Positions 1-64,000 of a DNA stretch of 64,000 nucleotides are shown piece by piece. The position numbers and the translations under genes were made by a program. The notes beneath the pieces are model-generated. The model saw only the letters and a program-made list of their open reading frames with translations. It ran no database searches and was not told the DNA's origin. The DNA lies in NCBI RefSeq assembly GCF_004022265.1, contig NZ_SAVB01000014.1, forward strand, positions 1 through 64,000. The letters run 5' to 3'. The DNA is from Paenirhodobacter ferrireducens. Lineage in GTDB: Bacteria; Pseudomonadota; Alphaproteobacteria; Rhodobacterales; Rhodobacteraceae. The first letter of the stretch is position 1. Each line of letters starts with the position of its first letter.

Positions 1-89
1 TGGGGGGGGTGGGTGTGTGGTAGCGCCGGGTGGGGGGGGGGGGGCCCCGGGGGGGGGCGCCCCCCCCCGCGGCCCGCGGCCGCCCCCCC
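1..89. other. low-complexity G/C homopolymer tract at window edge
   Basis: This stretch is almost entirely runs of G and then C, with several runs of eight or more identical bases. No coding sense is apparent. Such tracts are prone to assembly and sequencing error, so the exact sequence should be treated with caution. The G-run/C-run pair also resembles an exaggerated form of the GGGGGC/GCCCCC hairpin that precedes other copies of the dispersed RGTATTT element in this window. Confidence 0.6.
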
Positions 90-135
90 GGAGTATTTCG
101 GCCAAGAAAAAGGCAGCCGGGTCGTTCCGGCTGCC
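90..135 (-). terminator. terminator of the GST gene overlapping a dispersed RGTATTT element
   Basis: A 9-bp perfect stem (112-120 with 127-135, 6-nt loop) is followed on the minus strand by TTTTTC, the layout of a rho-independent terminator for the minus-strand gene ending at 164. The T tract is the complement of the AAGAAAAAG tail of a dispersed element whose core GAGTATTTCGGCCAAG lies at 91-106. Confidence 0.7.
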
Positions 136-163
136 GTTGCAGGCAGGGCGGGTCTGCGTGCGC

Positions 164-829
164 CTACGCGGGCTCCGCCTCGCGTGCAGCCCACATCTTG
201 CGGAAGGCAGGGCGGTCCTGACAGAGCCTGAGCCAGCCCGCGACGCGCGGGAAGCGCGCCATCAGCGGCGCATGGCCCTGGGCGTAGCGCAGGATTTCGG
301 CCATGTTGATGTCGGCAACGGTGAAGCGGCCGCCGACCATGTGGCTGTGCGCGCCGAGATGGGTTTCGAGCACGGCAAGCGGCCGGTTCAGCCGGTCGAC
401 GGCGCCGGCGATCGCGCCCTCGGCACCGTCGGGCTTGCCGGCGGCAAGGGCGAACTGGATCGCGAGGGCCGGCTCCTCGATCGAGGTGGCGCCGTAAAGC
501 GCCCATTGCGTCATCAGCGCCTCTTCGCGGGCGTCGCGCGGGCCCAGCGGGCCGCCGGCCTTCTTCGCGAGGTAAAGGTTGATCGCGAGCGACTCGGTCA
601 GGATCAGCCCTGCGTCTTCCATCACCGGAATCGCGCCGGCGGGCGAGAGGCGCAGGAAATCGGGCGAGCGGGTGTTGAAGGGCGCGCCCGGGGCCTTCGG
701 GTCGATCCCCTTCGCCTCGAGCCGGTAGGCCTGGATCACCGTCTTCAGCTGCCAGGGCAGGCCGAGCTCCTCGAGCGCCCAGATGTTGCGCGACGCGCGC
801 GAGCGATAGACGCCATAGAGCGTGATCAT
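164..829 (-). CDS. glutathione S-transferase family protein
   Basis: This 221-residue cytosolic protein has the two-domain GST layout. Residues 1-90 form a thioredoxin-like fold with a cis-proline (Pro68 in AIPV) and the glutathione-binding Glu-Ser pair (79-80, in LILTESLAINLYLAKK). Residues 95-221 form the helical domain, with the N-capping/Asp region in GGRFTVADINMAEI. It should conjugate glutathione to electrophiles, but the substrate cannot be read from sequence. The N-terminal SRASRN replaces the classic catalytic Tyr or Cys and suggests a serine-type or divergent class. The gene is monocistronic, with a terminator just downstream at 104-135. Confidence 0.9.
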   Translation of the reverse strand: MITLYGVYRSRASRNIWALEELGLPWQLKTVIQAYRLEAKGIDPKAPGAPFNTRSPDFLRLSPAGAIPVMEDAGLILTESLAINLYLAKKAGGPLGPRDAREEALMTQWALYGATSIEEPALAIQFALAAGKPDGAEGAIAGAVDRLNRPLAVLETHLGAHSHMVGGRFTVADINMAEILRYAQGHAPLMARFPRVAGWLRLCQDRPAFRKMWAAREAEPA

Positions 830-898
830 GGCGGTTCTCCCTGTCCCTGCCTGTTCCGGAGAGGCATCCTGCCCGAAGCGGACGGGGAACGGAAGGGC

Positions 899-1111
899 TC
901 AGGGCAGCACGTTCGTGGTCCAGCGCGTGCCGCCCATGCGCCGGATATGGGCGACGCATTTGTCGAAATGCTGGTCGTGGGGCGAGGACATCTCCTGCGT
1001 GTAGCGCATGTTCTGCAAGATGCCGACGGACCCCATCGCGGGTTCGCGGCAGGCGATGTGCCAGCGGCCCTGGGAATCCCGGCCCGCGGTGCAATAATTG
1101 CGGTCTGCCAT
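899..1111 (-). CDS. small conserved hypothetical protein (70 aa)
   Basis: The protein starts MADRNYCTAGRDSQG and ends GGTRWTTNVLP. I chose the ATG at 1111 because a perfect AAGGAGGAG ribosome-binding site lies directly upstream; a longer in-frame start at 1174 has none. It contains two cysteines (CTAG and ACRE) and two histidines in HDQHFDKCVAHIRR, so metal binding is possible but unproven. It has no signal peptide or membrane segment. I do not recognise a named family. It lies between the GST gene and the divergent PPK2 gene. Confidence 0.65.
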   Translation of the reverse strand: MADRNYCTAGRDSQGRWHIACREPAMGSVGILQNMRYTQEMSSPHDQHFDKCVAHIRRMGGTRWTTNVLP

Positions 1112-1315
1112 CTTCTCCTCCTTACGCCTGGCCTGCCGGCTGGCTCCTCGCGCGTGGCAGGCGATACCCGGCAAGGGTCATCCCGGGCGCGGGAAAAGAC
1201 AAGATGACCCGTCGTCGCGTCTGCCCTGCGGTTTCGTGACGGTTTCTTGACACGGGTCAAGGACAGTTTCGCTGCCCTGCGGCAAGATTGCGCCGGATCA
1301 GACGGAGGGACGCGC

Positions 1316-2359
1316 ATGGAAGACCAGAGCATCGGCGGAACGGTGCCGGCAGCAGAACCGCAGCCGGAGCCTGCACTGACGGCAGAGCGGATGCCGGGGG
1401 CGGGAGAGACCGTCGCGGCGCCCGCCGGGGCCGAGCCCGCCGAGACTGAGCCGGGCGAGGATGCGCTGAAGGGGCCGCAGAGCTTTCCGAAACTCGACCC
1501 GAATGCGATCCGGCTGGCTTTCGAGAGCGGGAAATACCCCTATCCGCGCCGGATGGGGCGCCCTGCCTACGAGAAGGAGAAGGCGCTGCTGCAGGCCGAG
1601 CTACTGAAGGTGCAGCTCTGGGCGCAGGAGACCGGGCAGAAATTCGTCATCCTCTTCGAGGGGCGCGACGCGGCTGGCAAAGGCGGCACGATCAAGCGCT
1701 TCAACGAGCATCTCAATCCGCGGTTCGCGCGGGTCGTGGCGCTGAACAAGCCCTCGGACGAGGAGCGCGGGCAATGGTATTTCCAGCGCTATGTCAACTG
1801 GTTGCCGACCTCTGGCGAGATGGTCTTCTATGACCGCAGCTGGTACAACCGCGCGGGCGTCGAACGGGTCATGGGCTTTTGCTCGCCGACCGAATACCTC
1901 GAGTTCATGCGCCAGGCCCCGGAATTCGAGCGGATGCTCGTGCGCTCTGGGATCCGGCTTTACAAGTACTGGTTCTCGGTCACCCGCGAGGAGCAGCGCC
2001 GCCGCTTCACCGAACGCGCGAGCGATCCGCTCAAGCGCTGGAAGCTGAGCCCGATCGACCTCGCCTCGCTCGACAAGTGGGACGATTACACCGAGGCGAA
2101 GGAGGCGATGTTCTTCTACACCGACACCGCCGACAGCCCCTGGGTGATCGTGAAGTCGAACGACAAGAAGCGGGCGCGGCTGAACTGCATGAAGCATTTC
2201 CTGTCGACGCTCGACTATCCCGACAAGGATCCCGCGGTCGCCACACCGCCCGACCCGCTGCTTGTGGGCCACGCGAGCCATGTGATCCATCAGGCCGACC
2301 ATATCCTTGGCGCCGCGCTGCATCCGGCAACGCGGCGGGCCACGCCGGCCAAGCCCTGA
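1316..2359 (+). CDS. ppk2: polyphosphate kinase 2 (PPK2)
   Basis: PPK2 enzymes transfer phosphate between polyphosphate and nucleoside (di)phosphates. The 347-residue product has a P-loop GRDAAGKGG at about 116-124 and the lid/Walker-B-like DRSWYNR at 173-179, both diagnostic of the family. The single-domain length fits class I PPK2. The first ~55 residues are acidic and rich in Ala/Pro/Glu, and probably disordered. I chose the ATG at 1316, which has GGAGGGA upstream, over an in-frame ATG at 1247. Substrate preference (GDP, ADP or NMP) cannot be assigned. No operon partner is apparent. Confidence 0.93.
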   Translation: MEDQSIGGTVPAAEPQPEPALTAERMPGAGETVAAPAGAEPAETEPGEDALKGPQSFPKLDPNAIRLAFESGKYPYPRRMGRPAYEKEKALLQAELLKVQLWAQETGQKFVILFEGRDAAGKGGTIKRFNEHLNPRFARVVALNKPSDEERGQWYFQRYVNWLPTSGEMVFYDRSWYNRAGVERVMGFCSPTEYLEFMRQAPEFERMLVRSGIRLYKYWFSVTREEQRRRFTERASDPLKRWKLSPIDLASLDKWDDYTEAKEAMFFYTDTADSPWVIVKSNDKKRARLNCMKHFLSTLDYPDKDPAVATPPDPLLVGHASHVIHQADHILGAALHPATRRATPAKP

Positions 2360-2554
2360 CCGGGGGGACGGGGCAGGGGGCGGCGGCTTCCCGCCGCTGC
2401 TCCCGCCTTGGTTGAAATTCTCGTGAAATCCGCCTCCTGCAGGCTGGACCTGCCGCGCCGCAGCGTGGCACTTTTGAGAGGTGCGATATGTCGCGTCGGA
2501 AATGCCGCGCGGCGGCGTATGATCGGGTGCCAGCCCAACAACAGGAGTCGTTGA

Positions 2555-3010
2555 ATGCGCAAGCTCTTTACCGTGACCCTTCCTGCCGCCATGGTCCTCG
2601 GGGCCGTCACCCTCGCGGTGGCCAGCCCGATGGAAGCCGTCGGCGCGCGCCAGACCTATTTCAAGAAACTCGGCTATGAGATGAAGAAGATGGGCGAACT
2701 CGCCAAGGCCTATGACCCGGCCGCGGCGAAGACCGAGGCGGAGGCGCTTGCCCCGCTTCTGACGAGCGATTTCAAGGAGTTCTTCCCCGAGGGCAGCTCG
2801 GTTGCCGAGATTTCGGACGACAACCGCGCGAAGCCCGCGATCTGGTCGAATTTCGACGATTTCCTGGCCAAGGAAACCGCCTTCAAGGACGCCGGTGCGG
2901 CACTGGTCGCAGCGGCCGGTGGCGAGGATGCGGGCGCCTTTGCCGCGGCCTTCGGCAAGTTCGGTGGCACCTGCAAGGCCTGCCACGACGAGTATCGCCT
3001 GCCGGAGTGA
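2555..3010 (+). CDS. cycP: cytochrome c' family protein
   Basis: The 151-residue precursor has a cleavable signal peptide (hydrophobic MRKLFTVTLPAAMVLGAV, cleavage near AVA/SP) and a C-terminal heme attachment motif CKACH at 140-144. A motif at the far C terminus of an all-helical domain is the hallmark of cytochrome c'. The periplasmic heme is typically five-coordinate and binds NO or CO. A cytochrome b561 gene follows 64 bp downstream on the same strand, an association seen in many proteobacteria and suggesting electron exchange with the membrane quinone pool. Family assignment is firm; the physiological role (NO tolerance) is inferred. Confidence 0.88.
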   Translation: MRKLFTVTLPAAMVLGAVTLAVASPMEAVGARQTYFKKLGYEMKKMGELAKAYDPAAAKTEAEALAPLLTSDFKEFFPEGSSVAEISDDNRAKPAIWSNFDDFLAKETAFKDAGAALVAAAGGEDAGAFAAAFGKFGGTCKACHDEYRLPE

Positions 3011-3074
3011 CCGGAGCGCAGATCTGAAATCGGCCCGGGCGGCGGCGCCCGGGTCATCTTTTGCGACGGAGCGG

Positions 3075-3653
3075 ATGATGAGCGACACCCCCGAGACCGG
3101 CCGGCAGATCTGGGACCCGGCGCTGCGGCTGTTCCACTGGCTGCTTGCGGTCGCCGTGATCGGCGCCTGGCTGCTCGGCCATTTCGGGCCGCTGCAGATG
3201 ACCTGGCATTTCTGGCTGGGCTACACGGTGATCGGACTGCTGATCTTCCGTCTGATCTGGGGTTGCGTCGGGCCGCGCAATGCCCGCTTTGCCTCCTTCG
3301 TGAAAGGGCCGGGGGCGGTTCTCGCCTATGCCCGCACCTTGCCCGCGCGCCGCGCTGTGCATGTCACGGGGCACAATCCGCTCGGCGGCTGGTCGGTCGT
3401 TGCGCTGCTTCTGGCGCTGAGCGCGCAGGTGCTGACCGGGTTGTTCCTCGACCCCGAGGATTACATCAACACCGGGCCGCTGGCAGGCTGGGTCTCGACC
3501 GACTGGAACCGCCTTGCGCTCTCCTGGCACCACCGTCTTGCCTGGCTGGTGGCGGCGCTCGTCGCACTGCATGTCGGCGCCATCGTCTTCTACCGGCTGT
3601 GGAAGCGCGAGGACCTCGTCACCCCGATGATCACCGGCCGGCGCCGGGACTGA
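3075..3653 (+). CDS. cytochrome b561 family membrane protein
   Basis: This 192-residue integral membrane protein has four predicted helices: around WLLAVAVIGAWLLG, YTVIGLLIFRLIWG, WSVVALLLALSAQVLTG and LAWLVAALVALHVGAIVF. Histidines placed to ligate two b hemes lie in LFHWLL, TWHFW, SWHHRLAW and LHVGAI. It carries the WDPALRLFHW signature near the N terminus that is typical of Ni-hydrogenase/b561-type cytochromes. The start at 3075 (ATGATG) follows GGAGCGG. It directly follows the cytochrome c' gene, so it may deliver electrons to, or accept them from, that periplasmic protein. Confidence 0.88.
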   Translation: MMSDTPETGRQIWDPALRLFHWLLAVAVIGAWLLGHFGPLQMTWHFWLGYTVIGLLIFRLIWGCVGPRNARFASFVKGPGAVLAYARTLPARRAVHVTGHNPLGGWSVVALLLALSAQVLTGLFLDPEDYINTGPLAGWVSTDWNRLALSWHHRLAWLVAALVALHVGAIVFYRLWKREDLVTPMITGRRRD

Positions 3654-3697
3654 GCTTGCGGCTTGCCGTGCCCGGCCGGCTCGGCTAGCGTCCGCCC

Positions 3698-5080
3698 ATG
3701 TTCTCACCGCAGGCCCAGACCCCACCGGCGCGGCTTTCCGTCGCGGCCCATGTCCGTGCGCTTCTGGCGCTCGGGTTGCCGCTTGTCGGCTCGAACCTCG
3801 CGCAGATGGCGCTGCATGTCACCGACACAATGATGCTCGGCCGCTATGGCGTGGCCGAGCTGGCCGCGGCGGTTCTGGCCTCGGGGCTGTTCTTCATCCT
3901 CTTCATCCTCGGCTCGGGGTTCTCCTATGCCGTGATGGGGCAGATTGCCGCCGCTTTGGGCGCGGGCGACGAGACCCAGGTGCGACGCGACGCGCGCATG
4001 GCGCTGTGGCTGTCGATCCTCTTCGGGCTCGCGGTGATGCCGGTGCTGGCCTTCTCGGGGCCGCTGCTGCGGCTTCTCGGCCAGGCGCCGGGGACCGCGG
4101 CCTTGGCGCAGGACTATCTGCGCGTCGCGATGTGGGGCATGGTGCCGGCGCTGATCATCGCGGTGCTGCGCGCCTATCTCAGCGCACAGCTGCGCACGCA
4201 GATGGTGATGTGGGTCACCCTCGTCGGGGTCGGACTGAACGCCGCGCTGAACTGGGCGCTGATCTTCGGTCATTGGGGCGCGCCCGAGATGGGGCTGCGC
4301 GGCGCGGCGCTGGCCTCGGTGGTGGTGCAGATCGTCACCGCGGTATTGCTGATGATCTATGCCGCCTGGCTGCCGGACCTGCGCCGCTTCCACCTGTTCC
4401 AGCGGTTTTGGCGCCCCGACTGGGAGGCCTTCCGTGCCGTCTTCCGCGTCGGCATGCCGATCGGGCTCACCGCGCTCTTCGAGACCGGGATGTTTCAAGC
4501 CTCGGCGGTGATGATGGGCTGGATCGGCACCGAGCAGCTCGCCGCACATGGCATCGCGCTCGAGCTCGCCTCGATCGTGTTCATGGTGCACATGGGGCTG
4601 TCGAACGCGGCAACGGTGCAGGTCGGGCGGGCGAGGGGCGCACGCGATTTCGCACGGCTGCGGGTGGGCGCGGCGGTGGCGCAGCTGCTGTCCTTCCTCT
4701 TCGCGCTGCTGTCGGTCGGCCTGTTCCTCGGCGCGCCGCAGCTGCTGATCGGCCCCTTCCTCGATGGCTCGAAACCCGAGGCGCTGGCGATTCTCGGCTT
4801 TGCCACCCGCCTTCTCGCGGTGGCGGCGCTGTTCCAGCTTTTCGATTCGACCCAGGTGATGGCGATGGGGCTCTTGCGCGGGGTGCAGGACACGCGTGTG
4901 CCGATGTGGGTGGCCGGCGCCTGCTACTGGCTGATCGGCATTCCGGCGGGCTATGTCCTCGCCTTCGTGCTCGGTCTTGGCGGGGTGGGGCTCTGGCTCG
5001 GCCTTGCCTGCGGGCTCGTCTGCGCGGCGACGATCCTGACCTTGCGGTTCTGGCGCGGCCCCTGGCTGCATGCGGCGTAA
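3698..5080 (+). CDS. MATE family efflux transporter
   Basis: The 460-residue protein has twelve hydrophobic segments in two pseudo-symmetric halves. The first includes GLPLVGSNLAQMALHVTDTM, the MATE signature region with the conserved TDT(M)MLG motif. These proteins export cationic drugs or metabolites using Na+ or H+ gradients. The substrate is not readable. No regulator lies beside it. It ends just before a GGGGGGCGCTGCCCCC palindrome at 5081 and a dispersed RGTATTT element. Confidence 0.9.
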   Translation: MFSPQAQTPPARLSVAAHVRALLALGLPLVGSNLAQMALHVTDTMMLGRYGVAELAAAVLASGLFFILFILGSGFSYAVMGQIAAALGAGDETQVRRDARMALWLSILFGLAVMPVLAFSGPLLRLLGQAPGTAALAQDYLRVAMWGMVPALIIAVLRAYLSAQLRTQMVMWVTLVGVGLNAALNWALIFGHWGAPEMGLRGAALASVVVQIVTAVLLMIYAAWLPDLRRFHLFQRFWRPDWEAFRAVFRVGMPIGLTALFETGMFQASAVMMGWIGTEQLAAHGIALELASIVFMVHMGLSNAATVQVGRARGARDFARLRVGAAVAQLLSFLFALLSVGLFLGAPQLLIGPFLDGSKPEALAILGFATRLLAVAALFQLFDSTQVMAMGLLRGVQDTRVPMWVAGACYWLIGIPAGYVLAFVLGLGGVGLWLGLACGLVCAATILTLRFWRGPWLHAA

Positions 5081-5170
5081 GGGGGGCGCTGCCCCCTCGC
5101 GGCTTGCGCCGCTCACCCCCGAGGTATTTCGGGCAAGGAGAAAGCCCCGGGCCGTCGCGAAACGGGGCCT
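5081..5170. repeat. composite intergenic element and terminator between convergent genes
   Basis: A G/C palindrome (5081-5096) after the MATE stop codon is followed by the dispersed element core CCCCCGAGGTATTTCGGGCA at 5116-5135. On the minus strand a stem (5163-5168 with 5144-5149) followed by TTTCTCC forms a terminator-like structure for the gene ending at 5250. A second copy of the same GGGGGC/GCCCCC palindrome lies in the opposite orientation at about 5224-5239. Confidence 0.65.
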
Positions 5171-5249
5171 TCCCGCTTCCAATCGCTGAAAACATCCCGG
5201 CGGTGAGCCGCGGCACGCGGCGAGGGGGCAGCGCCCCCTTCGCGCCGGT

Positions 5250-5675
5250 TCAGTCGGCGTCGCCCTCGGGGGACACGCCCTTCATCAGCCGCTCTGCCTT
5301 CTTGCGCACCAGAACCGTGCGCAGATCGTGCATCGCCAGCAGCAGGCTGTCGCTCACCTCGTCGAGCTGCGCCTCGCTCGCCTTGGCCTGCACCCAATGC
5401 GTGGTCAGGTTGAGGTAATCGACCGCGCGCAGGATGTCGTCGATGTCGCGCGCGGCCAGAAGGGCCACGCGCCTTGCCATCCAGGCCTCGATCTCGGCCA
5501 GGTCCTCGGGGGCAAGCCGCCGGTCGCCCTGCGGCTTGATCTCGCCGTTGCGGATGTTGACGACGGCGATCTGATCCATCTCGATCCGGCGCTGGCGGTT
5601 CTCGGTATCGACCTTGAACACCGCCGCGCCGTTCTCGCGGATGCGGAAATAGTAGTCCGGCAGATCGCCCGCCAT
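5250..5675 (-). CDS. conserved hypothetical protein (141 aa)
   Basis: The soluble protein begins MAGDLPDYYFRIRENGAAVF and is charged throughout, with no signal peptide or transmembrane segment. The central RRLAPEDLAEIEAWMARR and the C-terminal AMHDLRTVLVRKKAERLMK look helical. I know of no function for it. The start at 5675 is 11 bp from the stop codon of the upstream aminotransferase gene on the same strand, so the two are probably co-transcribed. A longer in-frame opening extends to 6074 but lies inside the aminotransferase gene and is a shadow. Confidence 0.75.
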   Translation of the reverse strand: MAGDLPDYYFRIRENGAAVFKVDTENRQRRIEMDQIAVVNIRNGEIKPQGDRRLAPEDLAEIEAWMARRVALLAARDIDDILRAVDYLNLTTHWVQAKASEAQLDEVSDSLLLAMHDLRTVLVRKKAERLMKGVSPEGDAD

Positions 5676-5686
5676 CTCGCCCCCTG

Positions 5687-6925
<1,239 letters not shown>

Positions 6926-7032
6926 TTACGCCTGCCCCCGCGTGCGATCAAGAGACGCAGGCAGGGCAGGGGTTGACGCCTGCCCCGGCAAGGTGGCACA
7001 GCCCGTGACGGGTTCATGACAGGGGGGCGGCT

Positions 7033-7314
7033 ATGATCGTCGAGACGAGCGAAGCGCGGCTGAAGCGGATGCGGATGCGCAGCTGGCGGCGCGGCACCAA
7101 GGAGATGGACCTGATCCTCGGCCCCTGGGCGGACGAGACGCTTGCCGCGCTCGACGAGGCGACGCTGACGCTGTACGACGCGCTGCTCGAGGAAAACGAC
7201 CAGGACCTCTATCTGTGGGTGTCGGGGGCGCTGCCCTGCCCGGAGGTCTATGCCGAGCTGCTGGCGACCATCGCCCATTTCGCCCGCTCGCGGCATCTGA
7301 ACGTGCGCGCCTGA
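7033..7314 (+). CDS. sdhE: succinate dehydrogenase assembly factor 2 (SdhE)
   Basis: The 93-residue protein matches the SdhE/Sdh5 family, which promotes covalent FAD attachment to the SdhA flavoprotein. The conserved RRGTKEMDLILG (about residues 24-35) is the RGxxExD segment, with the glycine shown to be essential in homologues. A helical tail, DALLEENDQDLYLWVSG, follows. Its normal length is about 90 residues. The sdh operon itself is not in this window. It has its own promoter region and precedes the ldtR gene by 81 bp. Confidence 0.92.
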   Translation: MIVETSEARLKRMRMRSWRRGTKEMDLILGPWADETLAALDEATLTLYDALLEENDQDLYLWVSGALPCPEVYAELLATIAHFARSRHLNVRA

Positions 7315-7395
7315 GCCGACGGGCGGGGCGGGTTTAACGGAAATTTGTCTTTTCTTCGCGAGTCTCGATCCGGGAACGAGCGGCGGGAGAGACAG

Positions 7396-7917
7396 ATGAC
7401 CTTTCAAACCCCCATGACGACGGTGCGCGACGAGGCGGAGCGGGACTGCCCCCCGCCGGTGCTGCTTGCGGGCTATCTCGACAGCCTGTCGCTCATCGAG
7501 CGGCTGCACCGGCTGCTGCTCGACGTGATCAAGGATGAGTTCGAGCGGACCGCGGTGCTCGACATCAACCCGGTGCAGGCGCTGTTGCTGTTCAACATCG
7601 GCGAGAACGAGGTGACTGCGGGCGAACTGAAATCGCGCGGCTACTATCAGGGCTCGAATGTCAGCTACAACCTGAAGAAGCTGGTCGAGGCCGGTTACAT
7701 GCACCACCAGCGCAGCGAGGTCGACCGGCGCTCGGTGCGGGTGCGACTGACCTCGAAGGGGCGGCGCATGCGCGATGCGGTGGCCGAACTCTTCTGCCGC
7801 CAGGCGCGCGGCATGGAGGCGCGCGGCGCGCTCGACCTCGCCCGGATCGAGGAGATGAACCGCACCCTGCGCCGGATGGAGCACACCTGGAGCGAGCAGA
7901 TCCGCTACATCTACTGA
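7396..7917 (+). CDS. ldtR: LdtR-type MarR family transcriptional regulator
   Basis: This 173-residue winged-helix regulator contains the segments LDINPVQALLLFNIG, GELKSRGYYQGSNVSYNLKK and YMHHQRSEVDRRSVRVRLT, which are near-invariant in alphaproteobacterial LdtR/PetP-like proteins. In Liberibacter and Rhizobiales LdtR controls L,D-transpeptidase and stress genes; the target here is not visible. The ATG at 7396 (after GGGAGAGAC) is preferred to an in-frame ATG at 7345. A serine hydrolase gene starts about 100 bp downstream on the same strand. Confidence 0.88.
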   Translation: MTFQTPMTTVRDEAERDCPPPVLLAGYLDSLSLIERLHRLLLDVIKDEFERTAVLDINPVQALLLFNIGENEVTAGELKSRGYYQGSNVSYNLKKLVEAGYMHHQRSEVDRRSVRVRLTSKGRRMRDAVAELFCRQARGMEARGALDLARIEEMNRTLRRMEHTWSEQIRYIY

Positions 7918-8016
7918 CGCGTGACTGACGCCGGGGCGGGCTTGCCGGGCCCCGGCGCGCCGTGCTTCCCTGCCTCCGGGCTGCGGGAGGGCGGCCGGCG
8001 CGGCAGGGAGGAACGG

Positions 8017-9180
8017 ATGCGGCGGATGATGCGGATCGGGGCGCGGGTGCTGCTTGCGGTGGTGGTGATTGCCATCGCCGTGGGCATCTGGAAGCGCGAG
8101 GAAATCACCCGGCTGATTGCGGTGAACGGGCTGTTTTCGGAACAGCGGATCGTGCAGAACTTCTCGCACATGGACCGGCTGTTCCGCTCGCGCGTGCTCG
8201 ATCGCGGCACCGGGCCGGTCTCGCCGCTGCCCGCGGGCGTGGCCGAACCGATCGGCCCGGTCGAGCGCGACTGGATCACCCGCCGCGCCGTCACCTCGAT
8301 CGTGATGCTGCGCGCGGGGGAGATCGTGCAGGAGGACTATTTCCTCGGCACCGGGGCCGAGGATCTACGGATCAGCTGGTCGATGGCGAAATCGGTGCTG
8401 TCGGCGCTCTTCGGCACGGTGGTGGCCGAGGGCAGGATCCCCGATCTCGATGCGCAGGTGACGCAATATGTGCCGGCCCTGAAGGGCTCGGCCTATGACG
8501 GCACGACGATCCGCGACGTGCTGACCATGTCCTCGGGTGTCGCCTTCAACGAGGATTACATGGACTTCGGTTCCGACATCAACCGCATGGGCCGGGTGCT
8601 GGCGCTTGGCGGCTCGATGGATGCCTTCGCGGCCTCGCTGAAGACGCGCGCGACCCGGCCCGGCAGCCACATGCATTATGTCTCGATCGACACGCATGTG
8701 TTGGGCATGGTGATCCATGGCGCCACCGGGCGCGATCCGGTCGAACTGATGCAGGAGCGGATCATCGCGCCGATGGGGCTCGAGGCGAGCCCGGTGATGC
8801 TGACCGACGGCGAGGGCACGGGCTTCGTTCTGGGCGGTCTGAATCTGCGCACCCGCGATTATGCGCGCATCGGCCAGATGTTCCTGCAAAAGGGCTTCTG
8901 GAACGGGCGCCAGATCGTGCCGGCGGACTGGGTCGCGGCCTCGACCGCGCATCAGGCGGCGGACGGGGCGGGCTATGGTTTCCAGTGGTGGGTGCCGGTC
9001 GACAACGCCGATCACGGCGGCGACTACATGGCGCGCGGGATCTATGGCCAGTACATCTACGTGAACCCCGCGGCGGGCGTGGTGATCGCGGTGAACAGCG
9101 CCGATCGCGGTTTCGATGCCGAGGGCGTCAACGAGGAAAACCTTGCGATGTTCCGCGCCCTCGCGCAGGCTGCTCCCTGA
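8017..9180 (+). CDS. membrane-anchored serine hydrolase (class C beta-lactamase/esterase family)
   Basis: The 387-residue protein begins with an uncleaved signal anchor (ARVLLAVVVIAIAVGIW) and carries a penicillin-binding-protein fold. The nucleophile motif SMAK (SxxK) lies in SWSMAKSVLSALFG, a Tyr motif in HYVSIDTHVLG, and a late GIYGQYIYVNP strand. It is probably a periplasmic esterase or peptidase-like hydrolase rather than a true beta-lactamase. The start at 8017 has AGGGAGGA upstream; the frame is open to 7921, but that segment has no ribosome-binding site and a non-protein-like composition. It may be co-transcribed with ldtR, possibly linking it to cell-envelope remodelling; that is inference. 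Confidence 0.82.
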   Translation: MRRMMRIGARVLLAVVVIAIAVGIWKREEITRLIAVNGLFSEQRIVQNFSHMDRLFRSRVLDRGTGPVSPLPAGVAEPIGPVERDWITRRAVTSIVMLRAGEIVQEDYFLGTGAEDLRISWSMAKSVLSALFGTVVAEGRIPDLDAQVTQYVPALKGSAYDGTTIRDVLTMSSGVAFNEDYMDFGSDINRMGRVLALGGSMDAFAASLKTRATRPGSHMHYVSIDTHVLGMVIHGATGRDPVELMQERIIAPMGLEASPVMLTDGEGTGFVLGGLNLRTRDYARIGQMFLQKGFWNGRQIVPADWVAASTAHQAADGAGYGFQWWVPVDNADHGGDYMARGIYGQYIYVNPAAGVVIAVNSADRGFDAEGVNEENLAMFRALAQAAP

Positions 9181-9192
9181 GGGGGAGCGACG

Positions 9193-9573
9193 ATGGAGAT
9201 GGAACCTTCGGTCAACGTGCTGGGCGGGCCGCTCGAGCTGTGCTCGGGGGCGCCGCGCACCGGCTTCTTCCGCGACGGGCATTGCAACACCTGCTGGGAG
9301 GATGCCGGGGCGCATACCGTCTGCGCGGTGATGACGCCCGAGTTCCTCGCCTGGTCGAGCTATGTCGGCAACGACCTCGTCTCGCCGCGGATCGAGTTGG
9401 GCTTCACCGGGCTGAAACCCGGCGACCGCTGGTGCCTGTGCGCGGAGCGCTTCCTCGAGGCGCATGACGCGGGCTTTGCGCCGCCCGTCGTGCTCGAGGC
9501 GACGCATGCGCGCACGCTCGAGCTGGTGCCGCTCGAGGTGCTGCGGCTTTATCGGGTGCTGTCGCCGTTCTGA
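9193..9573 (+). CDS. DUF2237 family protein
   Basis: The 126-residue product shows the DUF2237 core: NVLGGPLELCS, TGFFRDGHCNTC, HTVCAVMTPEFL and GLKPGDRWCLCAERF, followed by APPVVLEATH. Its five conserved cysteines suggest metal or disulfide chemistry, but the family has no established function that I know of. It begins 12 bp after the serine hydrolase, so it is the last gene of that unit. Its last 25 bases overlap the 3' end of the convergent epmA gene. Confidence 0.88.
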   Translation: MEMEPSVNVLGGPLELCSGAPRTGFFRDGHCNTCWEDAGAHTVCAVMTPEFLAWSSYVGNDLVSPRIELGFTGLKPGDRWCLCAERFLEAHDAGFAPPVVLEATHARTLELVPLEVLRLYRVLSPF

Positions 9574-10613
9574 GCCGGATCGGCGACCGGGGTCCAGAGC
9601 ACATCCTCGATCCGCGGCGCCGAGGTGGCCAGCATCACCAGCCGGTCGAAGCCGAGCGCGATGCCGCTTGCCGCGGGCATCTGGGCGAGGGCGGCGAGGA
9701 AATCCTCGTCGATCGGGTAACGCTCGCCATAGATCCGGGCCTTCTCCTCCATCTCCAGCTCGAAGCGGTGGCGCTGTTCGGCGGCATCGGTGAGTTCGCC
9801 GAAGCCATTCGCCAGCTCGACCCCGCAGGCATAGAGCTCGAGCCGCTCGGCAACGCGGTCGTCATCGGGGGCGGGGCGGGCAAGTGCCGCCTCGGCCGCC
9901 GGATAGCGGTCGAGGATCGTGGCGCGGCCATGGCCGAGATGCGGTTCGACCTTCTCGACCAGCACCTTCGACAGCATCAGCGACCAGGTATCGTCGTCGC
10001 CGACGCCGATCCCCACGGCCCGGCACTGCGCGCGCAGGGCTTCGGCGTCGGTCTCGGCGCCGCGGCAGGTGGCCAGCAGGTCGATGCCGGCGTGGCGGGC
10101 AAAGGCCTCGGCCACGCTCAGCCGCTCGGGCTCGGCGAAGGGATCGCAGTCGATGCCGCGATAGCGGAACACCCGCACCCCCGCCGCCTCGGCGGCCAGC
10201 CGCAGCATCGCCGCGCAATCGGCCATCAGCACGGTGTAATCCTCGCCCACCCGATACCATTCGAGCATGGTGAACTCGGGGCTGTGGCGGCTGCCCCGCT
10301 CGCGGTTGCGCCAGACATGGGCGAAGGCGAAGATTCGCCGCTCGCCCGCCGCGAGCAGCTTCTTCATCGCGAATTCCGGCGAGGTGTGCAGATACATCGG
10401 ATGCGGCAGCCCGTCATTGCCGATCGCGGTGGTGGTGAAGGCGTGCAGATGCGCCTCGTTGCCGGGGCTGATCTGCAGGGCCGAGGGATCGACCTCGATG
10501 AAGTCGCGCGCCTCGAGCCAGTCACCGATCGCGCGCCGGGTCCGGTTGCGCGCGAGCAGGATCGGGCGGCGGTCGGCATGCCGTTCGGCGTTCCACCACG
10601 GGGTCTCGGACAT
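9549..10613 (-). CDS. epmA: EF-P lysine lysyltransferase (EpmA/GenX)
   Basis: EpmA is a truncated class II lysyl-tRNA-synthetase paralogue that attaches (R)-beta-lysine to elongation factor P instead of charging tRNA. The 354-residue protein has only the catalytic domain and no N-terminal anticodon-binding domain. Motif 2 is visible in FAHVWRNRERGSRHSPEF with the following TMLEWYR, and motif 3 in GIALGFDRLVML. The divergent neighbour 97 bp away is efp, whose product carries Lys34. Full modification also needs the aminomutase EpmB, which is not in this window. Confidence 0.92.
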   Translation of the reverse strand: MSETPWWNAERHADRRPILLARNRTRRAIGDWLEARDFIEVDPSALQISPGNEAHLHAFTTTAIGNDGLPHPMYLHTSPEFAMKKLLAAGERRIFAFAHVWRNRERGSRHSPEFTMLEWYRVGEDYTVLMADCAAMLRLAAEAAGVRVFRYRGIDCDPFAEPERLSVAEAFARHAGIDLLATCRGAETDAEALRAQCRAVGIGVGDDDTWSLMLSKVLVEKVEPHLGHGRATILDRYPAAEAALARPAPDDDRVAERLELYACGVELANGFGELTDAAEQRHRFELEMEEKARIYGERYPIDEDFLAALAQMPAASGIALGFDRLVMLATSAPRIEDVLWTPVADPAQNGDSTR

Positions 10614-10710
10614 GTTCTGTGGCTTTCGACTGGAAATTCCGTTGCGGATGGTTTAGGCGCTCAGCCATCCGGGCGCCAGAGCCTGCCTTCTACAACCAGG
10701 GACCGCAATC

Positions 10711-11280
10711 ATGGCCAAAGTCATCGCCTCCTCGATCCGCAAGGGCAACGTCCTCGATATGGACGGTGTTCTCTATATCGTTCTCACCGCCGAAAACGTT
10801 CACCCGGGCAAGGGCAACTCGGTGACCCAGGTCGAAATGCGCCGCATCTCGGACGGGGTGAAGGTGTCGGAGCGCTGGCGCACCGTGGACAGCGTCGAGA
10901 AGGCGCATGTCGACGAGGCCGAGTATGACTTCCTCTACGAGGACGGCGAAGGCTATCACTTCATGAACCCCGAAACCTACGACCAGATCGCGGTGAGCGA
11001 GGATGTCGTGGGCGACGCCAAGGTCCACCTGCGCGACGGCATCCGGGTGTGGATGCTGACCCACGAGGGCGTGGCGCTGTCGATCGAGCTGCCGCAGAAG
11101 GTCACCGTCGAGGTCGAGGACACCGAGCCGGTGGTCAAGGGCCAGACCGCCTCGTCCTCCTACAAGCCCGCGACCTGCACCGGCGGCATCCGCGTGATGG
11201 TGCCCCCGCATATCGGCGTCGGCACCAAGATCATCATCAACACCACCGACAACTCCTATGTCGAGCGCGCCAAGGAGTGA
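10711..11280 (+). CDS. efp: elongation factor P
   Basis: EF-P relieves ribosome stalling at polyproline stretches. The 189-residue protein has the usual three beta-barrel domains. The modification loop reads [10 protein letters not shown] with Lys34 in the position beta-lysylated in E. coli, matching the presence of epmA next door. The C-terminal signature is [19 protein letters not shown] strong intrinsic terminator follows at 11302-11334. The intergenic region to epmA (10614-10710) must hold divergent promoters, though no clear -35/-10 pair stands out. Confidence 0.97.
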
Positions 11281-11301
11281 TCCTTCGTCCCGACCCGGTT
11301 T

Positions 11302-11334
11302 GAAAGGCGCCCCTCGGGGCGCCTTTCGCGTTTT
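11302..11334 (+). terminator. rho-independent terminator of efp
   Basis: The arms GAAAGGCGCCCC (11302-11313) and its complement (11316-11327) form a long GC stem, followed by GCGTTTT. It lies 21 bp after the efp stop codon and 12 bp before the next gene. Confidence 0.85.
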
Positions 11335-11346
11335 CCTGAGGCTTTC

Positions 11347-11799
11347 ATGGAACAGATCCTTCTGCGCCCGGCCCATGCGGCCGACCGCGCTGCCATCGCG
11401 CAGATCTGGCACGCAAGTGCGGGCCACGGCGGGGCGCCGAACCTGCCTTCGCCCGAGTTCCTGCTTGCACGGGTCGCGGGCGCGCTCGGCACGCTCTGGC
11501 CCGAGGTAACGGTGGCCGAGGAGGCGGGCGAGATCGTCGCCTTTCTGGCGCTGGCACCGGAGCGGCGGGTGCTCGAGGAGATCTTCGTGCGGCCCGACCG
11601 GATCGGGCAGGGCCTTGGCCGGCGGCTCCTCGATCTGGCAAAGCAGCGCATGCCCGCGGGGTTCACGCTGTACACTTGGGCGCAGAATGCCCCGGCGCGC
11701 GCGTTCTACGAACGTGCCGGGCTGGTGCTGACGCAGGAAGGGCGACATCCGGAGCGCGGCCATCCGGTCGTGCATTACGCCTGGGTACCTGCGAATTGA
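11347..11799 (+). CDS. GNAT family N-acetyltransferase
   Basis: The 150-residue product shows the GNAT acetyl-CoA site in IFVRPDRIGQGLGRRLLDLA (the R/Q-x-x-G-x-G/A loop) and the C-terminal NAPARAFYERAGLV segment typical of motif B. The acceptor substrate is unknown. It starts at an ATG 12 bp after the efp terminator stem, so it may depend on read-through or on its own weak promoter. It converges with irr, with only 6 bp between the stop codons. Confidence 0.88.
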   Translation: MEQILLRPAHAADRAAIAQIWHASAGHGGAPNLPSPEFLLARVAGALGTLWPEVTVAEEAGEIVAFLALAPERRVLEEIFVRPDRIGQGLGRRLLDLAKQRMPAGFTLYTWAQNAPARAFYERAGLVLTQEGRHPERGHPVVHYAWVPAN

Positions 11800-11805
11800 G
11801 CCGCG

Positions 11806-12234
11806 TCAGCCCTTGCGGCGCAGCCGGATCACCACGTCGACGCGGCTGATCTCGGTGCCGGCGGGCGGCTCGGGCAGGCGCGCGATTTCCAGTTCCTCGG
11901 GCGAGGCATCCGACAGGCGGTTGTCGTCTTCCCAGAAGAAATGCGGGTGATCGTCGATCCGGGTGTCGAAATAGCTGCGGGTGCCGTCGACGGTGATCTC
12001 GTGCATGATCCCGGCATCGCAGAAGGCGCGCAGCGTGTTGTAGACAGTGGCGAGCGATACCTTTTCGCCCGCCTCGAGCACCGCGGCATAGAGGCTTTCG
12101 GCGGTGACATGGCGGTTCAGGCCGTCACCCACCAGCAGCGACGCCAGCGAAAGCCGCTGCCGCGTCGGGCGCAGCCCGCCCTCGGTCAGCCAGCGCTGAC
12201 CTCGCTCATGTGCAAGCATCGATGTCACGGTCAT
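11806..12234 (-). CDS. irr: iron response regulator Irr (Fur family)
   Basis: This 142-residue winged-helix Fur-family protein has [28 protein letters not shown] and a C-terminal [10 protein letters not shown], the Irr pattern. Irr represses or activates iron and heme genes in response to heme. Two features differ from the Bradyrhizobium protein: there is no N-terminal Cys-Pro heme regulatory motif, and the HHH heme-binding triad is replaced by His96-Pro97-His98 in [10 protein letters not shown]. This resembles other Rhodobacterales Irr proteins. It is divergent from fabA. Confidence 0.87.
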
Positions 12235-12402
12235 GTCTCCAGAGCCAATCTATATTGCACGAAAGCCGAGGCTTTCAATGGGCAATCGGTGCCGGGTGGG
12301 GGCTTGCGGCCTGCACCGGGGGGGGCACCTGCGGCAGGGCCGGCCCTTGCACGTGGGCCTGCGCGGGTGATAGAGGGGAGGGACAAACCACTGGGGGGAC
12401 AC

Positions 12403-12918
12403 GTGTCGATGGCTGGCTTTCCGACGAGCTTCGGGAAAGAGGATCTGCTGAAATGCGCGCGCGGCGAGCTGTTCGGGCCGGGCAATGCCCAGCTGCCGGC
12501 GCCGCCGATGCTGATGATGGACCGCATCACCGAGATCTCGGCCGATGGCGGGTTGCATGGCAAGGGCCATGTCGTCGCCGAATTCGACATCACTCCGGAT
12601 CTGTGGTTCTTCGACTGCCATTTCCCGGGCAACCCGATCATGCCCGGCTGTCTCGGCCTTGACGGGTTGTGGCAGCTGACCGGCTTCAACCTCGGCTGGC
12701 GCGGCTGGCAGGGGCGGGGCTATGCGCTTGGCGTCGGTGAGGTGAAGCTCACCGGCATGGTGCGCCCCGATCGCAAGATGCTGACCTACAAGGTCGATTT
12801 CACCAAGGCGCTGCAGACCCGCCGGCTGACCATGGGCGTCGCCGACGGTATCGTCGAGGCCGATGGCGAAGTGATCTACATCGTCAAGGACATGAAGGTC
12901 GCGCTCTCTGAGAGCTGA
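12403..12918 (+). CDS. fabA: 3-hydroxydecanoyl-ACP dehydratase/isomerase FabA
   Basis: FabA dehydrates 3-hydroxydecanoyl-ACP and isomerises trans-2- to cis-3-decenoyl-ACP, the branch point of anaerobic unsaturated fatty acid synthesis. The 171-residue hot-dog-fold protein carries the catalytic His73 in [12 protein letters not shown] and Asp87 in LGLDGLWQ, equivalent to E. coli His70 and Asp84. I chose the GTG at 12403 because GGGGGG ends five bases upstream; the in-frame ATG at 12409 is the alternative. It is the first gene of fabA-fabB-fabI. Confidence 0.93.
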
Positions 12919-12942
12919 CCCCCGAACACTGAGGAGGCCACC

Positions 12943-14172
12943 ATGCGCCGCGTCGTCATCACCGGTCTGGGCATCGTCTCGCCGATCGGCAATTCCGCCG
13001 ATGAAGTCACCGCCAGCCTGAAGGCCGGCCGCTCGGGCATCGTCTTCGCGCCCGATTACGCCGAGCACGGCTTCCGCAGCCAGGTCAAGGGCGAGCCGAA
13101 GATCACGCTCGAGGACCATATCGACAAGCGCAACCTGCGCTTCATGGGGCCGGGCGCCGCCTATGCCTTCCTGTCGATGGAGCAGGCGATCGCCGACGCC
13201 GGGCTTGAAGAGAGCGACGTGTCGAACCCGCGCACCGGGTTGATCGTCGGCTCGGGCGGACCCTCGACCTCGAACTTCTTCGAGGCGCATCAGATCGTCA
13301 TCACCAAGGGCGCGCCGAAGCGCATGGGGCCGTTCATGGTGACGCGCTGCATGTCCTCGACCGCCTCGGCCTGCCTCGCCACGCCCTACAAGATCAAGGG
13401 TGTGAACTATTCGATCACCTCGGCCTGCTCGACCTCGGCGCATTGCATCGGCAACGGCGCCGAGCTGATCCAGATGGGCAAGCAGGACATCGTCTTCGCC
13501 GGCGGCGGCGAGGAGTTGCACTGGACGCTCAGCTGCCTGTTCGACGCGATGGGGGCCATGAGCTCGAAATACAACGACACGCCCGAGACCGCGAGCCGGC
13601 CGTTTGACGTGACGCGCGACGGCTTCGTCATTGCGGGCGGCGGCGGCATCGTGGTGCTCGAGGAGCTCGAGCATGCGAAGGCGCGCGGCGCGAAGATCTA
13701 TGCCGAGCTCACCGGCTATGGCGCCACCTCGGACGGCTACGACATGGTTGCGCCCTCGGGCGAGGGCGGCGAGCGCTCGATGCGGCTTGCCCTCGGCACC
13801 CTGCCCGAAGGCCGCAAGATCAGCTACATCAACGCGCATGGCACCTCGACCTCCGCGGGCGACGTCACCGAGATGGACGCCGTGCGCCGCGTCTTCGGCG
13901 AGGGCTCGGTGCCGCCGGTCTCTTCGACCAAGTCGCTCACCGGCCACAGCTTGGGCGCGACCGGCGTGCATGAGGCGATCTATTGCCTCCTGATGATGCA
14001 GGGCGGCTTCATCACCGCCTCGGCCAACATCACCCAGCTTGACCCGGCGATCCGGCCCGAGGAGATTGCCACCTCTCTTCGCGAGAACGTGGAGTTCGAC
14101 TCGGTGCTGTCGAACAGCTTCGGCTTCGGTGGCACCAATGCGACTCTGGTGATGAGCAAATATCGGGACTGA
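12943..14172 (+). CDS. fabB: beta-ketoacyl-ACP synthase I FabB
   Basis: FabB condenses malonyl-ACP with acyl-ACP and is required to elongate the cis-3-decenoyl product of FabA. The 409-residue thiolase-fold enzyme has its nucleophile Cys162 in [14 protein letters not shown] and the two histidines in [11 protein letters not shown] and [12 protein letters not shown]. It lies 24 bp after fabA with GAGGAGG before its ATG and 16 bp before fabI, so the three genes should be one transcript. Confidence 0.95.
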
Positions 14173-14188
14173 ACGGGACAGGCAGGAC

Positions 14189-14977
<789 letters not shown>

Positions 14978-14996
14978 GCCGGAAGGCGCACGATGC

Positions 14997-15020
14997 GAGG
15001 GCCCCTTCGGGGGCCCTTTT
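14997..15020 (+). terminator. terminator of the fabA-fabB-fabI operon
   Basis: GAGGGCCCC, a TTC-containing loop and GGGGGCCC are followed by TTTT, 20 bp after the fabI stop codon and just before the stop of the convergent gene at 15030. Confidence 0.8.
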
Positions 15021-15029
15021 CGTTGCGGG

Positions 15030-15632
15030 TCAGTCCTTCGCGGGCGGCTCGGCCGCGCGCAGTTCGCGCCGCAGCCGGGGCGTTTCCTTCTGGAACGCCT
15101 CGGCATCGCCGAAATCGCAGAACTCGCCGTAATAGCCATGCGCGCCCTTCATCCGCCGCGCATGCTTGATCGGGCACCAGTATTTCTCGGTCCGCGCCGC
15201 CACCTCGCGGACATAGGCGATGACGCCGTTGCCATAGCTGCAATACATGCAGTTCAGCTTCTGGAGCCCGTTCAGATAGGCAAGGTGGTGGCGGTCGATC
15301 ACCACATGGTCGCGCCGGCGCACCTTCTGGATGCCGTAGACCGGAAAGCAGATCGTCTGATAGATCGTCACGAACAGGTCGAGCAGCGCGAAGGGGATCA
15401 CCACCGCATAGATCAGCGGTGCGGTCAGCACGACCAGCGGCCGGGTGCGGCGCAGGAACAGCCACAGGTTGACGCGCGCATGGCGATGCGCCTCGCGCAC
15501 GCCCTCGCCGAAGACCACCCGCCCGCGGTCGAGGTGATAATTCAGCCGTTCGCGCCGGCTTTCCCATTCCGCCTCGATCTGCGCCTCGAGCTCCGCGAGG
15601 CGCGCCTGCATCTTTTCCAGCGTCTCGGGCAT
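15030..15632 (-). CDS. conserved membrane protein of unknown function
   Basis: The 200-residue protein starts at 15632 with an N-terminal helical, coiled-coil-like segment (about residues 1-30: METLEKMQARL-type heptads after MPETL). A hydrophobic segment LVVLTAPLIYAVVIPFALL and a second, FVTIYQTICFPVYG, follow. A conserved cysteine-rich patch, KLNCMYCSYGNG and KYWCPIKHARR, comes next and could bind metal, with more cysteine in GEFCDFGD. I know this pattern as a conserved hypothetical protein in proteobacteria but know no function. The gene is divergent from the alpha/beta hydrolase. Confidence 0.78.
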   Translation of the reverse strand: MPETLEKMQARLAELEAQIEAEWESRRERLNYHLDRGRVVFGEGVREAHRHARVNLWLFLRRTRPLVVLTAPLIYAVVIPFALLDLFVTIYQTICFPVYGIQKVRRRDHVVIDRHHLAYLNGLQKLNCMYCSYGNGVIAYVREVAARTEKYWCPIKHARRMKGAHGYYGEFCDFGDAEAFQKETPRLRRELRAAEPPAKD

Positions 15633-15692
15633 GGTCTTCTCCCTCTTTCTCGCTAAGGTAGCGGGGCAGGGGCCGGTGCCAAGAGGGAAAAC

Positions 15693-16526
15693 ATGACCGA
15701 AGTTCAGTTCTTTACCGCCGATGACGGGGCGCGGATCGCCTATCGCGACGAGGGCGAGGGGGCGGCGGTGCTGGCTCTGGCGGGGCTCACGCGCACCGGA
15801 CGCGATTTCGACTATGCGATGCCGGCGCTGGCGGGCTGCCGGGTGATCCGGATGGATTACCGCGGCCGCGGCGACAGCGCCTGGACGGGCGCCGAAACCT
15901 ACACCGTGCCGCGCGAGGGGGCGGATGCGCTGGCACTGCTCGACCATCTCGGGCTGGCCTCGGCGGCGATCCTCGGCACCTCGCGGGGCGGGCTGATCGG
16001 CATGTATCTGGCCGCCGTCGCGAAGCCGCGCGTCACCGGGCTGTGCCTGAACGACGTCGGCCCGGCGCTGGAAAAGGACGGGCTGATGAAGATCTTCGCC
16101 TATATCGGCCGCAACCCGGTGGCGCAGACCTTCGGCGAGCTGGCGGCGAAACTGCCTTCGGTGATGGCCGGGTTCGAGGGCGTGCCGGCAAGCCGCTGGC
16201 GCGAGGAGGTCGAGCGCCATTACCTCGAGACGCCCGAGGGGGTGACGATCAACTATGACCCGGCGCTGCGCGATGCCTTCGTCTCGGCCTTCCCGGCCGA
16301 TGGCAGCGTGCCCGAGGCCTGGCCACTGTTCGACGCCTGCGAGGGGCTGCCGCTTGCGCTGATCCGCGGCGCGAATTCCGACCTGCTGGGTGCGGGGGCC
16401 GCGGCCGAGATGCGCCGCCGCCGCCCCGACATGATCTTTGCCGAGGTGCCGGGCCGCGCCCATATCCCCTTCCTCGACGAGCCCGAGGCGGTCGCGGTGC
16501 TCAGGGACTGGGCGGCGCGGCTGTGA
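15693..16526 (+). CDS. alpha/beta fold hydrolase
   Basis: The 277-residue protein has the alpha/beta hydrolase layout: an oxyanion region LAGLTRTGRDFDY, the nucleophile elbow GTSRGG (Ser in ILGTSRGGLIG), a late acid in RGANSDLLG and the catalytic His in RAHIPFLDEPEA. It is close in style to haloalkane dehalogenase/proline iminopeptidase-like enzymes, but the substrate is unknown. Its 3' end overlaps the convergent DUF1810 gene by 26 bp. Confidence 0.87.
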   Translation: MTEVQFFTADDGARIAYRDEGEGAAVLALAGLTRTGRDFDYAMPALAGCRVIRMDYRGRGDSAWTGAETYTVPREGADALALLDHLGLASAAILGTSRGGLIGMYLAAVAKPRVTGLCLNDVGPALEKDGLMKIFAYIGRNPVAQTFGELAAKLPSVMAGFEGVPASRWREEVERHYLETPEGVTINYDPALRDAFVSAFPADGSVPEAWPLFDACEGLPLALIRGANSDLLGAGAAAEMRRRRPDMIFAEVPGRAHIPFLDEPEAVAVLRDWAARL

Positions 16527-16929
16527 GTGCGGCGCGGGTGAGCGGGCAGCGCGCACCGGCATAGAAGGTATCGAGGAGGCGCGCGAAGACCGGCTCGCGC
16601 CCCTCCGCGGCCGCCTCGAAGAGCGTGGCGCAGGAGCGCAGCTTCAGCGCGTCGACGGGGCCCATGATGTCCTCGATCGGCGTGCCCGGGTGGGTGAGCA
16701 CCGCCTCGGCCGCCGCGATCAGGTTCGCGCGCAGGGTGGGATCGGCCAGATAGGCGCGCGCCTCGTCGAGATCGCGCAGCCCATACTCGATGGCCCGCGA
16801 CGAGCGGCCGAGGGCGGCGAGCTGTGGGAAGATCCACCAGATCCAGTGCGTGAGCTTCCGCCCCGCGCGGAGTTCGCGCAGGGCAATCGGCAGGTCACGG
16901 GATTGCGGGGCGTGGAAGCGGTCGGGCAT
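16501..16929 (-). CDS. DUF1810 family protein
   Basis: The 142-residue product shows the family signature ELRAGRKLTHWIWWIFPQ with the following GRSSRAIEYGL, then HPGTPIEDIMGPVDALKLRS. DUF1810 proteins are small, soluble and functionally unassigned; structures resemble a four-helix calpastatin-like fold. I chose MPDRFH at 16929; an ATG at 16953 is also in frame. It is the last normal-GC gene before the AT-rich segment at about 16.95-17.99 kb. Confidence 0.88.
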   Translation of the reverse strand: MPDRFHAPQSRDLPIALRELRAGRKLTHWIWWIFPQLAALGRSSRAIEYGLRDLDEARAYLADPTLRANLIAAAEAVLTHPGTPIEDIMGPVDALKLRSCATLFEAAAEGREPVFARLLDTFYAGARCPLTRAALTAAPPSP

Positions 16930-17008
16930 GGGGGCTGACTCAATTGGCTTCATATTTAAGGGGATATACAGCTACCCATTCCGTCCATGGTTAAACGGGG
17001 GCTGATGG

Positions 17009-17638
17009 TTAAGTGTTCCTTGGTGTTTTGAGATCCAGACTTCTTCCGGAGGGTGGCCCCTCATGCATTATCCTGTTTTCAATCATGTGGGACGCTTCTC
17101 TGAATAAAAAATAGAGGTCTTTTGATTCGGGAAGGTCTCTAATGATAGGGGAATCCCTCTGCATTATTTCCAAAAGATCGCGCAACTTCCTATGTGCGGA
17201 AATTTTTCGGGCTTTGCTATTTTCCTCCAGATCTCTGTTTATATCTAGGAGAACCTCAGATATCCACGGGGCGTCATCTCTGAAAAATCCCGCGAGCATG
17301 GGGAGGAATATTGATGAGCTCGCTTCGCTGTGTCCCAGCTCCATTATCCTAAACATCATTTTCGGATTCTGTCGAGGCCGTCTCGCTGAGTTGAGAGAGC
17401 CATCTTGTTGAGATAAGGAAATCTCGCGAAACTTGTTCTCCAAAGAGCGCACGGTTGCCACGAGCTCTTCCAGAACTTGGGACTGCGTCCTTTTGCTTTT
17501 TTCAGATGTTTCCTTTGCTGGGACTTTCTTTAGGTCGTCTTCGAATGTTGCCCACAAGGGGTCGAAACGCTTGCTGAGCACCTCGTCTGAAGTCGGATTA
17601 TCAGAGTGCTTATTGATTGATATTACCACCTCCCTCAT
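17009..17638 (-). CDS. C-terminal part of a split TIR-domain protein
   Basis: This 209-residue reading frame begins at an ATG that overlaps the stop codon of the TIR frame (ATGA). It contains a coiled-coil-like stretch (SQVLEELVATVRSLENKFRE, about residues 53-72) followed by a helical region to the end. Related full-length bacterial TIR proteins continue from the TIR domain straight into this kind of sequence, so I read it as the C-terminal half of one protein reached by a -1 shift near 17653. Base composition is clearly AT-rich relative to both flanks. It could alternatively be translated separately by coupling at the ATGA overlap. Confidence 0.7.
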   Translation of the reverse strand: MREVVISINKHSDNPTSDEVLSKRFDPLWATFEDDLKKVPAKETSEKSKRTQSQVLEELVATVRSLENKFREISLSQQDGSLNSARRPRQNPKMMFRIMELGHSEASSSIFLPMLAGFFRDDAPWISEVLLDINRDLEENSKARKISAHRKLRDLLEIMQRDSPIIRDLPESKDLYFLFREASHMIENRIMHEGPPSGRSLDLKTPRNT

Positions 17639-17988
17639 CGAGTCCTTTTCAAGTTTTTTGCTTGAAACTGAGCTAGAGGTCCGGAGATATCGCTGAAATC
17701 AAGGTCGAACAGGAGCGGGATAACTCGCGCATCTTGCATTGATTTTGAAAGTGCTCCCGACTCAAATAAGATCCAGTCCGCATTCAGATTTTCGGGTGTG
17801 ATGCAAATTATCCCAAAGTTAGCGGCTTCGAGCTCCCCTGCTACGGACTGGGCCCAACGTTCACCTGCAGAAATATCTTTGTCAGAAACCCATGGCTCAA
17901 TCCCTTCTAAGATGATTGGAAGCCAGTCTTTTAGTGCTGTTGCGACTGCTCTGCTGCGAGTGCCGCTCCAGCTGATAAATACTTTCAT
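17635..17988 (-). CDS. TIR-domain protein, N-terminal frame (candidate NADase)
   Basis: The 117-residue frame begins MKVFISWSGTRSRAVATAL, a bacterial TIR domain start (beta-A strand FISWSG), and includes CITPENLNADWILFESGAL. Glu76 there sits at the catalytic glutamate position of NAD-cleaving TIR domains. It stops six codons after the heptamer A AAA AAC (17659-17653). A -1 slip there continues into the frame at 17009-17638 and would give a 326-residue protein. It starts one base after the thyX stop codon with GGGGG five bases upstream, so translation may be coupled to thyX. AT-rich composition indicates horizontal acquisition. Bacterial TIR proteins often act in phage defence; that role is inferred here. 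Confidence 0.75.
   Translation of the reverse strand: MKVFISWSGTRSRAVATALKDWLPIILEGIEPWVSDKDISAGERWAQSVAGELEAANFGIICITPENLNADWILFESGALSKSMQDARVIPLLFDLDFSDISGPLAQFQAKNLKRTR
17653..17659 (-). promoter_or_regulatory. candidate -1 ribosomal frameshift heptamer A AAA AAC
   Basis: On the minus strand the TIR frame reads GCA AAA AAC, a canonical X XXY YYZ slippery sequence in the correct phase. Slipping back one base gives KN-LEKDSMREVV and joins the TIR domain to the downstream frame. I saw no Shine-Dalgarno stimulator upstream. A single lost A in a homopolymer (mutation or sequencing error) is the main alternative. Confidence 0.45.
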
Positions 17989-17989
17989 T

Positions 17990-18904
17990 TTACCCCCACA
18001 CCCCCACAAATTCCCGCCACTCGCCCTTGCTCATGCCGGACGTCTCCTGCGTCACCGCTTCCCCGGCCAGCCGGCGTTTCAGCACCTCGACCGCCTTGCC
18101 CGACAGGCTCACCCCGCCCAGACGGTAATCCTCGAAGGCCTCGTAGGCGCTCGGCACCCAGTCCTTGACGATCGCGCACATGGTCTCGGCATAGACCCGG
18201 ATCTCGTATTGCGCATGGGTATCGGCGCGCAGGCGCAGGAAGTGGAAGAGGTTGTGCAGGTCGATCTTCCAATACCACTGCGTGTAGATGTTCGCCGGCA
18301 GGTTCATCCGCGCAAGTTCGCGCGCAAGGCCCAGCTTGCCGGCCCCGGCGTCGGGCGTCAGCATGTCCTCGTAATGGTCATAGCTGCGCATCGCGTCCTC
18401 GCGCAGCAGGTCGAGCACGCGCGCGGCCTCGGCCCCTTCCAGCACCTGGCCGCGGCCCTGGTTGTTCACGGTGGACTGCGCGGCGAGCTGTTCGGGCGCG
18501 GGGATGTAGAACTCGCGGTCGAGGATCGAATAGCGCGCCGAATATTCGTTCACGTTGGCGGTGCGGTGGCGGATCCATTGCCGGGCGACGAAGACCGGCA
18601 GCTTGACGTGGAACTTGACCTCGCACATCTCGAAGGGGGTCGAGTGCCAGTGCCGCATCAGATAGCGGATCAGGCCGCGGTCGTCGCTGACCGCCTTGGT
18701 GCCGCGGCCGTAGCTGACGCGCGCCGCCTGACAGATTGCCGCGTCGTCGCCCATGTAGTCGATCACCCGCACGAGGCCGTGGTCGAGCACCGGATGCGCG
18801 GTGTAGAGATGCGCCTCCATCCCCGGGGCGGTGGCGCGCAGGGTGGGGGAGGCGGTGGCGCGCTGTGCGGCGATCTCGGCTTCCTGTTCGGGGGTGAGCG
18901 GCAT
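17990..18904 (-). CDS. thyX: flavin-dependent thymidylate synthase ThyX
   Basis: ThyX methylates dUMP to dTMP using methylene-tetrahydrofolate, FAD and NADPH. The 304-residue protein carries the signature [14 protein letters not shown], a match to the RHRxxSxxExSxRY motif with Ala-Asn-Val in place of the usual Ala-Ser region. It also has the C-terminal [20 protein letters not shown] segment with the flavin/dUMP arginines. Its length is normal. The gene ends at 17990, exactly where the AT-rich TIR segment begins. I see no thyA in this window. Confidence 0.94.
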
Positions 18905-19108
18905 GGGGTCCTCCGGGGATAGATTCGTCCCGGACTATATCTGGCGGGGCGGGCGCGCGGAACCGCGACATGATGCGGCGGTCACCGCAGGTGTCGTCGC
19001 CGGGTCACGACGAGGCTCCACAGCTCGCGAAAACGTGTGCCTGAATTGACTTTCCGGGGCCGCTTCGGCACCCTGCCCGGCGAGGCAGGCTCATAGAAAG
19101 ATTCCATA

Positions 19109-20065
19109 ATGTTCAGGTTCGTTTTGCCGCTTGCGGCAGTTCTGATGATTTCGGCATGTGGTGGGGCGGCCGTGGTCGGACCGGCGGACGGTGGAACGGA
19201 TGGCGGCAGCACGGACAACGGGCCGATCACTTCGGCCACCGGTATCCCCGCCGCTCTGCGGGTGAACGTGAATGCCATCGCTTATGATCCCGCGGCCCAG
19301 ACCCTGAACGTGCAGATTGCGTCTCTCGATTCGACGCCGACAACCGTGCAGTATCGCCGCACCGCCGCGCTCGACGTGGCCGGCTATCAGGCCTATTCGA
19401 TGCAGGAAGACGCGCTCGACCGGCTGTTCATCGCGCTCGCTGCGCAGTCGCCCGACGGTTCAGTCTCGGCCACGACGGTGGCGGACGGTGGCCAGTTCAA
19501 CAAGTATTTCGCTGGCGGTGTCTATACCCGCAAGGGCGCCTTCGAGCGGCCCGAGATCGGCACCGGGCCGGGCGCCGGTCAGGTGTCCTATGCCGGCAAC
19601 TATGCCGGGTTGCTGAACGGTGGCATCTCGCAGGGGGATCCGACGAGCGTGCTTCTGCCGACCGAGCCGGGCACCGATCCGTCGCTGCTGCCGGCGCAGT
19701 CGGCGCGCGTGTCGGGCAACATCTTCCTGAACGCGAACTTTGCCGACAACAGCGTCAACGGCTCGATCTACAACCGGATGGTGGTGGACACGAATACGGC
19801 GTTGAGCGACGTGATCCTCGTAGCGACCGATATCACCGAGAACGGCACCTTCGAAGGCGGCGCGGAAGATCCCGACAAGAACCCGGTCGGGGCCTATGGC
19901 GGCGCTTTCGGCGGGCGCGGAGCGAATTCGGTGGCGGGGCTGGTGCACCTGACCGAGGTCATCCGAGACGTTACCGACGAGCAGGAACATGGCGTCTTCG
20001 TGCTGTCGCGCTGCGGTGGCCCGAATGATCCGGGTGGTGTCTGCTCGCAGACCGCGCCGCGCTGA
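19109..20065 (+). CDS. surface lipoprotein with TbpB-like C-terminal barrel, predicted T11SS cargo
   Basis: The 318-residue protein has a lipoprotein signal peptide with lipobox ISAC (Cys17), followed by a Gly/Asp/Ser-rich linker. The C-terminal half contains PVGAYGGAFGGRGANSVAGL, which matches the GxYxGxFYGxxAxEVAG pattern of the small beta-barrel in transferrin-binding protein B and related surface lipoproteins. The next gene, 5 bp downstream, encodes a Slam-like outer-membrane protein, so this is predicted to be its exported cargo. The ligand is unknown. Two cysteines near the end (SRCGGPNDPGGVC) could form a disulfide. Confidence 0.8.
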   Translation: MFRFVLPLAAVLMISACGGAAVVGPADGGTDGGSTDNGPITSATGIPAALRVNVNAIAYDPAAQTLNVQIASLDSTPTTVQYRRTAALDVAGYQAYSMQEDALDRLFIALAAQSPDGSVSATTVADGGQFNKYFAGGVYTRKGAFERPEIGTGPGAGQVSYAGNYAGLLNGGISQGDPTSVLLPTEPGTDPSLLPAQSARVSGNIFLNANFADNSVNGSIYNRMVVDTNTALSDVILVATDITENGTFEGGAEDPDKNPVGAYGGAFGGRGANSVAGLVHLTEVIRDVTDEQEHGVFVLSRCGGPNDPGGVCSQTAPR

Positions 20066-20070
20066 CCGCG

Positions 20071-21504
20071 ATGGTCCGGCGTGCGCTCCTGCGGCCCGGC
20101 CTTCTGGCCGGGCTGTTTGCCGCGGTTCTCGCCGCGAGCGCCGCGGCGCAGGCCCCGCAGGTCCGGGTTCCGGTCGATCAGGCGACGATCCCGCAGCTCG
20201 AGGTTGCGGCGTCGCAGCTTGCCGCGGCGGGGCGCACGGCCGAGGCGCTGCAGCTGGCCGAAGTGCTGTTGCTGCGCGATCCGAAGAACCCGCTCGCGCA
20301 TTTCATCGTCGGCCAGATCACCTTCCGGGCGGGCAATACCGAGACCGCGCGCCGTGCCGCGCGGGCGAGCTTCGACAGTGCCGAAACGGCGCGCCAGCAT
20401 TACGAGGCCGCACGCCTGGCCGCGCAGGTCGCGCTTGCCGACCGGCGCTGGTTTGCGGCGCAATACTGGGCGCGTCACACCATTCAGTATGCGCCGGACG
20501 CGAGACACCGCGCCGTGGCGGTCGAGGATTTCCGCCACCTGCGCGCCGACAATCCCTGGGACGGCCGGCTGCGCTTCGGCATCAAGCCGTCCGACAACGT
20601 CAATGGCGGCGCTGACGGGCGCACCAATGTGATCGACGGCTACGATGCGGTGGGCTGGCTCAGCGGCGATGCGATGGCGCTGCGCGGGGTCGCCGCCACG
20701 CTGAATGCCGATGTCAGCTATCGCCTTGCGCGCGATGCGGCGAGCGAGACCCGCCTTGGCGCCGTGGCCTATGCCCGCGCGGTCGAGCTTGCCGGGCGGC
20801 CGCAGATGGTGCCGCCCTATCTGCCGGGAACACCCGCGCCCGATCCGGTCGAGATCCACAATTCCGAATTCTCCTCGGCAGCGCTTGGCATGATGCTGGT
20901 TCATGCCCGGCGCCTCTCGGCCGATCTGACCGGCCGCGGCCAGATCGAGTTCGGCCGGTCCTGGCAGGGCGGACGGCCGAATTACGATTACGGTCAGCTG
21001 CGCGCCGACCTGATGCGCAGCCTGGGACGAAGCACCATGCTGAGCTTCGGGGCCTCGTTCGAGCGGCGCGAGTGGGTGGATTCGTCGCGCGACGATTTCC
21101 TGCGCGCGCTCAATTTCGGCATGAGCCGCGGGCTCGCCGGCGGCACGCTCGGCTTCGGGGTTTCGGCGAGCGAGCTTGACAGTTCGAGCGCGATGGCCCG
21201 GTCCTGGGCGGTGTCGGGATCGGTCAGCTACGAGTCGGGCTGGACCCTCGGCCCGGTGCATCTGAGCCTCGGTGCCGGGCTCGCGACGACGGTCTATCCC
21301 GACTATTCGATCGCCGGGATGCGGCCGGCGGGCGGGCGGCAGGATGACATGGCCTGGGCCGAGCTGGGCCTGTGGTCGCCGAAGATCGGCTATGCCGCCT
21401 TCACCCCCGAGCTGAAGCTGCAGGCGCTTGGCGTCACGAGCAACGTCAGCCGCTTCACCCGCAGCGAGGTTTCGGTGGCGCTTGGCTGGCGCTCGGCATT
21501 CTGA
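20071..21504 (+). CDS. Slam-like outer membrane protein (type 11 secretion translocon)
   Basis: Slam proteins move lipoproteins or hemophores across the outer membrane. The 477-residue precursor has a signal peptide (LLAGLFAAVLAASAAAQA), an N-terminal periplasmic TPR-like region (about 40-165, e.g. AAGRTAEALQLAEVLLL) and a C-terminal beta barrel starting at RLRFGIKPSDNVNGGADG, the segment most conserved in the DUF560/Slam barrel. It ends in Phe (WRSAF), as outer-membrane barrels do. It is the direct partner of the lipoprotein gene 5 bp upstream, which makes a minimal T11SS pair. Confidence 0.82.
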   Translation: MVRRALLRPGLLAGLFAAVLAASAAAQAPQVRVPVDQATIPQLEVAASQLAAAGRTAEALQLAEVLLLRDPKNPLAHFIVGQITFRAGNTETARRAARASFDSAETARQHYEAARLAAQVALADRRWFAAQYWARHTIQYAPDARHRAVAVEDFRHLRADNPWDGRLRFGIKPSDNVNGGADGRTNVIDGYDAVGWLSGDAMALRGVAATLNADVSYRLARDAASETRLGAVAYARAVELAGRPQMVPPYLPGTPAPDPVEIHNSEFSSAALGMMLVHARRLSADLTGRGQIEFGRSWQGGRPNYDYGQLRADLMRSLGRSTMLSFGASFERREWVDSSRDDFLRALNFGMSRGLAGGTLGFGVSASELDSSSAMARSWAVSGSVSYESGWTLGPVHLSLGAGLATTVYPDYSIAGMRPAGGRQDDMAWAELGLWSPKIGYAAFTPELKLQALGVTSNVSRFTRSEVSVALGWRSAF

Positions 21505-21554
21505 CTGGACAGGCGGGCGCCGCGCCTTAGCTTCGGCACGACAGGAGGTGAGAC

Positions 21555-21983
21555 ATGAAAATCCGTTATCTGCATACCATGGTCCGGGTGCTCGACCTTG
21601 AAAAGAGCATGGCCTTCTTCGAGCTTCTGGGCCTGAAGGAAACGCGCCGGATCGACAACGAGGCCGGTCGCTTCACCCTCGTCTTCATGGCCCCCGAGGG
21701 GCAGGAGGAGTGCCCGGTCGAGCTGACCTGGAACTGGGACGGGGACAGCGGCCTGCCGTCCGACAGCCGCCATTTCGGCCATCTCGCCTATGGCGTCGAG
21801 GACATCTATGCGATGTGCGAAAAGCTGCAGGCAGCCGGGGTGACGATCAACCGTCCGCCGCGCGACGGCCACATGGCCTTCGTGCGCTCGCCCGACAACA
21901 TCTCGATCGAGTTGCTGCAGATCGGCGAGGCGAAGAAGCCGGCTGAGCCCTGGCTCAGCATGCCCAACACCGGGACCTGGTGA
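21555..21983 (+). CDS. gloA: lactoylglutathione lyase (glyoxalase I)
   Basis: Glyoxalase I converts the methylglyoxal-glutathione hemithioacetal to S-lactoylglutathione. The 142-residue VOC-fold protein has the four metal ligands in the expected places: His7 (YLHTMVRV), Glu56 (PVELTWN), His76 (GHLAYGVED) and Glu119 (ISIELLQ). A strong AGGAGG lies before the ATG. It converges on pth, with 6 bp between the stop codons. Confidence 0.93.
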   Translation: MKIRYLHTMVRVLDLEKSMAFFELLGLKETRRIDNEAGRFTLVFMAPEGQEECPVELTWNWDGDSGLPSDSRHFGHLAYGVEDIYAMCEKLQAAGVTINRPPRDGHMAFVRSPDNISIELLQIGEAKKPAEPWLSMPNTGTW

Positions 21984-21989
21984 TCCGGC

Positions 21990-22703
21990 TCAGCGCTTGA
22001 AGCGATCAGCGAGCTTTTCCAGCGGTGTGCGGGGGTCTTCCCCCGCCGCCGCCGTCCCCGCCGCCGCTTCGGGTGCGGGTTTCGCGGTGGCCGCGGCCTC
22101 GGTCTTCGGGGCTTTCGTGCCGGCCGAGCTGCGCGGCGGCGCGGTGCGCAGCGACACCGCGTTCAGGAAGCGGCTCTCGTCGCCTGCGGCAAGCGCCGGC
22201 GCCCCGTCCGAGATCCCGCGCAACAGGTCATCGAGCCACGTCTGTTCCGCCTTGGCAAAGTCGGCCAGCACGTAATTCGCCACCCGCGCCTTGTCGCCCG
22301 GATGGCCGATGCCAAGCCGCACCCGGCCATAGGCCTCGCCCAGATGCGCATGGATCGAGCGCAGCCCGTTGTGGCCCGCATGCCCGCCGCCATGCTTGAG
22401 CCGGCACTTGCCGGGGGCAAGGTCGAGCTCGTCGTGGAAGACGGTGATCTCCTCGAGCGGGATCTTGTAGAAATCCGCCGCCGCCCGCACCGAGCGCCCC
22501 GAGTCGTTCATGTAGGTCTCGGGTTTCAGCAAGATCACCCGGGTCGAGCCGAAGCGCCCCTCGCTGACCTGGCCGTGATAGCCCTTGCGCCAGGGGCCGA
22601 AGCCGTGGTCCGCGGCGATCCGGTCGACGGCCATGAAGCCGATGTTGTGCCGGTTGCCGGCGTATTTCTCGCCCGGATTGCCGAGCCCGACCCAAAGCTT
22701 CAT
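21990..22703 (-). CDS. pth: peptidyl-tRNA hydrolase with C-terminal extension
   Basis: Pth recycles peptidyl-tRNA released from ribosomes. The 237-residue protein starts [10 protein letters not shown] with the catalytic His19 (NRHNIGF) and has the conserved [21 protein letters not shown] and [10 protein letters not shown] segments. Relative to the E. coli enzyme (about 194 residues) it has a C-terminal tail of about 45 residues rich in Ala, Pro and Lys (after LRTAPPRS), ending EKLADRFKR, a tail common in Rhodobacterales. I took the ATG at 22703 because it begins the conserved [10 protein letters not shown] core. Confidence 0.94.
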
Positions 22704-22771
22704 GCGCGTTCTCCTTTCGCGCCTTCTAGCCCGGTCGGGAGCCGCGTTCCAGCCCCGGCAGGGACGGGGCC

Positions 22772-23395
22772 TCAGGCGGGCGTGCCGAAACGGGCGCGAA
22801 AGCGGGCGATCTCGCGCTGCTCGGGCGGGCGGCCGGTGTAGATCTCGACATAGTTCGGGATGCGGGCGAGGCGGGTCTCGAGGTCTTCGGCGACCTGCAT
22901 CGAGATATAGCCGATCTGCACCAGATAGATGGTGCGGGCGCGGACGTCGGCATCTTGCGGCGCATGGCCCCAGCGGGCGAGCATCGCGCCAAGCGCCGCC
23001 AGCCGCTCGGCATCGGCGGCGCGCAGCCGCGCCATCATCGCCGGATCGGCCAGCGCCCAGCCCCGCACCGCGAATTCGAGCCGCGCGTCGAAGGTCGCGG
23101 GGCGCAGGAAGCAACCGATCAGGGTCAGCATCGCCTCGGTCTCGGTCTCGGCATAGTCGCGGCTTGCCGCGATCAGCGGCCGGGTGGTGGTCGCCTCCCA
23201 CCGCTCGGCGAGCGCCGCCAGCAGCGCCTCGCGGCTGTCGAAGAACCAGTAGAAGCTGGTGCGCGCAAGGCCGAGCCCGCGCGCGAGTGGCTGGATCTTC
23301 ACCGCGTCAATGCCGCCCTCGATCAGCGCCGCATAGGCCGCCGCGAGCCAGCCCTCGCGCGAGCCGCGCGCTGTGCTTTCGCTGTCATCCGTCAT
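22772..23395 (-). CDS. TetR family transcriptional regulator
   Basis: The 207-residue protein has an N-terminal TetR helix-turn-helix (about residues 15-60: [20 protein letters not shown] with [14 protein letters not shown]) and an unrelated helical ligand domain. It is divergent from the TMADH-family oxidoreductase, and the 119-bp gap contains the perfect palindrome GCGTTCAC-TG-GTGAACGC (23435-23452). It therefore probably represses its neighbour and itself. The inducer is unknown; a methylated amine or betaine is a reasonable guess from the neighbour. Confidence 0.85.
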
Positions 23396-23434
23396 GCCCG
23401 CATCCTAGGCGATCGCGGCGCGCGCGACAAGAAT

Positions 23435-23463
23435 GCGTTCACTGGTGAACGCGAATCTTGACA
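23435..23463 (+). promoter_or_regulatory. TetR operator palindrome and -35 box
   Basis: GCGTTCAC (23435-23442) and its exact complement (23445-23452) flank TG. The palindrome ends 5 bp before TTGACA (23458-23463), a consensus -35 reading toward the oxidoreductase gene at 23515. Bound repressor would block polymerase. No clear -10 hexamer is visible at the right spacing. Confidence 0.65.
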
Positions 23464-23514
23464 CATATGAACAGACCTGTCCTCCTGCCCCTGTCACCCC
23501 ATCCGGAGGCCCCG

Positions 23515-25551
23515 ATGTCGACCGATCCGCTGCTGCAGCCGTTCCAGCTCAAGCACCTCACTTTGCGCAACCGCATTCTCATCACCAGCCACGAGCCGGC
23601 CTATACCGAGGACGGGATGCCGAAGGAGCGCTACCGCGCCTATCATGTCGAGCGCGCCCGGGCCGGGGTGGCGTTGACGATGACCGCGGGCTCGGCCTCG
23701 GTTTCGCGCGACAGCCCGCCCGCCTTCGGCAATGTGCTCGCCTGGAAGGACGAGGTCGTGGGCTGGATGCGGGCGCTGACCGAGGAGTGCCACGACGCCG
23801 GCGCCGCGGTGATGATCCAGCTCACCCATCTTGGCCGGCGCACCCGCTGGGACCGCGGCGACTGGCTGCCGACTGTCGCCCCGGGTGCCGTGATCGAGCC
23901 CGCGCACCGCGCCGCGCCGAAACGGGCCGAGGACTGGGACATTGCCCGGATCATTGCCGATTACGCCGATGCCGCCGAGCGGATGCAGGCGGCGGGGCTC
24001 GACGGGATCGAGCTCGAGGCCTATGGCCACCTGCTCGATCAGTTCTGGTCGCCGCTCACGAACGAGCTTGGCGCGCCCTGGGGCGGCTCGCTCGAGAACC
24101 GGATGCGGTTTTCCTTCGAGGTGCTCTCGGCGATCCGCCGCCGGGTGGGCGAAAAATTCATCGTCGGGCTGCGCTTCGTCGCGGACGAGAGGCTGCCGGG
24201 CGGCATCGGCCGGGCCGAGGGGCTCGAGATCACCCGGCGGTTGTCGGACAGCGGCATGGTCGATTTCCTGAACGTGATCCGTGGCCATATCGACACCGAC
24301 CCGGGGCTGACCGATGTGATCCCGGTGCAGGGCATGGCCTCGGCGCCGCATCTCGACTTTGCGGGCGAGATCCGCGCCGCCTCGGGCCTGCCCACCTTCC
24401 ATGCCGCGCGCATCCCCGACGTGGCGACAGCGCGCCATGCCATCGCCTCGGGCAAGCTCGATATGGTCGGCATGACCCGCGCCCATATCGCCGACCCGCA
24501 TCTGGTGGCGAAGCTGGTGGCGGGGCGGGAGGAGGAGATCCGCCCCTGCGTCGGCGCGAACTATTGCCTCGACCGGATCTATCAGGGCGGCATGGCACTG
24601 TGTCTGCACAACCCCTCGAGCGGGCGCGAGCGCGAGTTGCCGCATGCGATCCCGCGCGCCCCGCGCCCGCGCCGGGTCACGGTGATCGGTGCCGGGCCCG
24701 GCGGGCTCGAGGCCGCCCGCGTCGCGGCCGAGCGCGGCCATGCGGTGACCGTTCTGGAAGCCGCCGACGCGCCCGGCGGGCAGATCCGCCTCACCGCCCG
24801 GCAGGAGCGGCGGCGCGAGATGCTGGCCATCGTCGACTGGCGGCATGCACAATGCGTGCGGCACGGCGTGACCTTCCGGTTCAACACCTGGGCCGAGGTC
24901 GAGGACGTGCTCGCGACGGCGCCCGACCTTGTCATCGTCGCCACCGGCGGGCTGCCGGGCACCGGCGCGCTGTCCGAGGGCGCGGCGGAGGTCGTCACCG
25001 CCTGGGACATCCTTGCGGGCGATGTGAAGCCCGGTGCCGAGGTTATGGTCTTCGATGCGGCGGGCGATCACGCCGGGCTGATGGCGGCCCAGGCGGCGGT
25101 GCAGGCCGGCGCGCGGGTCGAAATCGTCACCCACGACCGCAGCTTTGCACCCGAGGTGATGGGGATGAACCTCGTCCCCTATGTCCGCGCGCTGCAGGCG
25201 GCGGACGCGCGCTTCACCGTCACCTGGCGGCTGATGGCGGTGCGGCGCGAGGGCAACCGGCTGCGCGCTGTGCTCGGCTCGGATTACGGTCCGGCGCAGC
25301 TTGAGCGGCTGGTCGATCAGGTGGTGGTGAACCACGGCACCCTGCCGCTCGACGAGCTTTACTTCGCGCTGAAGCCGCTGTCGCGCAATCTGGGCGAGGT
25401 CGATACTGCGGCGCTGCTCGAGGGGCGGCCGCAGGCGCTGCGGCGCAACCCCGGGGGCGCGTTCGAGCTGTTCCGCATCGGCGATGCGGTGGCCGCGCGC
25501 AACACCCATGCCGCGATCCTCGACGCGCTGCGCCTGTTGCGGGCGAACTGA
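23515..25551 (+). CDS. TMADH-family FMN/4Fe-4S oxidoreductase, possible N-methylproline demethylase
   Basis: The 678-residue protein has three modules: an old-yellow-enzyme-like TIM barrel (1-360), a 4Fe-4S motif in RPCVGANYCLDRIYQGGMAL, and an NAD/FAD-type Rossmann half beginning VTVIGAGPGGLEAARVAAER. This is the architecture of trimethylamine dehydrogenase, dienoyl-CoA reductase and N-methylproline (stachydrine pathway) demethylase. The segments ITSHEPAYTEDGMPKERYRA and MTAGSASVSRDSPPAFGN resemble the last group best, from memory. I chose MSTDPLLQPF at 23515 over an ATG at 23458. Regulation by the divergent TetR protein is likely. Confidence 0.82.
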   Translation: MSTDPLLQPFQLKHLTLRNRILITSHEPAYTEDGMPKERYRAYHVERARAGVALTMTAGSASVSRDSPPAFGNVLAWKDEVVGWMRALTEECHDAGAAVMIQLTHLGRRTRWDRGDWLPTVAPGAVIEPAHRAAPKRAEDWDIARIIADYADAAERMQAAGLDGIELEAYGHLLDQFWSPLTNELGAPWGGSLENRMRFSFEVLSAIRRRVGEKFIVGLRFVADERLPGGIGRAEGLEITRRLSDSGMVDFLNVIRGHIDTDPGLTDVIPVQGMASAPHLDFAGEIRAASGLPTFHAARIPDVATARHAIASGKLDMVGMTRAHIADPHLVAKLVAGREEEIRPCVGANYCLDRIYQGGMALCLHNPSSGRERELPHAIPRAPRPRRVTVIGAGPGGLEAARVAAERGHAVTVLEAADAPGGQIRLTARQERRREMLAIVDWRHAQCVRHGVTFRFNTWAEVEDVLATAPDLVIVATGGLPGTGALSEGAAEVVTAWDILAGDVKPGAEVMVFDAAGDHAGLMAAQAAVQAGARVEIVTHDRSFAPEVMGMNLVPYVRALQAADARFTVTWRLMAVRREGNRLRAVLGSDYGPAQLERLVDQVVVNHGTLPLDELYFALKPLSRNLGEVDTAALLEGRPQALRRNPGGAFELFRIGDAVAARNTHAAILDALRLLRAN

Positions 25552-25746
25552 TCCCCGGCAGGGTGTTTCCCCGACGGCGCGGTGGGCGCCCGGCCCGGGA
25601 GTGTCTGCCGCCGCGTCGCCGGAAAGGGGCGTGGCCACACCGGAATCAAGCGCAATTGACCGCGCGATTGTAACCGTCGCAATCGCAGCCCTTCCGGTCT
25701 GCCTGCGGCGGGCGTAAGCAGGCCTGACACGGACCGGAGGGCGGAT

Positions 25747-26733
25747 ATGAAGGTCTTCATCAACGGGTTTGGTCGGATCGGGCGCTCGGTGCTGCGGGCG
25801 CTGATGCGCGAGCGGGCGAAGGGCGGCGGGCGCTGGCCCGGGCTCGAGATCGTCGGCATCAACGACATCGCCAAGGCCGAGATCAGCGCCTATCTCTTCG
25901 CCTGGGACTCGGTCTTCGGCCCCTGGCCGGGCGAGGCGCGGCTCGACGGCACGGCGCTGGTCATCGACGGCGTGGCGATCCCGCTGCATCACGAACCCGA
26001 CCTCAGCCGGCTCGACCTGTCGGGCGTCGACGTGGTGATGGAATGCACCGGTCGCGCCGACACGGCCGAGATTGCCGGCCGCGGCCTTGTCGCGGGCGCG
26101 CGGCGGGTGCTGATCTCGGGGCCATCGAAGGCGGCAGAGCTGACCGTGGTTCTGGGCGCGAACGAGGAGAAGCTCGGCACGCAGCGCATCGTCTCGAACG
26201 CCAGCTGCACCACCAATGCGCTCGCGCCGCTGCTGCGGCTGATCGACCGGGAGTGGGGCGTGGTCACCGGCTCGATGACCACGGTGCATTGCTATACCGG
26301 CAGCCAGCCCACCGTCGACGCGCCGGCAGGCGATTTCGCCCGCTCGCGGGCCGCGGCGCTGTCGATGGTGCCGACCACGACCTCGGCCGGGCGCCTGGTC
26401 GACGCGGTGCTGCCGCATCTGGCGGGTCATGTCATCGCGCAGGCGGTGCGGGTGCCCACGGCCTCGGTCTCGGCGGTCGATCTGGCGCTGATCACCGAGC
26501 GGCCGGCGACGATCGAAGCTGTGAACGCCGCCTTCCGTGCCGAGGGGGGCGTGATCGGTGCCACTGACCTGCCGCTGGTCAGCACGGACCTGCGGGCCCG
26601 GCCTGAAAGTGTGGTCATGGCCTGTCCCGAGACGAAGCTCACTGCGGGCGGCATGCTGCGCGTCTTCGGCTGGTATGACAACGAATGGGGCTTCTCGAAC
26701 CGGATGCTCGACGTCACCTGCCGGATGGCGTGA
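25747..26733 (+). CDS. glyceraldehyde-3-phosphate/erythrose-4-phosphate dehydrogenase family protein
   Basis: The 328-residue protein has the Rossmann start FINGFGRIGRSVLRAL, an NAD-type INDI loop, the catalytic SNASCTTNAL (nucleophilic Cys) and the C-terminal WYDNEWGFSNRM. An insertion (RERAKGGGRWPG) follows the first helix and the middle is slightly compact. Its divergence from canonical Gap suggests a gapB/epd-like paralogue rather than the main glycolytic enzyme. No sugar-phosphate genes neighbour it. A bidirectional terminator follows at 26756. Confidence 0.85.
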   Translation: MKVFINGFGRIGRSVLRALMRERAKGGGRWPGLEIVGINDIAKAEISAYLFAWDSVFGPWPGEARLDGTALVIDGVAIPLHHEPDLSRLDLSGVDVVMECTGRADTAEIAGRGLVAGARRVLISGPSKAAELTVVLGANEEKLGTQRIVSNASCTTNALAPLLRLIDREWGVVTGSMTTVHCYTGSQPTVDAPAGDFARSRAAALSMVPTTTSAGRLVDAVLPHLAGHVIAQAVRVPTASVSAVDLALITERPATIEAVNAAFRAEGGVIGATDLPLVSTDLRARPESVVMACPETKLTAGGMLRVFGWYDNEWGFSNRMLDVTCRMA

Positions 26734-26755
26734 CGACGCATCCCTTGCACAGCAA

Positions 26756-26780
26756 AAAGCCCCACCAGTGGCGGGGCTTT
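26756..26780. terminator. bidirectional terminator between convergent genes
   Basis: AAAGCCCC (26756-26763) pairs with GGGGCTTT (26773-26780), with a short inner CC/GG extension. An A run precedes the stem and a T run ends it, so it can serve both the GAPDH-like gene (+) and the Bax-inhibitor gene (-). Confidence 0.8.
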
Positions 26781-26805
26781 CGCATGTCCGGATGTCCTGC
26801 GCCGG

Positions 26806-27525
26806 TTAGCGGCGGTCGCCCATGAACTGCAGCAGGAACATGAACAGGTTCAGGAAGTCGAGGTAGAGCTGCAGCGCGCCGAGGATCGCGGCCTTGCCGA
26901 CGAAGTCGTGGTCCGAGGTCGCGAGCTGCAGGTAGGTGTTCTTGATGTTCTGCGTGTCATAGGCGGTCAGCCCCGCGAAGATCAGCACGCCGATCACCGA
27001 GATCGCGAAGTTCAGCGCCGAGGAGGCGATGAAGAGGTTGATCAGCGAGGCGACGATCAGCCCGATCAGGCCCATCATCAGGAACGAGCCCATCGCCGAC
27101 AGGTCGCGCTTGGTGGTGTAGCCGTAAAGCGACAGACCCGCGAAGGAAATCGCGGTGACGAGGAAGGTCTGTGCGACCGAGATCCCGGTGTAGGCGGCGA
27201 AGATGAAGCTGATCGAGAGCCCCATCAGCGCCGAATAGGCGAGAAAGACCATCTGTGCGGTCGAGGTGCTCATCTTGTTGATCATCGCGCCGAAGGCGAA
27301 GACCACCGCGAGCGGCGCCAGCATCACTACCCATTTCAGCCCGGTGCCGAAGATCGCCGCGACAAGCTGCGGGTTCGAGCCCACACCCCAGGCAACCGCG
27401 CCGGTGATCAGCATCGCCACCGACATCAGCCCGTAGACCTTGTTCATATGGGTGCGCAGACCCTCGTCAATGATCGCGGAGCGCTGGCCCGCCGCGGCCC
27501 TGCGCATCGTGTCGAACTCAGCCAT
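26806..27525 (-). CDS. Bax inhibitor-1/YccA family membrane protein
   Basis: This 239-residue inner-membrane protein has seven hydrophobic segments and the BI-1 family C-terminal pattern GLTAYDTQNIKNTYLQ, whose Asp contributes to the pH-sensing di-aspartyl latch of bacterial BI-1 channels. Residues 1-35 are cytoplasmic (FDTMRRAAAGQRSAIIDEGL). Homologues affect FtsH or act as a calcium leak. The start MAEFDT at 27525 has GGAGGTTTT upstream; in-frame codons further upstream lack a ribosome-binding site. Confidence 0.92.
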   Translation of the reverse strand: MAEFDTMRRAAAGQRSAIIDEGLRTHMNKVYGLMSVAMLITGAVAWGVGSNPQLVAAIFGTGLKWVVMLAPLAVVFAFGAMINKMSTSTAQMVFLAYSALMGLSISFIFAAYTGISVAQTFLVTAISFAGLSLYGYTTKRDLSAMGSFLMMGLIGLIVASLINLFIASSALNFAISVIGVLIFAGLTAYDTQNIKNTYLQLATSDHDFVGKAAILGALQLYLDFLNLFMFLLQFMGDRR

Positions 27526-27678
27526 GAAAACCTCCGTGCATGTCCCTTTGGCGGCCCCTGAAGCCGCTTTCCGCCCCGATATTGGAAGCGGGGCGGCGCA
27601 TTTCAAGCGCTTTCCGGCCGGAAAATGCAGGCGCAGAAACACGATGGCGGGATCGGTTGTGGCGGGCGCCGCGGCGCG

Positions 27679-27900
27679 TCAGTGGCCGGGCCGGTCGAAC
27701 CAATGCGGCGGCGCGTCCCAGAACGGCCGCTCGGTCTCCTGCATCGCCTCGCGCGGGTCGATGCCGGCATCGGCCATCAGCCGCGGATCGAGGAAGGTCA
27801 GCGCGCGCCGGCTGCGGCGCAGGCTCTGCCAGCCGAGCAGCGTTGCAAGCAGGCTGCGCGACCGGCGCAGCGGGGCGAAAAGGCGCAGGGCGCGGATCAT
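27679..27900 (-). CDS. small DUF1127 protein
   Basis: The 73-residue, very basic protein ends with the DUF1127 motif LTFLDPRLMADAGIDPREA. In Rhodobacteraceae and Rhizobiales such short Arg-rich proteins bind RNA and tune phosphate or C1 responses, but that is known for only a few. AAGGAGA precedes the ATG at 27900. It is divergent from the LysR gene, and the 109-bp gap holds an inverted repeat TTTCGTGAA/TTCACGAAA, so the LysR protein may control it. Confidence 0.85.
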   Translation of the reverse strand: MIRALRLFAPLRRSRSLLATLLGWQSLRRSRRALTFLDPRLMADAGIDPREAMQETERPFWDAPPHWFDRPGH

Positions 27901-27910
27901 TTCCGTCTCC

Positions 27911-27943
27911 TTTCGTGAACTCGGGGTCCTGTTCTTCACGAAA
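27911..27943. promoter_or_regulatory. inverted repeat in the DUF1127/LysR divergent region
   Basis: TTTCGTGAA (27911-27919) and its exact complement (27935-27943) are separated by 15 bp. A second, shorter dyad GATAC...GTATC lies just beside it (about 27947-27964). Both sit between the divergent starts and are candidate LysR-type operator sites. Confidence 0.5.
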
Positions 27944-28009
27944 GTTGATACATCTTGACGTATCCATCAGCATAACGAAAGATTGTGCGGGTTACTATCA
28001 AGGATCGTG

Positions 28010-28879
28010 ATGATGGCCCGCAACCTTGACCTTGCCGCGCTGCGTGCCGTGCTGGTTGTCACCGAAGCCGGTTCGGTGACCCGTGCCGCGACGCTGCTCA
28101 ACCTGACGCAATCGGCGGTCTCGATGCAGATCCGCCGGCTTGAAGAGGCGCTGGGCGTCGCGCTCTTCAACCGCCGCGCGCGCCGGCTCGAGCCCACGGC
28201 CGAGGGGCAATGCCTTGTCACCTATGCGCGCCGGATGCTGGTGCTGAACGACGAGGCGCTCGAGGCGCTCGGCCTCGGCGAGGAGATCGAGGAGATCCGC
28301 CTCGGCGTGCCGCCCGACATCGTGGCGCCGCAGATTCCGGCGATCTTGCGGATGATGGCGGTGCAGGCGCCGCGGCTGCGGATCACCCTGACCACCCATG
28401 CCAGTCGCGAACTGCGGGTGCGGCACGAAGCGGGGGACCTTGACCTGATCCTGACCACGGAAACAGCGCCGGGGCCGGGGGGCGAGGTGCTCGACGAGCG
28501 CCGCCTCGTCTGGCTGGGCGCGCCGGGGCTGCGCGCCGAGCACGAGCGGCCGCTGCGCATCGCCTTCGCCGAGATCTGCGCCTTCCGCCCGATCGCGATT
28601 GCCGCGCTCGATGGGGCGGGGATTGCCTGGCGCAACGCGATGGAGGGCGACAGCGAGCAGGTGGTCGATGCGACCGTCGCCGCGGGGCTGGGGGTTTCGG
28701 TGCGGCTCGAGGGCTATTACCCGCCCGGCTGCATGGAGCTTGGCCACGAGGCCGGGCTGCCCGATCTCGGCCGCTCCTGCATCTGCCTTTACGACGGCGG
28801 CCGCGTGCGGGGGGCGATCGCCGATGCGCTGCGCGCCGAGATCGTGCGTGCCTATCGGCCCTCGGCCGTCGCCGCCTGA
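28010..28879 (+). CDS. LysR family transcriptional regulator
   Basis: The 289-residue protein has an N-terminal winged HTH (LDLAALRAVLVVTEAGSVTR, then SAVSMQIRRLEEALG, residues 3-62) and a substrate-binding domain. The start ATGATG at 28010 follows AAGGATCG. It is divergent from the DUF1127 gene, the usual position for a LysR target. The effector is unknown. Its last 28 bp overlap the 3' end of the convergent oxidoreductase gene. Confidence 0.88.
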   Translation: MMARNLDLAALRAVLVVTEAGSVTRAATLLNLTQSAVSMQIRRLEEALGVALFNRRARRLEPTAEGQCLVTYARRMLVLNDEALEALGLGEEIEEIRLGVPPDIVAPQIPAILRMMAVQAPRLRITLTTHASRELRVRHEAGDLDLILTTETAPGPGGEVLDERRLVWLGAPGLRAEHERPLRIAFAEICAFRPIAIAALDGAGIAWRNAMEGDSEQVVDATVAAGLGVSVRLEGYYPPGCMELGHEAGLPDLGRSCICLYDGGRVRGAIADALRAEIVRAYRPSAVAA

Positions 28880-29838
28880 GGCGCGGTCAGCACCACCACC
28901 TTGCCGGTCGAGCGCCGCGTGCGCAGCATCTCGAGCGCCTCGGCGGTCTGATCGAGCGGGAAACGGGCCGAGATATGCGGCGTCAGACCGCCCTCGGCGA
29001 ACCAGCCGAAGAGCGTCGCCATCGACGCGGTCAGCACCTTCGGGTCGAGCTTGAGATAGCCACCCCAATAAAGGCCGTGGATCTCGAGGTTCTTCACCAG
29101 CGCGTGGTTCAGCTTCAGCGCCGGCGGCTCGCCCGCGGCAAAGCCGATCACCAGGAACCGCCCGCCGGGCTTCAGCGCGGCAAAGCCGGCTTCGCCCACG
29201 GCCCCGCCAAGTGCGTCGTAGACGACATCCGCCCCGCCCGCAGCCTTCAGTGCGGCCTTGAGATCGGGCGTCTCGCTGTCGATCAGCACATCGGCGCCCG
29301 CCGCCTGCGCCACCGCGAGCTTTTCGGCGCCACGGGCCAGCGCGATCACCCGCGCCCCCATCCGCTTGCCGATCTCGACCGCGGTCAGCCCGACACCGCC
29401 CGCCGCCCCCAGCACCACGAGCGTCTCGCCCGGCGCCAGCCGCGCGCGGGTCGACAGCGCGACATGCGAGGTGCCATAGGCGATCTGGAACGCCGCCGCC
29501 TCCTCGAAGCTCATCGCCTCGGGCAGGGGGGTGCAGCGGGCCTCGGGAAAGACGCCGGCCTCGGCCAGCCCGCCTTGGCCCGAGAACACCGCGACCCGGG
29601 TGCCCGGCGCGATCGTCGTGCCCGGACCGGCCGCGGTGACGGTGCCGGCCAGCTCCATTCCCATCACGAAGGGGCAGGCGGGGGTGTCCTGATATTTCCC
29701 CTCGATCATCAGCAGATCGGCGAAGTTGAGCCCGCAGGCGGCGATCGCGACGGAAAGCTCGCCCGGACCCGGGGCGGGCAGAGGCAGCTCGGTCAGGGTC
29801 GGGGCGGTCTTGGTCTCGCTCAGCAGGATGGCGCGCAT
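28852..29838 (-). CDS. NADPH:quinone oxidoreductase family protein (MDR)
   Basis: The 328-residue medium-chain dehydrogenase/reductase lacks zinc ligands and has the QOR pattern: CGLNFADLLMIEGKYQ near the N terminus, the NADPH loop VLGAAGGVGLTAVEIGKRMG, and FLVIGFAAGEPPALKLNHAL. It probably reduces quinones or enones with NADPH. The ATG at 29838 is chosen as the first plausible start (MRAILLSETK); the frame is open to 30006 with no ribosome-binding site. About 145 bp upstream lies a tandem TTGCAAATTGCA repeat that may regulate it. Confidence 0.9.
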   Translation of the reverse strand: MRAILLSETKTAPTLTELPLPAPGPGELSVAIAACGLNFADLLMIEGKYQDTPACPFVMGMELAGTVTAAGPGTTIAPGTRVAVFSGQGGLAEAGVFPEARCTPLPEAMSFEEAAAFQIAYGTSHVALSTRARLAPGETLVVLGAAGGVGLTAVEIGKRMGARVIALARGAEKLAVAQAAGADVLIDSETPDLKAALKAAGGADVVYDALGGAVGEAGFAALKPGGRFLVIGFAAGEPPALKLNHALVKNLEIHGLYWGGYLKLDPKVLTASMATLFGWFAEGGLTPHISARFPLDQTAEALEMLRTRRSTGKVVVLTAPQAATAEGR

Positions 29839-30201
29839 CGTCTCCTCGGGTCGCTTGGCCGGGCCGGGCAGGCCGGTCGAAATCGGCCGCAGGATAGCGG
29901 GGCGGGGCTGACTGAACCAGTCCACCATTTGTCCGGGGCGAATCAAGCCTGTTGCAGGCTGGGATGATTCCTTCCAGAAAATTGCAAATTGCATTGCAAA
30001 TTGCAAAACACGCTGAGCGGGAAATCAATTTCTACGCTGCGCCTTTGGGCTGATTTCTTTGAACCTGACGAAAAGGACAAGTCGGTCCGGCGGAGGGGGC
30101 CGCAGACACCTGTCTTTTTGGATAGGTTTGCGGTTTTGCGCCGGATTCCCCGCTCTGAGCCGTGGTATCCAGAGCAAATAGAGTGGCTTGAGGACGATTA
30201 A
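29839..30201. other. intergenic region with a possible small ORF
   Basis: This 363-bp gap separates the quinone oxidoreductase from the XRE regulator. It holds the tandem repeat at 29982-30005. An open frame from TTG 29989 to the TAA at 30199-30201 (70 codons, ending YPEQIEWLEDD and abutting the ATG of the next gene) has plausible protein-like composition after residue 20, but no good start codon. I do not annotate it as a gene. Confidence 0.4.
29982..30005. promoter_or_regulatory. tandem TTGCAAATTGCA repeat, candidate ScfR/XRE-type operator
   Basis: Two perfect, adjacent 12-bp copies of TTGCAAATTGCA (29982-29993 and 29994-30005) contain four TTGCAA cores. They resemble the TTTGCAAA boxes found upstream of pccR and pccB in this window. 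They lie between the oxidoreductase gene (-) and the XRE regulator (+), either of which could be the target. Confidence 0.5.
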
Positions 30202-30570
30202 ATGACACACCCGGTTGATGTCCACGTGGGCAAGCGCATCCGCCATCGTCGTTGGATGATCGGCATGACCCAGCAGCAGCTGGCCGACAAGGTCGGCATT
30301 AAATTTCAGCAGATTCAGAAATACGAAACCGGCATGAACCGCGTGTCGGCCTCGCGCCTTTGGGATATCGCTGACGCGCTCGAGGTGCCTGTCTCCTTCT
30401 TCTTCGAGGGGCTCGCGGGCGAGGCCTCGCAGGCCGGCGCCGCCGCTCCGGCGGCCGATCTGATGGCTGACAAGGAAGCGCTGGCGCTGGTGCGCTCCTA
30501 TTACGCCATTCCCGAGGCGCAGCGCCGCCGCCTGTTCGAACTGGCCAAGGTGCTTTCCGACGCGGCCTGA
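30202..30570 (+). CDS. XRE family transcriptional regulator
   Basis: The 122-residue protein has a lambda-repressor-like helix-turn-helix at about residues 10-65 (GMTQQQLADKVGIKFQQIQK, then YETGMNRVSASRLWDIADAL) and a short helical tail (EAQRRRLFELAKVLSDA). This compact form is widespread in alphaproteobacteria. The ATG directly follows the stop codon of an uncertain small frame. No phage genes are nearby, so it is probably a chromosomal regulator. Confidence 0.88.
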   Translation: MTHPVDVHVGKRIRHRRWMIGMTQQQLADKVGIKFQQIQKYETGMNRVSASRLWDIADALEVPVSFFFEGLAGEASQAGAAAPAADLMADKEALALVRSYYAIPEAQRRRLFELAKVLSDAA

Positions 30571-30647
30571 AAGCCGCCGGCGGAACCGCGGGGTTGACCC
30601 GATGCAGGGGGGCGTTTACCGCTCCCCTTGTCATTTGGAGGGGTGCC

Positions 30648-31469
30648 ATGTCGCCGCAACTGTCGTCCACCGAAACCGCCGAGCTGATCGCCACCGCCGA
30701 GGCGCTTGCCGATGCCGCCCGGCGCGAGAGCCTGCGTCATTTCCGCACTGCGGGCGGGCTGGCCGCCGAGACCAAGGAGACCGCGCGCTTCGACCCGGTG
30801 ACCGTGGCCGACCGTGCCGCCGAGCGGGCGATGCGCGAGATCCTCGCCGCGCGGCGACCGCAGGACGGCATCTATGGCGAGGAATATGGTGTGATCCGCG
30901 GCGAGAGCGGGCTGACCTGGGTGCTCGATCCGATCGACGGCACCCGCGGCTACATGTCGGGCACGCCGACCTGGGGAGTGCTGGTCGCGCTCTCCGAGGA
31001 AACCGCCGAGGGGCCGGGCCAGCCGCTTCTGGGCGTGATCGACCAGCCCTATATCGGCGAGCGCTTCGTCGGCGGTTTCGGGGCGGCGCAGGTGACCGGT
31101 CCGCTGGGGCGCGCCGCGCTTGCCGTGCGCGCGCCGCGCAAGCTGTCCGATGCGATCCTGTTCTCGACCTTCCCCGAGGTCGGCACCGCCGAGGAGGGCG
31201 AGGCTTTCGCCCGGCTCTCGCGCGAAGTGAAGCTGACCCGCTATGGCACCGACTGCTACGCCTATGCGCTGATTGCGGCGGGGCAGATCGACCTCGTCGT
31301 CGAGGCGGGGCTGCAGCCCTATGACGTCGGTGCGCCGATCGCGGTGATCGAGGCCGCGGGCGGCGTCGTCACCGACTGGCAAGGCGGCCCCGCCTGGCGC
31401 GGCGGCCGCGTGCTGGCCGCGGCCAATCCCGAGATCCATGCCGCGGCGATGGCGGTGCTCAACGCCTGA
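30648..31469 (+). CDS. hisN: inositol-monophosphatase-fold histidinol-phosphatase
   Basis: The 273-residue Mg-dependent phosphatase has the metal-binding motifs GEEYG (Glu), DPIDGTRGYMSG and the late PYDVGAPIAVIEAAGG. The Arg-Gly-Tyr-Met extension after DPIDGT is typical of HisN-type histidinol-phosphate phosphatases of alphaproteobacteria, which complete histidine synthesis. The start at 30648 follows GGAGGGGTGCC. It stands apart from other his genes. Confidence 0.82.
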   Translation: MSPQLSSTETAELIATAEALADAARRESLRHFRTAGGLAAETKETARFDPVTVADRAAERAMREILAARRPQDGIYGEEYGVIRGESGLTWVLDPIDGTRGYMSGTPTWGVLVALSEETAEGPGQPLLGVIDQPYIGERFVGGFGAAQVTGPLGRAALAVRAPRKLSDAILFSTFPEVGTAEEGEAFARLSREVKLTRYGTDCYAYALIAAGQIDLVVEAGLQPYDVGAPIAVIEAAGGVVTDWQGGPAWRGGRVLAAANPEIHAAAMAVLNA

Positions 31470-31493
31470 GCGGGCCACCGGACGCGGCCGGGC

Positions 31494-31566
31494 GAGGGGG
31501 CCTTCCGCCCCCTCTTTCGCTTGCGCGAACTTCACCCTCCGAGGATATTTGAGGCAATTGGAAGGG
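31494..31566. repeat. composite intergenic element, diverged copy
   Basis: A GAGGGGGC/GCCCCCTC hairpin (about 31495-31514) is followed by CCTCCGAGGATATTTGAGGCAA (about 31537-31558), a diverged form of the dispersed RGTATTTCGGGCAAG element. It lies between hisN and the 8-oxoguanine deaminase gene. Confidence 0.5.
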
Positions 31567-31575
31567 GGAGGGAGC

Positions 31576-32913
31576 ATGCGTGAGATCGTAATCCGCGGCG
31601 CCGAGGTCGTCGTCACCATGGACGGCGCGCGGCGCGAGCTGAAGGGCGCCGATGTGCTGGTCCGCGGCGGGGTCATCGCCGGGGTGGGCGAGGGGCTGGG
31701 CAGCGCGGGCGAGATGGTCTCGGCGCGCGGTTGCGTGGTGACGCCCGGTCTCGTCAACACCCACCACCATCTTTATCAGAGCCTGACGCGGGCGGTGCCG
31801 GGCGGGCAGGATGCGCTGCTCTTCGGCTGGCTGACCACGCTCTATCCGATCTGGGCGAAGATGGGGCCCGAGGAGATCCGGGTCTCGGCGCTGACCGGGC
31901 TGGCCGAGCTTGCGCTGAGCGGTTGCACGCTGACCTCGGACCATCTTTACCTGTTCCCGAACGGCGCCCGGCTCGAGGACACGATTGCCGCGGCGGGCGA
32001 GATCGGGCTGCGCTTTCACCCGACGCGCGGCGCGATGTCGATCGGCGAAAGCGCTGGCGGCTTGCCGCCCGACAGTCTGGTCGAACGCGAGGAGGCGATC
32101 CTGAACGACTGCATCCGCGTCATCGACGCTTTCCACGACCCGCGCCCGGGGGCGATGGTGCGGGTGGGGGTGGCGCCGTGCTCTCCCTTCTCGGTGTCGC
32201 GCGGGCTGATGCGGGATGCGGCACTGTTGGCGCGCGACAAGGGGGTGATGCTGCACACCCATCTGGCCGAGAACGACGAGGACATCGCCTATTCGCTGGC
32301 GCAGTTCGGCTGTCGGCCCGGGCAATATGCCGAGGATCTGGGCTGGACCGGCGATGACGTCTGGCATGCGCATTGCGTCAAGCTCGATACGGCCGAGATC
32401 GACCTGTTCGCCCGCAGCCGCACGGGTGTCGCGCATTGTCCCTGCTCGAACTGCCGGCTCGGCTCGGGCATCGCGCCGGTGCGGGCGATGCGCGATGCCG
32501 GCGTGCGGGTGGGGCTCGGCGTCGACGGTTCGGCTAGCAACGACGCCGGCAACCTGATCGCCGAGGCGCGGCAGGCGATGTTGCTCCAGCGCGTGCAGAA
32601 CGGCGCCGATGCGATGTCGGTGCGCGAGGCGCTGGAGATTGCGACGCTCGGCGGCGCGCAGGTGCTCGGCCGCGACGATTGCGGCAGTCTGGCGCCCGGG
32701 CAGCGCGCCGATATCGCGGTCTGGGATGTCTCGGGGCTCGAGGCGGCCGGCGCCTGGGACCCGGTCGCGGCGCTGCTGCTAGCCGGGCCGCCGCGGGTCA
32801 GGCACCTCTTCGTCGAGGGCCGGCAGGTGGTGCATGACGGCCGGCTGACCACCATCGACCTGCCGCTGGTGATCGAGGAGCAGACCCGGCTGGCGCGAGC
32901 CCTCGCTGGCTGA
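31576..32913 (+). CDS. 8-oxoguanine deaminase (amidohydrolase family)
   Basis: The 445-residue amidohydrolase has the metal-binding PGLVNTHHHLYQSLTRAVPG, the second-shell HTHLAENDED, an AHCPCSNCRLGSG segment and the catalytic LGVDGSASND. These match the 8-oxoguanine deaminase/ATZ-TRZ group, which converts 8-oxoguanine to urate-level products. GGGAGGGAGC precedes the ATG at 31576. It is near an NCS2 nucleobase permease and guaD, which supports a purine-salvage role. Confidence 0.87.
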   Translation: MREIVIRGAEVVVTMDGARRELKGADVLVRGGVIAGVGEGLGSAGEMVSARGCVVTPGLVNTHHHLYQSLTRAVPGGQDALLFGWLTTLYPIWAKMGPEEIRVSALTGLAELALSGCTLTSDHLYLFPNGARLEDTIAAAGEIGLRFHPTRGAMSIGESAGGLPPDSLVEREEAILNDCIRVIDAFHDPRPGAMVRVGVAPCSPFSVSRGLMRDAALLARDKGVMLHTHLAENDEDIAYSLAQFGCRPGQYAEDLGWTGDDVWHAHCVKLDTAEIDLFARSRTGVAHCPCSNCRLGSGIAPVRAMRDAGVRVGLGVDGSASNDAGNLIAEARQAMLLQRVQNGADAMSVREALEIATLGGAQVLGRDDCGSLAPGQRADIAVWDVSGLEAAGAWDPVAALLLAGPPRVRHLFVEGRQVVHDGRLTTIDLPLVIEEQTRLARALAG

Positions 32914-32923
32914 GACAACGGCA

Positions 32924-32950
32924 AACGGCCCCCGCGGGGCAGGGGCCGTT
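32924..32950. terminator. bidirectional terminator between deaminase and permease
   Basis: AACGGCCCC (32924-32932) pairs with GGGGCCGTT (32942-32950). It lies between two convergent stop codons (32913 and 32969). Confidence 0.7.
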
Positions 32951-32968
32951 CGGAGCGTGGGCGGGGGC

Positions 32969-34246
32969 TCAGGCCTTCCGGCCGAAGCCGAGCAGCTGAT
33001 AGAGGATCAGCGCCGCAAGCGTCGAGGTGCCGATGCCGCCAAGCGCGAACTCGCCGATCCGCAGGGTGAAGTCACCACCACCGAAGATCAGCGCGACGCC
33101 CGCGGTGAACAGGTTGCGCGGGTCCGAGAAGTCGACCTTCGCCTCGATCCAGATCCGCGCCATCGCCGAGGCGATCAGCCCGAAGACCGAGACCGAAAGC
33201 CCGGCCAGCACCGGCGCCGGAATGGTCTGCAAGAGCGCGCCAAACTTCGGCGAGAGGCCGAGCAGGATCGCGACCAGCGCCGCGACCACGAAGACGAGGG
33301 TCGAATAGACCTTGGTCATCGCCATCACGCCGATGTTCTCGGCATAGGTGGTCACGCCCGTGCCGCCGCCCGAGCCCGCGACCATCGTCGCCAACCCGTC
33401 GGCGACGAAGCCGCGGCCGATGAAGCGGTCCATGTTCTGCCCGGTGATCGCGCCGAGCGCCTTGATATGGCCGAGGTTCTCGGCCACCAGCACGATCGCC
33501 ACCGGGGCGATCAGGGTCACCGCCGACCAGTGGAACTCGGGCGACACGAATTTCGGCAGGCCGAACCAGGCGGCCTCGCCGACCTTGGCGAAGTCGATCC
33601 CCGGCACGAAGCCGAAGCCGTTGCCCAGCACCAGCACCAGCGCATAGCCGAAGGCGAGCGCGAGCAGCACCGAGACCCGGCGGGTGGCGCGCGGGCCATA
33701 GCTCGAGATCAGCGCCATGCACAGCACTGTGAGCAGGGCGACGGTCAGGTGCCCGGCAGTGGGCGTGCCGAAGGCGTTGAGCTGATTCACCGCGACCGGC
33801 GCGAGGTTGAGCCCGATCGCCATGCCGATGGTGCCGGTGACGACTGGCGGCATCAGCTTCTCGACCCAGCCGGCGCCGACGGCCATCACGATCAGGCCGA
33901 TCAGCGCATAGATCGCGCCGCAGGCGACGATGCCGCCAAGCGCGGAGGCGATCGTCGCGCCGGGCTGGGCGGTCACCGCCAGCACCACCGCGATGAAGGC
34001 GAAGGACGAGCCGAGATAGCTCGGCACCCGGCCGGCGGTGAGGATGAAGAACAGAAGCGTGCCGATGCCGGAGAAGAACACCGCCACATTCGGGTCGAAG
34101 CCCATCAGGATCGGCGCGACGATGGTCGAGCCGGACATCGCCAGCAGGTGCTGGACGCCCATGGTGAGCGAGGCGGCAGCCGGCAGCCGTTCGTCCGGCA
34201 TCACCACATTGCCCGTCGCGGGGCGCCATGTCGGGAAATAGGACAT
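32969..34246 (-). CDS. NCS2 family uracil/xanthine permease
   Basis: The 425-residue membrane protein follows the UraA/RutG fold: an N-terminal LTMGVQHLLAMSGSTIVAPI (QH motif), FVPGIDFAKVGEA, and the transport-core Glu region VLVAENLGHIKALGAI with the following GRGFVADGLATMVAGSGGG. It imports a nucleobase with protons. The neighbouring 8-oxoguanine deaminase and nearby guanine deaminase suggest a purine, although RutG-like sequence allows uracil. I start at MSYFPTW (34246). Confidence 0.88.
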   Translation of the reverse strand: MSYFPTWRPATGNVVMPDERLPAAASLTMGVQHLLAMSGSTIVAPILMGFDPNVAVFFSGIGTLLFFILTAGRVPSYLGSSFAFIAVVLAVTAQPGATIASALGGIVACGAIYALIGLIVMAVGAGWVEKLMPPVVTGTIGMAIGLNLAPVAVNQLNAFGTPTAGHLTVALLTVLCMALISSYGPRATRRVSVLLALAFGYALVLVLGNGFGFVPGIDFAKVGEAAWFGLPKFVSPEFHWSAVTLIAPVAIVLVAENLGHIKALGAITGQNMDRFIGRGFVADGLATMVAGSGGGTGVTTYAENIGVMAMTKVYSTLVFVVAALVAILLGLSPKFGALLQTIPAPVLAGLSVSVFGLIASAMARIWIEAKVDFSDPRNLFTAGVALIFGGGDFTLRIGEFALGGIGTSTLAALILYQLLGFGRKA

Positions 34247-34492
34247 TGATTCCTCGGGGTCTGTGTTGCGTTGCCCCGCCATACTGCCGCGGCGGGCGCT
34301 TGCGCCAGCCCCGATGGCGCTTCCGCCCCGTCACCGGCTGCGGCGAATGGGCCCTCCCTGGGGCTTCGCGGGGGGATCGACGTTGCGCCGGCGGGGCGGG
34401 CCGGCCTATCTTGCGGGCGAAGTCAGGCAGGGGCGGGCGATGCGGAAAGACGACGGGCAGGGCAGGCGGCAGTCGGGATGCGGGGGCGCGGC

Positions 34493-35068
34493 ATGAGCGC
34501 CGCGGGCCTGATGCGCGTGCCCGAGGGCGCCTTCCGCTTCGTCGCGCTCGATGTCGAGACCGCCTGTTCCGACGCCGCCAGCATCTGCCAGATCGGCATC
34601 GCCTGCGTGCGGGCGGATGGCGGCATCGAAAGCTGGGTCACCCTCGTCGATCCGCAGGTGCGCTTTTCCGCCTTCAACGTGCGTCTGCACGGCATCGGCC
34701 CCGAGCAGGTGCTGGGCGCGCCCGATTTCGCCCGCGCCATCGCGCCGCTCGAACCCTTGCTGTCGCGCCATCTCATCATTCAGCACAGCAGCTTCGACCG
34801 CCGCGCGATCGAAGGCGCCTATGGCGTGACCGGGCGCGCGGCACCCGGCTGGCGTTGGGGCGACAGCGTGCGCATCGCGCGCCGCGCCTGGCCCGAGTTC
34901 ATCGGCAACGGCGGCCATGGTCTCGGCCATCTGAAGGAACAGCTCGACCTGCGCTTCGAGCATCACGATGCGGGCGAGGATGCGCGCGCCGCGGCCGAGG
35001 TGGTGCTGCATGCCGAGCGCCGCACCGGGCTCGGCTTCGAGGCGCTGCTGGGCCCTGGCCGGCGCTGA
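34493..35068 (+). CDS. DnaQ-like 3'-5' exonuclease
   Basis: The 191-residue DEDDh-type exonuclease has Exo I in FVALDVETACSD, Exo II around IIQHSSFDRRAIEGAYG and Exo III in EHHDAGEDARAAAEV (His plus Asp). It is a stand-alone epsilon-like nuclease rather than the replicative DnaQ subunit. ATG 34493 is chosen; ATG 34478 (MRGRGMSA) and ATG 34532 remain possible. No operon is evident. Confidence 0.83.
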   Translation: MSAAGLMRVPEGAFRFVALDVETACSDAASICQIGIACVRADGGIESWVTLVDPQVRFSAFNVRLHGIGPEQVLGAPDFARAIAPLEPLLSRHLIIQHSSFDRRAIEGAYGVTGRAAPGWRWGDSVRIARRAWPEFIGNGGHGLGHLKEQLDLRFEHHDAGEDARAAAEVVLHAERRTGLGFEALLGPGRR

Positions 35069-35160
35069 GATCGGGCGGGGCCGTCACAGGGGCATTTCTC
35101 TCACGCATCCGCGGCCGGTGGGGCCGGGGGCTGCCCCGTGCCGGGCTGCCGGGGCGTGGT

Positions 35161-35889
35161 TCAGGGCGCGGGGGGGCAGGCCTCGGTGCGGGCGAGGCGC
35201 GCCTTCTCGGTGTTGAGCAGCGCCTCGACCTGCGCCATCACCTCGGCCGCGGGCAGGCCCGCGGGGATCGGCGGAAAATAGGAGACGGTGATCGTGCCGC
35301 CGGTCTTCGTGCCCTTGCCCCAGAAGCGGCCGGCATTGTGCACCACCGGAACCACCGGCAGATCGAGCTTGCGATAGAGTGCGATCAGCCCGGGCTGGAA
35401 CTTGCGCTGCTCGTCGACGCCGACGCGGGTGCCTTCGGGAAAGATCAGGATCGAGCGGCCGCGCGCCACCTCGCGTCGCGCGTCCGAGATCATCGCGGCC
35501 ATCGCCCGGCCACCGCCACTGCGGTCGATCAGGATCATCGGCGCATGGCCGAGGAACCAGCCGAACACCGGAATCTTGCGCAGTTCCTGCTTGGCGACGA
35601 TGCAGATGTCGGGCACCAGCTGGTTGAACGCGAGGGTCTCCCAGGTGGACTGGTGGTTGCAGACATAGATGCAGGGGGCCTCGAGATGCTTGTTCTCGAT
35701 CCCCTCCTCCTGCAGGCGCAACCCAAGGATCCGGTGCGACAGGCCGAGGACGCCGCCGGTCCAGAACCGGATGGCGGCGCGGGTCAGCCCCGGACGCTGC
35801 AGCAGCGCAAGCGCCGGGATGAAGGGGCTTTGGAGCAATGTCCAAAGCCCGAAAAGTACGTCGAAAAGTCTCGATCGGACGATCAGCAT
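35161..35889 (-). CDS. plsC: 1-acyl-sn-glycerol-3-phosphate acyltransferase
   Basis: The 242-residue membrane-associated acyltransferase makes phosphatidic acid from lysophosphatidic acid. Block I is NHQSTWET, an HX4E variant (His79, Glu84) of the usual HX4D that is common in proteobacterial PlsC; block III is FPEGTRVG. An N-terminal hydrophobic stretch spans about residues 10-32. The minus-strand DUF982 gene lies 63 bp upstream. Confidence 0.9.
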   Translation of the reverse strand: MLIVRSRLFDVLFGLWTLLQSPFIPALALLQRPGLTRAAIRFWTGGVLGLSHRILGLRLQEEGIENKHLEAPCIYVCNHQSTWETLAFNQLVPDICIVAKQELRKIPVFGWFLGHAPMILIDRSGGGRAMAAMISDARREVARGRSILIFPEGTRVGVDEQRKFQPGLIALYRKLDLPVVPVVHNAGRFWGKGTKTGGTITVSYFPPIPAGLPAAEVMAQVEALLNTEKARLARTEACPPAP

Positions 35890-35952
35890 CCTCGGCCTCG
35901 CGCAATGAGGGATGTGCCTGTGGTCGCTTCTTCTGCCCCCGGCGGGGCGCTT

Positions 35953-36222
35953 TCAGGCGGCAAGCGGTCGATGTGACTGGTCCTGCGGCACGAAGCCGGC
36001 GGTCCGCGCGGCGGACAGGAAGGCGTGGCGTGCCTCTCCGACCGAGCCCATGCAGTCCATCGCCGCCTCGAGCCGGAGCAGGGCGTGATGGCGGGCATCG
36101 TCGGCCACAGGCCATTTCTTGCGCAGCCAGTATTGTGCCTGCTCAATCGTGCTGAATTTCTGCACATCGCCTTGCGGCGAGACGATGAGAGAGAGGGGGT
36201 CACCCCAGTAGATTTCTATCAA
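35953..36222 (-). CDS. DUF982 family protein
   Basis: The 89-residue protein matches DUF982, small alphaproteobacterial proteins with the pattern STIEQAQYWLRKKWP and HHALLRLEAAMDCMGS. They are soluble and helical, and of no known function. It is upstream of plsC on the same strand and borders the 2.2-kb gene-poor region to its right. Confidence 0.82.
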   Translation of the reverse strand: MIEIYWGDPLSLIVSPQGDVQKFSTIEQAQYWLRKKWPVADDARHHALLRLEAAMDCMGSVGEARHAFLSAARTAGFVPQDQSHRPLAA

Positions 36223-37064
36223 GTTCTTTGTCTTTCAGGGAAAAAGTGAGGGGCCCGGCCTTGGCAAGGGCTCCCGTTCACCGGGAGGCGCTTTCGGCCG
36301 ATGGCCGATGGCACCAGGTTGATCTGTTCGGCGCGAGGTCAGGCGAGCGCAAGGCTCCTGACACAGCTCCGGCCGTTGCGGGCAGGTTCGGCGCCGGGCA
36401 TCGCGGTCCGGCCGCGATTTGGCACGGCAAGCTCCGTTCGCCGGCACGCCGGGGCATGGGGGAGGTGATCCCTTCCGTGGTCGCCGGGTCCGGCGAGGCC
36501 GTCAAGCCCGGTCCGCGCGACCCGTTTCACGCTGCCATCCTTGGCCATCGTGAGTTCCTTTCCAATGTGCCGCCCGCAGAGTGCAGCGGCCAGGCAAAGC
36601 TCAAGATCGAAGCTGAGCCGGAAGGAACAGGGTCCGAGTAGAAGAGATGCAGACGCTACATAGGGGCTCGGCCCCCGGATTGCGAGAAAATAAACCACTT
36701 TGCCGCGCGTCCCGATGCAAGCCATTTCGCCGTAAGGAGATTATTTTCGCTTCAAAGGCGGCCTCCCGCCGTGCCGGCGCCGCCTTTGCGGTCGCGCCGG
36801 CCGGTTTCGCGCGGCTCTTCGGAACCGGGGCTCGCAATCGGGGGCGTTTCCCCCATCTCGCAGGGGACTGCAGTGTTCATCTCGCGGCGGGGCGCAAGCC
36901 CCGGCGGGCGCCGGAGGGCGGCCGACCGGGATGCGGGAGCGGTGCCTCGCCGAGATGACGGAACGGGCCTGCAGGCCGAAGGCCCGACCGTGACGGCGTT
37001 TTCCGCCCGCGCGGCGCGGCCTCAGGCCCGATGTAGACGTGTTGCCAGAAAGGGGCGCCGAAAG
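36223..37064. other. gene-poor stretch without recognisable coding sequence
   Basis: No frame here has recognisable homology or a convincing start. An ATG on the minus strand near 36553 (MAKDGSVKRVARTGLDGLAG) has GGAAAGGA upstream, but the sequence soon becomes low-complexity. An AAAGGCGGC/GCCGCCTTT hairpin lies at about 36755-36788. The region looks like decayed sequence. Confidence 0.5.
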
Positions 37065-37204
37065 ATGAAATCTCCCGAAACCGACAGCCGCAAGCCCGAG
37101 GCGCCGCGCCGCGAGCCGGGCAAATCGATCTTGCCCCCTCCTATGCGCCCAAGGGCGCCGAACTGCGCAAGGCCTGGTCGCGCTTCGATCGCGAGAAGCA
37201 ATGA
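37065..37204 (+). pseudogene. possible frameshifted small gene
   Basis: An ATG at 37065 (MKSPETDSRKPEAPRREPGK) reads out of frame with a protein-like end, DLAPSYAPKGAELRKAWSRF, then DREKQ-stop at 37204. Joining the two requires one shift near 37126. I do not recognise the family. The neighbouring clear pseudogenes make decay plausible. Confidence 0.35.
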
Positions 37205-37264
37205 GGCCGGCGGCCATCGGCCAGGGCCGCCACCCGTCCGTTTCCATGATCCGCGAGGTGCGCG

Positions 37265-37506
37265 ATGTCGCCAGATAACATCCGCATCAAGCTCGGCTGC
37301 CGGTTTAACCTGCGCCTGCCGCCGCCGACACCGATGATTGCCCCGCTGAACGTGCATTTCTCGCGCGTGGGCAATCTCGAATATCCCGACCATGTGAAAA
37401 CCTGGCCGCCGGTGCCGCTGAGCGCCTATCGCGACGGGTTCGGTAACTGGTGCACGCGGCGCGCCGCGCCGCAGCGGGAGTTCAGCATCGGCACCGAGGG
37501 GGGCGG
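37265..37506 (+). pseudogene. truncated transglutaminase-like protein (N-terminal remnant)
   Basis: The frame begins MSPDNIRIKLGCRFNLRLP, continues through PTPMIAPLNVH and YRDGFGNWCTRRAAPQREFS, and matches the N-terminal domain of bacterial transglutaminase-like proteins (about 75 residues). After about residue 80 the similarity ends and the catalytic Cys-His-Asp domain is absent, although the frame stays open to 37759. An intact member would be about 260-300 residues. It is therefore a remnant. Confidence 0.65.
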
Positions 37507-37740
37507 CGACATCGGCATGCCGCCGCCCTATGCGCCCGGCCATCCCGCCGACGGCACAGGCGTGGAAACGGCCGGGGGAGATTTTTCCTTTGAAAAATCG
37601 AGCAGCAGCATCGGGGACAGGCGAGCCGGTTTGCGTCCAACCTCACCTGTCTCCCGTGTCGGCTTCCGTCTGTCTTTTGGAATTGACCGAGCCGGGCTGT
37701 CGTATTGCTGCGCACAGCATAGATCACAGGAGATCTCACC

Positions 37741-37964
37741 ATGGCCAATGATATCGTGAAATGGTCCAATGCCACCAAGGGTTTCGGCCTTGTCGAGCCG
37801 AAGACTGGCGGAGGGGACATCTTTGTCCATATCTCGGCCCCCGAACGTGCGGGTCGCGCAGCTCAATGGCGGGCAGGGACGGGCAGGCCATCACCTGCGA
37901 AATCGAAACCGGCCGCGGCACCGAAGCTGCTCCGGTCTCCGGCATGGCGAAGCCGTGCGGCTGA
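37741..37964 (+). pseudogene. frameshifted cold-shock protein (CspA-like)
   Basis: The first frame reads MANDIVKWSNATKGFGLVEP, then IFVHISAPERAG: the cold-shock domain with RNP1 (KGFGLV) and RNP2 (IFVHIS). After that the homology moves to a second frame (VAQLNGGQ) and then a third (DGQAITCEIETGRGTEAA, stop at 37964), so at least two indels disrupt it. The usual Phe of KWFN is Ser here, a further sign of relaxed selection. A good AGGAGAT ribosome-binding site remains. Confidence 0.75.
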
Positions 37965-38030
37965 CCGGCGCAAGCGCCCGTCGATTGAGATCCCCGGAGG
38001 TTCTCTTCGGGATGTTCCGGAGGGCCGAAC

Positions 38031-38192
38031 ATGGCTGCCGAAAAGAAGCCGTCGGGCAAGACCCACGGGGCGCGAAAGATGTCCCACATGGAAGACCGCC
38101 CCAGCCCTGGCTGGCATGAGTTCTTCCTGAGCCTCGCCACCGAAAGTTCCCCGGACTGCCGGCCTGCGCTCGCGCATGGGATCCAGGAATAA
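38031..38192 (+). CDS. small uncharacterised ORF (53 aa)
   Basis: An ATG at 38031 preceded by GGAGGG opens a 53-codon frame (MAAEKKPSGKTHGARKMSHM ... RPALAHGIQE, stop at 38190-38192). It is basic at the N terminus with no recognisable domain. The good ribosome-binding site argues for translation; the decayed neighbourhood argues against. The following 38193-38389 holds nothing I can identify. Confidence 0.3.
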   Translation: MAAEKKPSGKTHGARKMSHMEDRPSPGWHEFFLSLATESSPDCRPALAHGIQE

Positions 38193-38389
38193 CGGCATTC
38201 ATCGCCCGCGTGGCCGGAGGCATTCCTGAGGCAGCTGAGTGCGACAGGGCTCCACGTCGAGCCGATCATCTTCGCTGGATTTCCCACCGTAAGGGGGAGC
38301 GGCAGGGGAAATCCCTGCCGTTTCGCGTTTGTACCGGCCCGTGTTTCGCCACGGGCGCGCCTGGCCCGCTGCGGCACGCCGGCAGGGCC

Positions 38390-39670
38390 TCAGCGCTGCC
38401 GCTTGCCGCCGATCCAGACCCCGGCGATGGCGCGGTCGTCGCCCATCATGATCGTCGGGAACAGCTCTTCCCAGAAGCTTTCCGCCCGCACCGCACGTTG
38501 CGCGATGAGCGGTGTCGAGGCGAGGTCGACGGCGATCAGGTCGGCCTCCATCCCCGGTGCGATATTGCCGACGAACGCGTCGATCTTCAGCGCCCGGGCC
38601 GAGCCCTGCGTGGCGAGCCACCACAGCTGTGCCGGATGCAGCGGATGGTGCCGCAGCTGCGCCACCTCATAGGCCGCGGCCATGGTGCGCAGCATCGAGA
38701 AGCTCGAGCCGCCGCCGGTGTCGGTGGCAAGCCCCACCCGCAGCCCGGCGGCGGTCATCCCCGCCATGTCGAAAAGCCCCGAGCCGATGAAGGTGTTCGA
38801 GGTCGGGCAATGGGCGAGCGCCGCGCCCACCTCCTTCAGCCGCACGATCTCGCGCGGTTCGAGGTGGATGGCGTGGCCATAGACCCCGTTCTCGCCCAGA
38901 AGCCCGAAGGCCTCGTAGGTGTCGAGGTAATCGCGCGCCTCGGGGAAAAGGCTTTTCACCCAGGCGATCTCGTCGAGTTGTTCGCTCAGATGGGTCTGCA
39001 TCAGGCAGTCCGGATGTTCGGCCCAGAGCGCACCAAGCGCGCGCAGCTGCTCGGGCGTCGAGGTCGGCGAGAAGCGCGGGGTGATGACATAGCCGAGCCG
39101 GTCGCGCCCGTGCCAGCGCGAAAGCAGCGCCGCGCTTTCGTCATAGGCCGTCTGCGCGGTGTCGCGCAGCCCGTCGGGGGCGTTCCTGTCCATGCAGGTG
39201 CGACCGCCGAGCACGCGCATGCCGCGTGCGCGCGCCTCCCCGAAATAGGCGTCGACGCTTGCCGGATGGATCGTGCAATAGCTGCACATCGAGGTGGTGC
39301 CGTGGCTCAGCGCCAGATCGAAATAAAGCGCCGCGACGTCGGCCGCATGGCGCGGATCGGCAAAGCCGGTCTCGGTCGGGAAGGTGTAGCTGTTGAGCCA
39401 GTCGATCAGCCGCTTGCCCCAGCTCGCGATCATCTGCGTCTGCGGGTAATGCACATGGGCGTCGATGAACCCCGCCGAGATCAGCTGCCGGCCGAGGTCG
39501 GTGACCCTGGCGCCGGGGTGGGCGGCGCGCAGCGCCTCGGCCTCGCCCACGGCGGCGACCTTGCCATTCTCGACCGCCACCGCGCCGCGGACGAGATGGC
39601 GCGCCGCGGCAGGCCCCTCGGCCATCGGGTCGCCCTCGAAGCGGAGCACCTGTCCGATCAGCAGTTCCAT
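38390..39670 (-). CDS. guaD: guanine deaminase
   Basis: Guanine deaminase hydrolyses guanine to xanthine and ammonia. The 426-residue amidohydrolase has the zinc motif SAGFIDAHVHYPQTQMIASW, the active-site CSYCTIHPASVDAYF and GGRTCMDRNAPD, the metal ligand in CLMQTHLSEQLDEI, and the catalytic ATDTGGGSSFSM. These are specific to GuaD. It completes a nearby purine group with the 8-oxoguanine deaminase and NCS2 permease, but it is separately transcribed. Confidence 0.94.
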   Translation of the reverse strand: MELLIGQVLRFEGDPMAEGPAAARHLVRGAVAVENGKVAAVGEAEALRAAHPGARVTDLGRQLISAGFIDAHVHYPQTQMIASWGKRLIDWLNSYTFPTETGFADPRHAADVAALYFDLALSHGTTSMCSYCTIHPASVDAYFGEARARGMRVLGGRTCMDRNAPDGLRDTAQTAYDESAALLSRWHGRDRLGYVITPRFSPTSTPEQLRALGALWAEHPDCLMQTHLSEQLDEIAWVKSLFPEARDYLDTYEAFGLLGENGVYGHAIHLEPREIVRLKEVGAALAHCPTSNTFIGSGLFDMAGMTAAGLRVGLATDTGGGSSFSMLRTMAAAYEVAQLRHHPLHPAQLWWLATQGSARALKIDAFVGNIAPGMEADLIAVDLASTPLIAQRAVRAESFWEELFPTIMMGDDRAIAGVWIGGKRQR

Positions 39671-39759
39671 CGCCGGCTCCTTTGTTTGCGCTTCACCCTA
39701 GGCGTGCCGCTGTGCGGCGGCAAGCGGCAGCCCCCACTGTCGCGCTGCGCAAGGCACGC

Positions 39760-40605
39760 TCATTCGGGGAGGTCTTTGCGGGCGTCCTTCTTGTCGATCA
39801 GAAAGATACGCGCCCGGGGCCAGCCGTGCAGGGGAAGCAAGAAAAGCTCTTCCTCCCGCGCCATCATCGCATGCAGCTCTGCCCGGCCGGTCTTTCTCTT
39901 CCGTTGCTCCGAACTGGGCTTCCAGGTGATCCGGGGCGACAGGTGCCCGCCCCGGCGCCAGGCGATCCAGCCATCTGAATCGATCTGCTGGCTGCCGAAG
40001 TGTGCGGTGCAGGCCGGGTCCTGGTCGATCTTCTGCGCATGGGCACGGAGACGGGCGGCAAGATCCAGCCATTCCGCAAAGTCCCCTTCGGACCAGATCG
40101 GAAATGCGCGCGCATTCTCGAGTGCGGCCTGCTCCACATACCCGGGCGCGGCGCCGGGCTCGACCGCCACCGGATAACGGGCGCCCGTCGTGACCATCTG
40201 GCCAAGCGCCTCGAAGTGTTTCGCATCGTCGGCGTTCAGGGGGAACTCGATCTCCTTTGCGATGTCTTCGTATCGGTGGCCGAGGGTCCGGAGGTATTTG
40301 TCGAGCGAGGCTTCCGAGCATTCGGCAAACGCCTTCACCACCCCGGCCTTGAGATACATCTCGACGGCATAGGCCAGCAGCAGCACCGAGGCACGCGGCA
40401 TCCCGGTGATCGCGCTCCAGTCGCGGGCGATTACCGGCCCGGCCCTGCCGCCGGCCGCGTGCAAGTCCGTGCTGAACGCAGCCTTTCGCTCGCGCCAGAG
40501 TTTGCGCATCGCCTCGGCGCTTGTGCGCAGCCCGTCGCCTTCCGCGATCCACGCGCCCGCATCGAATGTGCCGAAGCCCCTTGTGCCGACATGACCGTTT
40601 CGCAT
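39760..40605 (-). CDS. HEPN-like domain protein of unknown function
   Basis: The 281-residue soluble protein is not a family I can name. Residues about 72-120 (LLLAYAVEMYLKAGVVKAF, then KYLRTLGHRYEDIAKEI) resemble the HEPN helical bundle, including an E-x-x-LK-like helix and a GH-x-x-x-x-I segment. HEPN proteins are often RNases in toxin-antitoxin or defence loci; no canonical RxxxxH pair is certain here. The C-terminal half has a charged region (SSEQRKRKTGRAELHAMM). It stands alone between guaD and mgtE. Confidence 0.65.
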   Translation of the reverse strand: MRNGHVGTRGFGTFDAGAWIAEGDGLRTSAEAMRKLWRERKAAFSTDLHAAGGRAGPVIARDWSAITGMPRASVLLLAYAVEMYLKAGVVKAFAECSEASLDKYLRTLGHRYEDIAKEIEFPLNADDAKHFEALGQMVTTGARYPVAVEPGAAPGYVEQAALENARAFPIWSEGDFAEWLDLAARLRAHAQKIDQDPACTAHFGSQQIDSDGWIAWRRGGHLSPRITWKPSSEQRKRKTGRAELHAMMAREEELFLLPLHGWPRARIFLIDKKDARKDLPE

Positions 40606-40759
40606 CGGCGCCTCCCTTTTCCCGATCCTCCGCTTTCGGCGCCGGAGATGCAAATCCCGCGACCGATCGCGCCCTCGGGCGTCGGTCTTTTTCGCCGCGG
40701 CCCCCTCGCGCCTGCCGCGGCCCCGGGCTAAGGTGCGGCCAGATCGGAACGGGGGTTTC

Positions 40760-42145
40760 ATGGCGGAAGAACGGGCAGAGGACATCGAGCGCGAGGAGGA
40801 GGATTACGGCCTCGACGGGGAGCTCGTCGACCGCATCCTTGCCGCGGCCGATGCGGGCGACGCCGTGCGCCTGACCGAGCTGCTCGAGCCGCTGCATGCC
40901 GCCGACATCGCCGACCTTCTGGAACAGGTCGGCGGCAACGAGCGGCGCGAGATCGTCCGGCTCTGGGGCCGCGAGATCGACGGCGAGGTGCTGACCGAGC
41001 TGGACGAGTCGATCCGCGAGGAGGTCATCGCGGCGCTGCCGCGCGAGGTGCTCGCCGAGGCGGTGCGCGAACTCGATTCGGACGACGTCGTCGACCTGAT
41101 CGAGGACCTGGAGGAGCCACAGCAGGAAGCCATTCTGAAGGTGCTCGACGAGCCCGACCGCGCCGCGGTCGAGCAGTCGCTGACCTATCCCGAATATTCG
41201 GCCGGCCGCCTGATGCAGCGCGAGGTGGTCACCGCCCCCGAGCACTGGACGGTGGGCGAGACCATCGACTTCCTGCGCCGCGAGGATGAGCTGCCCGATC
41301 AGTTCTATCACGTCATCCTTGTCGACCCGGGACACCACCCCACGGGCTATGTGACGCTCGGCAAGCTCCTTGCCTCGAAGCGCAACATGGGGCTGCGCGA
41401 GATCACCGAGGACAGTTTCCGCACGATCTCGGCCTGGCAGGAGGAGGGCGACGTCGCCTATGCCTTCAACCAGTATCACCTGATCTCGGCTCCGGTCGTC
41501 GACGACCATGACCGGCTTGTCGGCGTGATTACCATCGACGACGCGATGTCCGTTCTCGACGAAGAGCACGAGGAAGACATCCTGCGCCTCGCCGGTGTCG
41601 GTGACGAGAGCTCGATTGCCGATACCGTGATCGAGACCGCGCGCCAGCGCCTGCCCTGGCTCGCGATCAACCTGTGCACGGCGTTGCTGGCGGCCTCGAT
41701 CATCAACCTGTTTCAGGCCTCGATCGGCCATCTCGTGGCGCTTGCCGTGCTGATGCCGATTGTCGCCTCGATGGGCGGCAATGCCGGCACGCAGACGCTG
41801 ACCGTCGCGGTGCGCGCGCTGGCCACCAAGAACCTGACCGACAGCAACGTCTGGCGGGTGATCCGCCGCGAGGTGCTGGTCGGGCTGATCAACGGCGGCA
41901 CCTTCGCGTTCTGCCTGGGCATCGTCGCCTGGATCTGGTTCGGCACGCCGGCGCTTGGGCTGGTGATCGGCGCGGCGATGATCATCAACCTGTTCATCGC
42001 GGCGCTTGCGGGGATCGTGGTGCCGGTGGCGCTTGAACGGCTCGGCGCCGACCCGGCGCTGGCCTCGGGCACCTTCGTGACCACGATGACCGATGTCTTC
42101 GGCTTCTTCTCCTTCCTCGGCCTGGCCACGGCGGTGCTGCTGTGA
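40760..42145 (+). CDS. mgtE: magnesium transporter MgtE
   Basis: The 461-residue protein has the MgtE architecture: a cytoplasmic N domain of helical repeats (GDAVRLTELLEPLHAADIAD, to about residue 130), two CBS domains (about 135-260) that sense Mg2+, a plug helix, and five transmembrane helices. The pore signature PIVASMGGNAGTQTLTVAVR is present. MgtE imports Mg2+ when intracellular Mg2+ is low. The last codon overlaps the GTG start of the next gene. Confidence 0.95.
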   Translation: MAEERAEDIEREEEDYGLDGELVDRILAAADAGDAVRLTELLEPLHAADIADLLEQVGGNERREIVRLWGREIDGEVLTELDESIREEVIAALPREVLAEAVRELDSDDVVDLIEDLEEPQQEAILKVLDEPDRAAVEQSLTYPEYSAGRLMQREVVTAPEHWTVGETIDFLRREDELPDQFYHVILVDPGHHPTGYVTLGKLLASKRNMGLREITEDSFRTISAWQEEGDVAYAFNQYHLISAPVVDDHDRLVGVITIDDAMSVLDEEHEEDILRLAGVGDESSIADTVIETARQRLPWLAINLCTALLAASIINLFQASIGHLVALAVLMPIVASMGGNAGTQTLTVAVRALATKNLTDSNVWRVIRREVLVGLINGGTFAFCLGIVAWIWFGTPALGLVIGAAMIINLFIAALAGIVVPVALERLGADPALASGTFVTTMTDVFGFFSFLGLATAVLL

Positions 42146-42702
42146 CGGCGCTCGCCGAGCTCAAGGTCTTTGCCCGCAAGGCCGCTTTTGCCGCGCGGCG
42201 CGAGGCCTTTGCGCGGGGGCAGGGCACGGCCTGCGCGCGCCTCTCCGAGGCGCTCGAGCCCTTCGCCGGGGCGCCGCTGGCGGGCTACATGCCGATCCGC
42301 ACCGAGATCGACCCGCGCCCGGCGATGGCCGCCCATTTCGGCCCGGTCGCGGTGCCGGTGATCGAGGGCGCCGGGCTGCCCCTGCGCTTTCATCGCTGGA
42401 CCCCCGGCTGCGCGATGGTCGAGGGGGCCTTCGGCGCCCATGTGCCCGCCGTGGCCGAGGACGTCACCCCACGCGTGCTGATCGTGCCGCTTCTGGCCTT
42501 CGACCGGCGCGGCTTCCGGCTTGGCTATGGCGGCGGCTTCTACGACCGCACGCTCGAAGGGCTGCGCGCCGCGGGGCCGGTCACCGCGATCGGCTTCGCC
42601 TTTGCCGGGCAGGAGATCGAGGAGGTGCCGACCGAGCCCACCGATGCGGCCCTCGATCTGATCGTCACCGACGCCGAGACGATCGTGCCCGATCCGGCCT
42701 GA
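42142..42702 (+). CDS. 5-formyltetrahydrofolate cyclo-ligase
   Basis: The 186-residue enzyme converts 5-formyl-THF to 5,10-methenyl-THF with ATP. It has the C-terminal signature LLAFDRRGFRLGYGGGFYDR and an N-terminal basic helix. It starts at GTG 42142, overlapping the mgtE stop (GTGA), so it is translationally coupled. In many bacteria 6S RNA precedes this gene; here there is no space for it upstream. Confidence 0.92.
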   Translation: MTALAELKVFARKAAFAARREAFARGQGTACARLSEALEPFAGAPLAGYMPIRTEIDPRPAMAAHFGPVAVPVIEGAGLPLRFHRWTPGCAMVEGAFGAHVPAVAEDVTPRVLIVPLLAFDRRGFRLGYGGGFYDRTLEGLRAAGPVTAIGFAFAGQEIEEVPTEPTDAALDLIVTDAETIVPDPA

Positions 42703-42756
42703 TCCACGGCGTCTGCGGCAAGGCCTTGCGGGCGGAGCGCGGGCCGCCGCCGGGGG

Positions 42757-42800
42757 CTGTCTGCCCCCGGACCCCCGAAGGTATTTCGGGCAAGATGAAG
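42757..42800 (+). repeat. composite intergenic element
   Basis: A CCGGGGGC/GCCCCCGG hairpin precedes the core CCCCCGAAGGTATTTCGGGC and AAGATGAAG. It is 55-100 bp downstream of the cyclo-ligase stop codon and matches the elements at 5116 and 54853. Confidence 0.7.
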
Positions 42801-42854
42801 CGCGGGATCGGGAAAGGATTTGCCCTTTTCGGCGCTTCCGCCTATGGCTGCGGC

Positions 42855-43670
42855 ATGAAGATCCTGTTTCTTGGCGATGTGATGGGGCGCGCGGGACGCG
42901 CCGCGGTGGCGGAGCGGCTTCCGAAGCTGCGCGCCGATTGGGGGCTCGATTTCGTCGTGGTGAACGGCGAGAACGCCTCCTCGGGCATGGGGCTGACGGG
43001 GGAGCATGCAAAGCTGCTGCTCGCCGCGGGCGCCGATGTGGTGACGCTCGGCGATCACGCCTTCGACCAGAAGGACATGCTGCGCTTCATCGAGAGCGAG
43101 CCGCGGGTGATCCGGCCGCTCAATTACGCCAAGGACGCGCCGGGCAAGGGCGCGCGCCTGTTCGAGGACCGGCGCGGGCGCAAGGTGCTGGTCACCCAGG
43201 TGCTGGGTCAGGTGTTCATGAAGCGTCCCTTCGACGATCCGTTCTCGGCGATCGAGGCGACGCTGCGCACCCATCCGCTGGGCGGGCTGGCGCAGGCGAT
43301 CCTCGTCGATGTGCATTGCGAGGCGACGTCGGAGAAGATGGCGATGGGGCATTGGTGCGACGGTCGTGCCTCGATCGTCGTTGGCACCCATACCCATGTG
43401 CCGACGGCCGATGCGATGATCCTGACCGGCGGCACCGCCTATCTGACCGATGCCGGCATGTGCGGCGACTATGACAGCGTGATCGGCATGGACAAGGCCG
43501 AGCCGATGCGCCGCTTCATCACCGGCATGGCGCGCGACCGCTTCACCCCGGCTGCGGGCGAGGCGACGCTGAGCGGGCTTTACGTCGAGACCGACGACCG
43601 GACCGGCAAGGCCACGCGCGTGCTGCCGGTGCGGGTGGGGGGGCGGCTGCCGCCCTCGACACCGCTCTGA
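42855..43670 (+). CDS. YmdB/TIGR00282-type metallophosphoesterase
   Basis: The 271-residue protein begins MKILFLGDVMGRAGR and has the di-metal ligand motifs NGENASSG, LGDHAFDQ, DVHCEATSEKMA and GTHTHVPTADA, the family's pattern. Bacillus YmdB hydrolyses 2',3'-cAMP in vitro and influences biofilm; the native role in alphaproteobacteria is not established. I start at ATG 42855, which opens the conserved core. Confidence 0.9.
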   Translation: MKILFLGDVMGRAGRAAVAERLPKLRADWGLDFVVVNGENASSGMGLTGEHAKLLLAAGADVVTLGDHAFDQKDMLRFIESEPRVIRPLNYAKDAPGKGARLFEDRRGRKVLVTQVLGQVFMKRPFDDPFSAIEATLRTHPLGGLAQAILVDVHCEATSEKMAMGHWCDGRASIVVGTHTHVPTADAMILTGGTAYLTDAGMCGDYDSVIGMDKAEPMRRFITGMARDRFTPAAGEATLSGLYVETDDRTGKATRVLPVRVGGRLPPSTPL

Positions 43671-43804
43671 ACCGGGCCGTCGGCAAGTGTGACACCGCCC
43701 CTCCGTGCCCGGACAATTCGCGCCCGCCCGCGATTTGAGCGCTTGCAGGGCGCCGGGGCACTTGTAGTATCGCCGGCATAACAGGGGCGGCCAAGAGGTA
43801 TTCA

Positions 43805-45589
43805 GTGATCGATCTCGGGCTCAGTCAGACCGCGCAGGCCTATGTCACGCTTGTGATCGTCTTCGGGATGTTCCTGCTTTTCATGCGCGAGGTCTTTGCC
43901 ACCGAGGTGATCGCCATCGGCGGCGCGGCGCTTGTGCTGTTGCTCGGCCTCGTGCCCTACAAGGACGCGACGGAGGTGCTGTCGAACTCGGCGCCCTGGA
44001 CCATCGTGATGATGTTCCTGCTGATGGGCGGGCTGGTGCGCACCGGCGCGCTCGACTGGCTGACGCGGCAGGCCGAACGCCACATCGACGACCGCCCCTT
44101 CTTTGCCGTCATCGCGATCTTCGCCGCGATCGCCGCCGCCTCGGCCTTCCTCAACAACACGCCGGTCGTGGTGCTGATGATCCCGGTGATGATGACGCTC
44201 GCGCGCCGGCTCGGCGTGTCGCCATCGAAGCTCCTGATCCCGCTTTCCTACGCGGCGATCCTCGGCGGCACGATCACGCTGATCGGGACCTCGACCAACC
44301 TGCTGGTCGACGGCGTCGCCCGCGCCAAGGGCATGGCCCCCTTCACCATGTTCGAGATCTCGGGCTTCGGCCTTGTCCAGGTGCTGATCGGCGGGCTTTA
44401 CATGGGCTTCATCGGCCGGCACGTGCTGCCCGAGCGCACCTCGATGGGGGCGCTGCTCGGCGACCGGCGCAAGCTCAAGTTCTTCACCGAGGTGGCGCTG
44501 CCCGAGGGGTCGTCGCTGATCGGTCACCCGGTTCTCGAGGTCGATCTGTTCAAGCGCGAGGGGGTGCGGGTGATCGACGTGCTGCGCGGCGATGCCTCGC
44601 TGCGCCGCGACCTGCAGAACGCCGTGCTTGCCGCGGGCGACCGGGTCGTCTTGCGCACCGAGATGGCGGAGCTGATGAGCCTGCAGCAGAACGCCGACCT
44701 GCGCATGGTCGACAAGCTCTCCTCGGTGCAGACCGAGACCGTCGAGGTGCTGATCTCGCCCGGCTGCCGGATGATCGGCCGCTCGCTTGGCGAACTGCGC
44801 CTGCGCCGCCGCTATGGCGTCTATGTTCTGGCCGCGCACCGCCGCAACCAGAACATCGGCCGCCAGCTCGACGACCTCGTCGTCGTCGTGGGCGACACGC
44901 TGCTGCTCGAAGGCGCGCCCGAGGATATCGCGCGGCTCGCCGCCGAGATGGATCTCGTCGATGTCTCGAAACCCACGGTGCGGGCGTTCCGGCGCAACCG
45001 CGCCTGGATCGCCGTCGGCGCGATGGTCGCGGTGGTGGCGCTGTCGGCCTTCGACGTGGCGCCGATCCTGCTGCTCTCGACGCTCGCCGTCGCGGTGATC
45101 CTGCTTGCCCGCGCCGTCGACCCGGACGAGGCCTTCTCCTTCGTCGAGGGGCGGCTGCTGGCGCTGATCTTCGCCATGCTGGTGGTCGGCGTCGCGCTCG
45201 ATCACTCCGGCGCGGTCGAGCTGATGGTGAATGCCGTCGCGCCCTGGCTGCAGGGGCTGCCGCCGCATCTGACGCTGCTGGCCGTCTATGCGCTCGGCTC
45301 CTTCCTGACCGAGGTCGTCTCGAACAACGCGGTGGCGGTGATCCTGACCCCGATCGCGATCCAGCTCGGCCACACGCTCGGGCTCGATCCGCGCCCGCTC
45401 GTCGTCGCGGTGATGTTCTCGGCCTCGGCCTCCTTCGCCACGCCGATCGGCTATCAGACGAACACCCTCGTCTATGGCCCGGGCGGCTATCGGTTCTCCG
45501 ACTATCTCAAGGTCGGGGCGCCGCTGAACCTGATTCTGGCGCTGACCGCCACCTTCATCATCCCTCTCTTCTGGCCGCTACAGGGGTAA
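43805..45589 (+). CDS. SLC13/anion permease with two TrkA_C domains
   Basis: The 594-residue membrane protein has the ArsB/CitT-like fold: a first membrane half with AFLNNTPVVVLMIPVMMTLA and GTITLIGTSTNLLVDG, two central cytoplasmic TrkA_C domains (about 205-385), and a second half with TEVVSNNAVAVILTPIAIQL. This is a divalent-anion or sulfate-type symporter family; the substrate is not assigned. The start codon is a GTG at 43808 or the in-frame codon just before; 43805 is the first base of the open frame. Confidence 0.85.
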   Translation: MIDLGLSQTAQAYVTLVIVFGMFLLFMREVFATEVIAIGGAALVLLLGLVPYKDATEVLSNSAPWTIVMMFLLMGGLVRTGALDWLTRQAERHIDDRPFFAVIAIFAAIAAASAFLNNTPVVVLMIPVMMTLARRLGVSPSKLLIPLSYAAILGGTITLIGTSTNLLVDGVARAKGMAPFTMFEISGFGLVQVLIGGLYMGFIGRHVLPERTSMGALLGDRRKLKFFTEVALPEGSSLIGHPVLEVDLFKREGVRVIDVLRGDASLRRDLQNAVLAAGDRVVLRTEMAELMSLQQNADLRMVDKLSSVQTETVEVLISPGCRMIGRSLGELRLRRRYGVYVLAAHRRNQNIGRQLDDLVVVVGDTLLLEGAPEDIARLAAEMDLVDVSKPTVRAFRRNRAWIAVGAMVAVVALSAFDVAPILLLSTLAVAVILLARAVDPDEAFSFVEGRLLALIFAMLVVGVALDHSGAVELMVNAVAPWLQGLPPHLTLLAVYALGSFLTEVVSNNAVAVILTPIAIQLGHTLGLDPRPLVVAVMFSASASFATPIGYQTNTLVYGPGGYRFSDYLKVGAPLNLILALTATFIIPLFWPLQG

Positions 45590-45593
45590 CACC

Positions 45594-45977
45594 ATGCGCC
45601 GCCCGCTTTTTGCCTTCCTTCCCGCCGTGTTGCTTGCCGCCTGTGCCGCAGGCCCCCTGCCGCCCGCCAACCCGTCGCGGGTGACGCTGCTTTCGGATAC
45701 GCTCGCCGTGCATTTCTTCGACGGCTCGGTGTGCCGCGCCGACATCCGGCAGGCCCCTTCGGGCCGCTTCGCCGACTGTCCGCAGGCAATGGACTACGCC
45801 GTCGTCGTGCATCATCCGGCGCTCGCCGCGAATACGCCGCTCGCACCGCTCTTCGAGCCCTATGCGACGATCACCCTCGATCGTCCGGCCGACGGGCGGC
45901 ACTGGGTCTGGCAGACGCCGCAACCCGGTGAGGGGACGCATCGCAGCACGCCCACGAGCGCAATCCACTATTTCTGA
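45594..45977 (+). CDS. putative lipoprotein (127 aa)
   Basis: The signal peptide MRRPLFAFLPAVLLAACAAG has a lipobox with Cys17, followed by a Pro-rich linker and a beta-rich domain (VTLLSDTLAVHFFDGSVCRA, YATITLDRPADG). It should be an outer-membrane or periplasmic lipoprotein. The function is unknown. It starts 5 bp after the permease stop and may be co-transcribed with it. Confidence 0.75.
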   Translation: MRRPLFAFLPAVLLAACAAGPLPPANPSRVTLLSDTLAVHFFDGSVCRADIRQAPSGRFADCPQAMDYAVVVHHPALAANTPLAPLFEPYATITLDRPADGRHWVWQTPQPGEGTHRSTPTSAIHYF

Positions 45978-46074
45978 GCGTTGCCGGCCCGCGCCAGGGC
46001 GCCGGGTGCTTGCAGCCCGGCCCCTCGCTGGCTTATAGAGGCCACGATTTCACGGAATTTCCACGGAGAAGGTC

Positions 46075-46815
46075 ATGGCAGGCCATTCGAAATGGGCGAA
46101 CATCCAGCACCGCAAGGGCAAGCAGGATGCGATCCGCTCGAAGATGTTCTCGAAACTGGCGAAGGAAATCACCGTCGCCGCGAAGATGGGCGACCCGGAC
46201 CCGGACAAGAACCCGCGCCTGCGTCTGGCGGTGAAGGCGGCGAAGGCCGTCTCGATGCCGAAGGACGTGATCGACCGCGCGATCAAGAAGTCGCAGATGG
46301 GCGATGCGGCCGACTATACCGAGATCCGTTACGAGGGCTATGGCCCGAACGGCATCGCGATCATCGTCGAATGCATGACCGACAACCTGAACCGCACCGC
46401 CTCGAACGTGCGCAGCTACTTCACCAAGGCGGGTGGCAACCTCGGCCAGACCGGCTCGGTCAGCCACGGTTTCGACCGTCTGGGGGAGATCACCTATCCG
46501 GTCTCGGCGGGCGACGTCGACACGGTGATGATGGCCGCGCTCGACGCGGGCGCCGATGACGTCGAGAGCGACGAGGACGGCCATTACATCTATTGCGCCG
46601 TCGAAGCTCTGTCGGACGTCTCCGAAGCGCTGGAAAAGACCCTCGGCGAATCGACCGAGGCGAAGCTGATCTGGAAACCGCAGGTGACGACCGAGGTCGA
46701 TCTCGAGACCGCGCAGAAGCTGATGAAGCTGATCGACACGCTCGAGGAAGACGACGACGTGCAGACGGTGACGCATAACTTCGACGTTCCCGAGGATGTT
46801 GCCGCGCAGCTCTGA
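46075..46815 (+). CDS. yebC: YebC/PmpR family translation/transcription factor
   Basis: The 246-residue protein begins [20 protein letters not shown] and has the family segments [18 protein letters not shown] and [17 protein letters not shown]. YebC proteins were long called transcription regulators; recent work also ties some members to ribosome stalling. The length is normal. GGAGAAGGTC precedes the ATG. Confidence 0.95.
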
Positions 46816-46861
46816 GCGCGCGCACAAGGACGAACGACCGGCCCGGCGGAAACGTCGGGCC

Positions 46862-46922
46862 GTGAGTATTTTCGCCAGGAAAAACCGATTGCTTTTTCCT
46901 GGTCCAAGGACTCGAATCTCAG
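46862..46922 (+). terminator. hairpin formed by a dispersed element after yebC
   Basis: The core GTGAGTATTTTCGCCAGGAA begins here. CCAGGAAAAA (46875-46884) pairs exactly with TTTTTCCTGG (46893-46902) across 8 nt, and the outer GAGT/ACTC ends also match, so the copy is a self-complementary version of the repeat. Confidence 0.6.
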
Positions 46923-46943
46923 GATCAGCGCCGGGAGGCCAAG

Positions 46944-47123
46944 ATGGACTATTCGAAATCGGGCGGGGCGAAGGTCGGCAAGAACGCGCCGCGCCATACC
47001 GAGCACAATGCCAAGGGGTCGGACAAGAACCCCTTCGGCGCCGGGGACACCAGCAAGGCCGCGCTTCTGGCGCGGATGAAGGCCGCGGCGGCCGCGCGCA
47101 AGGCGGACAACGCCGAGGAGTGA
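46944..47123 (+). CDS. small conserved Rhodobacterales protein (59 aa)
   Basis: The frame MDYSKSGGAKVGKNAPRHTE runs to KAAAAARKADNAEE with stop at 47121-47123. It is very polar and Lys/Ala-rich. It recalls a conserved hypothetical family from this order whose members contain RHxEHNAxGxDKNPFG. GGGAGGCC lies before the ATG. The stop codon abuts the stop of the convergent argP gene. The function is unknown. Confidence 0.75.
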   Translation: MDYSKSGGAKVGKNAPRHTEHNAKGSDKNPFGAGDTSKAALLARMKAAAAARKADNAEE

Positions 47124-47990
47124 TCAGCCGGGCAGCAGCACCCGGCCTGCCGCCGCCCGCATCGCGCGGGTGAGCGGGGCCAGCGGCGCAGCAAGGCGCC
47201 GCGCAGTCTGCCAGTGAAGCGCCACGGCCAGCGGCGCAGGGTGCAAGGGCACGAGCCGGCCGGCCGCGATTGCGCCGCGCACCAGTGGCTCGGGGTTCAT
47301 GCCCCAGCCAAGACCCAGTTCCGCCGCCTCGACGAAGGCGGTCGAGGAGGCGATGCGATGGGCACGCAGCGGCGGGCTTTCGCCCGTCACCTGCTGCACC
47401 CAGGCCGCCTGCAACCCGTCCTTCTCGTTGAAAACCAGCGCCGGGGCCCGGGAAAGCGCCGCGGCGCTGATCCCCTCCGGAAAATGCCGTGCGATGAAGG
47501 CGGGCGAGGCGGTCGCGAGATAGCGTAGCGCGCCGAGCGGGCGCACGTCGCAGCCCGGCACCGCCCGCGCTGAGGACGTCACCGCCGCCACCACCTCGCC
47601 GCGGCGCAGCCAGTCGGCGGAATGGTCCTGATCGTCGATCACCAGATCGAAGAGCCGGTCGGGAACCGCAGCAAGCGCCGGCAGCACCCAGGTCGCCAGA
47701 CTGTCGGCATTGACCGCGATGCGCAGCACCGGCGGCGCCTCGGGCGGGGTCAGCTCGGCCTCGAGCAGCGCCACCACCTCGGTGTGACGGGCGAGGCGCA
47801 GCCCGGCCTCGGTGCCGGTGCAGGGCGCGCCGCGCACGACGAGTACCGCCCCCACCCGGTCCTCGAGAGAGCGGATGCGCTGCGACACCGCCGAGGGGGT
47901 GACATGCAACCGCGCCGCCGCCGCCTCGAAGGAGCCGGTGGCAAGCACGGCCGAAAGCGCCTCGAGCGCGGCATAGTCGAACATTAGCAC
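47124..47990 (-). CDS. argP: ArgP/LysG family LysR-type regulator
   Basis: The 288-residue protein has the LysR HTH (ALEALSAVLATGSFEAAAAR, then LHVTPSAVSQRIRSLEDRVG) and the C-terminal effector domain. The pairing with a divergent LysE-type exporter is the standard arrangement for ArgP/LysG, which activates amino-acid export when lysine or arginine accumulates. The start may be 47990 or the second Met at 47984. The intergenic gap of about 73 bp should hold the operator. Confidence 0.88.
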   Translation of the reverse strand: MLMFDYAALEALSAVLATGSFEAAAARLHVTPSAVSQRIRSLEDRVGAVLVVRGAPCTGTEAGLRLARHTEVVALLEAELTPPEAPPVLRIAVNADSLATWVLPALAAVPDRLFDLVIDDQDHSADWLRRGEVVAAVTSSARAVPGCDVRPLGALRYLATASPAFIARHFPEGISAAALSRAPALVFNEKDGLQAAWVQQVTGESPPLRAHRIASSTAFVEAAELGLGWGMNPEPLVRGAIAAGRLVPLHPAPLAVALHWQTARRLAAPLAPLTRAMRAAAGRVLLPG

Positions 47991-48063
47991 TCCTTCATCT
48001 GGCTTAGTCTAATTCAGTAGCGCTGAGGGCGCGACCATGCGAGGGAATTCGCCGGAGGTGCCC

Positions 48064-48681
48064 ATGACCCAATCCCTCGTTGCCGCGCTGGCGGGCTTTC
48101 GCCTTGGCCTTGGCCTGATCGTCGCGATCGGCGCGCAGAATGCCTTCGTGCTGCGCCAGGGGCTGCGGCGCGAGCATGTGTTTGCGGTGGCGCTGTTCTG
48201 TGCGCTGTCGGATGCGGTGCTGATCGCGCTGGGCGTGGCGGGCTTTGCCGCGGTGACGGCGCGGCTGCCGTGGCTGGCTGAGGCGCTGCGCTGGGGCGGT
48301 GTCGCCTTCCTCGGCTGGTATGCGATCCGTGCCGGGCGCGCGGCCTGGATCGGCGGCGCGGCGCTTGATGCGGGGCAGGGGGCGGCGCCGTCGCTGGCCG
48401 CGGTGCTGGCGACCGTTGCGGCACTGACCTGGGCGAACCCGCATGTCTGGCTGGATACTGTGGTGCTGCTGGGCGCGGTCTCGGCGCAGTTCCCGGGCGA
48501 GGGGATCGCCTTCGGCGCCGGGGCGGCGACGGCCTCGGTCCTGTTCTTCTTTGCGCTCGCCTATGGCGCGCGGCTGCTTGCGCCGCTTTTCGCCCGGCCC
48601 GTCGCCTGGCGGCTTCTCGATGCGGGCGTCGCGCTGATCCTCGCCTCGGTCGCGGCGAGGCTCGCCCTCGGTGCCCTGTAA
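48064..48681 (+). CDS. lysE: LysE/ArgO family amino-acid exporter
   Basis: The 205-residue membrane protein has six hydrophobic segments and the family motif GLIVAIGAQNAFVLRQGLRR near the N terminus. NPHVWLDTVVLLG is the second conserved region. It exports basic amino acids, probably lysine and/or arginine. It is divergent from argP. GGAGGTGCCC precedes the ATG at 48064. Confidence 0.9.
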   Translation: MTQSLVAALAGFRLGLGLIVAIGAQNAFVLRQGLRREHVFAVALFCALSDAVLIALGVAGFAAVTARLPWLAEALRWGGVAFLGWYAIRAGRAAWIGGAALDAGQGAAPSLAAVLATVAALTWANPHVWLDTVVLLGAVSAQFPGEGIAFGAGAATASVLFFFALAYGARLLAPLFARPVAWRLLDAGVALILASVAARLALGAL

Positions 48682-48731
48682 GGATACAATCGTGGCCTTG
48701 CGGCCGTCTGTCGCAGGCCGCAGAACAGGGC

Positions 48732-49652
48732 ATGAGCACGACATCTGCCCCCACCGTTGAAGGACAGGATCGCCCGGTGCAGGGCGTGCTGTGGATGCTG
48801 GCCACCACGCTCAGCTTCACCGGGGTCAATGTGATCGTGCATTTCCTGGGCTCGGCGATGCCCGCGGCGCAAAGCTCGTTCATCCGCTTTCTCTGGGGCT
48901 GGGTCTTCGTCGCCCCGGCGATCGTGCAGATCGCACGCAGCCGCTTTCCGGCGCGGGTCTGGGCGCTGTTCGGGCTGCGCGGTTTCCTGCAGGCGACGGC
49001 GGTGCTGCTGTGGTTCTATGCGATGGCGCGGATCCCGATCGCCGATGTCACGGCGATCGGCTATCTCAACCCGATCGTGGTGACGATCGGCGGCGCGCTG
49101 CTTCTGGGCGAGGGCTTTGCCTGGCGGCGTGGGCTGGCGGTTGGCGTGGCGATCCTCGGCGCGCTGATCATCCTGCGCCCCGGCATCCGCGAGGTGGCAC
49201 CGGGCCATCTGGCCCAGCTGTGCGCGGCCTTCTTCTTCGGCATCGCCTATCTGGTGATGAAGCGGCTCACGACGCTCGCCCCGGCGAGTGTCGTGGTGGC
49301 GATGATGACGGTGATGGTGACGCTCTACCTCGCGCCTTTCGCGCTTGCGGTGTGGAAGCCGATGACACTGGCCGAGGTTGCCTGGCTTGGTGCCACCGCG
49401 GCTTTCGCAACGCTCGGCCATTATTGCATGACCCGCGCCTTTGCCGCGGCTCCGGTCGCCGTGACCCAGCCGGTGGCCTTCCTGCAGCTGGTCTGGGCGG
49501 CGGTGGCGGGGGCGCTCTTCTTTGGCGAGCGCATCGACCCCTGGGTCATTTTCGGCGGCGCGCTGATCATCGGCGCGATCAGCTACATGACCTGGCGTGA
49601 GGCGCAGCTGAAGCGGCGTGCCACGCCAAGCGTGCCCGAGACCAAGGTCTGA
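48732..49652 (+). CDS. DMT superfamily transporter (EamA)
   Basis: The 306-residue protein has ten hydrophobic segments in two EamA repeats (GVLWMLATTLSFTGVNVIVH in the first; LAQLCAAFFFGIAYLVMKRL in the second). It is a drug/metabolite-type exporter of unknown substrate. It ends before the long inverted repeat at 49686-49777. Confidence 0.87.
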   Translation: MSTTSAPTVEGQDRPVQGVLWMLATTLSFTGVNVIVHFLGSAMPAAQSSFIRFLWGWVFVAPAIVQIARSRFPARVWALFGLRGFLQATAVLLWFYAMARIPIADVTAIGYLNPIVVTIGGALLLGEGFAWRRGLAVGVAILGALIILRPGIREVAPGHLAQLCAAFFFGIAYLVMKRLTTLAPASVVVAMMTVMVTLYLAPFALAVWKPMTLAEVAWLGATAAFATLGHYCMTRAFAAAPVAVTQPVAFLQLVWAAVAGALFFGERIDPWVIFGGALIIGAISYMTWREAQLKRRATPSVPETKV

Positions 49653-49685
49653 ACGCCCGGGCCGGCGCATGTCCCGGTCGTCGCG

Positions 49686-49777
49686 TGAGTATTTTTGCCA
49701 AGAAAAAGCCCGGTCCGAACAGGAAAGCCCCCGGTCCGGGACGCGGACGGGGGGCTTTTTCTTGGCAAAAATACTCA
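49686..49777. terminator. 26-bp perfect inverted repeat from two opposed dispersed elements
   Basis: The arm 49686-49711 (starting TGAGTATTTTTGCCAAGAAA) is the exact reverse complement of 49752-49777, with 40 bp between. The tail ends in AAAAAGCCC on one strand and GGGCTTTTT on the other, so each arm gives a T tract in its own direction. It lies between the convergent EamA and choV genes and is a likely bidirectional terminator. Confidence 0.8.
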
Positions 49778-49782
49778 GGCCC

Positions 49783-50820
49783 TCAGCCGGAGGCGCTGCC
49801 CTGCGGCGCGATGAGCCGGGCAAGCACGCCTTGCCGGGTGATCCGGCGCCCGCCCTCGATCGCCACGGCATCGACGGCGCAAAGCTGCTCCATCACCGTC
49901 TTCACCGGCGTGTCGGGCGAAAGCGGTGTGCCCTCGGCCGGGCCCGGTTCGGCCAGATCCCCGGCGGTCAGCACGCCGAGCGGGTTCATGTGCGCGACGA
50001 AATCGGCGACGTAATCGTCGACCGGGTTCGCGATGATCTCGTGCGCGCTGCCGCATTGCACGATCCGCCCGCCCTCCATCAGCGCGATCCGGTTGCCAAG
50101 CTTGAACGCCTCGTCGAGGTCGTGGCTGACGAAGATGATGGTGCGGTGCAGTTTCGCCTGCAGCTCGAGAAGTTCGTCCTGAAGCTTGGCCCGGATCAGC
50201 GGATCGAGCGCCGAGAAGGGTTCGTCCATCAGCAGGATCGGTGCCTCGGTGGCGAAGGCGCGGGCAAGACCCACGCGCTGCTGCATGCCGCCCGAAAGCT
50301 CGCCGACCTTGCGGTTCGCCCAGTCCGAGAGCCCGACGAGGGCAAGCTGCGCATCGACCTTTTCCTGTCGTTCGGCCGGTTTCATCCCGGCGAGTTCGAG
50401 CCCGAGGCCGACATTCTCGCGCACCGTGCGCCAGGGCAGAAGGCCGAATTGCTGGAACACCATGGCGACACGCGTGAGCCGCAGCCGGCGCAGCGTCGCG
50501 GCATCGGCATGGGTGACCGAGGTGAGCGCGTTGTCGGCGTCGAGGATGCGCACCTCGCCGCGCACCACCGGGTTCAGCGCGTTCACCGCGCGCAGCAGCG
50601 TCGACTTGCCCGAGCCCGAGAGGCCCATCAGCACGAGGATCTCGCCCTCGGCCACCTTCAGCGAGCAATCATGCACGCCCAGCACCTGACGCGTGGCGTT
50701 CTTCACCTCGGCGCGGCTCTGGCCGTCGTCCATCAGCGGAAGGGCGGTTTTCGGGGCGTCGCCGAAGACGATCGAGACCTTGTCGAATTCGACGGCGATG
50801 CGACGGGGGGTATCGCTCAT
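49783..50820 (-). CDS. choV: choline ABC transporter ATP-binding protein
   Basis: The 345-residue ATPase energises choline uptake. It has Walker A GLSGSGKST, the signature ELSGGMQQRVGLARA and Walker B ILLMDEPFSALDP, plus a C-terminal regulatory region resembling the ProV/ChoV tail. It is the third gene of choX-choW-choV; its ATG overlaps the choW stop (ATGA). The cluster faces the betI-betB-betA genes, so choline import feeds betaine synthesis. Confidence 0.93.
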   Translation of the reverse strand: MSDTPRRIAVEFDKVSIVFGDAPKTALPLMDDGQSRAEVKNATRQVLGVHDCSLKVAEGEILVLMGLSGSGKSTLLRAVNALNPVVRGEVRILDADNALTSVTHADAATLRRLRLTRVAMVFQQFGLLPWRTVRENVGLGLELAGMKPAERQEKVDAQLALVGLSDWANRKVGELSGGMQQRVGLARAFATEAPILLMDEPFSALDPLIRAKLQDELLELQAKLHRTIIFVSHDLDEAFKLGNRIALMEGGRIVQCGSAHEIIANPVDDYVADFVAHMNPLGVLTAGDLAEPGPAEGTPLSPDTPVKTVMEQLCAVDAVAIEGGRRITRQGVLARLIAPQGSASG

Positions 50821-51653
50821 TTCCGGGCCTCCCGGCGCAGCATGCGGTCAAGGATGATGGCGACCACGACGATGATGAAGCCTGACTCGAAGCCGAGCGC
50901 GGTGTTGACCGAGTTGAGCGCGCGCACGACCGGCACGCCGAGGCCATTGGCGCCGACGAGGGCGGCGATCACCACCATCGACAGCGACAGCATGATGGTC
51001 TGGTTCAGCCCCGCCATGATCTGCGGCGTGGCATAGGGCAGTTCCACCTTCCACAGCACCTGCCGCGGCGTGGCACCGAAGGCGCGGGCTGCCTCGAGGA
51101 GCGATTCGGGGGTCGAGACGACGCCGAGATGGGTCAGCCGGATCGGCGCGGGCAGCACGAAGATCACCGTGGCGATCAGCCCGGGCACCATGCCGATGCC
51201 GAAGAACACGATCGCGGGGATCAGATAGACGAAGGTCGGCAGGGTCTGCATCAGATCCAGCACCGGCTGCAGCGCCTTGAACAGGCGCGGGCGATGCGCG
51301 GTGGCGATGCCGATCGGCACGCCGACGACCATGCACACGACACAGGCCGACAGCACCAGCGTCAGGCTCTCCATCGTCGCCTTCCAGTAGCCCTGATTGA
51401 GGATGAACAGGAAGCCCGCGGCGACCAGCGCGGTGGTGCGCCAGCTGCGCTGCACGATCCAGGTGATCGCCGTGAACACCCCGGCCACGATCAGCGGATG
51501 CGGTGTTTCGAGCACCCAAAGGATGCCGTCGATCAGCGCCTGCATCATCGCCGCAAGCGTGTCGAAGAAGCCGCCGGCATTGTCCTTGAGCCAGTCGAAG
51601 ATGGTCTTCGCCACCTTGCCGACCGGAATCTTGTTGGCTGTAAGCCAATCCAT
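50817..51653 (-). CDS. choW: choline ABC transporter permease
   Basis: The 278-residue inner-membrane permease has six or more hydrophobic segments and the permease loop EAARAFGATPRQVLWKVELP (EAA motif), with the following NQTIMLSLSMVVIAALVGANG. This is the ProW/OpuAB-type pattern. It partners ChoX and ChoV. Confidence 0.93.
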   Translation of the reverse strand: MDWLTANKIPVGKVAKTIFDWLKDNAGGFFDTLAAMMQALIDGILWVLETPHPLIVAGVFTAITWIVQRSWRTTALVAAGFLFILNQGYWKATMESLTLVLSACVVCMVVGVPIGIATAHRPRLFKALQPVLDLMQTLPTFVYLIPAIVFFGIGMVPGLIATVIFVLPAPIRLTHLGVVSTPESLLEAARAFGATPRQVLWKVELPYATPQIMAGLNQTIMLSLSMVVIAALVGANGLGVPVVRALNSVNTALGFESGFIIVVVAIILDRMLRREARK

Positions 51654-51687
51654 CGCGCGATCTCCCTTCGCCGCGGTTGGATGGAGG

Positions 51688-51712
51688 GGCCCTTCCGGAG
51701 GCCGGAAGGGCC
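51688..51712 (-). promoter_or_regulatory. choX-choW intercistronic hairpin
   Basis: An 11-bp perfect stem with a 3-nt loop (51688-51698 with 51702-51712) lies between choX and choW. Such hairpins stabilise the upstream mRNA or cause partial termination and so raise the ratio of binding protein to permease. Confidence 0.6.
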
Positions 51713-51726
51713 GGCGAGTGCTGCGC

Positions 51727-52656
51727 TTACTTCAGCGCGCCGGCGACGGCGGCCGCGGCGTCACCGCCGTCCTTGGTCGTCACGCCGTCAAGCCAGGGGG
51801 TCGCGACATCGGGATGGGCGGCAAGCCATTCCTTCGCGGCCGCGGCGGGCTCTTCTCCGCCGTCGAGGATCTTGCCCATGATCTCGTTTTCCATCGCCAG
51901 CGAGAAGGAAAGGTTCTTCAGGAACTTGCCGACGTTCGGGCATTCCGTGACATAGCCCTTGCGAACGTTGGTGTCGACCACCGCGCCGCCGAAATCGGGG
52001 CCGAAGAAGTCGTCGCCGCCGGCCAGATAGGTCATCTTGAAATTGGCGTTCATCGGGTGCGGTTCCCAGCCGAGGAAGACCACTGGCTTGCCGGCCTTGT
52101 CGGCCCGCGCGACCTGGGCGAGCATCCCCTGTTCCGAGCTTTCGACCAGCTCGAAGCCCTTCAGCTTGAAGGCGTCGCCCTCGAGCATGTCGAGGATCAG
52201 CCGGTTGCCGTCATTGCCCGGCTCGATGCCATAGATCTTGCCATCAAGCTCGGCTTTGTGCGCGGCGAGATCGGCAAAGTCCTTGATCCCGAGCGCGGCA
52301 CCTGCGGCATTGGTGGCGAGGGTGTATTTCGCGCCGGTCAGGTTGGTGCGCACCGTCTCGACCGTGCCGTCCTCGCGGTATGGGGCAAGGTCGGCCTCCA
52401 TTGAGGGCATCCAGTTGCCGAGGAACACATCGACGTCGCCCGAGGCGAGCGCCGAATAGGTCACCGGCACCGAGAGCACCTTGATGTCGGTCTCGTAGCC
52501 GAGGGCCTGCAGCACGGTGGTGGCGACCGCGGTCGTCGAGGTGATGTCGGTCCAGCCGACATCCGAGAAGGTCACCTTGTCGCAACCCGCAGCCACGGCG
52601 CCCGAGGCAAGGGCGAGCGTGGCGGTGCCGGCCAGAAGAAGGGAACGAAGGATCAT
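51727..52656 (-). CDS. choX: choline ABC transporter substrate-binding protein
   Basis: The 309-residue periplasmic protein has a Sec signal peptide (LLLAGTATLALASGAVAAG) followed by CDKVTFSDVGWTDITSTT, a ChoX/OpuAC-type start with aromatic ligand residues. LGNWMPSMEADLAPYREDGT and FLGWEPHPMNANF supply further Trp/Tyr candidates for the choline cage. It is the first gene of the operon and the most highly expressed one by design. Confidence 0.93.
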   Translation of the reverse strand: MILRSLLLAGTATLALASGAVAAGCDKVTFSDVGWTDITSTTAVATTVLQALGYETDIKVLSVPVTYSALASGDVDVFLGNWMPSMEADLAPYREDGTVETVRTNLTGAKYTLATNAAGAALGIKDFADLAAHKAELDGKIYGIEPGNDGNRLILDMLEGDAFKLKGFELVESSEQGMLAQVARADKAGKPVVFLGWEPHPMNANFKMTYLAGGDDFFGPDFGGAVVDTNVRKGYVTECPNVGKFLKNLSFSLAMENEIMGKILDGGEEPAAAAKEWLAAHPDVATPWLDGVTTKDGGDAAAAVAGALK

Positions 52657-52704
52657 GTTGGTCTCCCGTTGGTAGCCCAGATTCAGGGTCAGGCGTTTTT
52701 GTTG

Positions 52705-52718
52705 ATTGACGAGTCAAT
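52705..52718. promoter_or_regulatory. BetI-type operator
   Basis: The palindrome ATTGAC-GA-GTCAAT (extending outward imperfectly as TTG/AAA) sits between divergent choX and betI. It resembles the TTGA-type dyads reported for BetI in enteric and Vibrio species. Confidence 0.65.
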
Positions 52719-52773
52719 AAACTTGCCTGTAGCTCCGGATGGCAAGGACTTTTTTCAAGGTGGGTCGCAAACC

Positions 52774-53355
52774 ATGCCGAAGCTGGGGGCAGAGCCTATT
52801 CGACGGGCAGCACTGGTGAAAGCCACGATCGAGACAGTGGGCGAGGCGGGCTCGCTTGAGGTCACGGTTGCGCAGATTGCGCGGCGGGCGGGGATGAGCT
52901 CGGCGCTGGCGCATCACTACTTCGGCTCGAAGGAGCAGATCTTCCTTGCCGCGATGCGCTCGATCCTGACGCTGTACGGCGCCGAGGTGCGCGGCGCGCT
53001 CTCGACCGCGACGACGGCCGAGAGCCGGCTGCGCGCGATCGTCTCGGGCAGCTTCGCGCCCGGCAGCTTCCGCCGCGAGACGATCTCGGCCTGGCTGAAC
53101 TTCTACGTTCTGGCGCAGACCCTGCCCGAGGCGTACCGGCTGCTGCGGGTCTATCAGCGCCGGCTGCGCTCGAACCTGCGCCACGAACTGCGCCCGCTGG
53201 TGGGCGCGCGGGCCGAGGCGGTGGCGCGCGGCCTCGGCGCGCTGATCGACGGCGTCTACATCCGCGCGGCGCTCGCCGATGGCGCGCCGGACCGGGCCTA
53301 TGCGCTCAAAATCGTTACGGAATATCTTGATCGAGAACTGGAGGTGCGGGAATGA
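52774..53355 (+). CDS. betI: choline-responsive repressor BetI
   Basis: The 193-residue TetR-family protein has the HTH in [20 protein letters not shown] followed by [11 protein letters not shown], close to BetI. It starts [19 protein letters not shown] at 52774; a frame open to 52669 is not needed. BetI represses bet genes and releases on choline binding. Its stop codon overlaps the betB ATG. Confidence 0.92.
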
Positions 53356-54803
53356 AGGCACAACCGAAGGCAAGCCATTTCGTCAATGGCGACTGGCTCG
53401 AGGACACGGCCGGCGCGCCGATCGAGGTGATCTATCCGGGCACCGGCGAGACCATCGCGCGGCTGCATGCGGCGACGCCTGCGGTGCTCGAGGCGGCGAT
53501 TGCGGGAGCGGTCGCGGCACAGGCCGAGTGGGGCCGGCGCCGTCCGGTCGAGCGGGCACGGGTGCTGATGAAGGCGGTCGAGATCATCCGCGCGCGGAGC
53601 GAGGAACTGGCGCTGCTCGAGACCCTCGACACCGGCAAGCCGATCCAGGAGACGCGCGTCGCCGACTGGCCCTCGGGCGCCGATGCGCTGGAGTATTTCG
53701 CCGGGCTCGCGCCCACGGTGACCGGCGAGACGATCCCGCTGGGTGGCGATTTCGCCTATACGATTCGCGAGCCGCTGGGCGTGTGCGCCGGCATCGGCGC
53801 GTGGAATTACCCGAGCCAGATCGCCTGCTGGAAGGCCGCGCCGGCGCTCGCACTCGGCAATGCGATGGTGTTCAAACCCTCGGAAGTCACGCCGCTCGGC
53901 GCGCTGAAACTTGCCGAGATTTTGATCGAGGCGGGGATGCCCGCGGGCCTCTTCAACGTCGTGCAGGGGCGCGGCGAGGTTGGTGCGGCGCTGGCGACCG
54001 ATCCGCGAATCGCCAAGGTCTCGCTCACCGGCTCGGTGCCGACCGGGGCGAAGGTCTATGCCGCGGCCGCCGCCGGGATGAAGCATGTGACGATGGAGCT
54101 GGGCGGCAAGTCGCCGCTGATCGTCTTCGAGGACGCCGATCTCGACAGCGCGGTCGGCGCCGCGATGCTGGGGAATTTCTATTCCTCGGGGCAGATCTGC
54201 TCGAACGGCACGCGGGTCTTCGTGCAGCGCTCGGTGAAGGAGGCGTTCCTGAGCCGGCTTGCCGCGCGCACCGCGAAGATCGTCGCGGGCGATCCGCTGG
54301 CGGACGAGACGCAATTCGGCCCGCTGGTCTCGGCCGCGCAGCACGACAAGGTGCTGGGCTATATCGAGAAGGCAAAGGCCGAAGGCGCGCGGCTCGTCTG
54401 CGGCGGGTCCGCCGGCAACGAGGGGCCGCTTTTCGTGCAGCCCACCGTTTTCGCCGATGTCACCGACACCATGACACTTGCCCGCGAGGAGGTCTTCGGC
54501 CCGGTGATGGCGGTGCTCGATTTCGAGACCGAGGAAGAGGTGATCGCCCGCGCGAACGGCACCGAATTCGGGCTGGCGGCGGGGGTCTTCACCGCCGATC
54601 TCGCCCGCGGGCACCGGGTGATCGGGCAGCTCGCGGCCGGCACCTGCTGGATCAACGCCTACAACCTGACCCCGGTCGAGATGCCCTTCGGGGCGGTCAA
54701 GGCCTCTGGCCTCGGGCGCGAGAATTCGCGCGCGGCGGTCGAGCATTACACCCAGGTGAAGGCGGTCTACGTCGGCACCGGGCCGGTCGACAGCCCCTAT
54801 TGA
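53352..54803 (+). CDS. betB: betaine aldehyde dehydrogenase
   Basis: The 483-residue NAD(P)+-dependent aldehyde dehydrogenase oxidises betaine aldehyde to glycine betaine. Glu249 (MELGGKSPL) and Cys283 ([12 protein letters not shown]) are the catalytic residues. Family-specific segments include [20 protein letters not shown] and [20 protein letters not shown]. It is coupled to betI (ATGA). Confidence 0.95.
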
Positions 54804-54825
54804 GCGGTGGCCCGGGACAGGGACG

Positions 54826-54874
54826 TCCGGGGGGCGCCGCCCCCGGGGCCCACGAGGTATTTCGGGCAAGATGA
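54826..54874. repeat. composite intergenic element between betB and betA
   Basis: A GGGGGGCGCCGCCCCC hairpin precedes CACGAGGTATTTCGGGCAAG and ATGAA, a near-identical copy of the element at 5116 and 42772. Here it lies inside an operon, only 30 bp before betA. Confidence 0.7.
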
Positions 54875-54904
54875 ACAGGGGCCCCGGGCCCGGAGGGATG
54901 CGTG

Positions 54905-56560
54905 ATGGAACCGGATTATGTGATCGTCGGGGCGGGCTCGGGTGGTTCGGCGCTGGCCTATCGGCTGACCGAGGCCGGGCACAAGGTGGTGATCGTCGAG
55001 CATGGCGGCTCGGACGCAGGGCCGTTCATCCAGATGCCGGCGGCGCTGTCCTATCCGATGAACATGGGGCTTTACGACTGGGGCATGAAGAGCGAGCCCG
55101 AGCCGGGGCTGGGCAACCGCTCGCTGGTGACGCCGCGGGGCAAGGTGATCGGCGGCTCGTCCTCGATCAACGGCATGGTCTTCGTGCGTGGGCACGCCTG
55201 CGATTTCGACCATTGGGCGGAAAGCGGCGCGACGGGGTGGAGCTATGCCGACGTGCTGCCCTATTTCAAGCGCATGGAAAGCTGGCACGGCGGCAATGAC
55301 GGCGGCGATGCCGCCTGGCGCGGCCAGTCCGGCCCCCTCCACGTCACCCGTGGCCCGCGCGAGAACCCGCTGTTCGGCGCCTTCGTCGAGGCCGGCGCGC
55401 AGGCCGGCTATCCGGTGACGGGCGATTACAACGGCCGTCAGCAGGAAGGCTTCGGCGCGATGGAGGCGACGATCTGGCAGGGGCGGCGCTGGTCGGCGGC
55501 CAATGCTTATCTGCGGCCGGCGCTGAAGGGCGGCAATCTGACCATCCTGCGTGGCCTTGCGCGGCGCGTGGTGATCGAGGACGGCCGCGCCGTGGGCGTC
55601 GAATACGAGCGCGGCGGCAAGGTCGTGGTGCTGCGTGCGCGTGCCGAGGTGGTGCTGGCGGCCAGCTCGCTCAACACGCCGAAGTTGTTGATGCTGTCGG
55701 GCATCGGGCCGGCGGCGCATCTCGCGGAACACGGCATCGCGGTGGTGGCGGACCGGCCCGGTGTGGGGGCGAACCTGCAAGACCACCTCGAGGTCTACAT
55801 GCAGTTCGCGGCAAAACAGCCGGTGACGCTCTACAAATACTGGAACCTCTGGGGCAAGGCGGCGATCGGCGCGCAATGGCTTTTGACGAAGCGCGGCCTC
55901 GGTGCCTCGAACCAGTTCGAGGCCTGCGGTTTCATCCGCTCGGACGCCGGGGTGAAATACCCCGACATCCAGTATCACTTCCTGCCGATCGCGGTGCGCT
56001 ATGACGGGCGCGCGGCGGCCGAGGGGCATGGCTTCCAGGTCCATGTCGGGCCGATGCGGTCGAAGTCGCGCGGGGCGGTCACGCTGCGCTCGGCCGATCC
56101 GCGCGAGAACCCGGTGATCCGCTTCAACTACATGTCGCACCCCGACGACTGGGCCGAATTCCGCAAGTGCATCCGCCTGACGCGCGAGATCTTTGCCCAG
56201 CCGGCGATGGCCGGTCATGTGAAGCACGAGATCCAGCCGGGCCGGGCCGTCGCCTCGGATGACGAGATCGACGGCTTCATCCGCGAGCATGCCGAGAGCG
56301 CCTTCCACCCCTGCGGCACCGCGCGGATGGGGCGGGCGGATGACCCGATGGCGGTGGTCGACCCGGAGGGGCGCGTGATCGGGGTGCGGGGGCTGCGCGT
56401 CGCCGACAGCTCGGTCTTCCCGCGCATCACCAATGGCAACCTGAACGGCCCTTCGATCATGACCGGCGAGAAGATGGCAGATCACATCCTGGGCCGGCGC
56501 CTTCCGGCCGAGAACCTCGAGCCCTGGCTCAACCCTGCCTGGGGCCACGCGCAGCGCTGA
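54905..56560 (+). CDS. betA: choline dehydrogenase
   Basis: The 551-residue GMC flavoprotein oxidises choline to betaine aldehyde. The FAD loop is [18 protein letters not shown], the family signature is [20 protein letters not shown], and the active-site His is in [11 protein letters not shown] with the following [15 protein letters not shown]. The start ATG at 54905 follows a GTG at 54902. It is separated from betB by the dispersed element at 54826-54874. Confidence 0.95.
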
Positions 56561-56614
56561 GGAACCCCACAGGATCTGGCTTGCATCCCGGGGCCATTCC
56601 GCCATATCTGGGGC

Positions 56615-57259
56615 ATGTTCAGGTTTTGTTTACTCCTTGCCCTCTGCGCCGGACCGGCCTTCGGGGCGATGCTCGACGGCCCGGTGCGGGTGATCGACGG
56701 CGACACGCTGGAGATTTCCGGCGAGCGGGTGCGGCTTTTCGGCATTGATGCGCCCGAGCATGACCAGCGCTGCACCGATGCGGCAGGCCGGCCCTGGGCT
56801 TGCGGCGCGCGCGCGACCGAGGCGCTGCGCGATCTGACCAAGGGCCGGGCGGTGCGCTGTTCGGGCGAGGAGCAGGACCGCTACGGCCGGCTTGTGGCGC
56901 GCTGTGCGGTTGCCGGACGCGACCTTGGCGCGGCGATGGTGCGCGACGGCATGGCCTTCGCCTATCGCCGCTATTCGCTCGACTACGTCGCCGAGGAGGG
57001 GCAGGCGAAGGCGGCGAAGCGCGGGATCTGGGCGGGCACGGCCGAGAACCCCGCCGCGGTGCGCGCGGGCGCCCGGCCGGTGCAGGCGGCGCCCAAGGGA
57101 TGCGCGATCAAGGGCAACATCTCGTCGCGCGGGCGGATCTATCACCTGCCGGACGACCGCAGCTATGCCAAGACCCGGATCAACACCGCGACGGGTGAGC
57201 GCTGGTTCTGCACCGAGGCCGAGGCGCGTGCCGCGGGCTGGCGCCACGCCGGCGACTGA
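56615..57259 (+). CDS. secreted thermonuclease family protein
   Basis: The 214-residue protein has a signal peptide (CLLLALCAGPAFGAML) and a staphylococcal-nuclease fold: VIDGDTLEISGERVRLFGID, ending APEHDQ, and the catalytic Arg region EEQDRYGRLVARC. The residues Arg (GERVR), Glu (APEHD) and Arg (DRYGR) match SNase catalysis. A C-terminal Cys-containing tail (KGCAIKGNISSRGRIYHLPD) resembles a second small binding domain. It is a periplasmic or secreted DNase/RNase. Confidence 0.87.
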   Translation: MFRFCLLLALCAGPAFGAMLDGPVRVIDGDTLEISGERVRLFGIDAPEHDQRCTDAAGRPWACGARATEALRDLTKGRAVRCSGEEQDRYGRLVARCAVAGRDLGAAMVRDGMAFAYRRYSLDYVAEEGQAKAAKRGIWAGTAENPAAVRAGARPVQAAPKGCAIKGNISSRGRIYHLPDDRSYAKTRINTATGERWFCTEAEARAAGWRHAGD

Positions 57260-57332
57260 GGCACGCGACGGCGGCGTGGACAAGGGCCGCGCCGCAGCGC
57301 AGAGTTGCCGGCAGTTCTTTCGGGAGACTGTC

Positions 57333-57872
57333 ATGGATGCAAAGTTGCGCGCGCTGGCCGAGCGCCTTCTGGGCAAGCCGCTCGAGGCGCTGAGCGAGCG
57401 CGACCGGCGCGTGCTGAAGCGGGTGGCCGAGAAGGCGACGATCTCGCGCGATCTGAGCGTCGAGCACGGCAGCCTTGGCGCGCGGGTCGCCGACCGGGTG
57501 GCGGCCTTCGGTGGGTCGTGGACCTTCATCTTTCTGTTCTTCGCCGTGCTTGTCGTCTGGGTGGTGCTGAATGCGGTGCTGCTGATGGCGCCGCCCGACC
57601 CTTACCCCTTCGTCTTCCTCAACCTGATCCTGTCGATGGTCGCGGCGTTCCAGGCGCCGGTGATCATGATGTCGCAAAACCGCCAGGCCGAGAAGGACCG
57701 CGAGGCGGCGGCGCATGACTATGAGGTCAACCTGAAATCCGAGCTGGAGATCATGCGGTTGCACGAGAAGATCGACGACATGCGGATGGTGGCGATCGAG
57801 GGGCGGTTCAAGGAACTCGAGGGGCGGCTCGACGAGATTGCGGCGGCGTTGCGCAATCCGCCGCAGGTTTGA
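57333..57872 (+). CDS. DUF1003 membrane protein
   Basis: The 179-residue protein has a basic helical N terminus, two transmembrane segments (WTFIFLFFAVLVVWVVLNAV and YPFVFLNLILSMVAAFQAPV) and a cytoplasmic coiled-coil tail (MSQNRQAEKDREAAAHDYEV). This is the DUF1003 layout. The function is unknown. I start at ATG 57333. Confidence 0.9.
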   Translation: MDAKLRALAERLLGKPLEALSERDRRVLKRVAEKATISRDLSVEHGSLGARVADRVAAFGGSWTFIFLFFAVLVVWVVLNAVLLMAPPDPYPFVFLNLILSMVAAFQAPVIMMSQNRQAEKDREAAAHDYEVNLKSELEIMRLHEKIDDMRMVAIEGRFKELEGRLDEIAAALRNPPQV

Positions 57873-57940
57873 CCCGGGTCAAGGCAGGTGGGGCGATCTC
57901 GCGCTAAGCTCTTGATGAAATTCACAGAGGGAGACGCCAG

Positions 57941-58180
57941 ATGTCCAACACGCCGCACACGCTGCAGGAAGAATTCCCGTTCGAGATCGAGAAGCTGCGC
58001 GCGCTGAAGGGCGCGGATGCACGCTTTGCGAAGCTGCTCGAAGACTATGACGCGATCAATGACCGTGTGCATCGTGCGGAAACCCATGTCGATCCGGTCG
58101 AGGAGCTGGCCGAGGTCGAGTTGCGCAAGCAGCGTGCCGCGATCAAGGATGAGATCGCGCGGATGCTCGCCACCGCCTGA
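57941..58180 (+). CDS. YdcH family protein (DUF465)
   Basis: The 79-residue helical hairpin protein has EFPFEIEKLRALKGADARFA and AEVELRKQRAAIKDEIARML, the YdcH/DUF465 pattern. The function is unknown. AGAGGGAGACG precedes the ATG. A strong terminator follows at 58202. Confidence 0.9.
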   Translation: MSNTPHTLQEEFPFEIEKLRALKGADARFAKLLEDYDAINDRVHRAETHVDPVEELAEVELRKQRAAIKDEIARMLATA

Positions 58181-58201
58181 GGGGGCGGGGAGGAACGAGA
58201 G

Positions 58202-58228
58202 GGCCCCGGGGAAACCCGGGGCCTTTCG
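58202..58228. terminator. bidirectional terminator between ydcH-like gene and pccR
   Basis: The 9-bp stem GGCCCCGGG/CCCGGGGCC (58202-58210 with 58215-58223, GAAA loop) is followed by TTTCGTTT. Confidence 0.85.
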
Positions 58229-58230
58229 TT

Positions 58231-59625
58231 TCAGGCGATGTCGTAGGGCAGCAGGCCGCGGCGGTCCGGGTCGACGCGCAGCCGCCGTTCCAGTGGCGGC
58301 ACCGAGCGCTGGTGGCAATCCTTGCGCTCGCAGATCCGGCAGGAGATGCCGATCGGCTGATAGGCGCGGGGGTTGGTCAGCTCCATGTCGTCGGCATAGA
58401 CGAGGCCGCGGGCATGGCTGACCTCGCAGCCGAGGCAGATCGCATAGCGCCGCACCGGCGCGGTGAAGGAGCCGCCCGATTTCGACACATCGCGCGCCAG
58501 GCACAGATAGCGCACGCCGTCGGGGGTCTCGGCCAACTGGCGCAGGAAGCGGGTCGGCGTCTCGAAGGCCTGATGCACGTTCCACAGCGGGCAGGCGCCG
58601 CCGAAGCGGGCGAATTGCAGCCGGGTCGCCGAGTGGCGCTTGGTGATCGTGCCGGCCTGATCGACGCGGACGAAGAAGAACGGGATGCCCTTCGCGCCCG
58701 GCCGCTGCAGCGTCGAGAGCCGGTGCGCCACCTGCTCGATCGAGGCGCCGAAGATGTCGGCAAGACGCTCGAGATCGTGGCGGGTGTCCTGCGCGGCCTC
58801 GAGAAAGGCACGGTAGGGCATCAGCGCGGCGCCGGCGAAATAGTTGGCGAGCCCGATCTTGGCGATGGCGCGCGAGGTCTCGGACTGGAATCGCGCGAGG
58901 TCGAGCGTGGCGTCGATCAGTTCGTTCTGGGTGATCAGCGCGACCTGGTGCAAGAGCTGGAAGGCCTGTGTCGGGCGCCCGGCATGCGAGGAGATGCGCA
59001 GCGTCTCGCCCTCGCGGCTGCGCAGCGCCGAGATGTCGGAAAACTGCACGTCGACGCCGCGCTTCGCCAGCACCTCGACGGCCCGGGAAACCGGGTCCAA
59101 TCGGTTGCCATTCGGGCAGGAAAAGCGCTCGGCCGCGCGATCGACCGCATCGAGGTAATTGTCGCAATAGTGAAAGAAGTCGCGCACCTCTTCCCAGGGG
59201 CTGACGACCGTCTGCGCGCCTTCGCGGCCCAAAGCCTCGTCCAGCGAGGCGAGCCGTTCATGTGCCTGGCGATAGGCGCGGTGCAGCTCGAGAAACGACC
59301 GCGCCAGCGCCGGCGCATTCGAGGCGGTCAGGCGCAGATCGGCAAGCGGCGGTGCGCCATCGGCAAAGACCGGGTCGGCGAGCGCCTCGCGCATGTCACT
59401 GACCAGCCGCTCGGCATCGCCGGCCGACAGTTCGGTCACGTCGAGACCGAATTCGCCCGCCAGCGCCAGCACCACCGTGGCCGAGACCGGGCGGTGGTTG
59501 TTCTCCATCTGGTTCAGATAGGGCAGCGAAACGCCCAGCCGGTCGGCGAAGGCCTTCTGCGTCAGACCGAGTCGCGCCCGCGTCTCGCGCAGCTTCACCC
59601 CGGCGTAGAGTTTCTGAGTCGCCAT
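58231..59625 (-). CDS. pccR: ScfR-family propionyl-CoA carboxylase regulator PccR
   Basis: The 464-residue protein begins with an XRE HTH (about 10-60; LGLTQKAFADRLGVSLPYLN) followed by a long helical effector domain (DUF2083/IrrE-like region) and a C-terminal Cys cluster (CLGCEVSH, CRICERKDC). This is the short-chain fatty acyl-CoA regulator family. In Rhodobacter sphaeroides a member, PccR, binds paired TTTGCAAA sites and controls pccB. Here two perfect TTTGCAAA boxes lie upstream of its own start, and a third set lies before pccB 3 kb away, which supports the name. Confidence 0.9.
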   Translation of the reverse strand: MATQKLYAGVKLRETRARLGLTQKAFADRLGVSLPYLNQMENNHRPVSATVVLALAGEFGLDVTELSAGDAERLVSDMREALADPVFADGAPPLADLRLTASNAPALARSFLELHRAYRQAHERLASLDEALGREGAQTVVSPWEEVRDFFHYCDNYLDAVDRAAERFSCPNGNRLDPVSRAVEVLAKRGVDVQFSDISALRSREGETLRISSHAGRPTQAFQLLHQVALITQNELIDATLDLARFQSETSRAIAKIGLANYFAGAALMPYRAFLEAAQDTRHDLERLADIFGASIEQVAHRLSTLQRPGAKGIPFFFVRVDQAGTITKRHSATRLQFARFGGACPLWNVHQAFETPTRFLRQLAETPDGVRYLCLARDVSKSGGSFTAPVRRYAICLGCEVSHARGLVYADDMELTNPRAYQPIGISCRICERKDCHQRSVPPLERRLRVDPDRRGLLPYDIA

Positions 59626-59637
59626 CGCGCCCCTCCC

Positions 59638-59665
59638 TTTGCAAAGCCAGTCCTAGCTTTGCAAA
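59638..59665. promoter_or_regulatory. two perfect TTTGCAAA boxes upstream of pccR
   Basis: TTTGCAAA occurs at 59638-59645 and 59658-59665, each within CTTTGCAAAG, 20 bp centre to centre, 13-40 bp upstream of the pccR start codon. This is the reported PccR/ScfR core and suggests autoregulation; the spacer is 12 bp rather than the 4 bp I recall for the pccB site. Confidence 0.75.
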
Positions 59666-59674
59666 GGTTTGACG

Positions 59675-60874
59675 TCAAATCCCGAGGACGCGGCGTCGGC
59701 GCAGATGGACCCAGCCGATCGCGGCGACCGAGCCGGCCGAGCACGCGGCCATCAGCACGACGAGCGGCAGCGCCCCGGTGCCCGGGCCGAGGATCAGCCC
59801 CGCGACCGAGGAGGCGATGGCGCCGCCGCCGATGGTCAGCGTTGCGCCAAGGCCCGAGGCAGTGCCGGCGAGTTCCGGGCGGACGGTCATCAGCCCGGCA
59901 TTGGCCGAGGGCAGCGACAGCCCGTTGCCGATGCTGGTCAGCCCGACGGTGCCGAAGAAGATCACCGGGTGGTGCAGGCCCGCCGCCTCGGCCGCGAGCG
60001 AGAGCGCGAGAATGGCAGTGGCGAAGGCGGTGCCGATCAGCACCATCCGGTCCATGCCGAGGCGCGTGGCGAAGCGGCCCGAGAGGAAATTGCCGATCAC
60101 ATAGCCGCCTGCGGGGACGGCGAAGAAATAGCCGACCTCGGCCGGGCTGAGCCCGAAGACCTGCGCGCCGACGAAGGGGGCGCCGCCGAGATAGGCGAAA
60201 TAGACCGCCGAGGCGAGTGCCGCGGACAGGCTGTAGCCCCAGAAGCGGTGCGAGCGCAGCAGCACCGGATAGCCCGCCAGCTGGTCGCGGAAGGGCACGC
60301 CCCCGGCGCTCAGCGTCTCGCCCAGATCGGCCCAGACAAGGGCAAGGGTGAGCGCGCCTAGAACGAAGAGCAGCAGGAAGCTTGCCCGCCAGCCGAAGGT
60401 GACATCGAGAAAGCCGCCGACCACCGGCCCGACCATCGGCACCAGCGCCATGCCCATGGTGACATAGCCGATCATCGAGGCGGCTTCGGGCCCCGGGAAC
60501 ATGTCGCGCACCGCGGCGCGCGAGAGCACGAAGGAGGTGGCGATCACCGCCTGCGCGAAGCGCGCGGCCAGGAAGGTCTCGGCCGAGGGCGCCAGCAGCG
60601 TGCCGAGCGAGGCGAGGGTGAAGATGGCATAGACCGCGATCAGCACCCGGCGCCGGCCGAAGCGGTCGGAGATCGGCCCGATCACCAGTTGCAGGAGCGC
60701 CGAGACCCCGAGATAGGCCGAGACCGCCAGCTGTATCACCGCGTAGTCCACGCCGAAATGCCGTGCCATGCCGGTCAGCGAGGGCAGGAACACGTTCATG
60801 CTGAGCGCCGCGAGCCCGGAGACGAGCACGAGGGTGACGATATTGGGCGGGGAGCGACGGTTCAGAAAGGCCAT
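59675..60874 (-). CDS. Bcr/CflA family multidrug exporter (MFS)
   Basis: The 399-residue protein has twelve transmembrane segments, the MFS motif PISDRFGRRRVLIAVYAIFT and MRx-type second-half structure, as in Bcr/CflA. The substrate is unknown. It precedes pccR on the same strand, only 49 bp upstream, and the TTTGCAAA boxes sit in that gap. Confidence 0.9.
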   Translation of the reverse strand: MAFLNRRSPPNIVTLVLVSGLAALSMNVFLPSLTGMARHFGVDYAVIQLAVSAYLGVSALLQLVIGPISDRFGRRRVLIAVYAIFTLASLGTLLAPSAETFLAARFAQAVIATSFVLSRAAVRDMFPGPEAASMIGYVTMGMALVPMVGPVVGGFLDVTFGWRASFLLLFVLGALTLALVWADLGETLSAGGVPFRDQLAGYPVLLRSHRFWGYSLSAALASAVYFAYLGGAPFVGAQVFGLSPAEVGYFFAVPAGGYVIGNFLSGRFATRLGMDRMVLIGTAFATAILALSLAAEAAGLHHPVIFFGTVGLTSIGNGLSLPSANAGLMTVRPELAGTASGLGATLTIGGGAIASSVAGLILGPGTGALPLVVLMAACSAGSVAAIGWVHLRRRRVLGI

Positions 60875-60958
60875 GGCTCAGCGCTAGGGGCCGGGGCGGG
60901 CTTTGTCCATCGCGGAAATGTGTCGGCACAAGAGCCGTGCTCGGGGGCAGGGGGGCGC

Positions 60959-61309
60959 TCAGCTGCGGCCGGTGAAGATCACCGCGACGCCCGCGACGAT
61001 CAGCACGAAGCCCGCCACGGTGCGCCAGGTGATCGCCTCGCCCAGCCAGACGGCGTTGAACAGCACGAAGATGGTGAGCGAGATCACCTCCTGGATGGTC
61101 TTCAGCTGCGCCGCCGACAGGGCGCCATAGCCGATCCGGTTCGCCGGCACCTGCAGCAGGTATTCGAAGAAGGCGATGCCCCAGCTGACCAGAATCGCGA
61201 CGATCAGCGGCGCCGACTTGAAGCGCAGATGGCCATACCAGGCGACCGTCATGAACAGGTTCGAGGCGGTGAGCAGAAGCACGGTGATGAGCGGAGCGGG
61301 AAGCGACAT
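60959..61309 (-). CDS. DUF486 family membrane protein
   Basis: The 116-residue protein has four transmembrane segments and the DUF486 pattern NLFMTVAWYGHLRF, FFEYLLQVPANRIGY and AQLKTIQEVISLTIFVLFNA. It resembles small DMT-type proteins; the function is unknown. I start at ATG 61309. Confidence 0.9.
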   Translation of the reverse strand: MSLPAPLITVLLLTASNLFMTVAWYGHLRFKSAPLIVAILVSWGIAFFEYLLQVPANRIGYGALSAAQLKTIQEVISLTIFVLFNAVWLGEAITWRTVAGFVLIVAGVAVIFTGRS

Positions 61310-61517
61310 GGCGGACCTGCGACGGGAGGGACGGCCCGGCTTAGCGCGCCGGCGCCGCCCTCGCCAGAGGCTTTGCAACGGCCGGGAAAGGCCCGCAAGC
61401 AAGGGGTTGCATGTCCTTTCCGGCAGGATCACCTTGCGTCAGGTCGAAGCGGAAGGCGGGAGGAGTCGGCGCTGGAGTTCGCGAATATGCAATTCGCACG
61501 CATGGCGCTGCCAACAA

Positions 61518-61535
61518 TTTGCAAATTTTCGCAAA
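61518..61535 (+). promoter_or_regulatory. PccR-type boxes upstream of pccB
   Basis: TTTGCAAA at 61518-61525 is followed at 61528-61535 by TTCGCAAA (one mismatch), about 60-75 bp before the pccB start. A TATAGG -10-like hexamer at about 61562-61567 lies downstream. This fits the described PccR control of pccB. Confidence 0.7.
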
Positions 61536-61593
61536 TCCGCTTTGTAATAATCTTGCGCAAGTATAGGGTGCGCCAAACGTCGGAGGGGACCCC

Positions 61594-63126
<1,533 letters not shown>

Positions 63127-63136
63127 GGGGCGCGGA

Positions 63137-63580
63137 ATGGGGCGCGCGGCCGGGCAGTTGCAACGCCTGAGCAGGGTGGCAGTCGCCATCCTGACCGGGA
63201 TTGCGCTTGCCCGGCCCGCCTCCGCCGAGGTGGCGGGGAGCGGCGCGCCGGTTCCAGTGCCTTCCGGCGAGGAGGTGCATTGGATCGAGACGATCCGGGA
63301 TTCGCAGGGGCCCGCCGGGCTGACCTTGCGGTTCCGCTTCCTCGCTCCCGCCATCGGGGGCGGGAGCCCGGTCTCGCAGGAGGCGGCCGAGGCGGACATG
63401 CAGGCCCTGTGTGATGGATTCGCCTTGCCGCGCGTGCCCGAAGTCGGGCCGAGGCCGGCGCAGATCGTCATCAGCCTGTCGGACCGGCTTGTCCCCTTCG
63501 GCGAGACCGATGACGAGGCGGTGCAATATTTCGAGGCCTATTCCATTGAGGATGGGGCCTGCGTTTGGGAGTTGTTCTGA
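63137..63580 (+). CDS. secreted hypothetical protein (DUF6497-like)
   Basis: The 147-residue protein has a signal peptide (LSRVAVAILTGIALARPASA) and a small domain with GLTLRFRFLAPAIGG and PAQIVISLSDRLVPFGETDD, ending FEAYSIEDGACVWELF. It matches a family found next to pccB in Rhodobacteraceae, which I recall as DUF6497. The function is unknown. It starts 10 bp after pccB and may be co-transcribed. Confidence 0.75.
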   Translation: MGRAAGQLQRLSRVAVAILTGIALARPASAEVAGSGAPVPVPSGEEVHWIETIRDSQGPAGLTLRFRFLAPAIGGGSPVSQEAAEADMQALCDGFALPRVPEVGPRPAQIVISLSDRLVPFGETDDEAVQYFEAYSIEDGACVWELF

Positions 63581-63842
63581 TGCGTGGCGGGAGGAGCCGG
63601 AAAGCAGGGCAGGGGGCGGGCGCACAGGCGTCGCGCCGGCCGCAGACCTGCGCCGTGGCGCGCGTGCATCAGGCTGATGCGGCGGCGCCACATCCGCAGC
63701 CGATTGCATCTTGCCACTTCTTCGCTCTGAAATCGCAAGATATTGTGACGGCGGGCCGGAATCATCCGGCTCTTGGCATGATCGGGGAAAAGGAACCGCG
63801 GCATATTGCGTCGCGGCAGCTCCAGCCCCATTGGAGAACAAA

Positions 63843-63962
63843 ATGTCGAAAGCTCTCATCGCTGTTGCTCTGCTCGCCTTCGTCGCCGCCTGCGCCCCGA
63901 AGACCGAGCCGGTCGCTCCGGCCGTCACGACCGAACCGACCTACACCGGCAAGTACAAGTGA
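63843..63962 (+). CDS. tiny lipoprotein (39 aa)
   Basis: The frame MSKALIAVALLAFVAACAPK, ending TEPTYTGKYK, has a lipobox (Cys17 in VAAC) and a 22-residue mature part. Very short lipoproteins of this type lie between pccB and pccA in many Rhodobacterales. GGAGAACAAA precedes the ATG. Confidence 0.8.
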   Translation: MSKALIAVALLAFVAACAPKTEPVAPAVTTEPTYTGKYK

Positions 63963-64000
63963 TCTGATCCGGGGGCGGGGCGTCGCTGCCGCCCCCGGCC

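Follow-up and report, generated by a model that had tools for sequence, protein, structure and literature searches.

Chromosomal hotspots of anti-phage genes are a known kind of genomic site. Programmed frameshifts, for their part, are recognised by the conserved clusters in which they occur, and singletons are likely to represent indels or errors, according to the accessible part of the GeneTack study (PMC3711429). Bacterial ribosomes are less tolerant than eukaryotic ones of the re-pairing from AAC to AAA, yet A_AAA_AAC is a proven frameshift site, with no established stimulator, in one cluster of insertion sequences (IS) described in the accessible part of another study (PMC4066793), so that some slippage at A AAA AAC is conceivable. 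Insertions during transcription become more frequent as A and T runs grow longer, as reported in the excerpt available from a further study (PMC5574713), and a little slippage on an adenine run is therefore possible. A search of titles and the beginnings of abstracts in the open-licence literature returned no paper relating a TIR domain to a programmed frameshift.

The locus described here lies in the window, by which we mean the whole 64 kb stretch of DNA that was analysed, and consists of a TIR gene divided between two reading frames behind thyX (Table 1). The preliminary description stated that the TIR frame reads GCA AAA AAC and stops at the sixth codon after it, that a -1 slip could link it to a second frame, and that the start codon of the second frame overlaps the TIR stop as ATGA (17638-17635). 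These readings were confirmed on the minus strand: the heptamer is followed by five sense codons and then by TGA, and the second frame stays open upstream beyond the heptamer, so that a -1 slip would join the two frames.

Table 1. Coordinates of the split TIR gene, its sequence features and its neighbours in the window.
Feature	Position	Strand	Remarks
TIR frame	17635..17988	-	117 codons + stop (117 aa); ATG at 17988, GCA AAA AAC at 17661-17653, stop TGA at 17637-17635; PF13676 TIR_2, PADLOC TIR-TM
A AAA AAC heptamer	17653..17659	-	In TIR frame, slippery phase; site of the length difference from the intact relative
7-bp perfect inverted repeat TTTCAAG/CTTGAAA	17647..17667	-	Loop CAAAAAA; fold not significant
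ATGA overlap of TIR stop and possible restart codon	17635..17638	-	SD-like AAGGA just upstream, by eye
Second frame, C-terminal part	17009..17638	-	209 codons + stop (209 aa); ATG at 17638-17636, TAA at 17011-17009
thyX (PF02511)	17990..18904	-	Directly upstream of TIR gene; stop just before TIR start
DUF1810 gene (PF08837)	16501..16953	-	Right-hand neighbour of cargo

Both frames belong to a single gene, since they match consecutive stretches of the PADLOC TIR-TM profile PDLC03016 (293 long): the TIR frame corresponds to profile positions 1-112 (E 1.5e-51) and the second frame to positions 112-252 (E 2.6e-07). The Pfam profile search placed TIR_2 (PF13676) on residues 3-114 of the TIR frame with 49.3 bits against a cut-off of 28 (E 8.7e-13), the match ending in this frame at profile position 109 of 122; the same kind of search matched no Pfam family in the second frame, and an NCBIfam search of the feature gave no match. 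Comparison with the PDB by sequence profile returned a single TIR chain, 7uxr (E 0.00043). TIR matches were present in 12 plasmid records (top identity 70%) and in four phage records (top identity 49.5%), and the exact 24-nt junction had no match in viral contigs. The split gene has a GC content of 47-48% against a background of roughly 64-74% and forms a 1-kb AT-rich stretch adjoining thyX. The glutamate of WILFESGAL (Glu76), which we take to be the catalytic residue, is invariant across 22 aligned relatives. The intact gene probably encodes a NAD-consuming defence protein composed of a TIR domain and a helical C-terminal part.

The only close copy found is that of Sinirhodobacter (now Paenirhodobacter) hankyongi BO-81 (Rhodobacterales; genome G046, locus L020), in which the TIR gene is syntenic behind thyX and forms one intact open frame of 326 codons. 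The DNA of the two loci is 96% identical over 1.8 kb, and the sole gap inside the gene falls in the adenine run. This alignment supports a length change in the run, which the preliminary description had offered as its fallback. As aligned, the neighbouring codons of the intact relative yield both the heptamer and the split through one length change, from which we infer that these need not be two coincident features. Substitutions between the window and G046 were distributed over the three codon positions as 1,0,11 and 4,4,17 in the two halves of the gene, with dN/dS values, from small counts, of 0.024 and 0.11 (0.113 for thyX). The substitutions at third codon positions in both halves suggest that the break is recent, or that the gene is still made. 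With just one further close copy known, how far the gene is conserved among its nearest kin is judged from a single genome.

Of 394 genomes searched in the family, 19 gave a match, mostly distant and including the window's own, and a search of the genus gave a match in two of 18 genomes, the window's own again being counted; from a scan of a genome collection the best 80 of 173 relatives were kept. The 99 loci in total included 93 with a TIR hit, which left 91 relatives after subtraction of the window's own locus and one duplicate. The TIR frame is open over at least 200 codons in 87 of these 91 relatives, and in 23 of the 24 that share at least 60% identity. The remaining four are L007, L010, L025 and L072: frames are shorter in L010 and L072, L007 (G070) is broken by an in-frame TGA, and L025 continues as unrelated sequence beyond codon 150.

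None of the 91 relatives carries A AAA AAC in slippery phase at this site, which was not placeable in four distant ones (hits ending before residue 105); adenine runs out of slippery phase occur at this place in L020, L037 and L039. The alignment of homologues that the preliminary description had proposed thus leaves the heptamer and the split conserved in 0/91 relatives. The co-located stop and start (ATGA), as would mark a translationally coupled pair, is not conserved either. In-phase copies of A AAA AAC or A AAA AAG are present elsewhere in the open TIR frame of nine of the 92 other rows, all of them without a split (at least 15 codons from the site in eight, about eight codons away in L051), so that its presence is in itself hardly informative. 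The window has a single AAAAAAC (0 on the plus strand, 1 on the minus strand), which is rare, but the gene that hosts it is AT-rich.

We consider it very likely that the split reflects a private length change in the adenine run, whether in the cell or in the assembly, and not a programmed site; private here means unique to the window's genome among the genomes compared. That this change sits in the living cell is probable. An ordinary single-frame TIR gene would have been broken by the change in length, and the heptamer would have arisen with it. Ribosomes would then stop after 117 codons and release a probably inactive product that ends ahead of the final TIR helix and has no C-terminal part, while a restart at ATGA may yield a little C-terminal protein. 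On this reading, accessory genes turn over quickly in the slot behind thyX, and one such cargo gene would only recently have ceased to function. The adenine run also lies in the loop of the 7-bp inverted repeat, and the repeat might favour length changes there; the fold of an 82-nt stretch spanning repeat and heptamer was not significant (z -1.07).

The effect of the break was considered on a structure model of the intact relative, made with 22 aligned relatives (mean pLDDT 77.4, pTM 0.49). The break falls at residue 112-113, ahead of a helix at residues 115-127 that we read as the last TIR helix; since it precedes this helix, the short product is probably an incomplete TIR, and a complete TIR fold was not recovered in the first frame. 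The part encoded by the second frame is mostly helical in the model. A Foldseek search found nothing at E 0.001 or below; its top matches were SPARTA TIR-APAZ chains, and bacterial TIR domains aligned over 131-146 columns.

That the adenine run was misread or misassembled, the gene being intact in the living cell, is a sub-case of the private length change and, in our estimate, an unlikely one. Homopolymer runs are classic sites of sequencing error, and both halves of the gene look constrained, as would fit a gene that is in truth unbroken. Against this, of about 95 predicted genes compared over 125.6 kb of this contig, the TIR gene is the only one whose frame is truly broken, so that frame errors are not common here, although a single one could still have occurred. 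In this screen, four of the 95 predicted G046:C49 genes with a match in G000:C5 were flagged as split, as were five of 94 in the reverse direction; substitutions by codon position gave a coding signal on both sides for the TIR gene only, and the other eight of the nine flags look like over-long starts or wrong-strand frames. An error-rich assembly was rejected on the same ground. A first crude list held 25 non-triplet indels within crude ORFs of the window comparison, three of which were inspected individually, the others being covered through the two-way gene screen and the codon-position counts.

Phase variation, in which a reversible adenine-run length would switch the gene on and off, has little to commend it. 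The two close copies do differ in length in precisely this run, but phase-variable tracts tend to be longer than this, and relatives beyond the pair formed by the window and L020 mostly have no adenine run.

Programmed -1 frameshifting at A AAA AAC, by which the preliminary description would have both a short TIR product and a full-length protein made, is very improbable. The heptamer stands in the right phase ahead of a long open -1 frame, and the low dN/dS, which derives from small counts, would also fit a gene that is still made by slippage. However, the close homologues are single-frame and have no in-phase heptamer at the site, whose conservation in none of the 91 relatives makes it a singleton of the sort that the accessible part of the GeneTack study regards as a likely indel or error (PMC3711429). 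No stimulator stands out: in three stretches the RNA 3' of the heptamer is no more stably folded than shuffled sequence (z +0.61, -0.18 and +1.03; non-pseudoknot folds), and no SD-like stretch was seen by eye 8-15 nt upstream of the heptamer. The short product, without the last TIR helix, would moreover be an incomplete TIR. Translational coupling at ATGA to make two separate proteins, as in a split TIR system, would fit the overlap and the SD-like AAGGA seen by eye, but is just as improbable, given that one long frame is kept in 87/91 relatives and that in the intact relative these letters simply read as codons within its one frame.

The more interesting result concerns the place in which the TIR gene lies: the site behind thyX is an apparent accessory-gene hotspot. 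We examined 84 thyX loci (L116-L131, L147-L174 and L205-L244), of which 16 are from the genus, 28 are additional top-scoring loci from the family and 40 were hand-chosen from a ranked list, none of these samples being random; four loci with fewer than 600 bases following were dropped, which left 80 usable. Cargo was scored where the next 600 bases were at least 10 GC points below thyX. By this measure AT-rich DNA follows thyX in 41/80 usable loci, with 28/40 in the first sample and 13/40 in the second (17/40 in an earlier count with rounded values and a slightly different thyX stretch), and varied accessory cargo thus occupies one conserved place, as in a defence hotspot. In the controls, AT-rich DNA was found at 0/44 positions upstream of thyX, 0/29 behind fabI and 0/30 before fabI; other gene ends were AT-rich in 2/89 cases on G000:C5 and 8/170 on G046:C49, thyX itself being included in both.

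A low-GC frame is present in 40 of the 41 cargo loci (for the window, the frame counted is the second half of the split gene) and is co-directional with thyX in 37; when the first possible start is taken, 13 of these 37 lie at offset -4 and overlap the thyX stop. The 40 cargo frames represent 37 protein families at E 1e-5, and the DNA directly behind thyX differs in almost every genome of the genus. In a tree of thyX from 40 loci, the presence of cargo switches 11 times, against 10.6 times with shuffled labels, and because it behaves about as shuffled labels do, cargo turnover appears to be fast; supported branches of the tree force at least five changes.

Comparison of the last 80 nt of thyX with up to 3 kb downstream revealed no att-like duplication at 55 loci (longest shared word 11 nt; 15 in a control stretch). 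On the right-hand side, homology resumes at the start of the DUF1810 gene in five genomes, of which two have the same cargo. Three genomes regain homology upstream of moaE, and a fourth (G396) was missed by the motif used; no right-end motif common to the cargo loci was seen by eye. The DUF1810 gene lies within 1.5 kb of thyX in five of the 16 genus loci with thyX. At L132-L146, the genus thyX and its cargo occur in more than one context, on a DUF1810/fabI side or on a moaE/formate-dehydrogenase side (the latter names assigned by eye). No description of a thyX-downstream hotspot was found by title and abstract beginning in the open-licence literature, nor does the available passage of PMC10732464 contain one.

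The content of the slot was assessed by Pfam and PADLOC searches with 25 cargo proteins, which are those of the 28 first-sample cargo loci minus two copies of the window gene and L173. Eleven score above the threshold of a Pfam family (TIR_2 and Fic twice each, GmrSD_N, HATPase_c, DUF3800, DUF6338, DUF2971, DUF4357 and Caps_synth), and of the 14 others four have sub-cut-off matches, one of them REase-like, and ten have none. PADLOC matched 34 families in the same 25 proteins, and among the 25 families listed are ThsB, NsnA, PD-T4-2_A, REase_II and the phage-defence-candidate families PDC-S14, PDC-S59, PDC-S31 and PDC-S23 (two members). Several cargo families appear defence-like by profile match, but Caps_synth is not a defence family and counts against a pure defence site, as do the 14 of 25 proteins that reach no Pfam cut-off. 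Small frames about 73 nt behind thyX in L173 and about 44 nt behind it in L228 resemble HicA-type toxins by eye.

Within the last 60 nt of thyX (17990-18049, minus strand in the window), TGGCGGGAGTTT and a G-rich, quadruplex-like tail are commoner in loci with cargo than in those without, kinship being ignored. Among the 73/80 rows with a recognisable WREF motif, the Phe codon of the motif is TTT in 38/40 cargo loci and in 17/33 loci without cargo (Fisher p 2e-5; kinship ignored), and the rest of thyX in the same rows, which is partial in the second sample, has TTC in 340/389 cases. A motif of four G runs is found in 18/41 cargo loci and 4/39 cargo-free loci (p 0.001; kinship ignored). An independent-pair test of the tail correlation gave the same direction, with five pairs on supported branches and a median p of 0.25. 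A simpler account of part of this pattern is selection for ribosome binding ahead of the next gene. It is conceivable, if somewhat doubtful, that in this family single-gene cassettes, largely of defence type, dock specifically at the 3' end of thyX and turn over so rapidly that their presence carries no phylogenetic signal, with TGGCGGGAGTTT and the G-rich tail at the thyX end being the recognised sequence or the left end of the cassette, and the window's TIR gene being a cassette that has just been broken. If one-gene cassettes generally dock at thyX across this family, candidate defence genes could be mined from thyX-downstream DNA, and the correlated thyX tail would provide a testable lead on the movement of small genes.

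For the split gene itself, the comparison indicates that a slippery heptamer misleads as a sign of programmed frameshifting when it comes with a private length change, and that the nearest syntenic relative settles most of the question. The window gene resembles the single-frame bacterial TIR proteins of about 320-335 aa (PF13676; PDLC03016) in its domain order, its MKVFISWSG start and its Glu76, and shares with L020 its place behind thyX, but differs from them in being split after residue 112. With dnaX and the IS-type -1 frameshift genes it has in common an X XXY YYZ heptamer in phase; unlike in those genes, this heptamer is not conserved, is accompanied by no stimulator that we found and would give an incomplete short product, and its sequence is a less favourable one in E. 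coli, going by the accessible part of the source. The thyX site differs from described hotspots of anti-phage genes in that no att-like repeat was found (55 loci) and in that it often receives a single small co-directional gene, behind or overlapping one housekeeping gene; it resembles them in holding varied, partly defence-like cargo at one conserved place.
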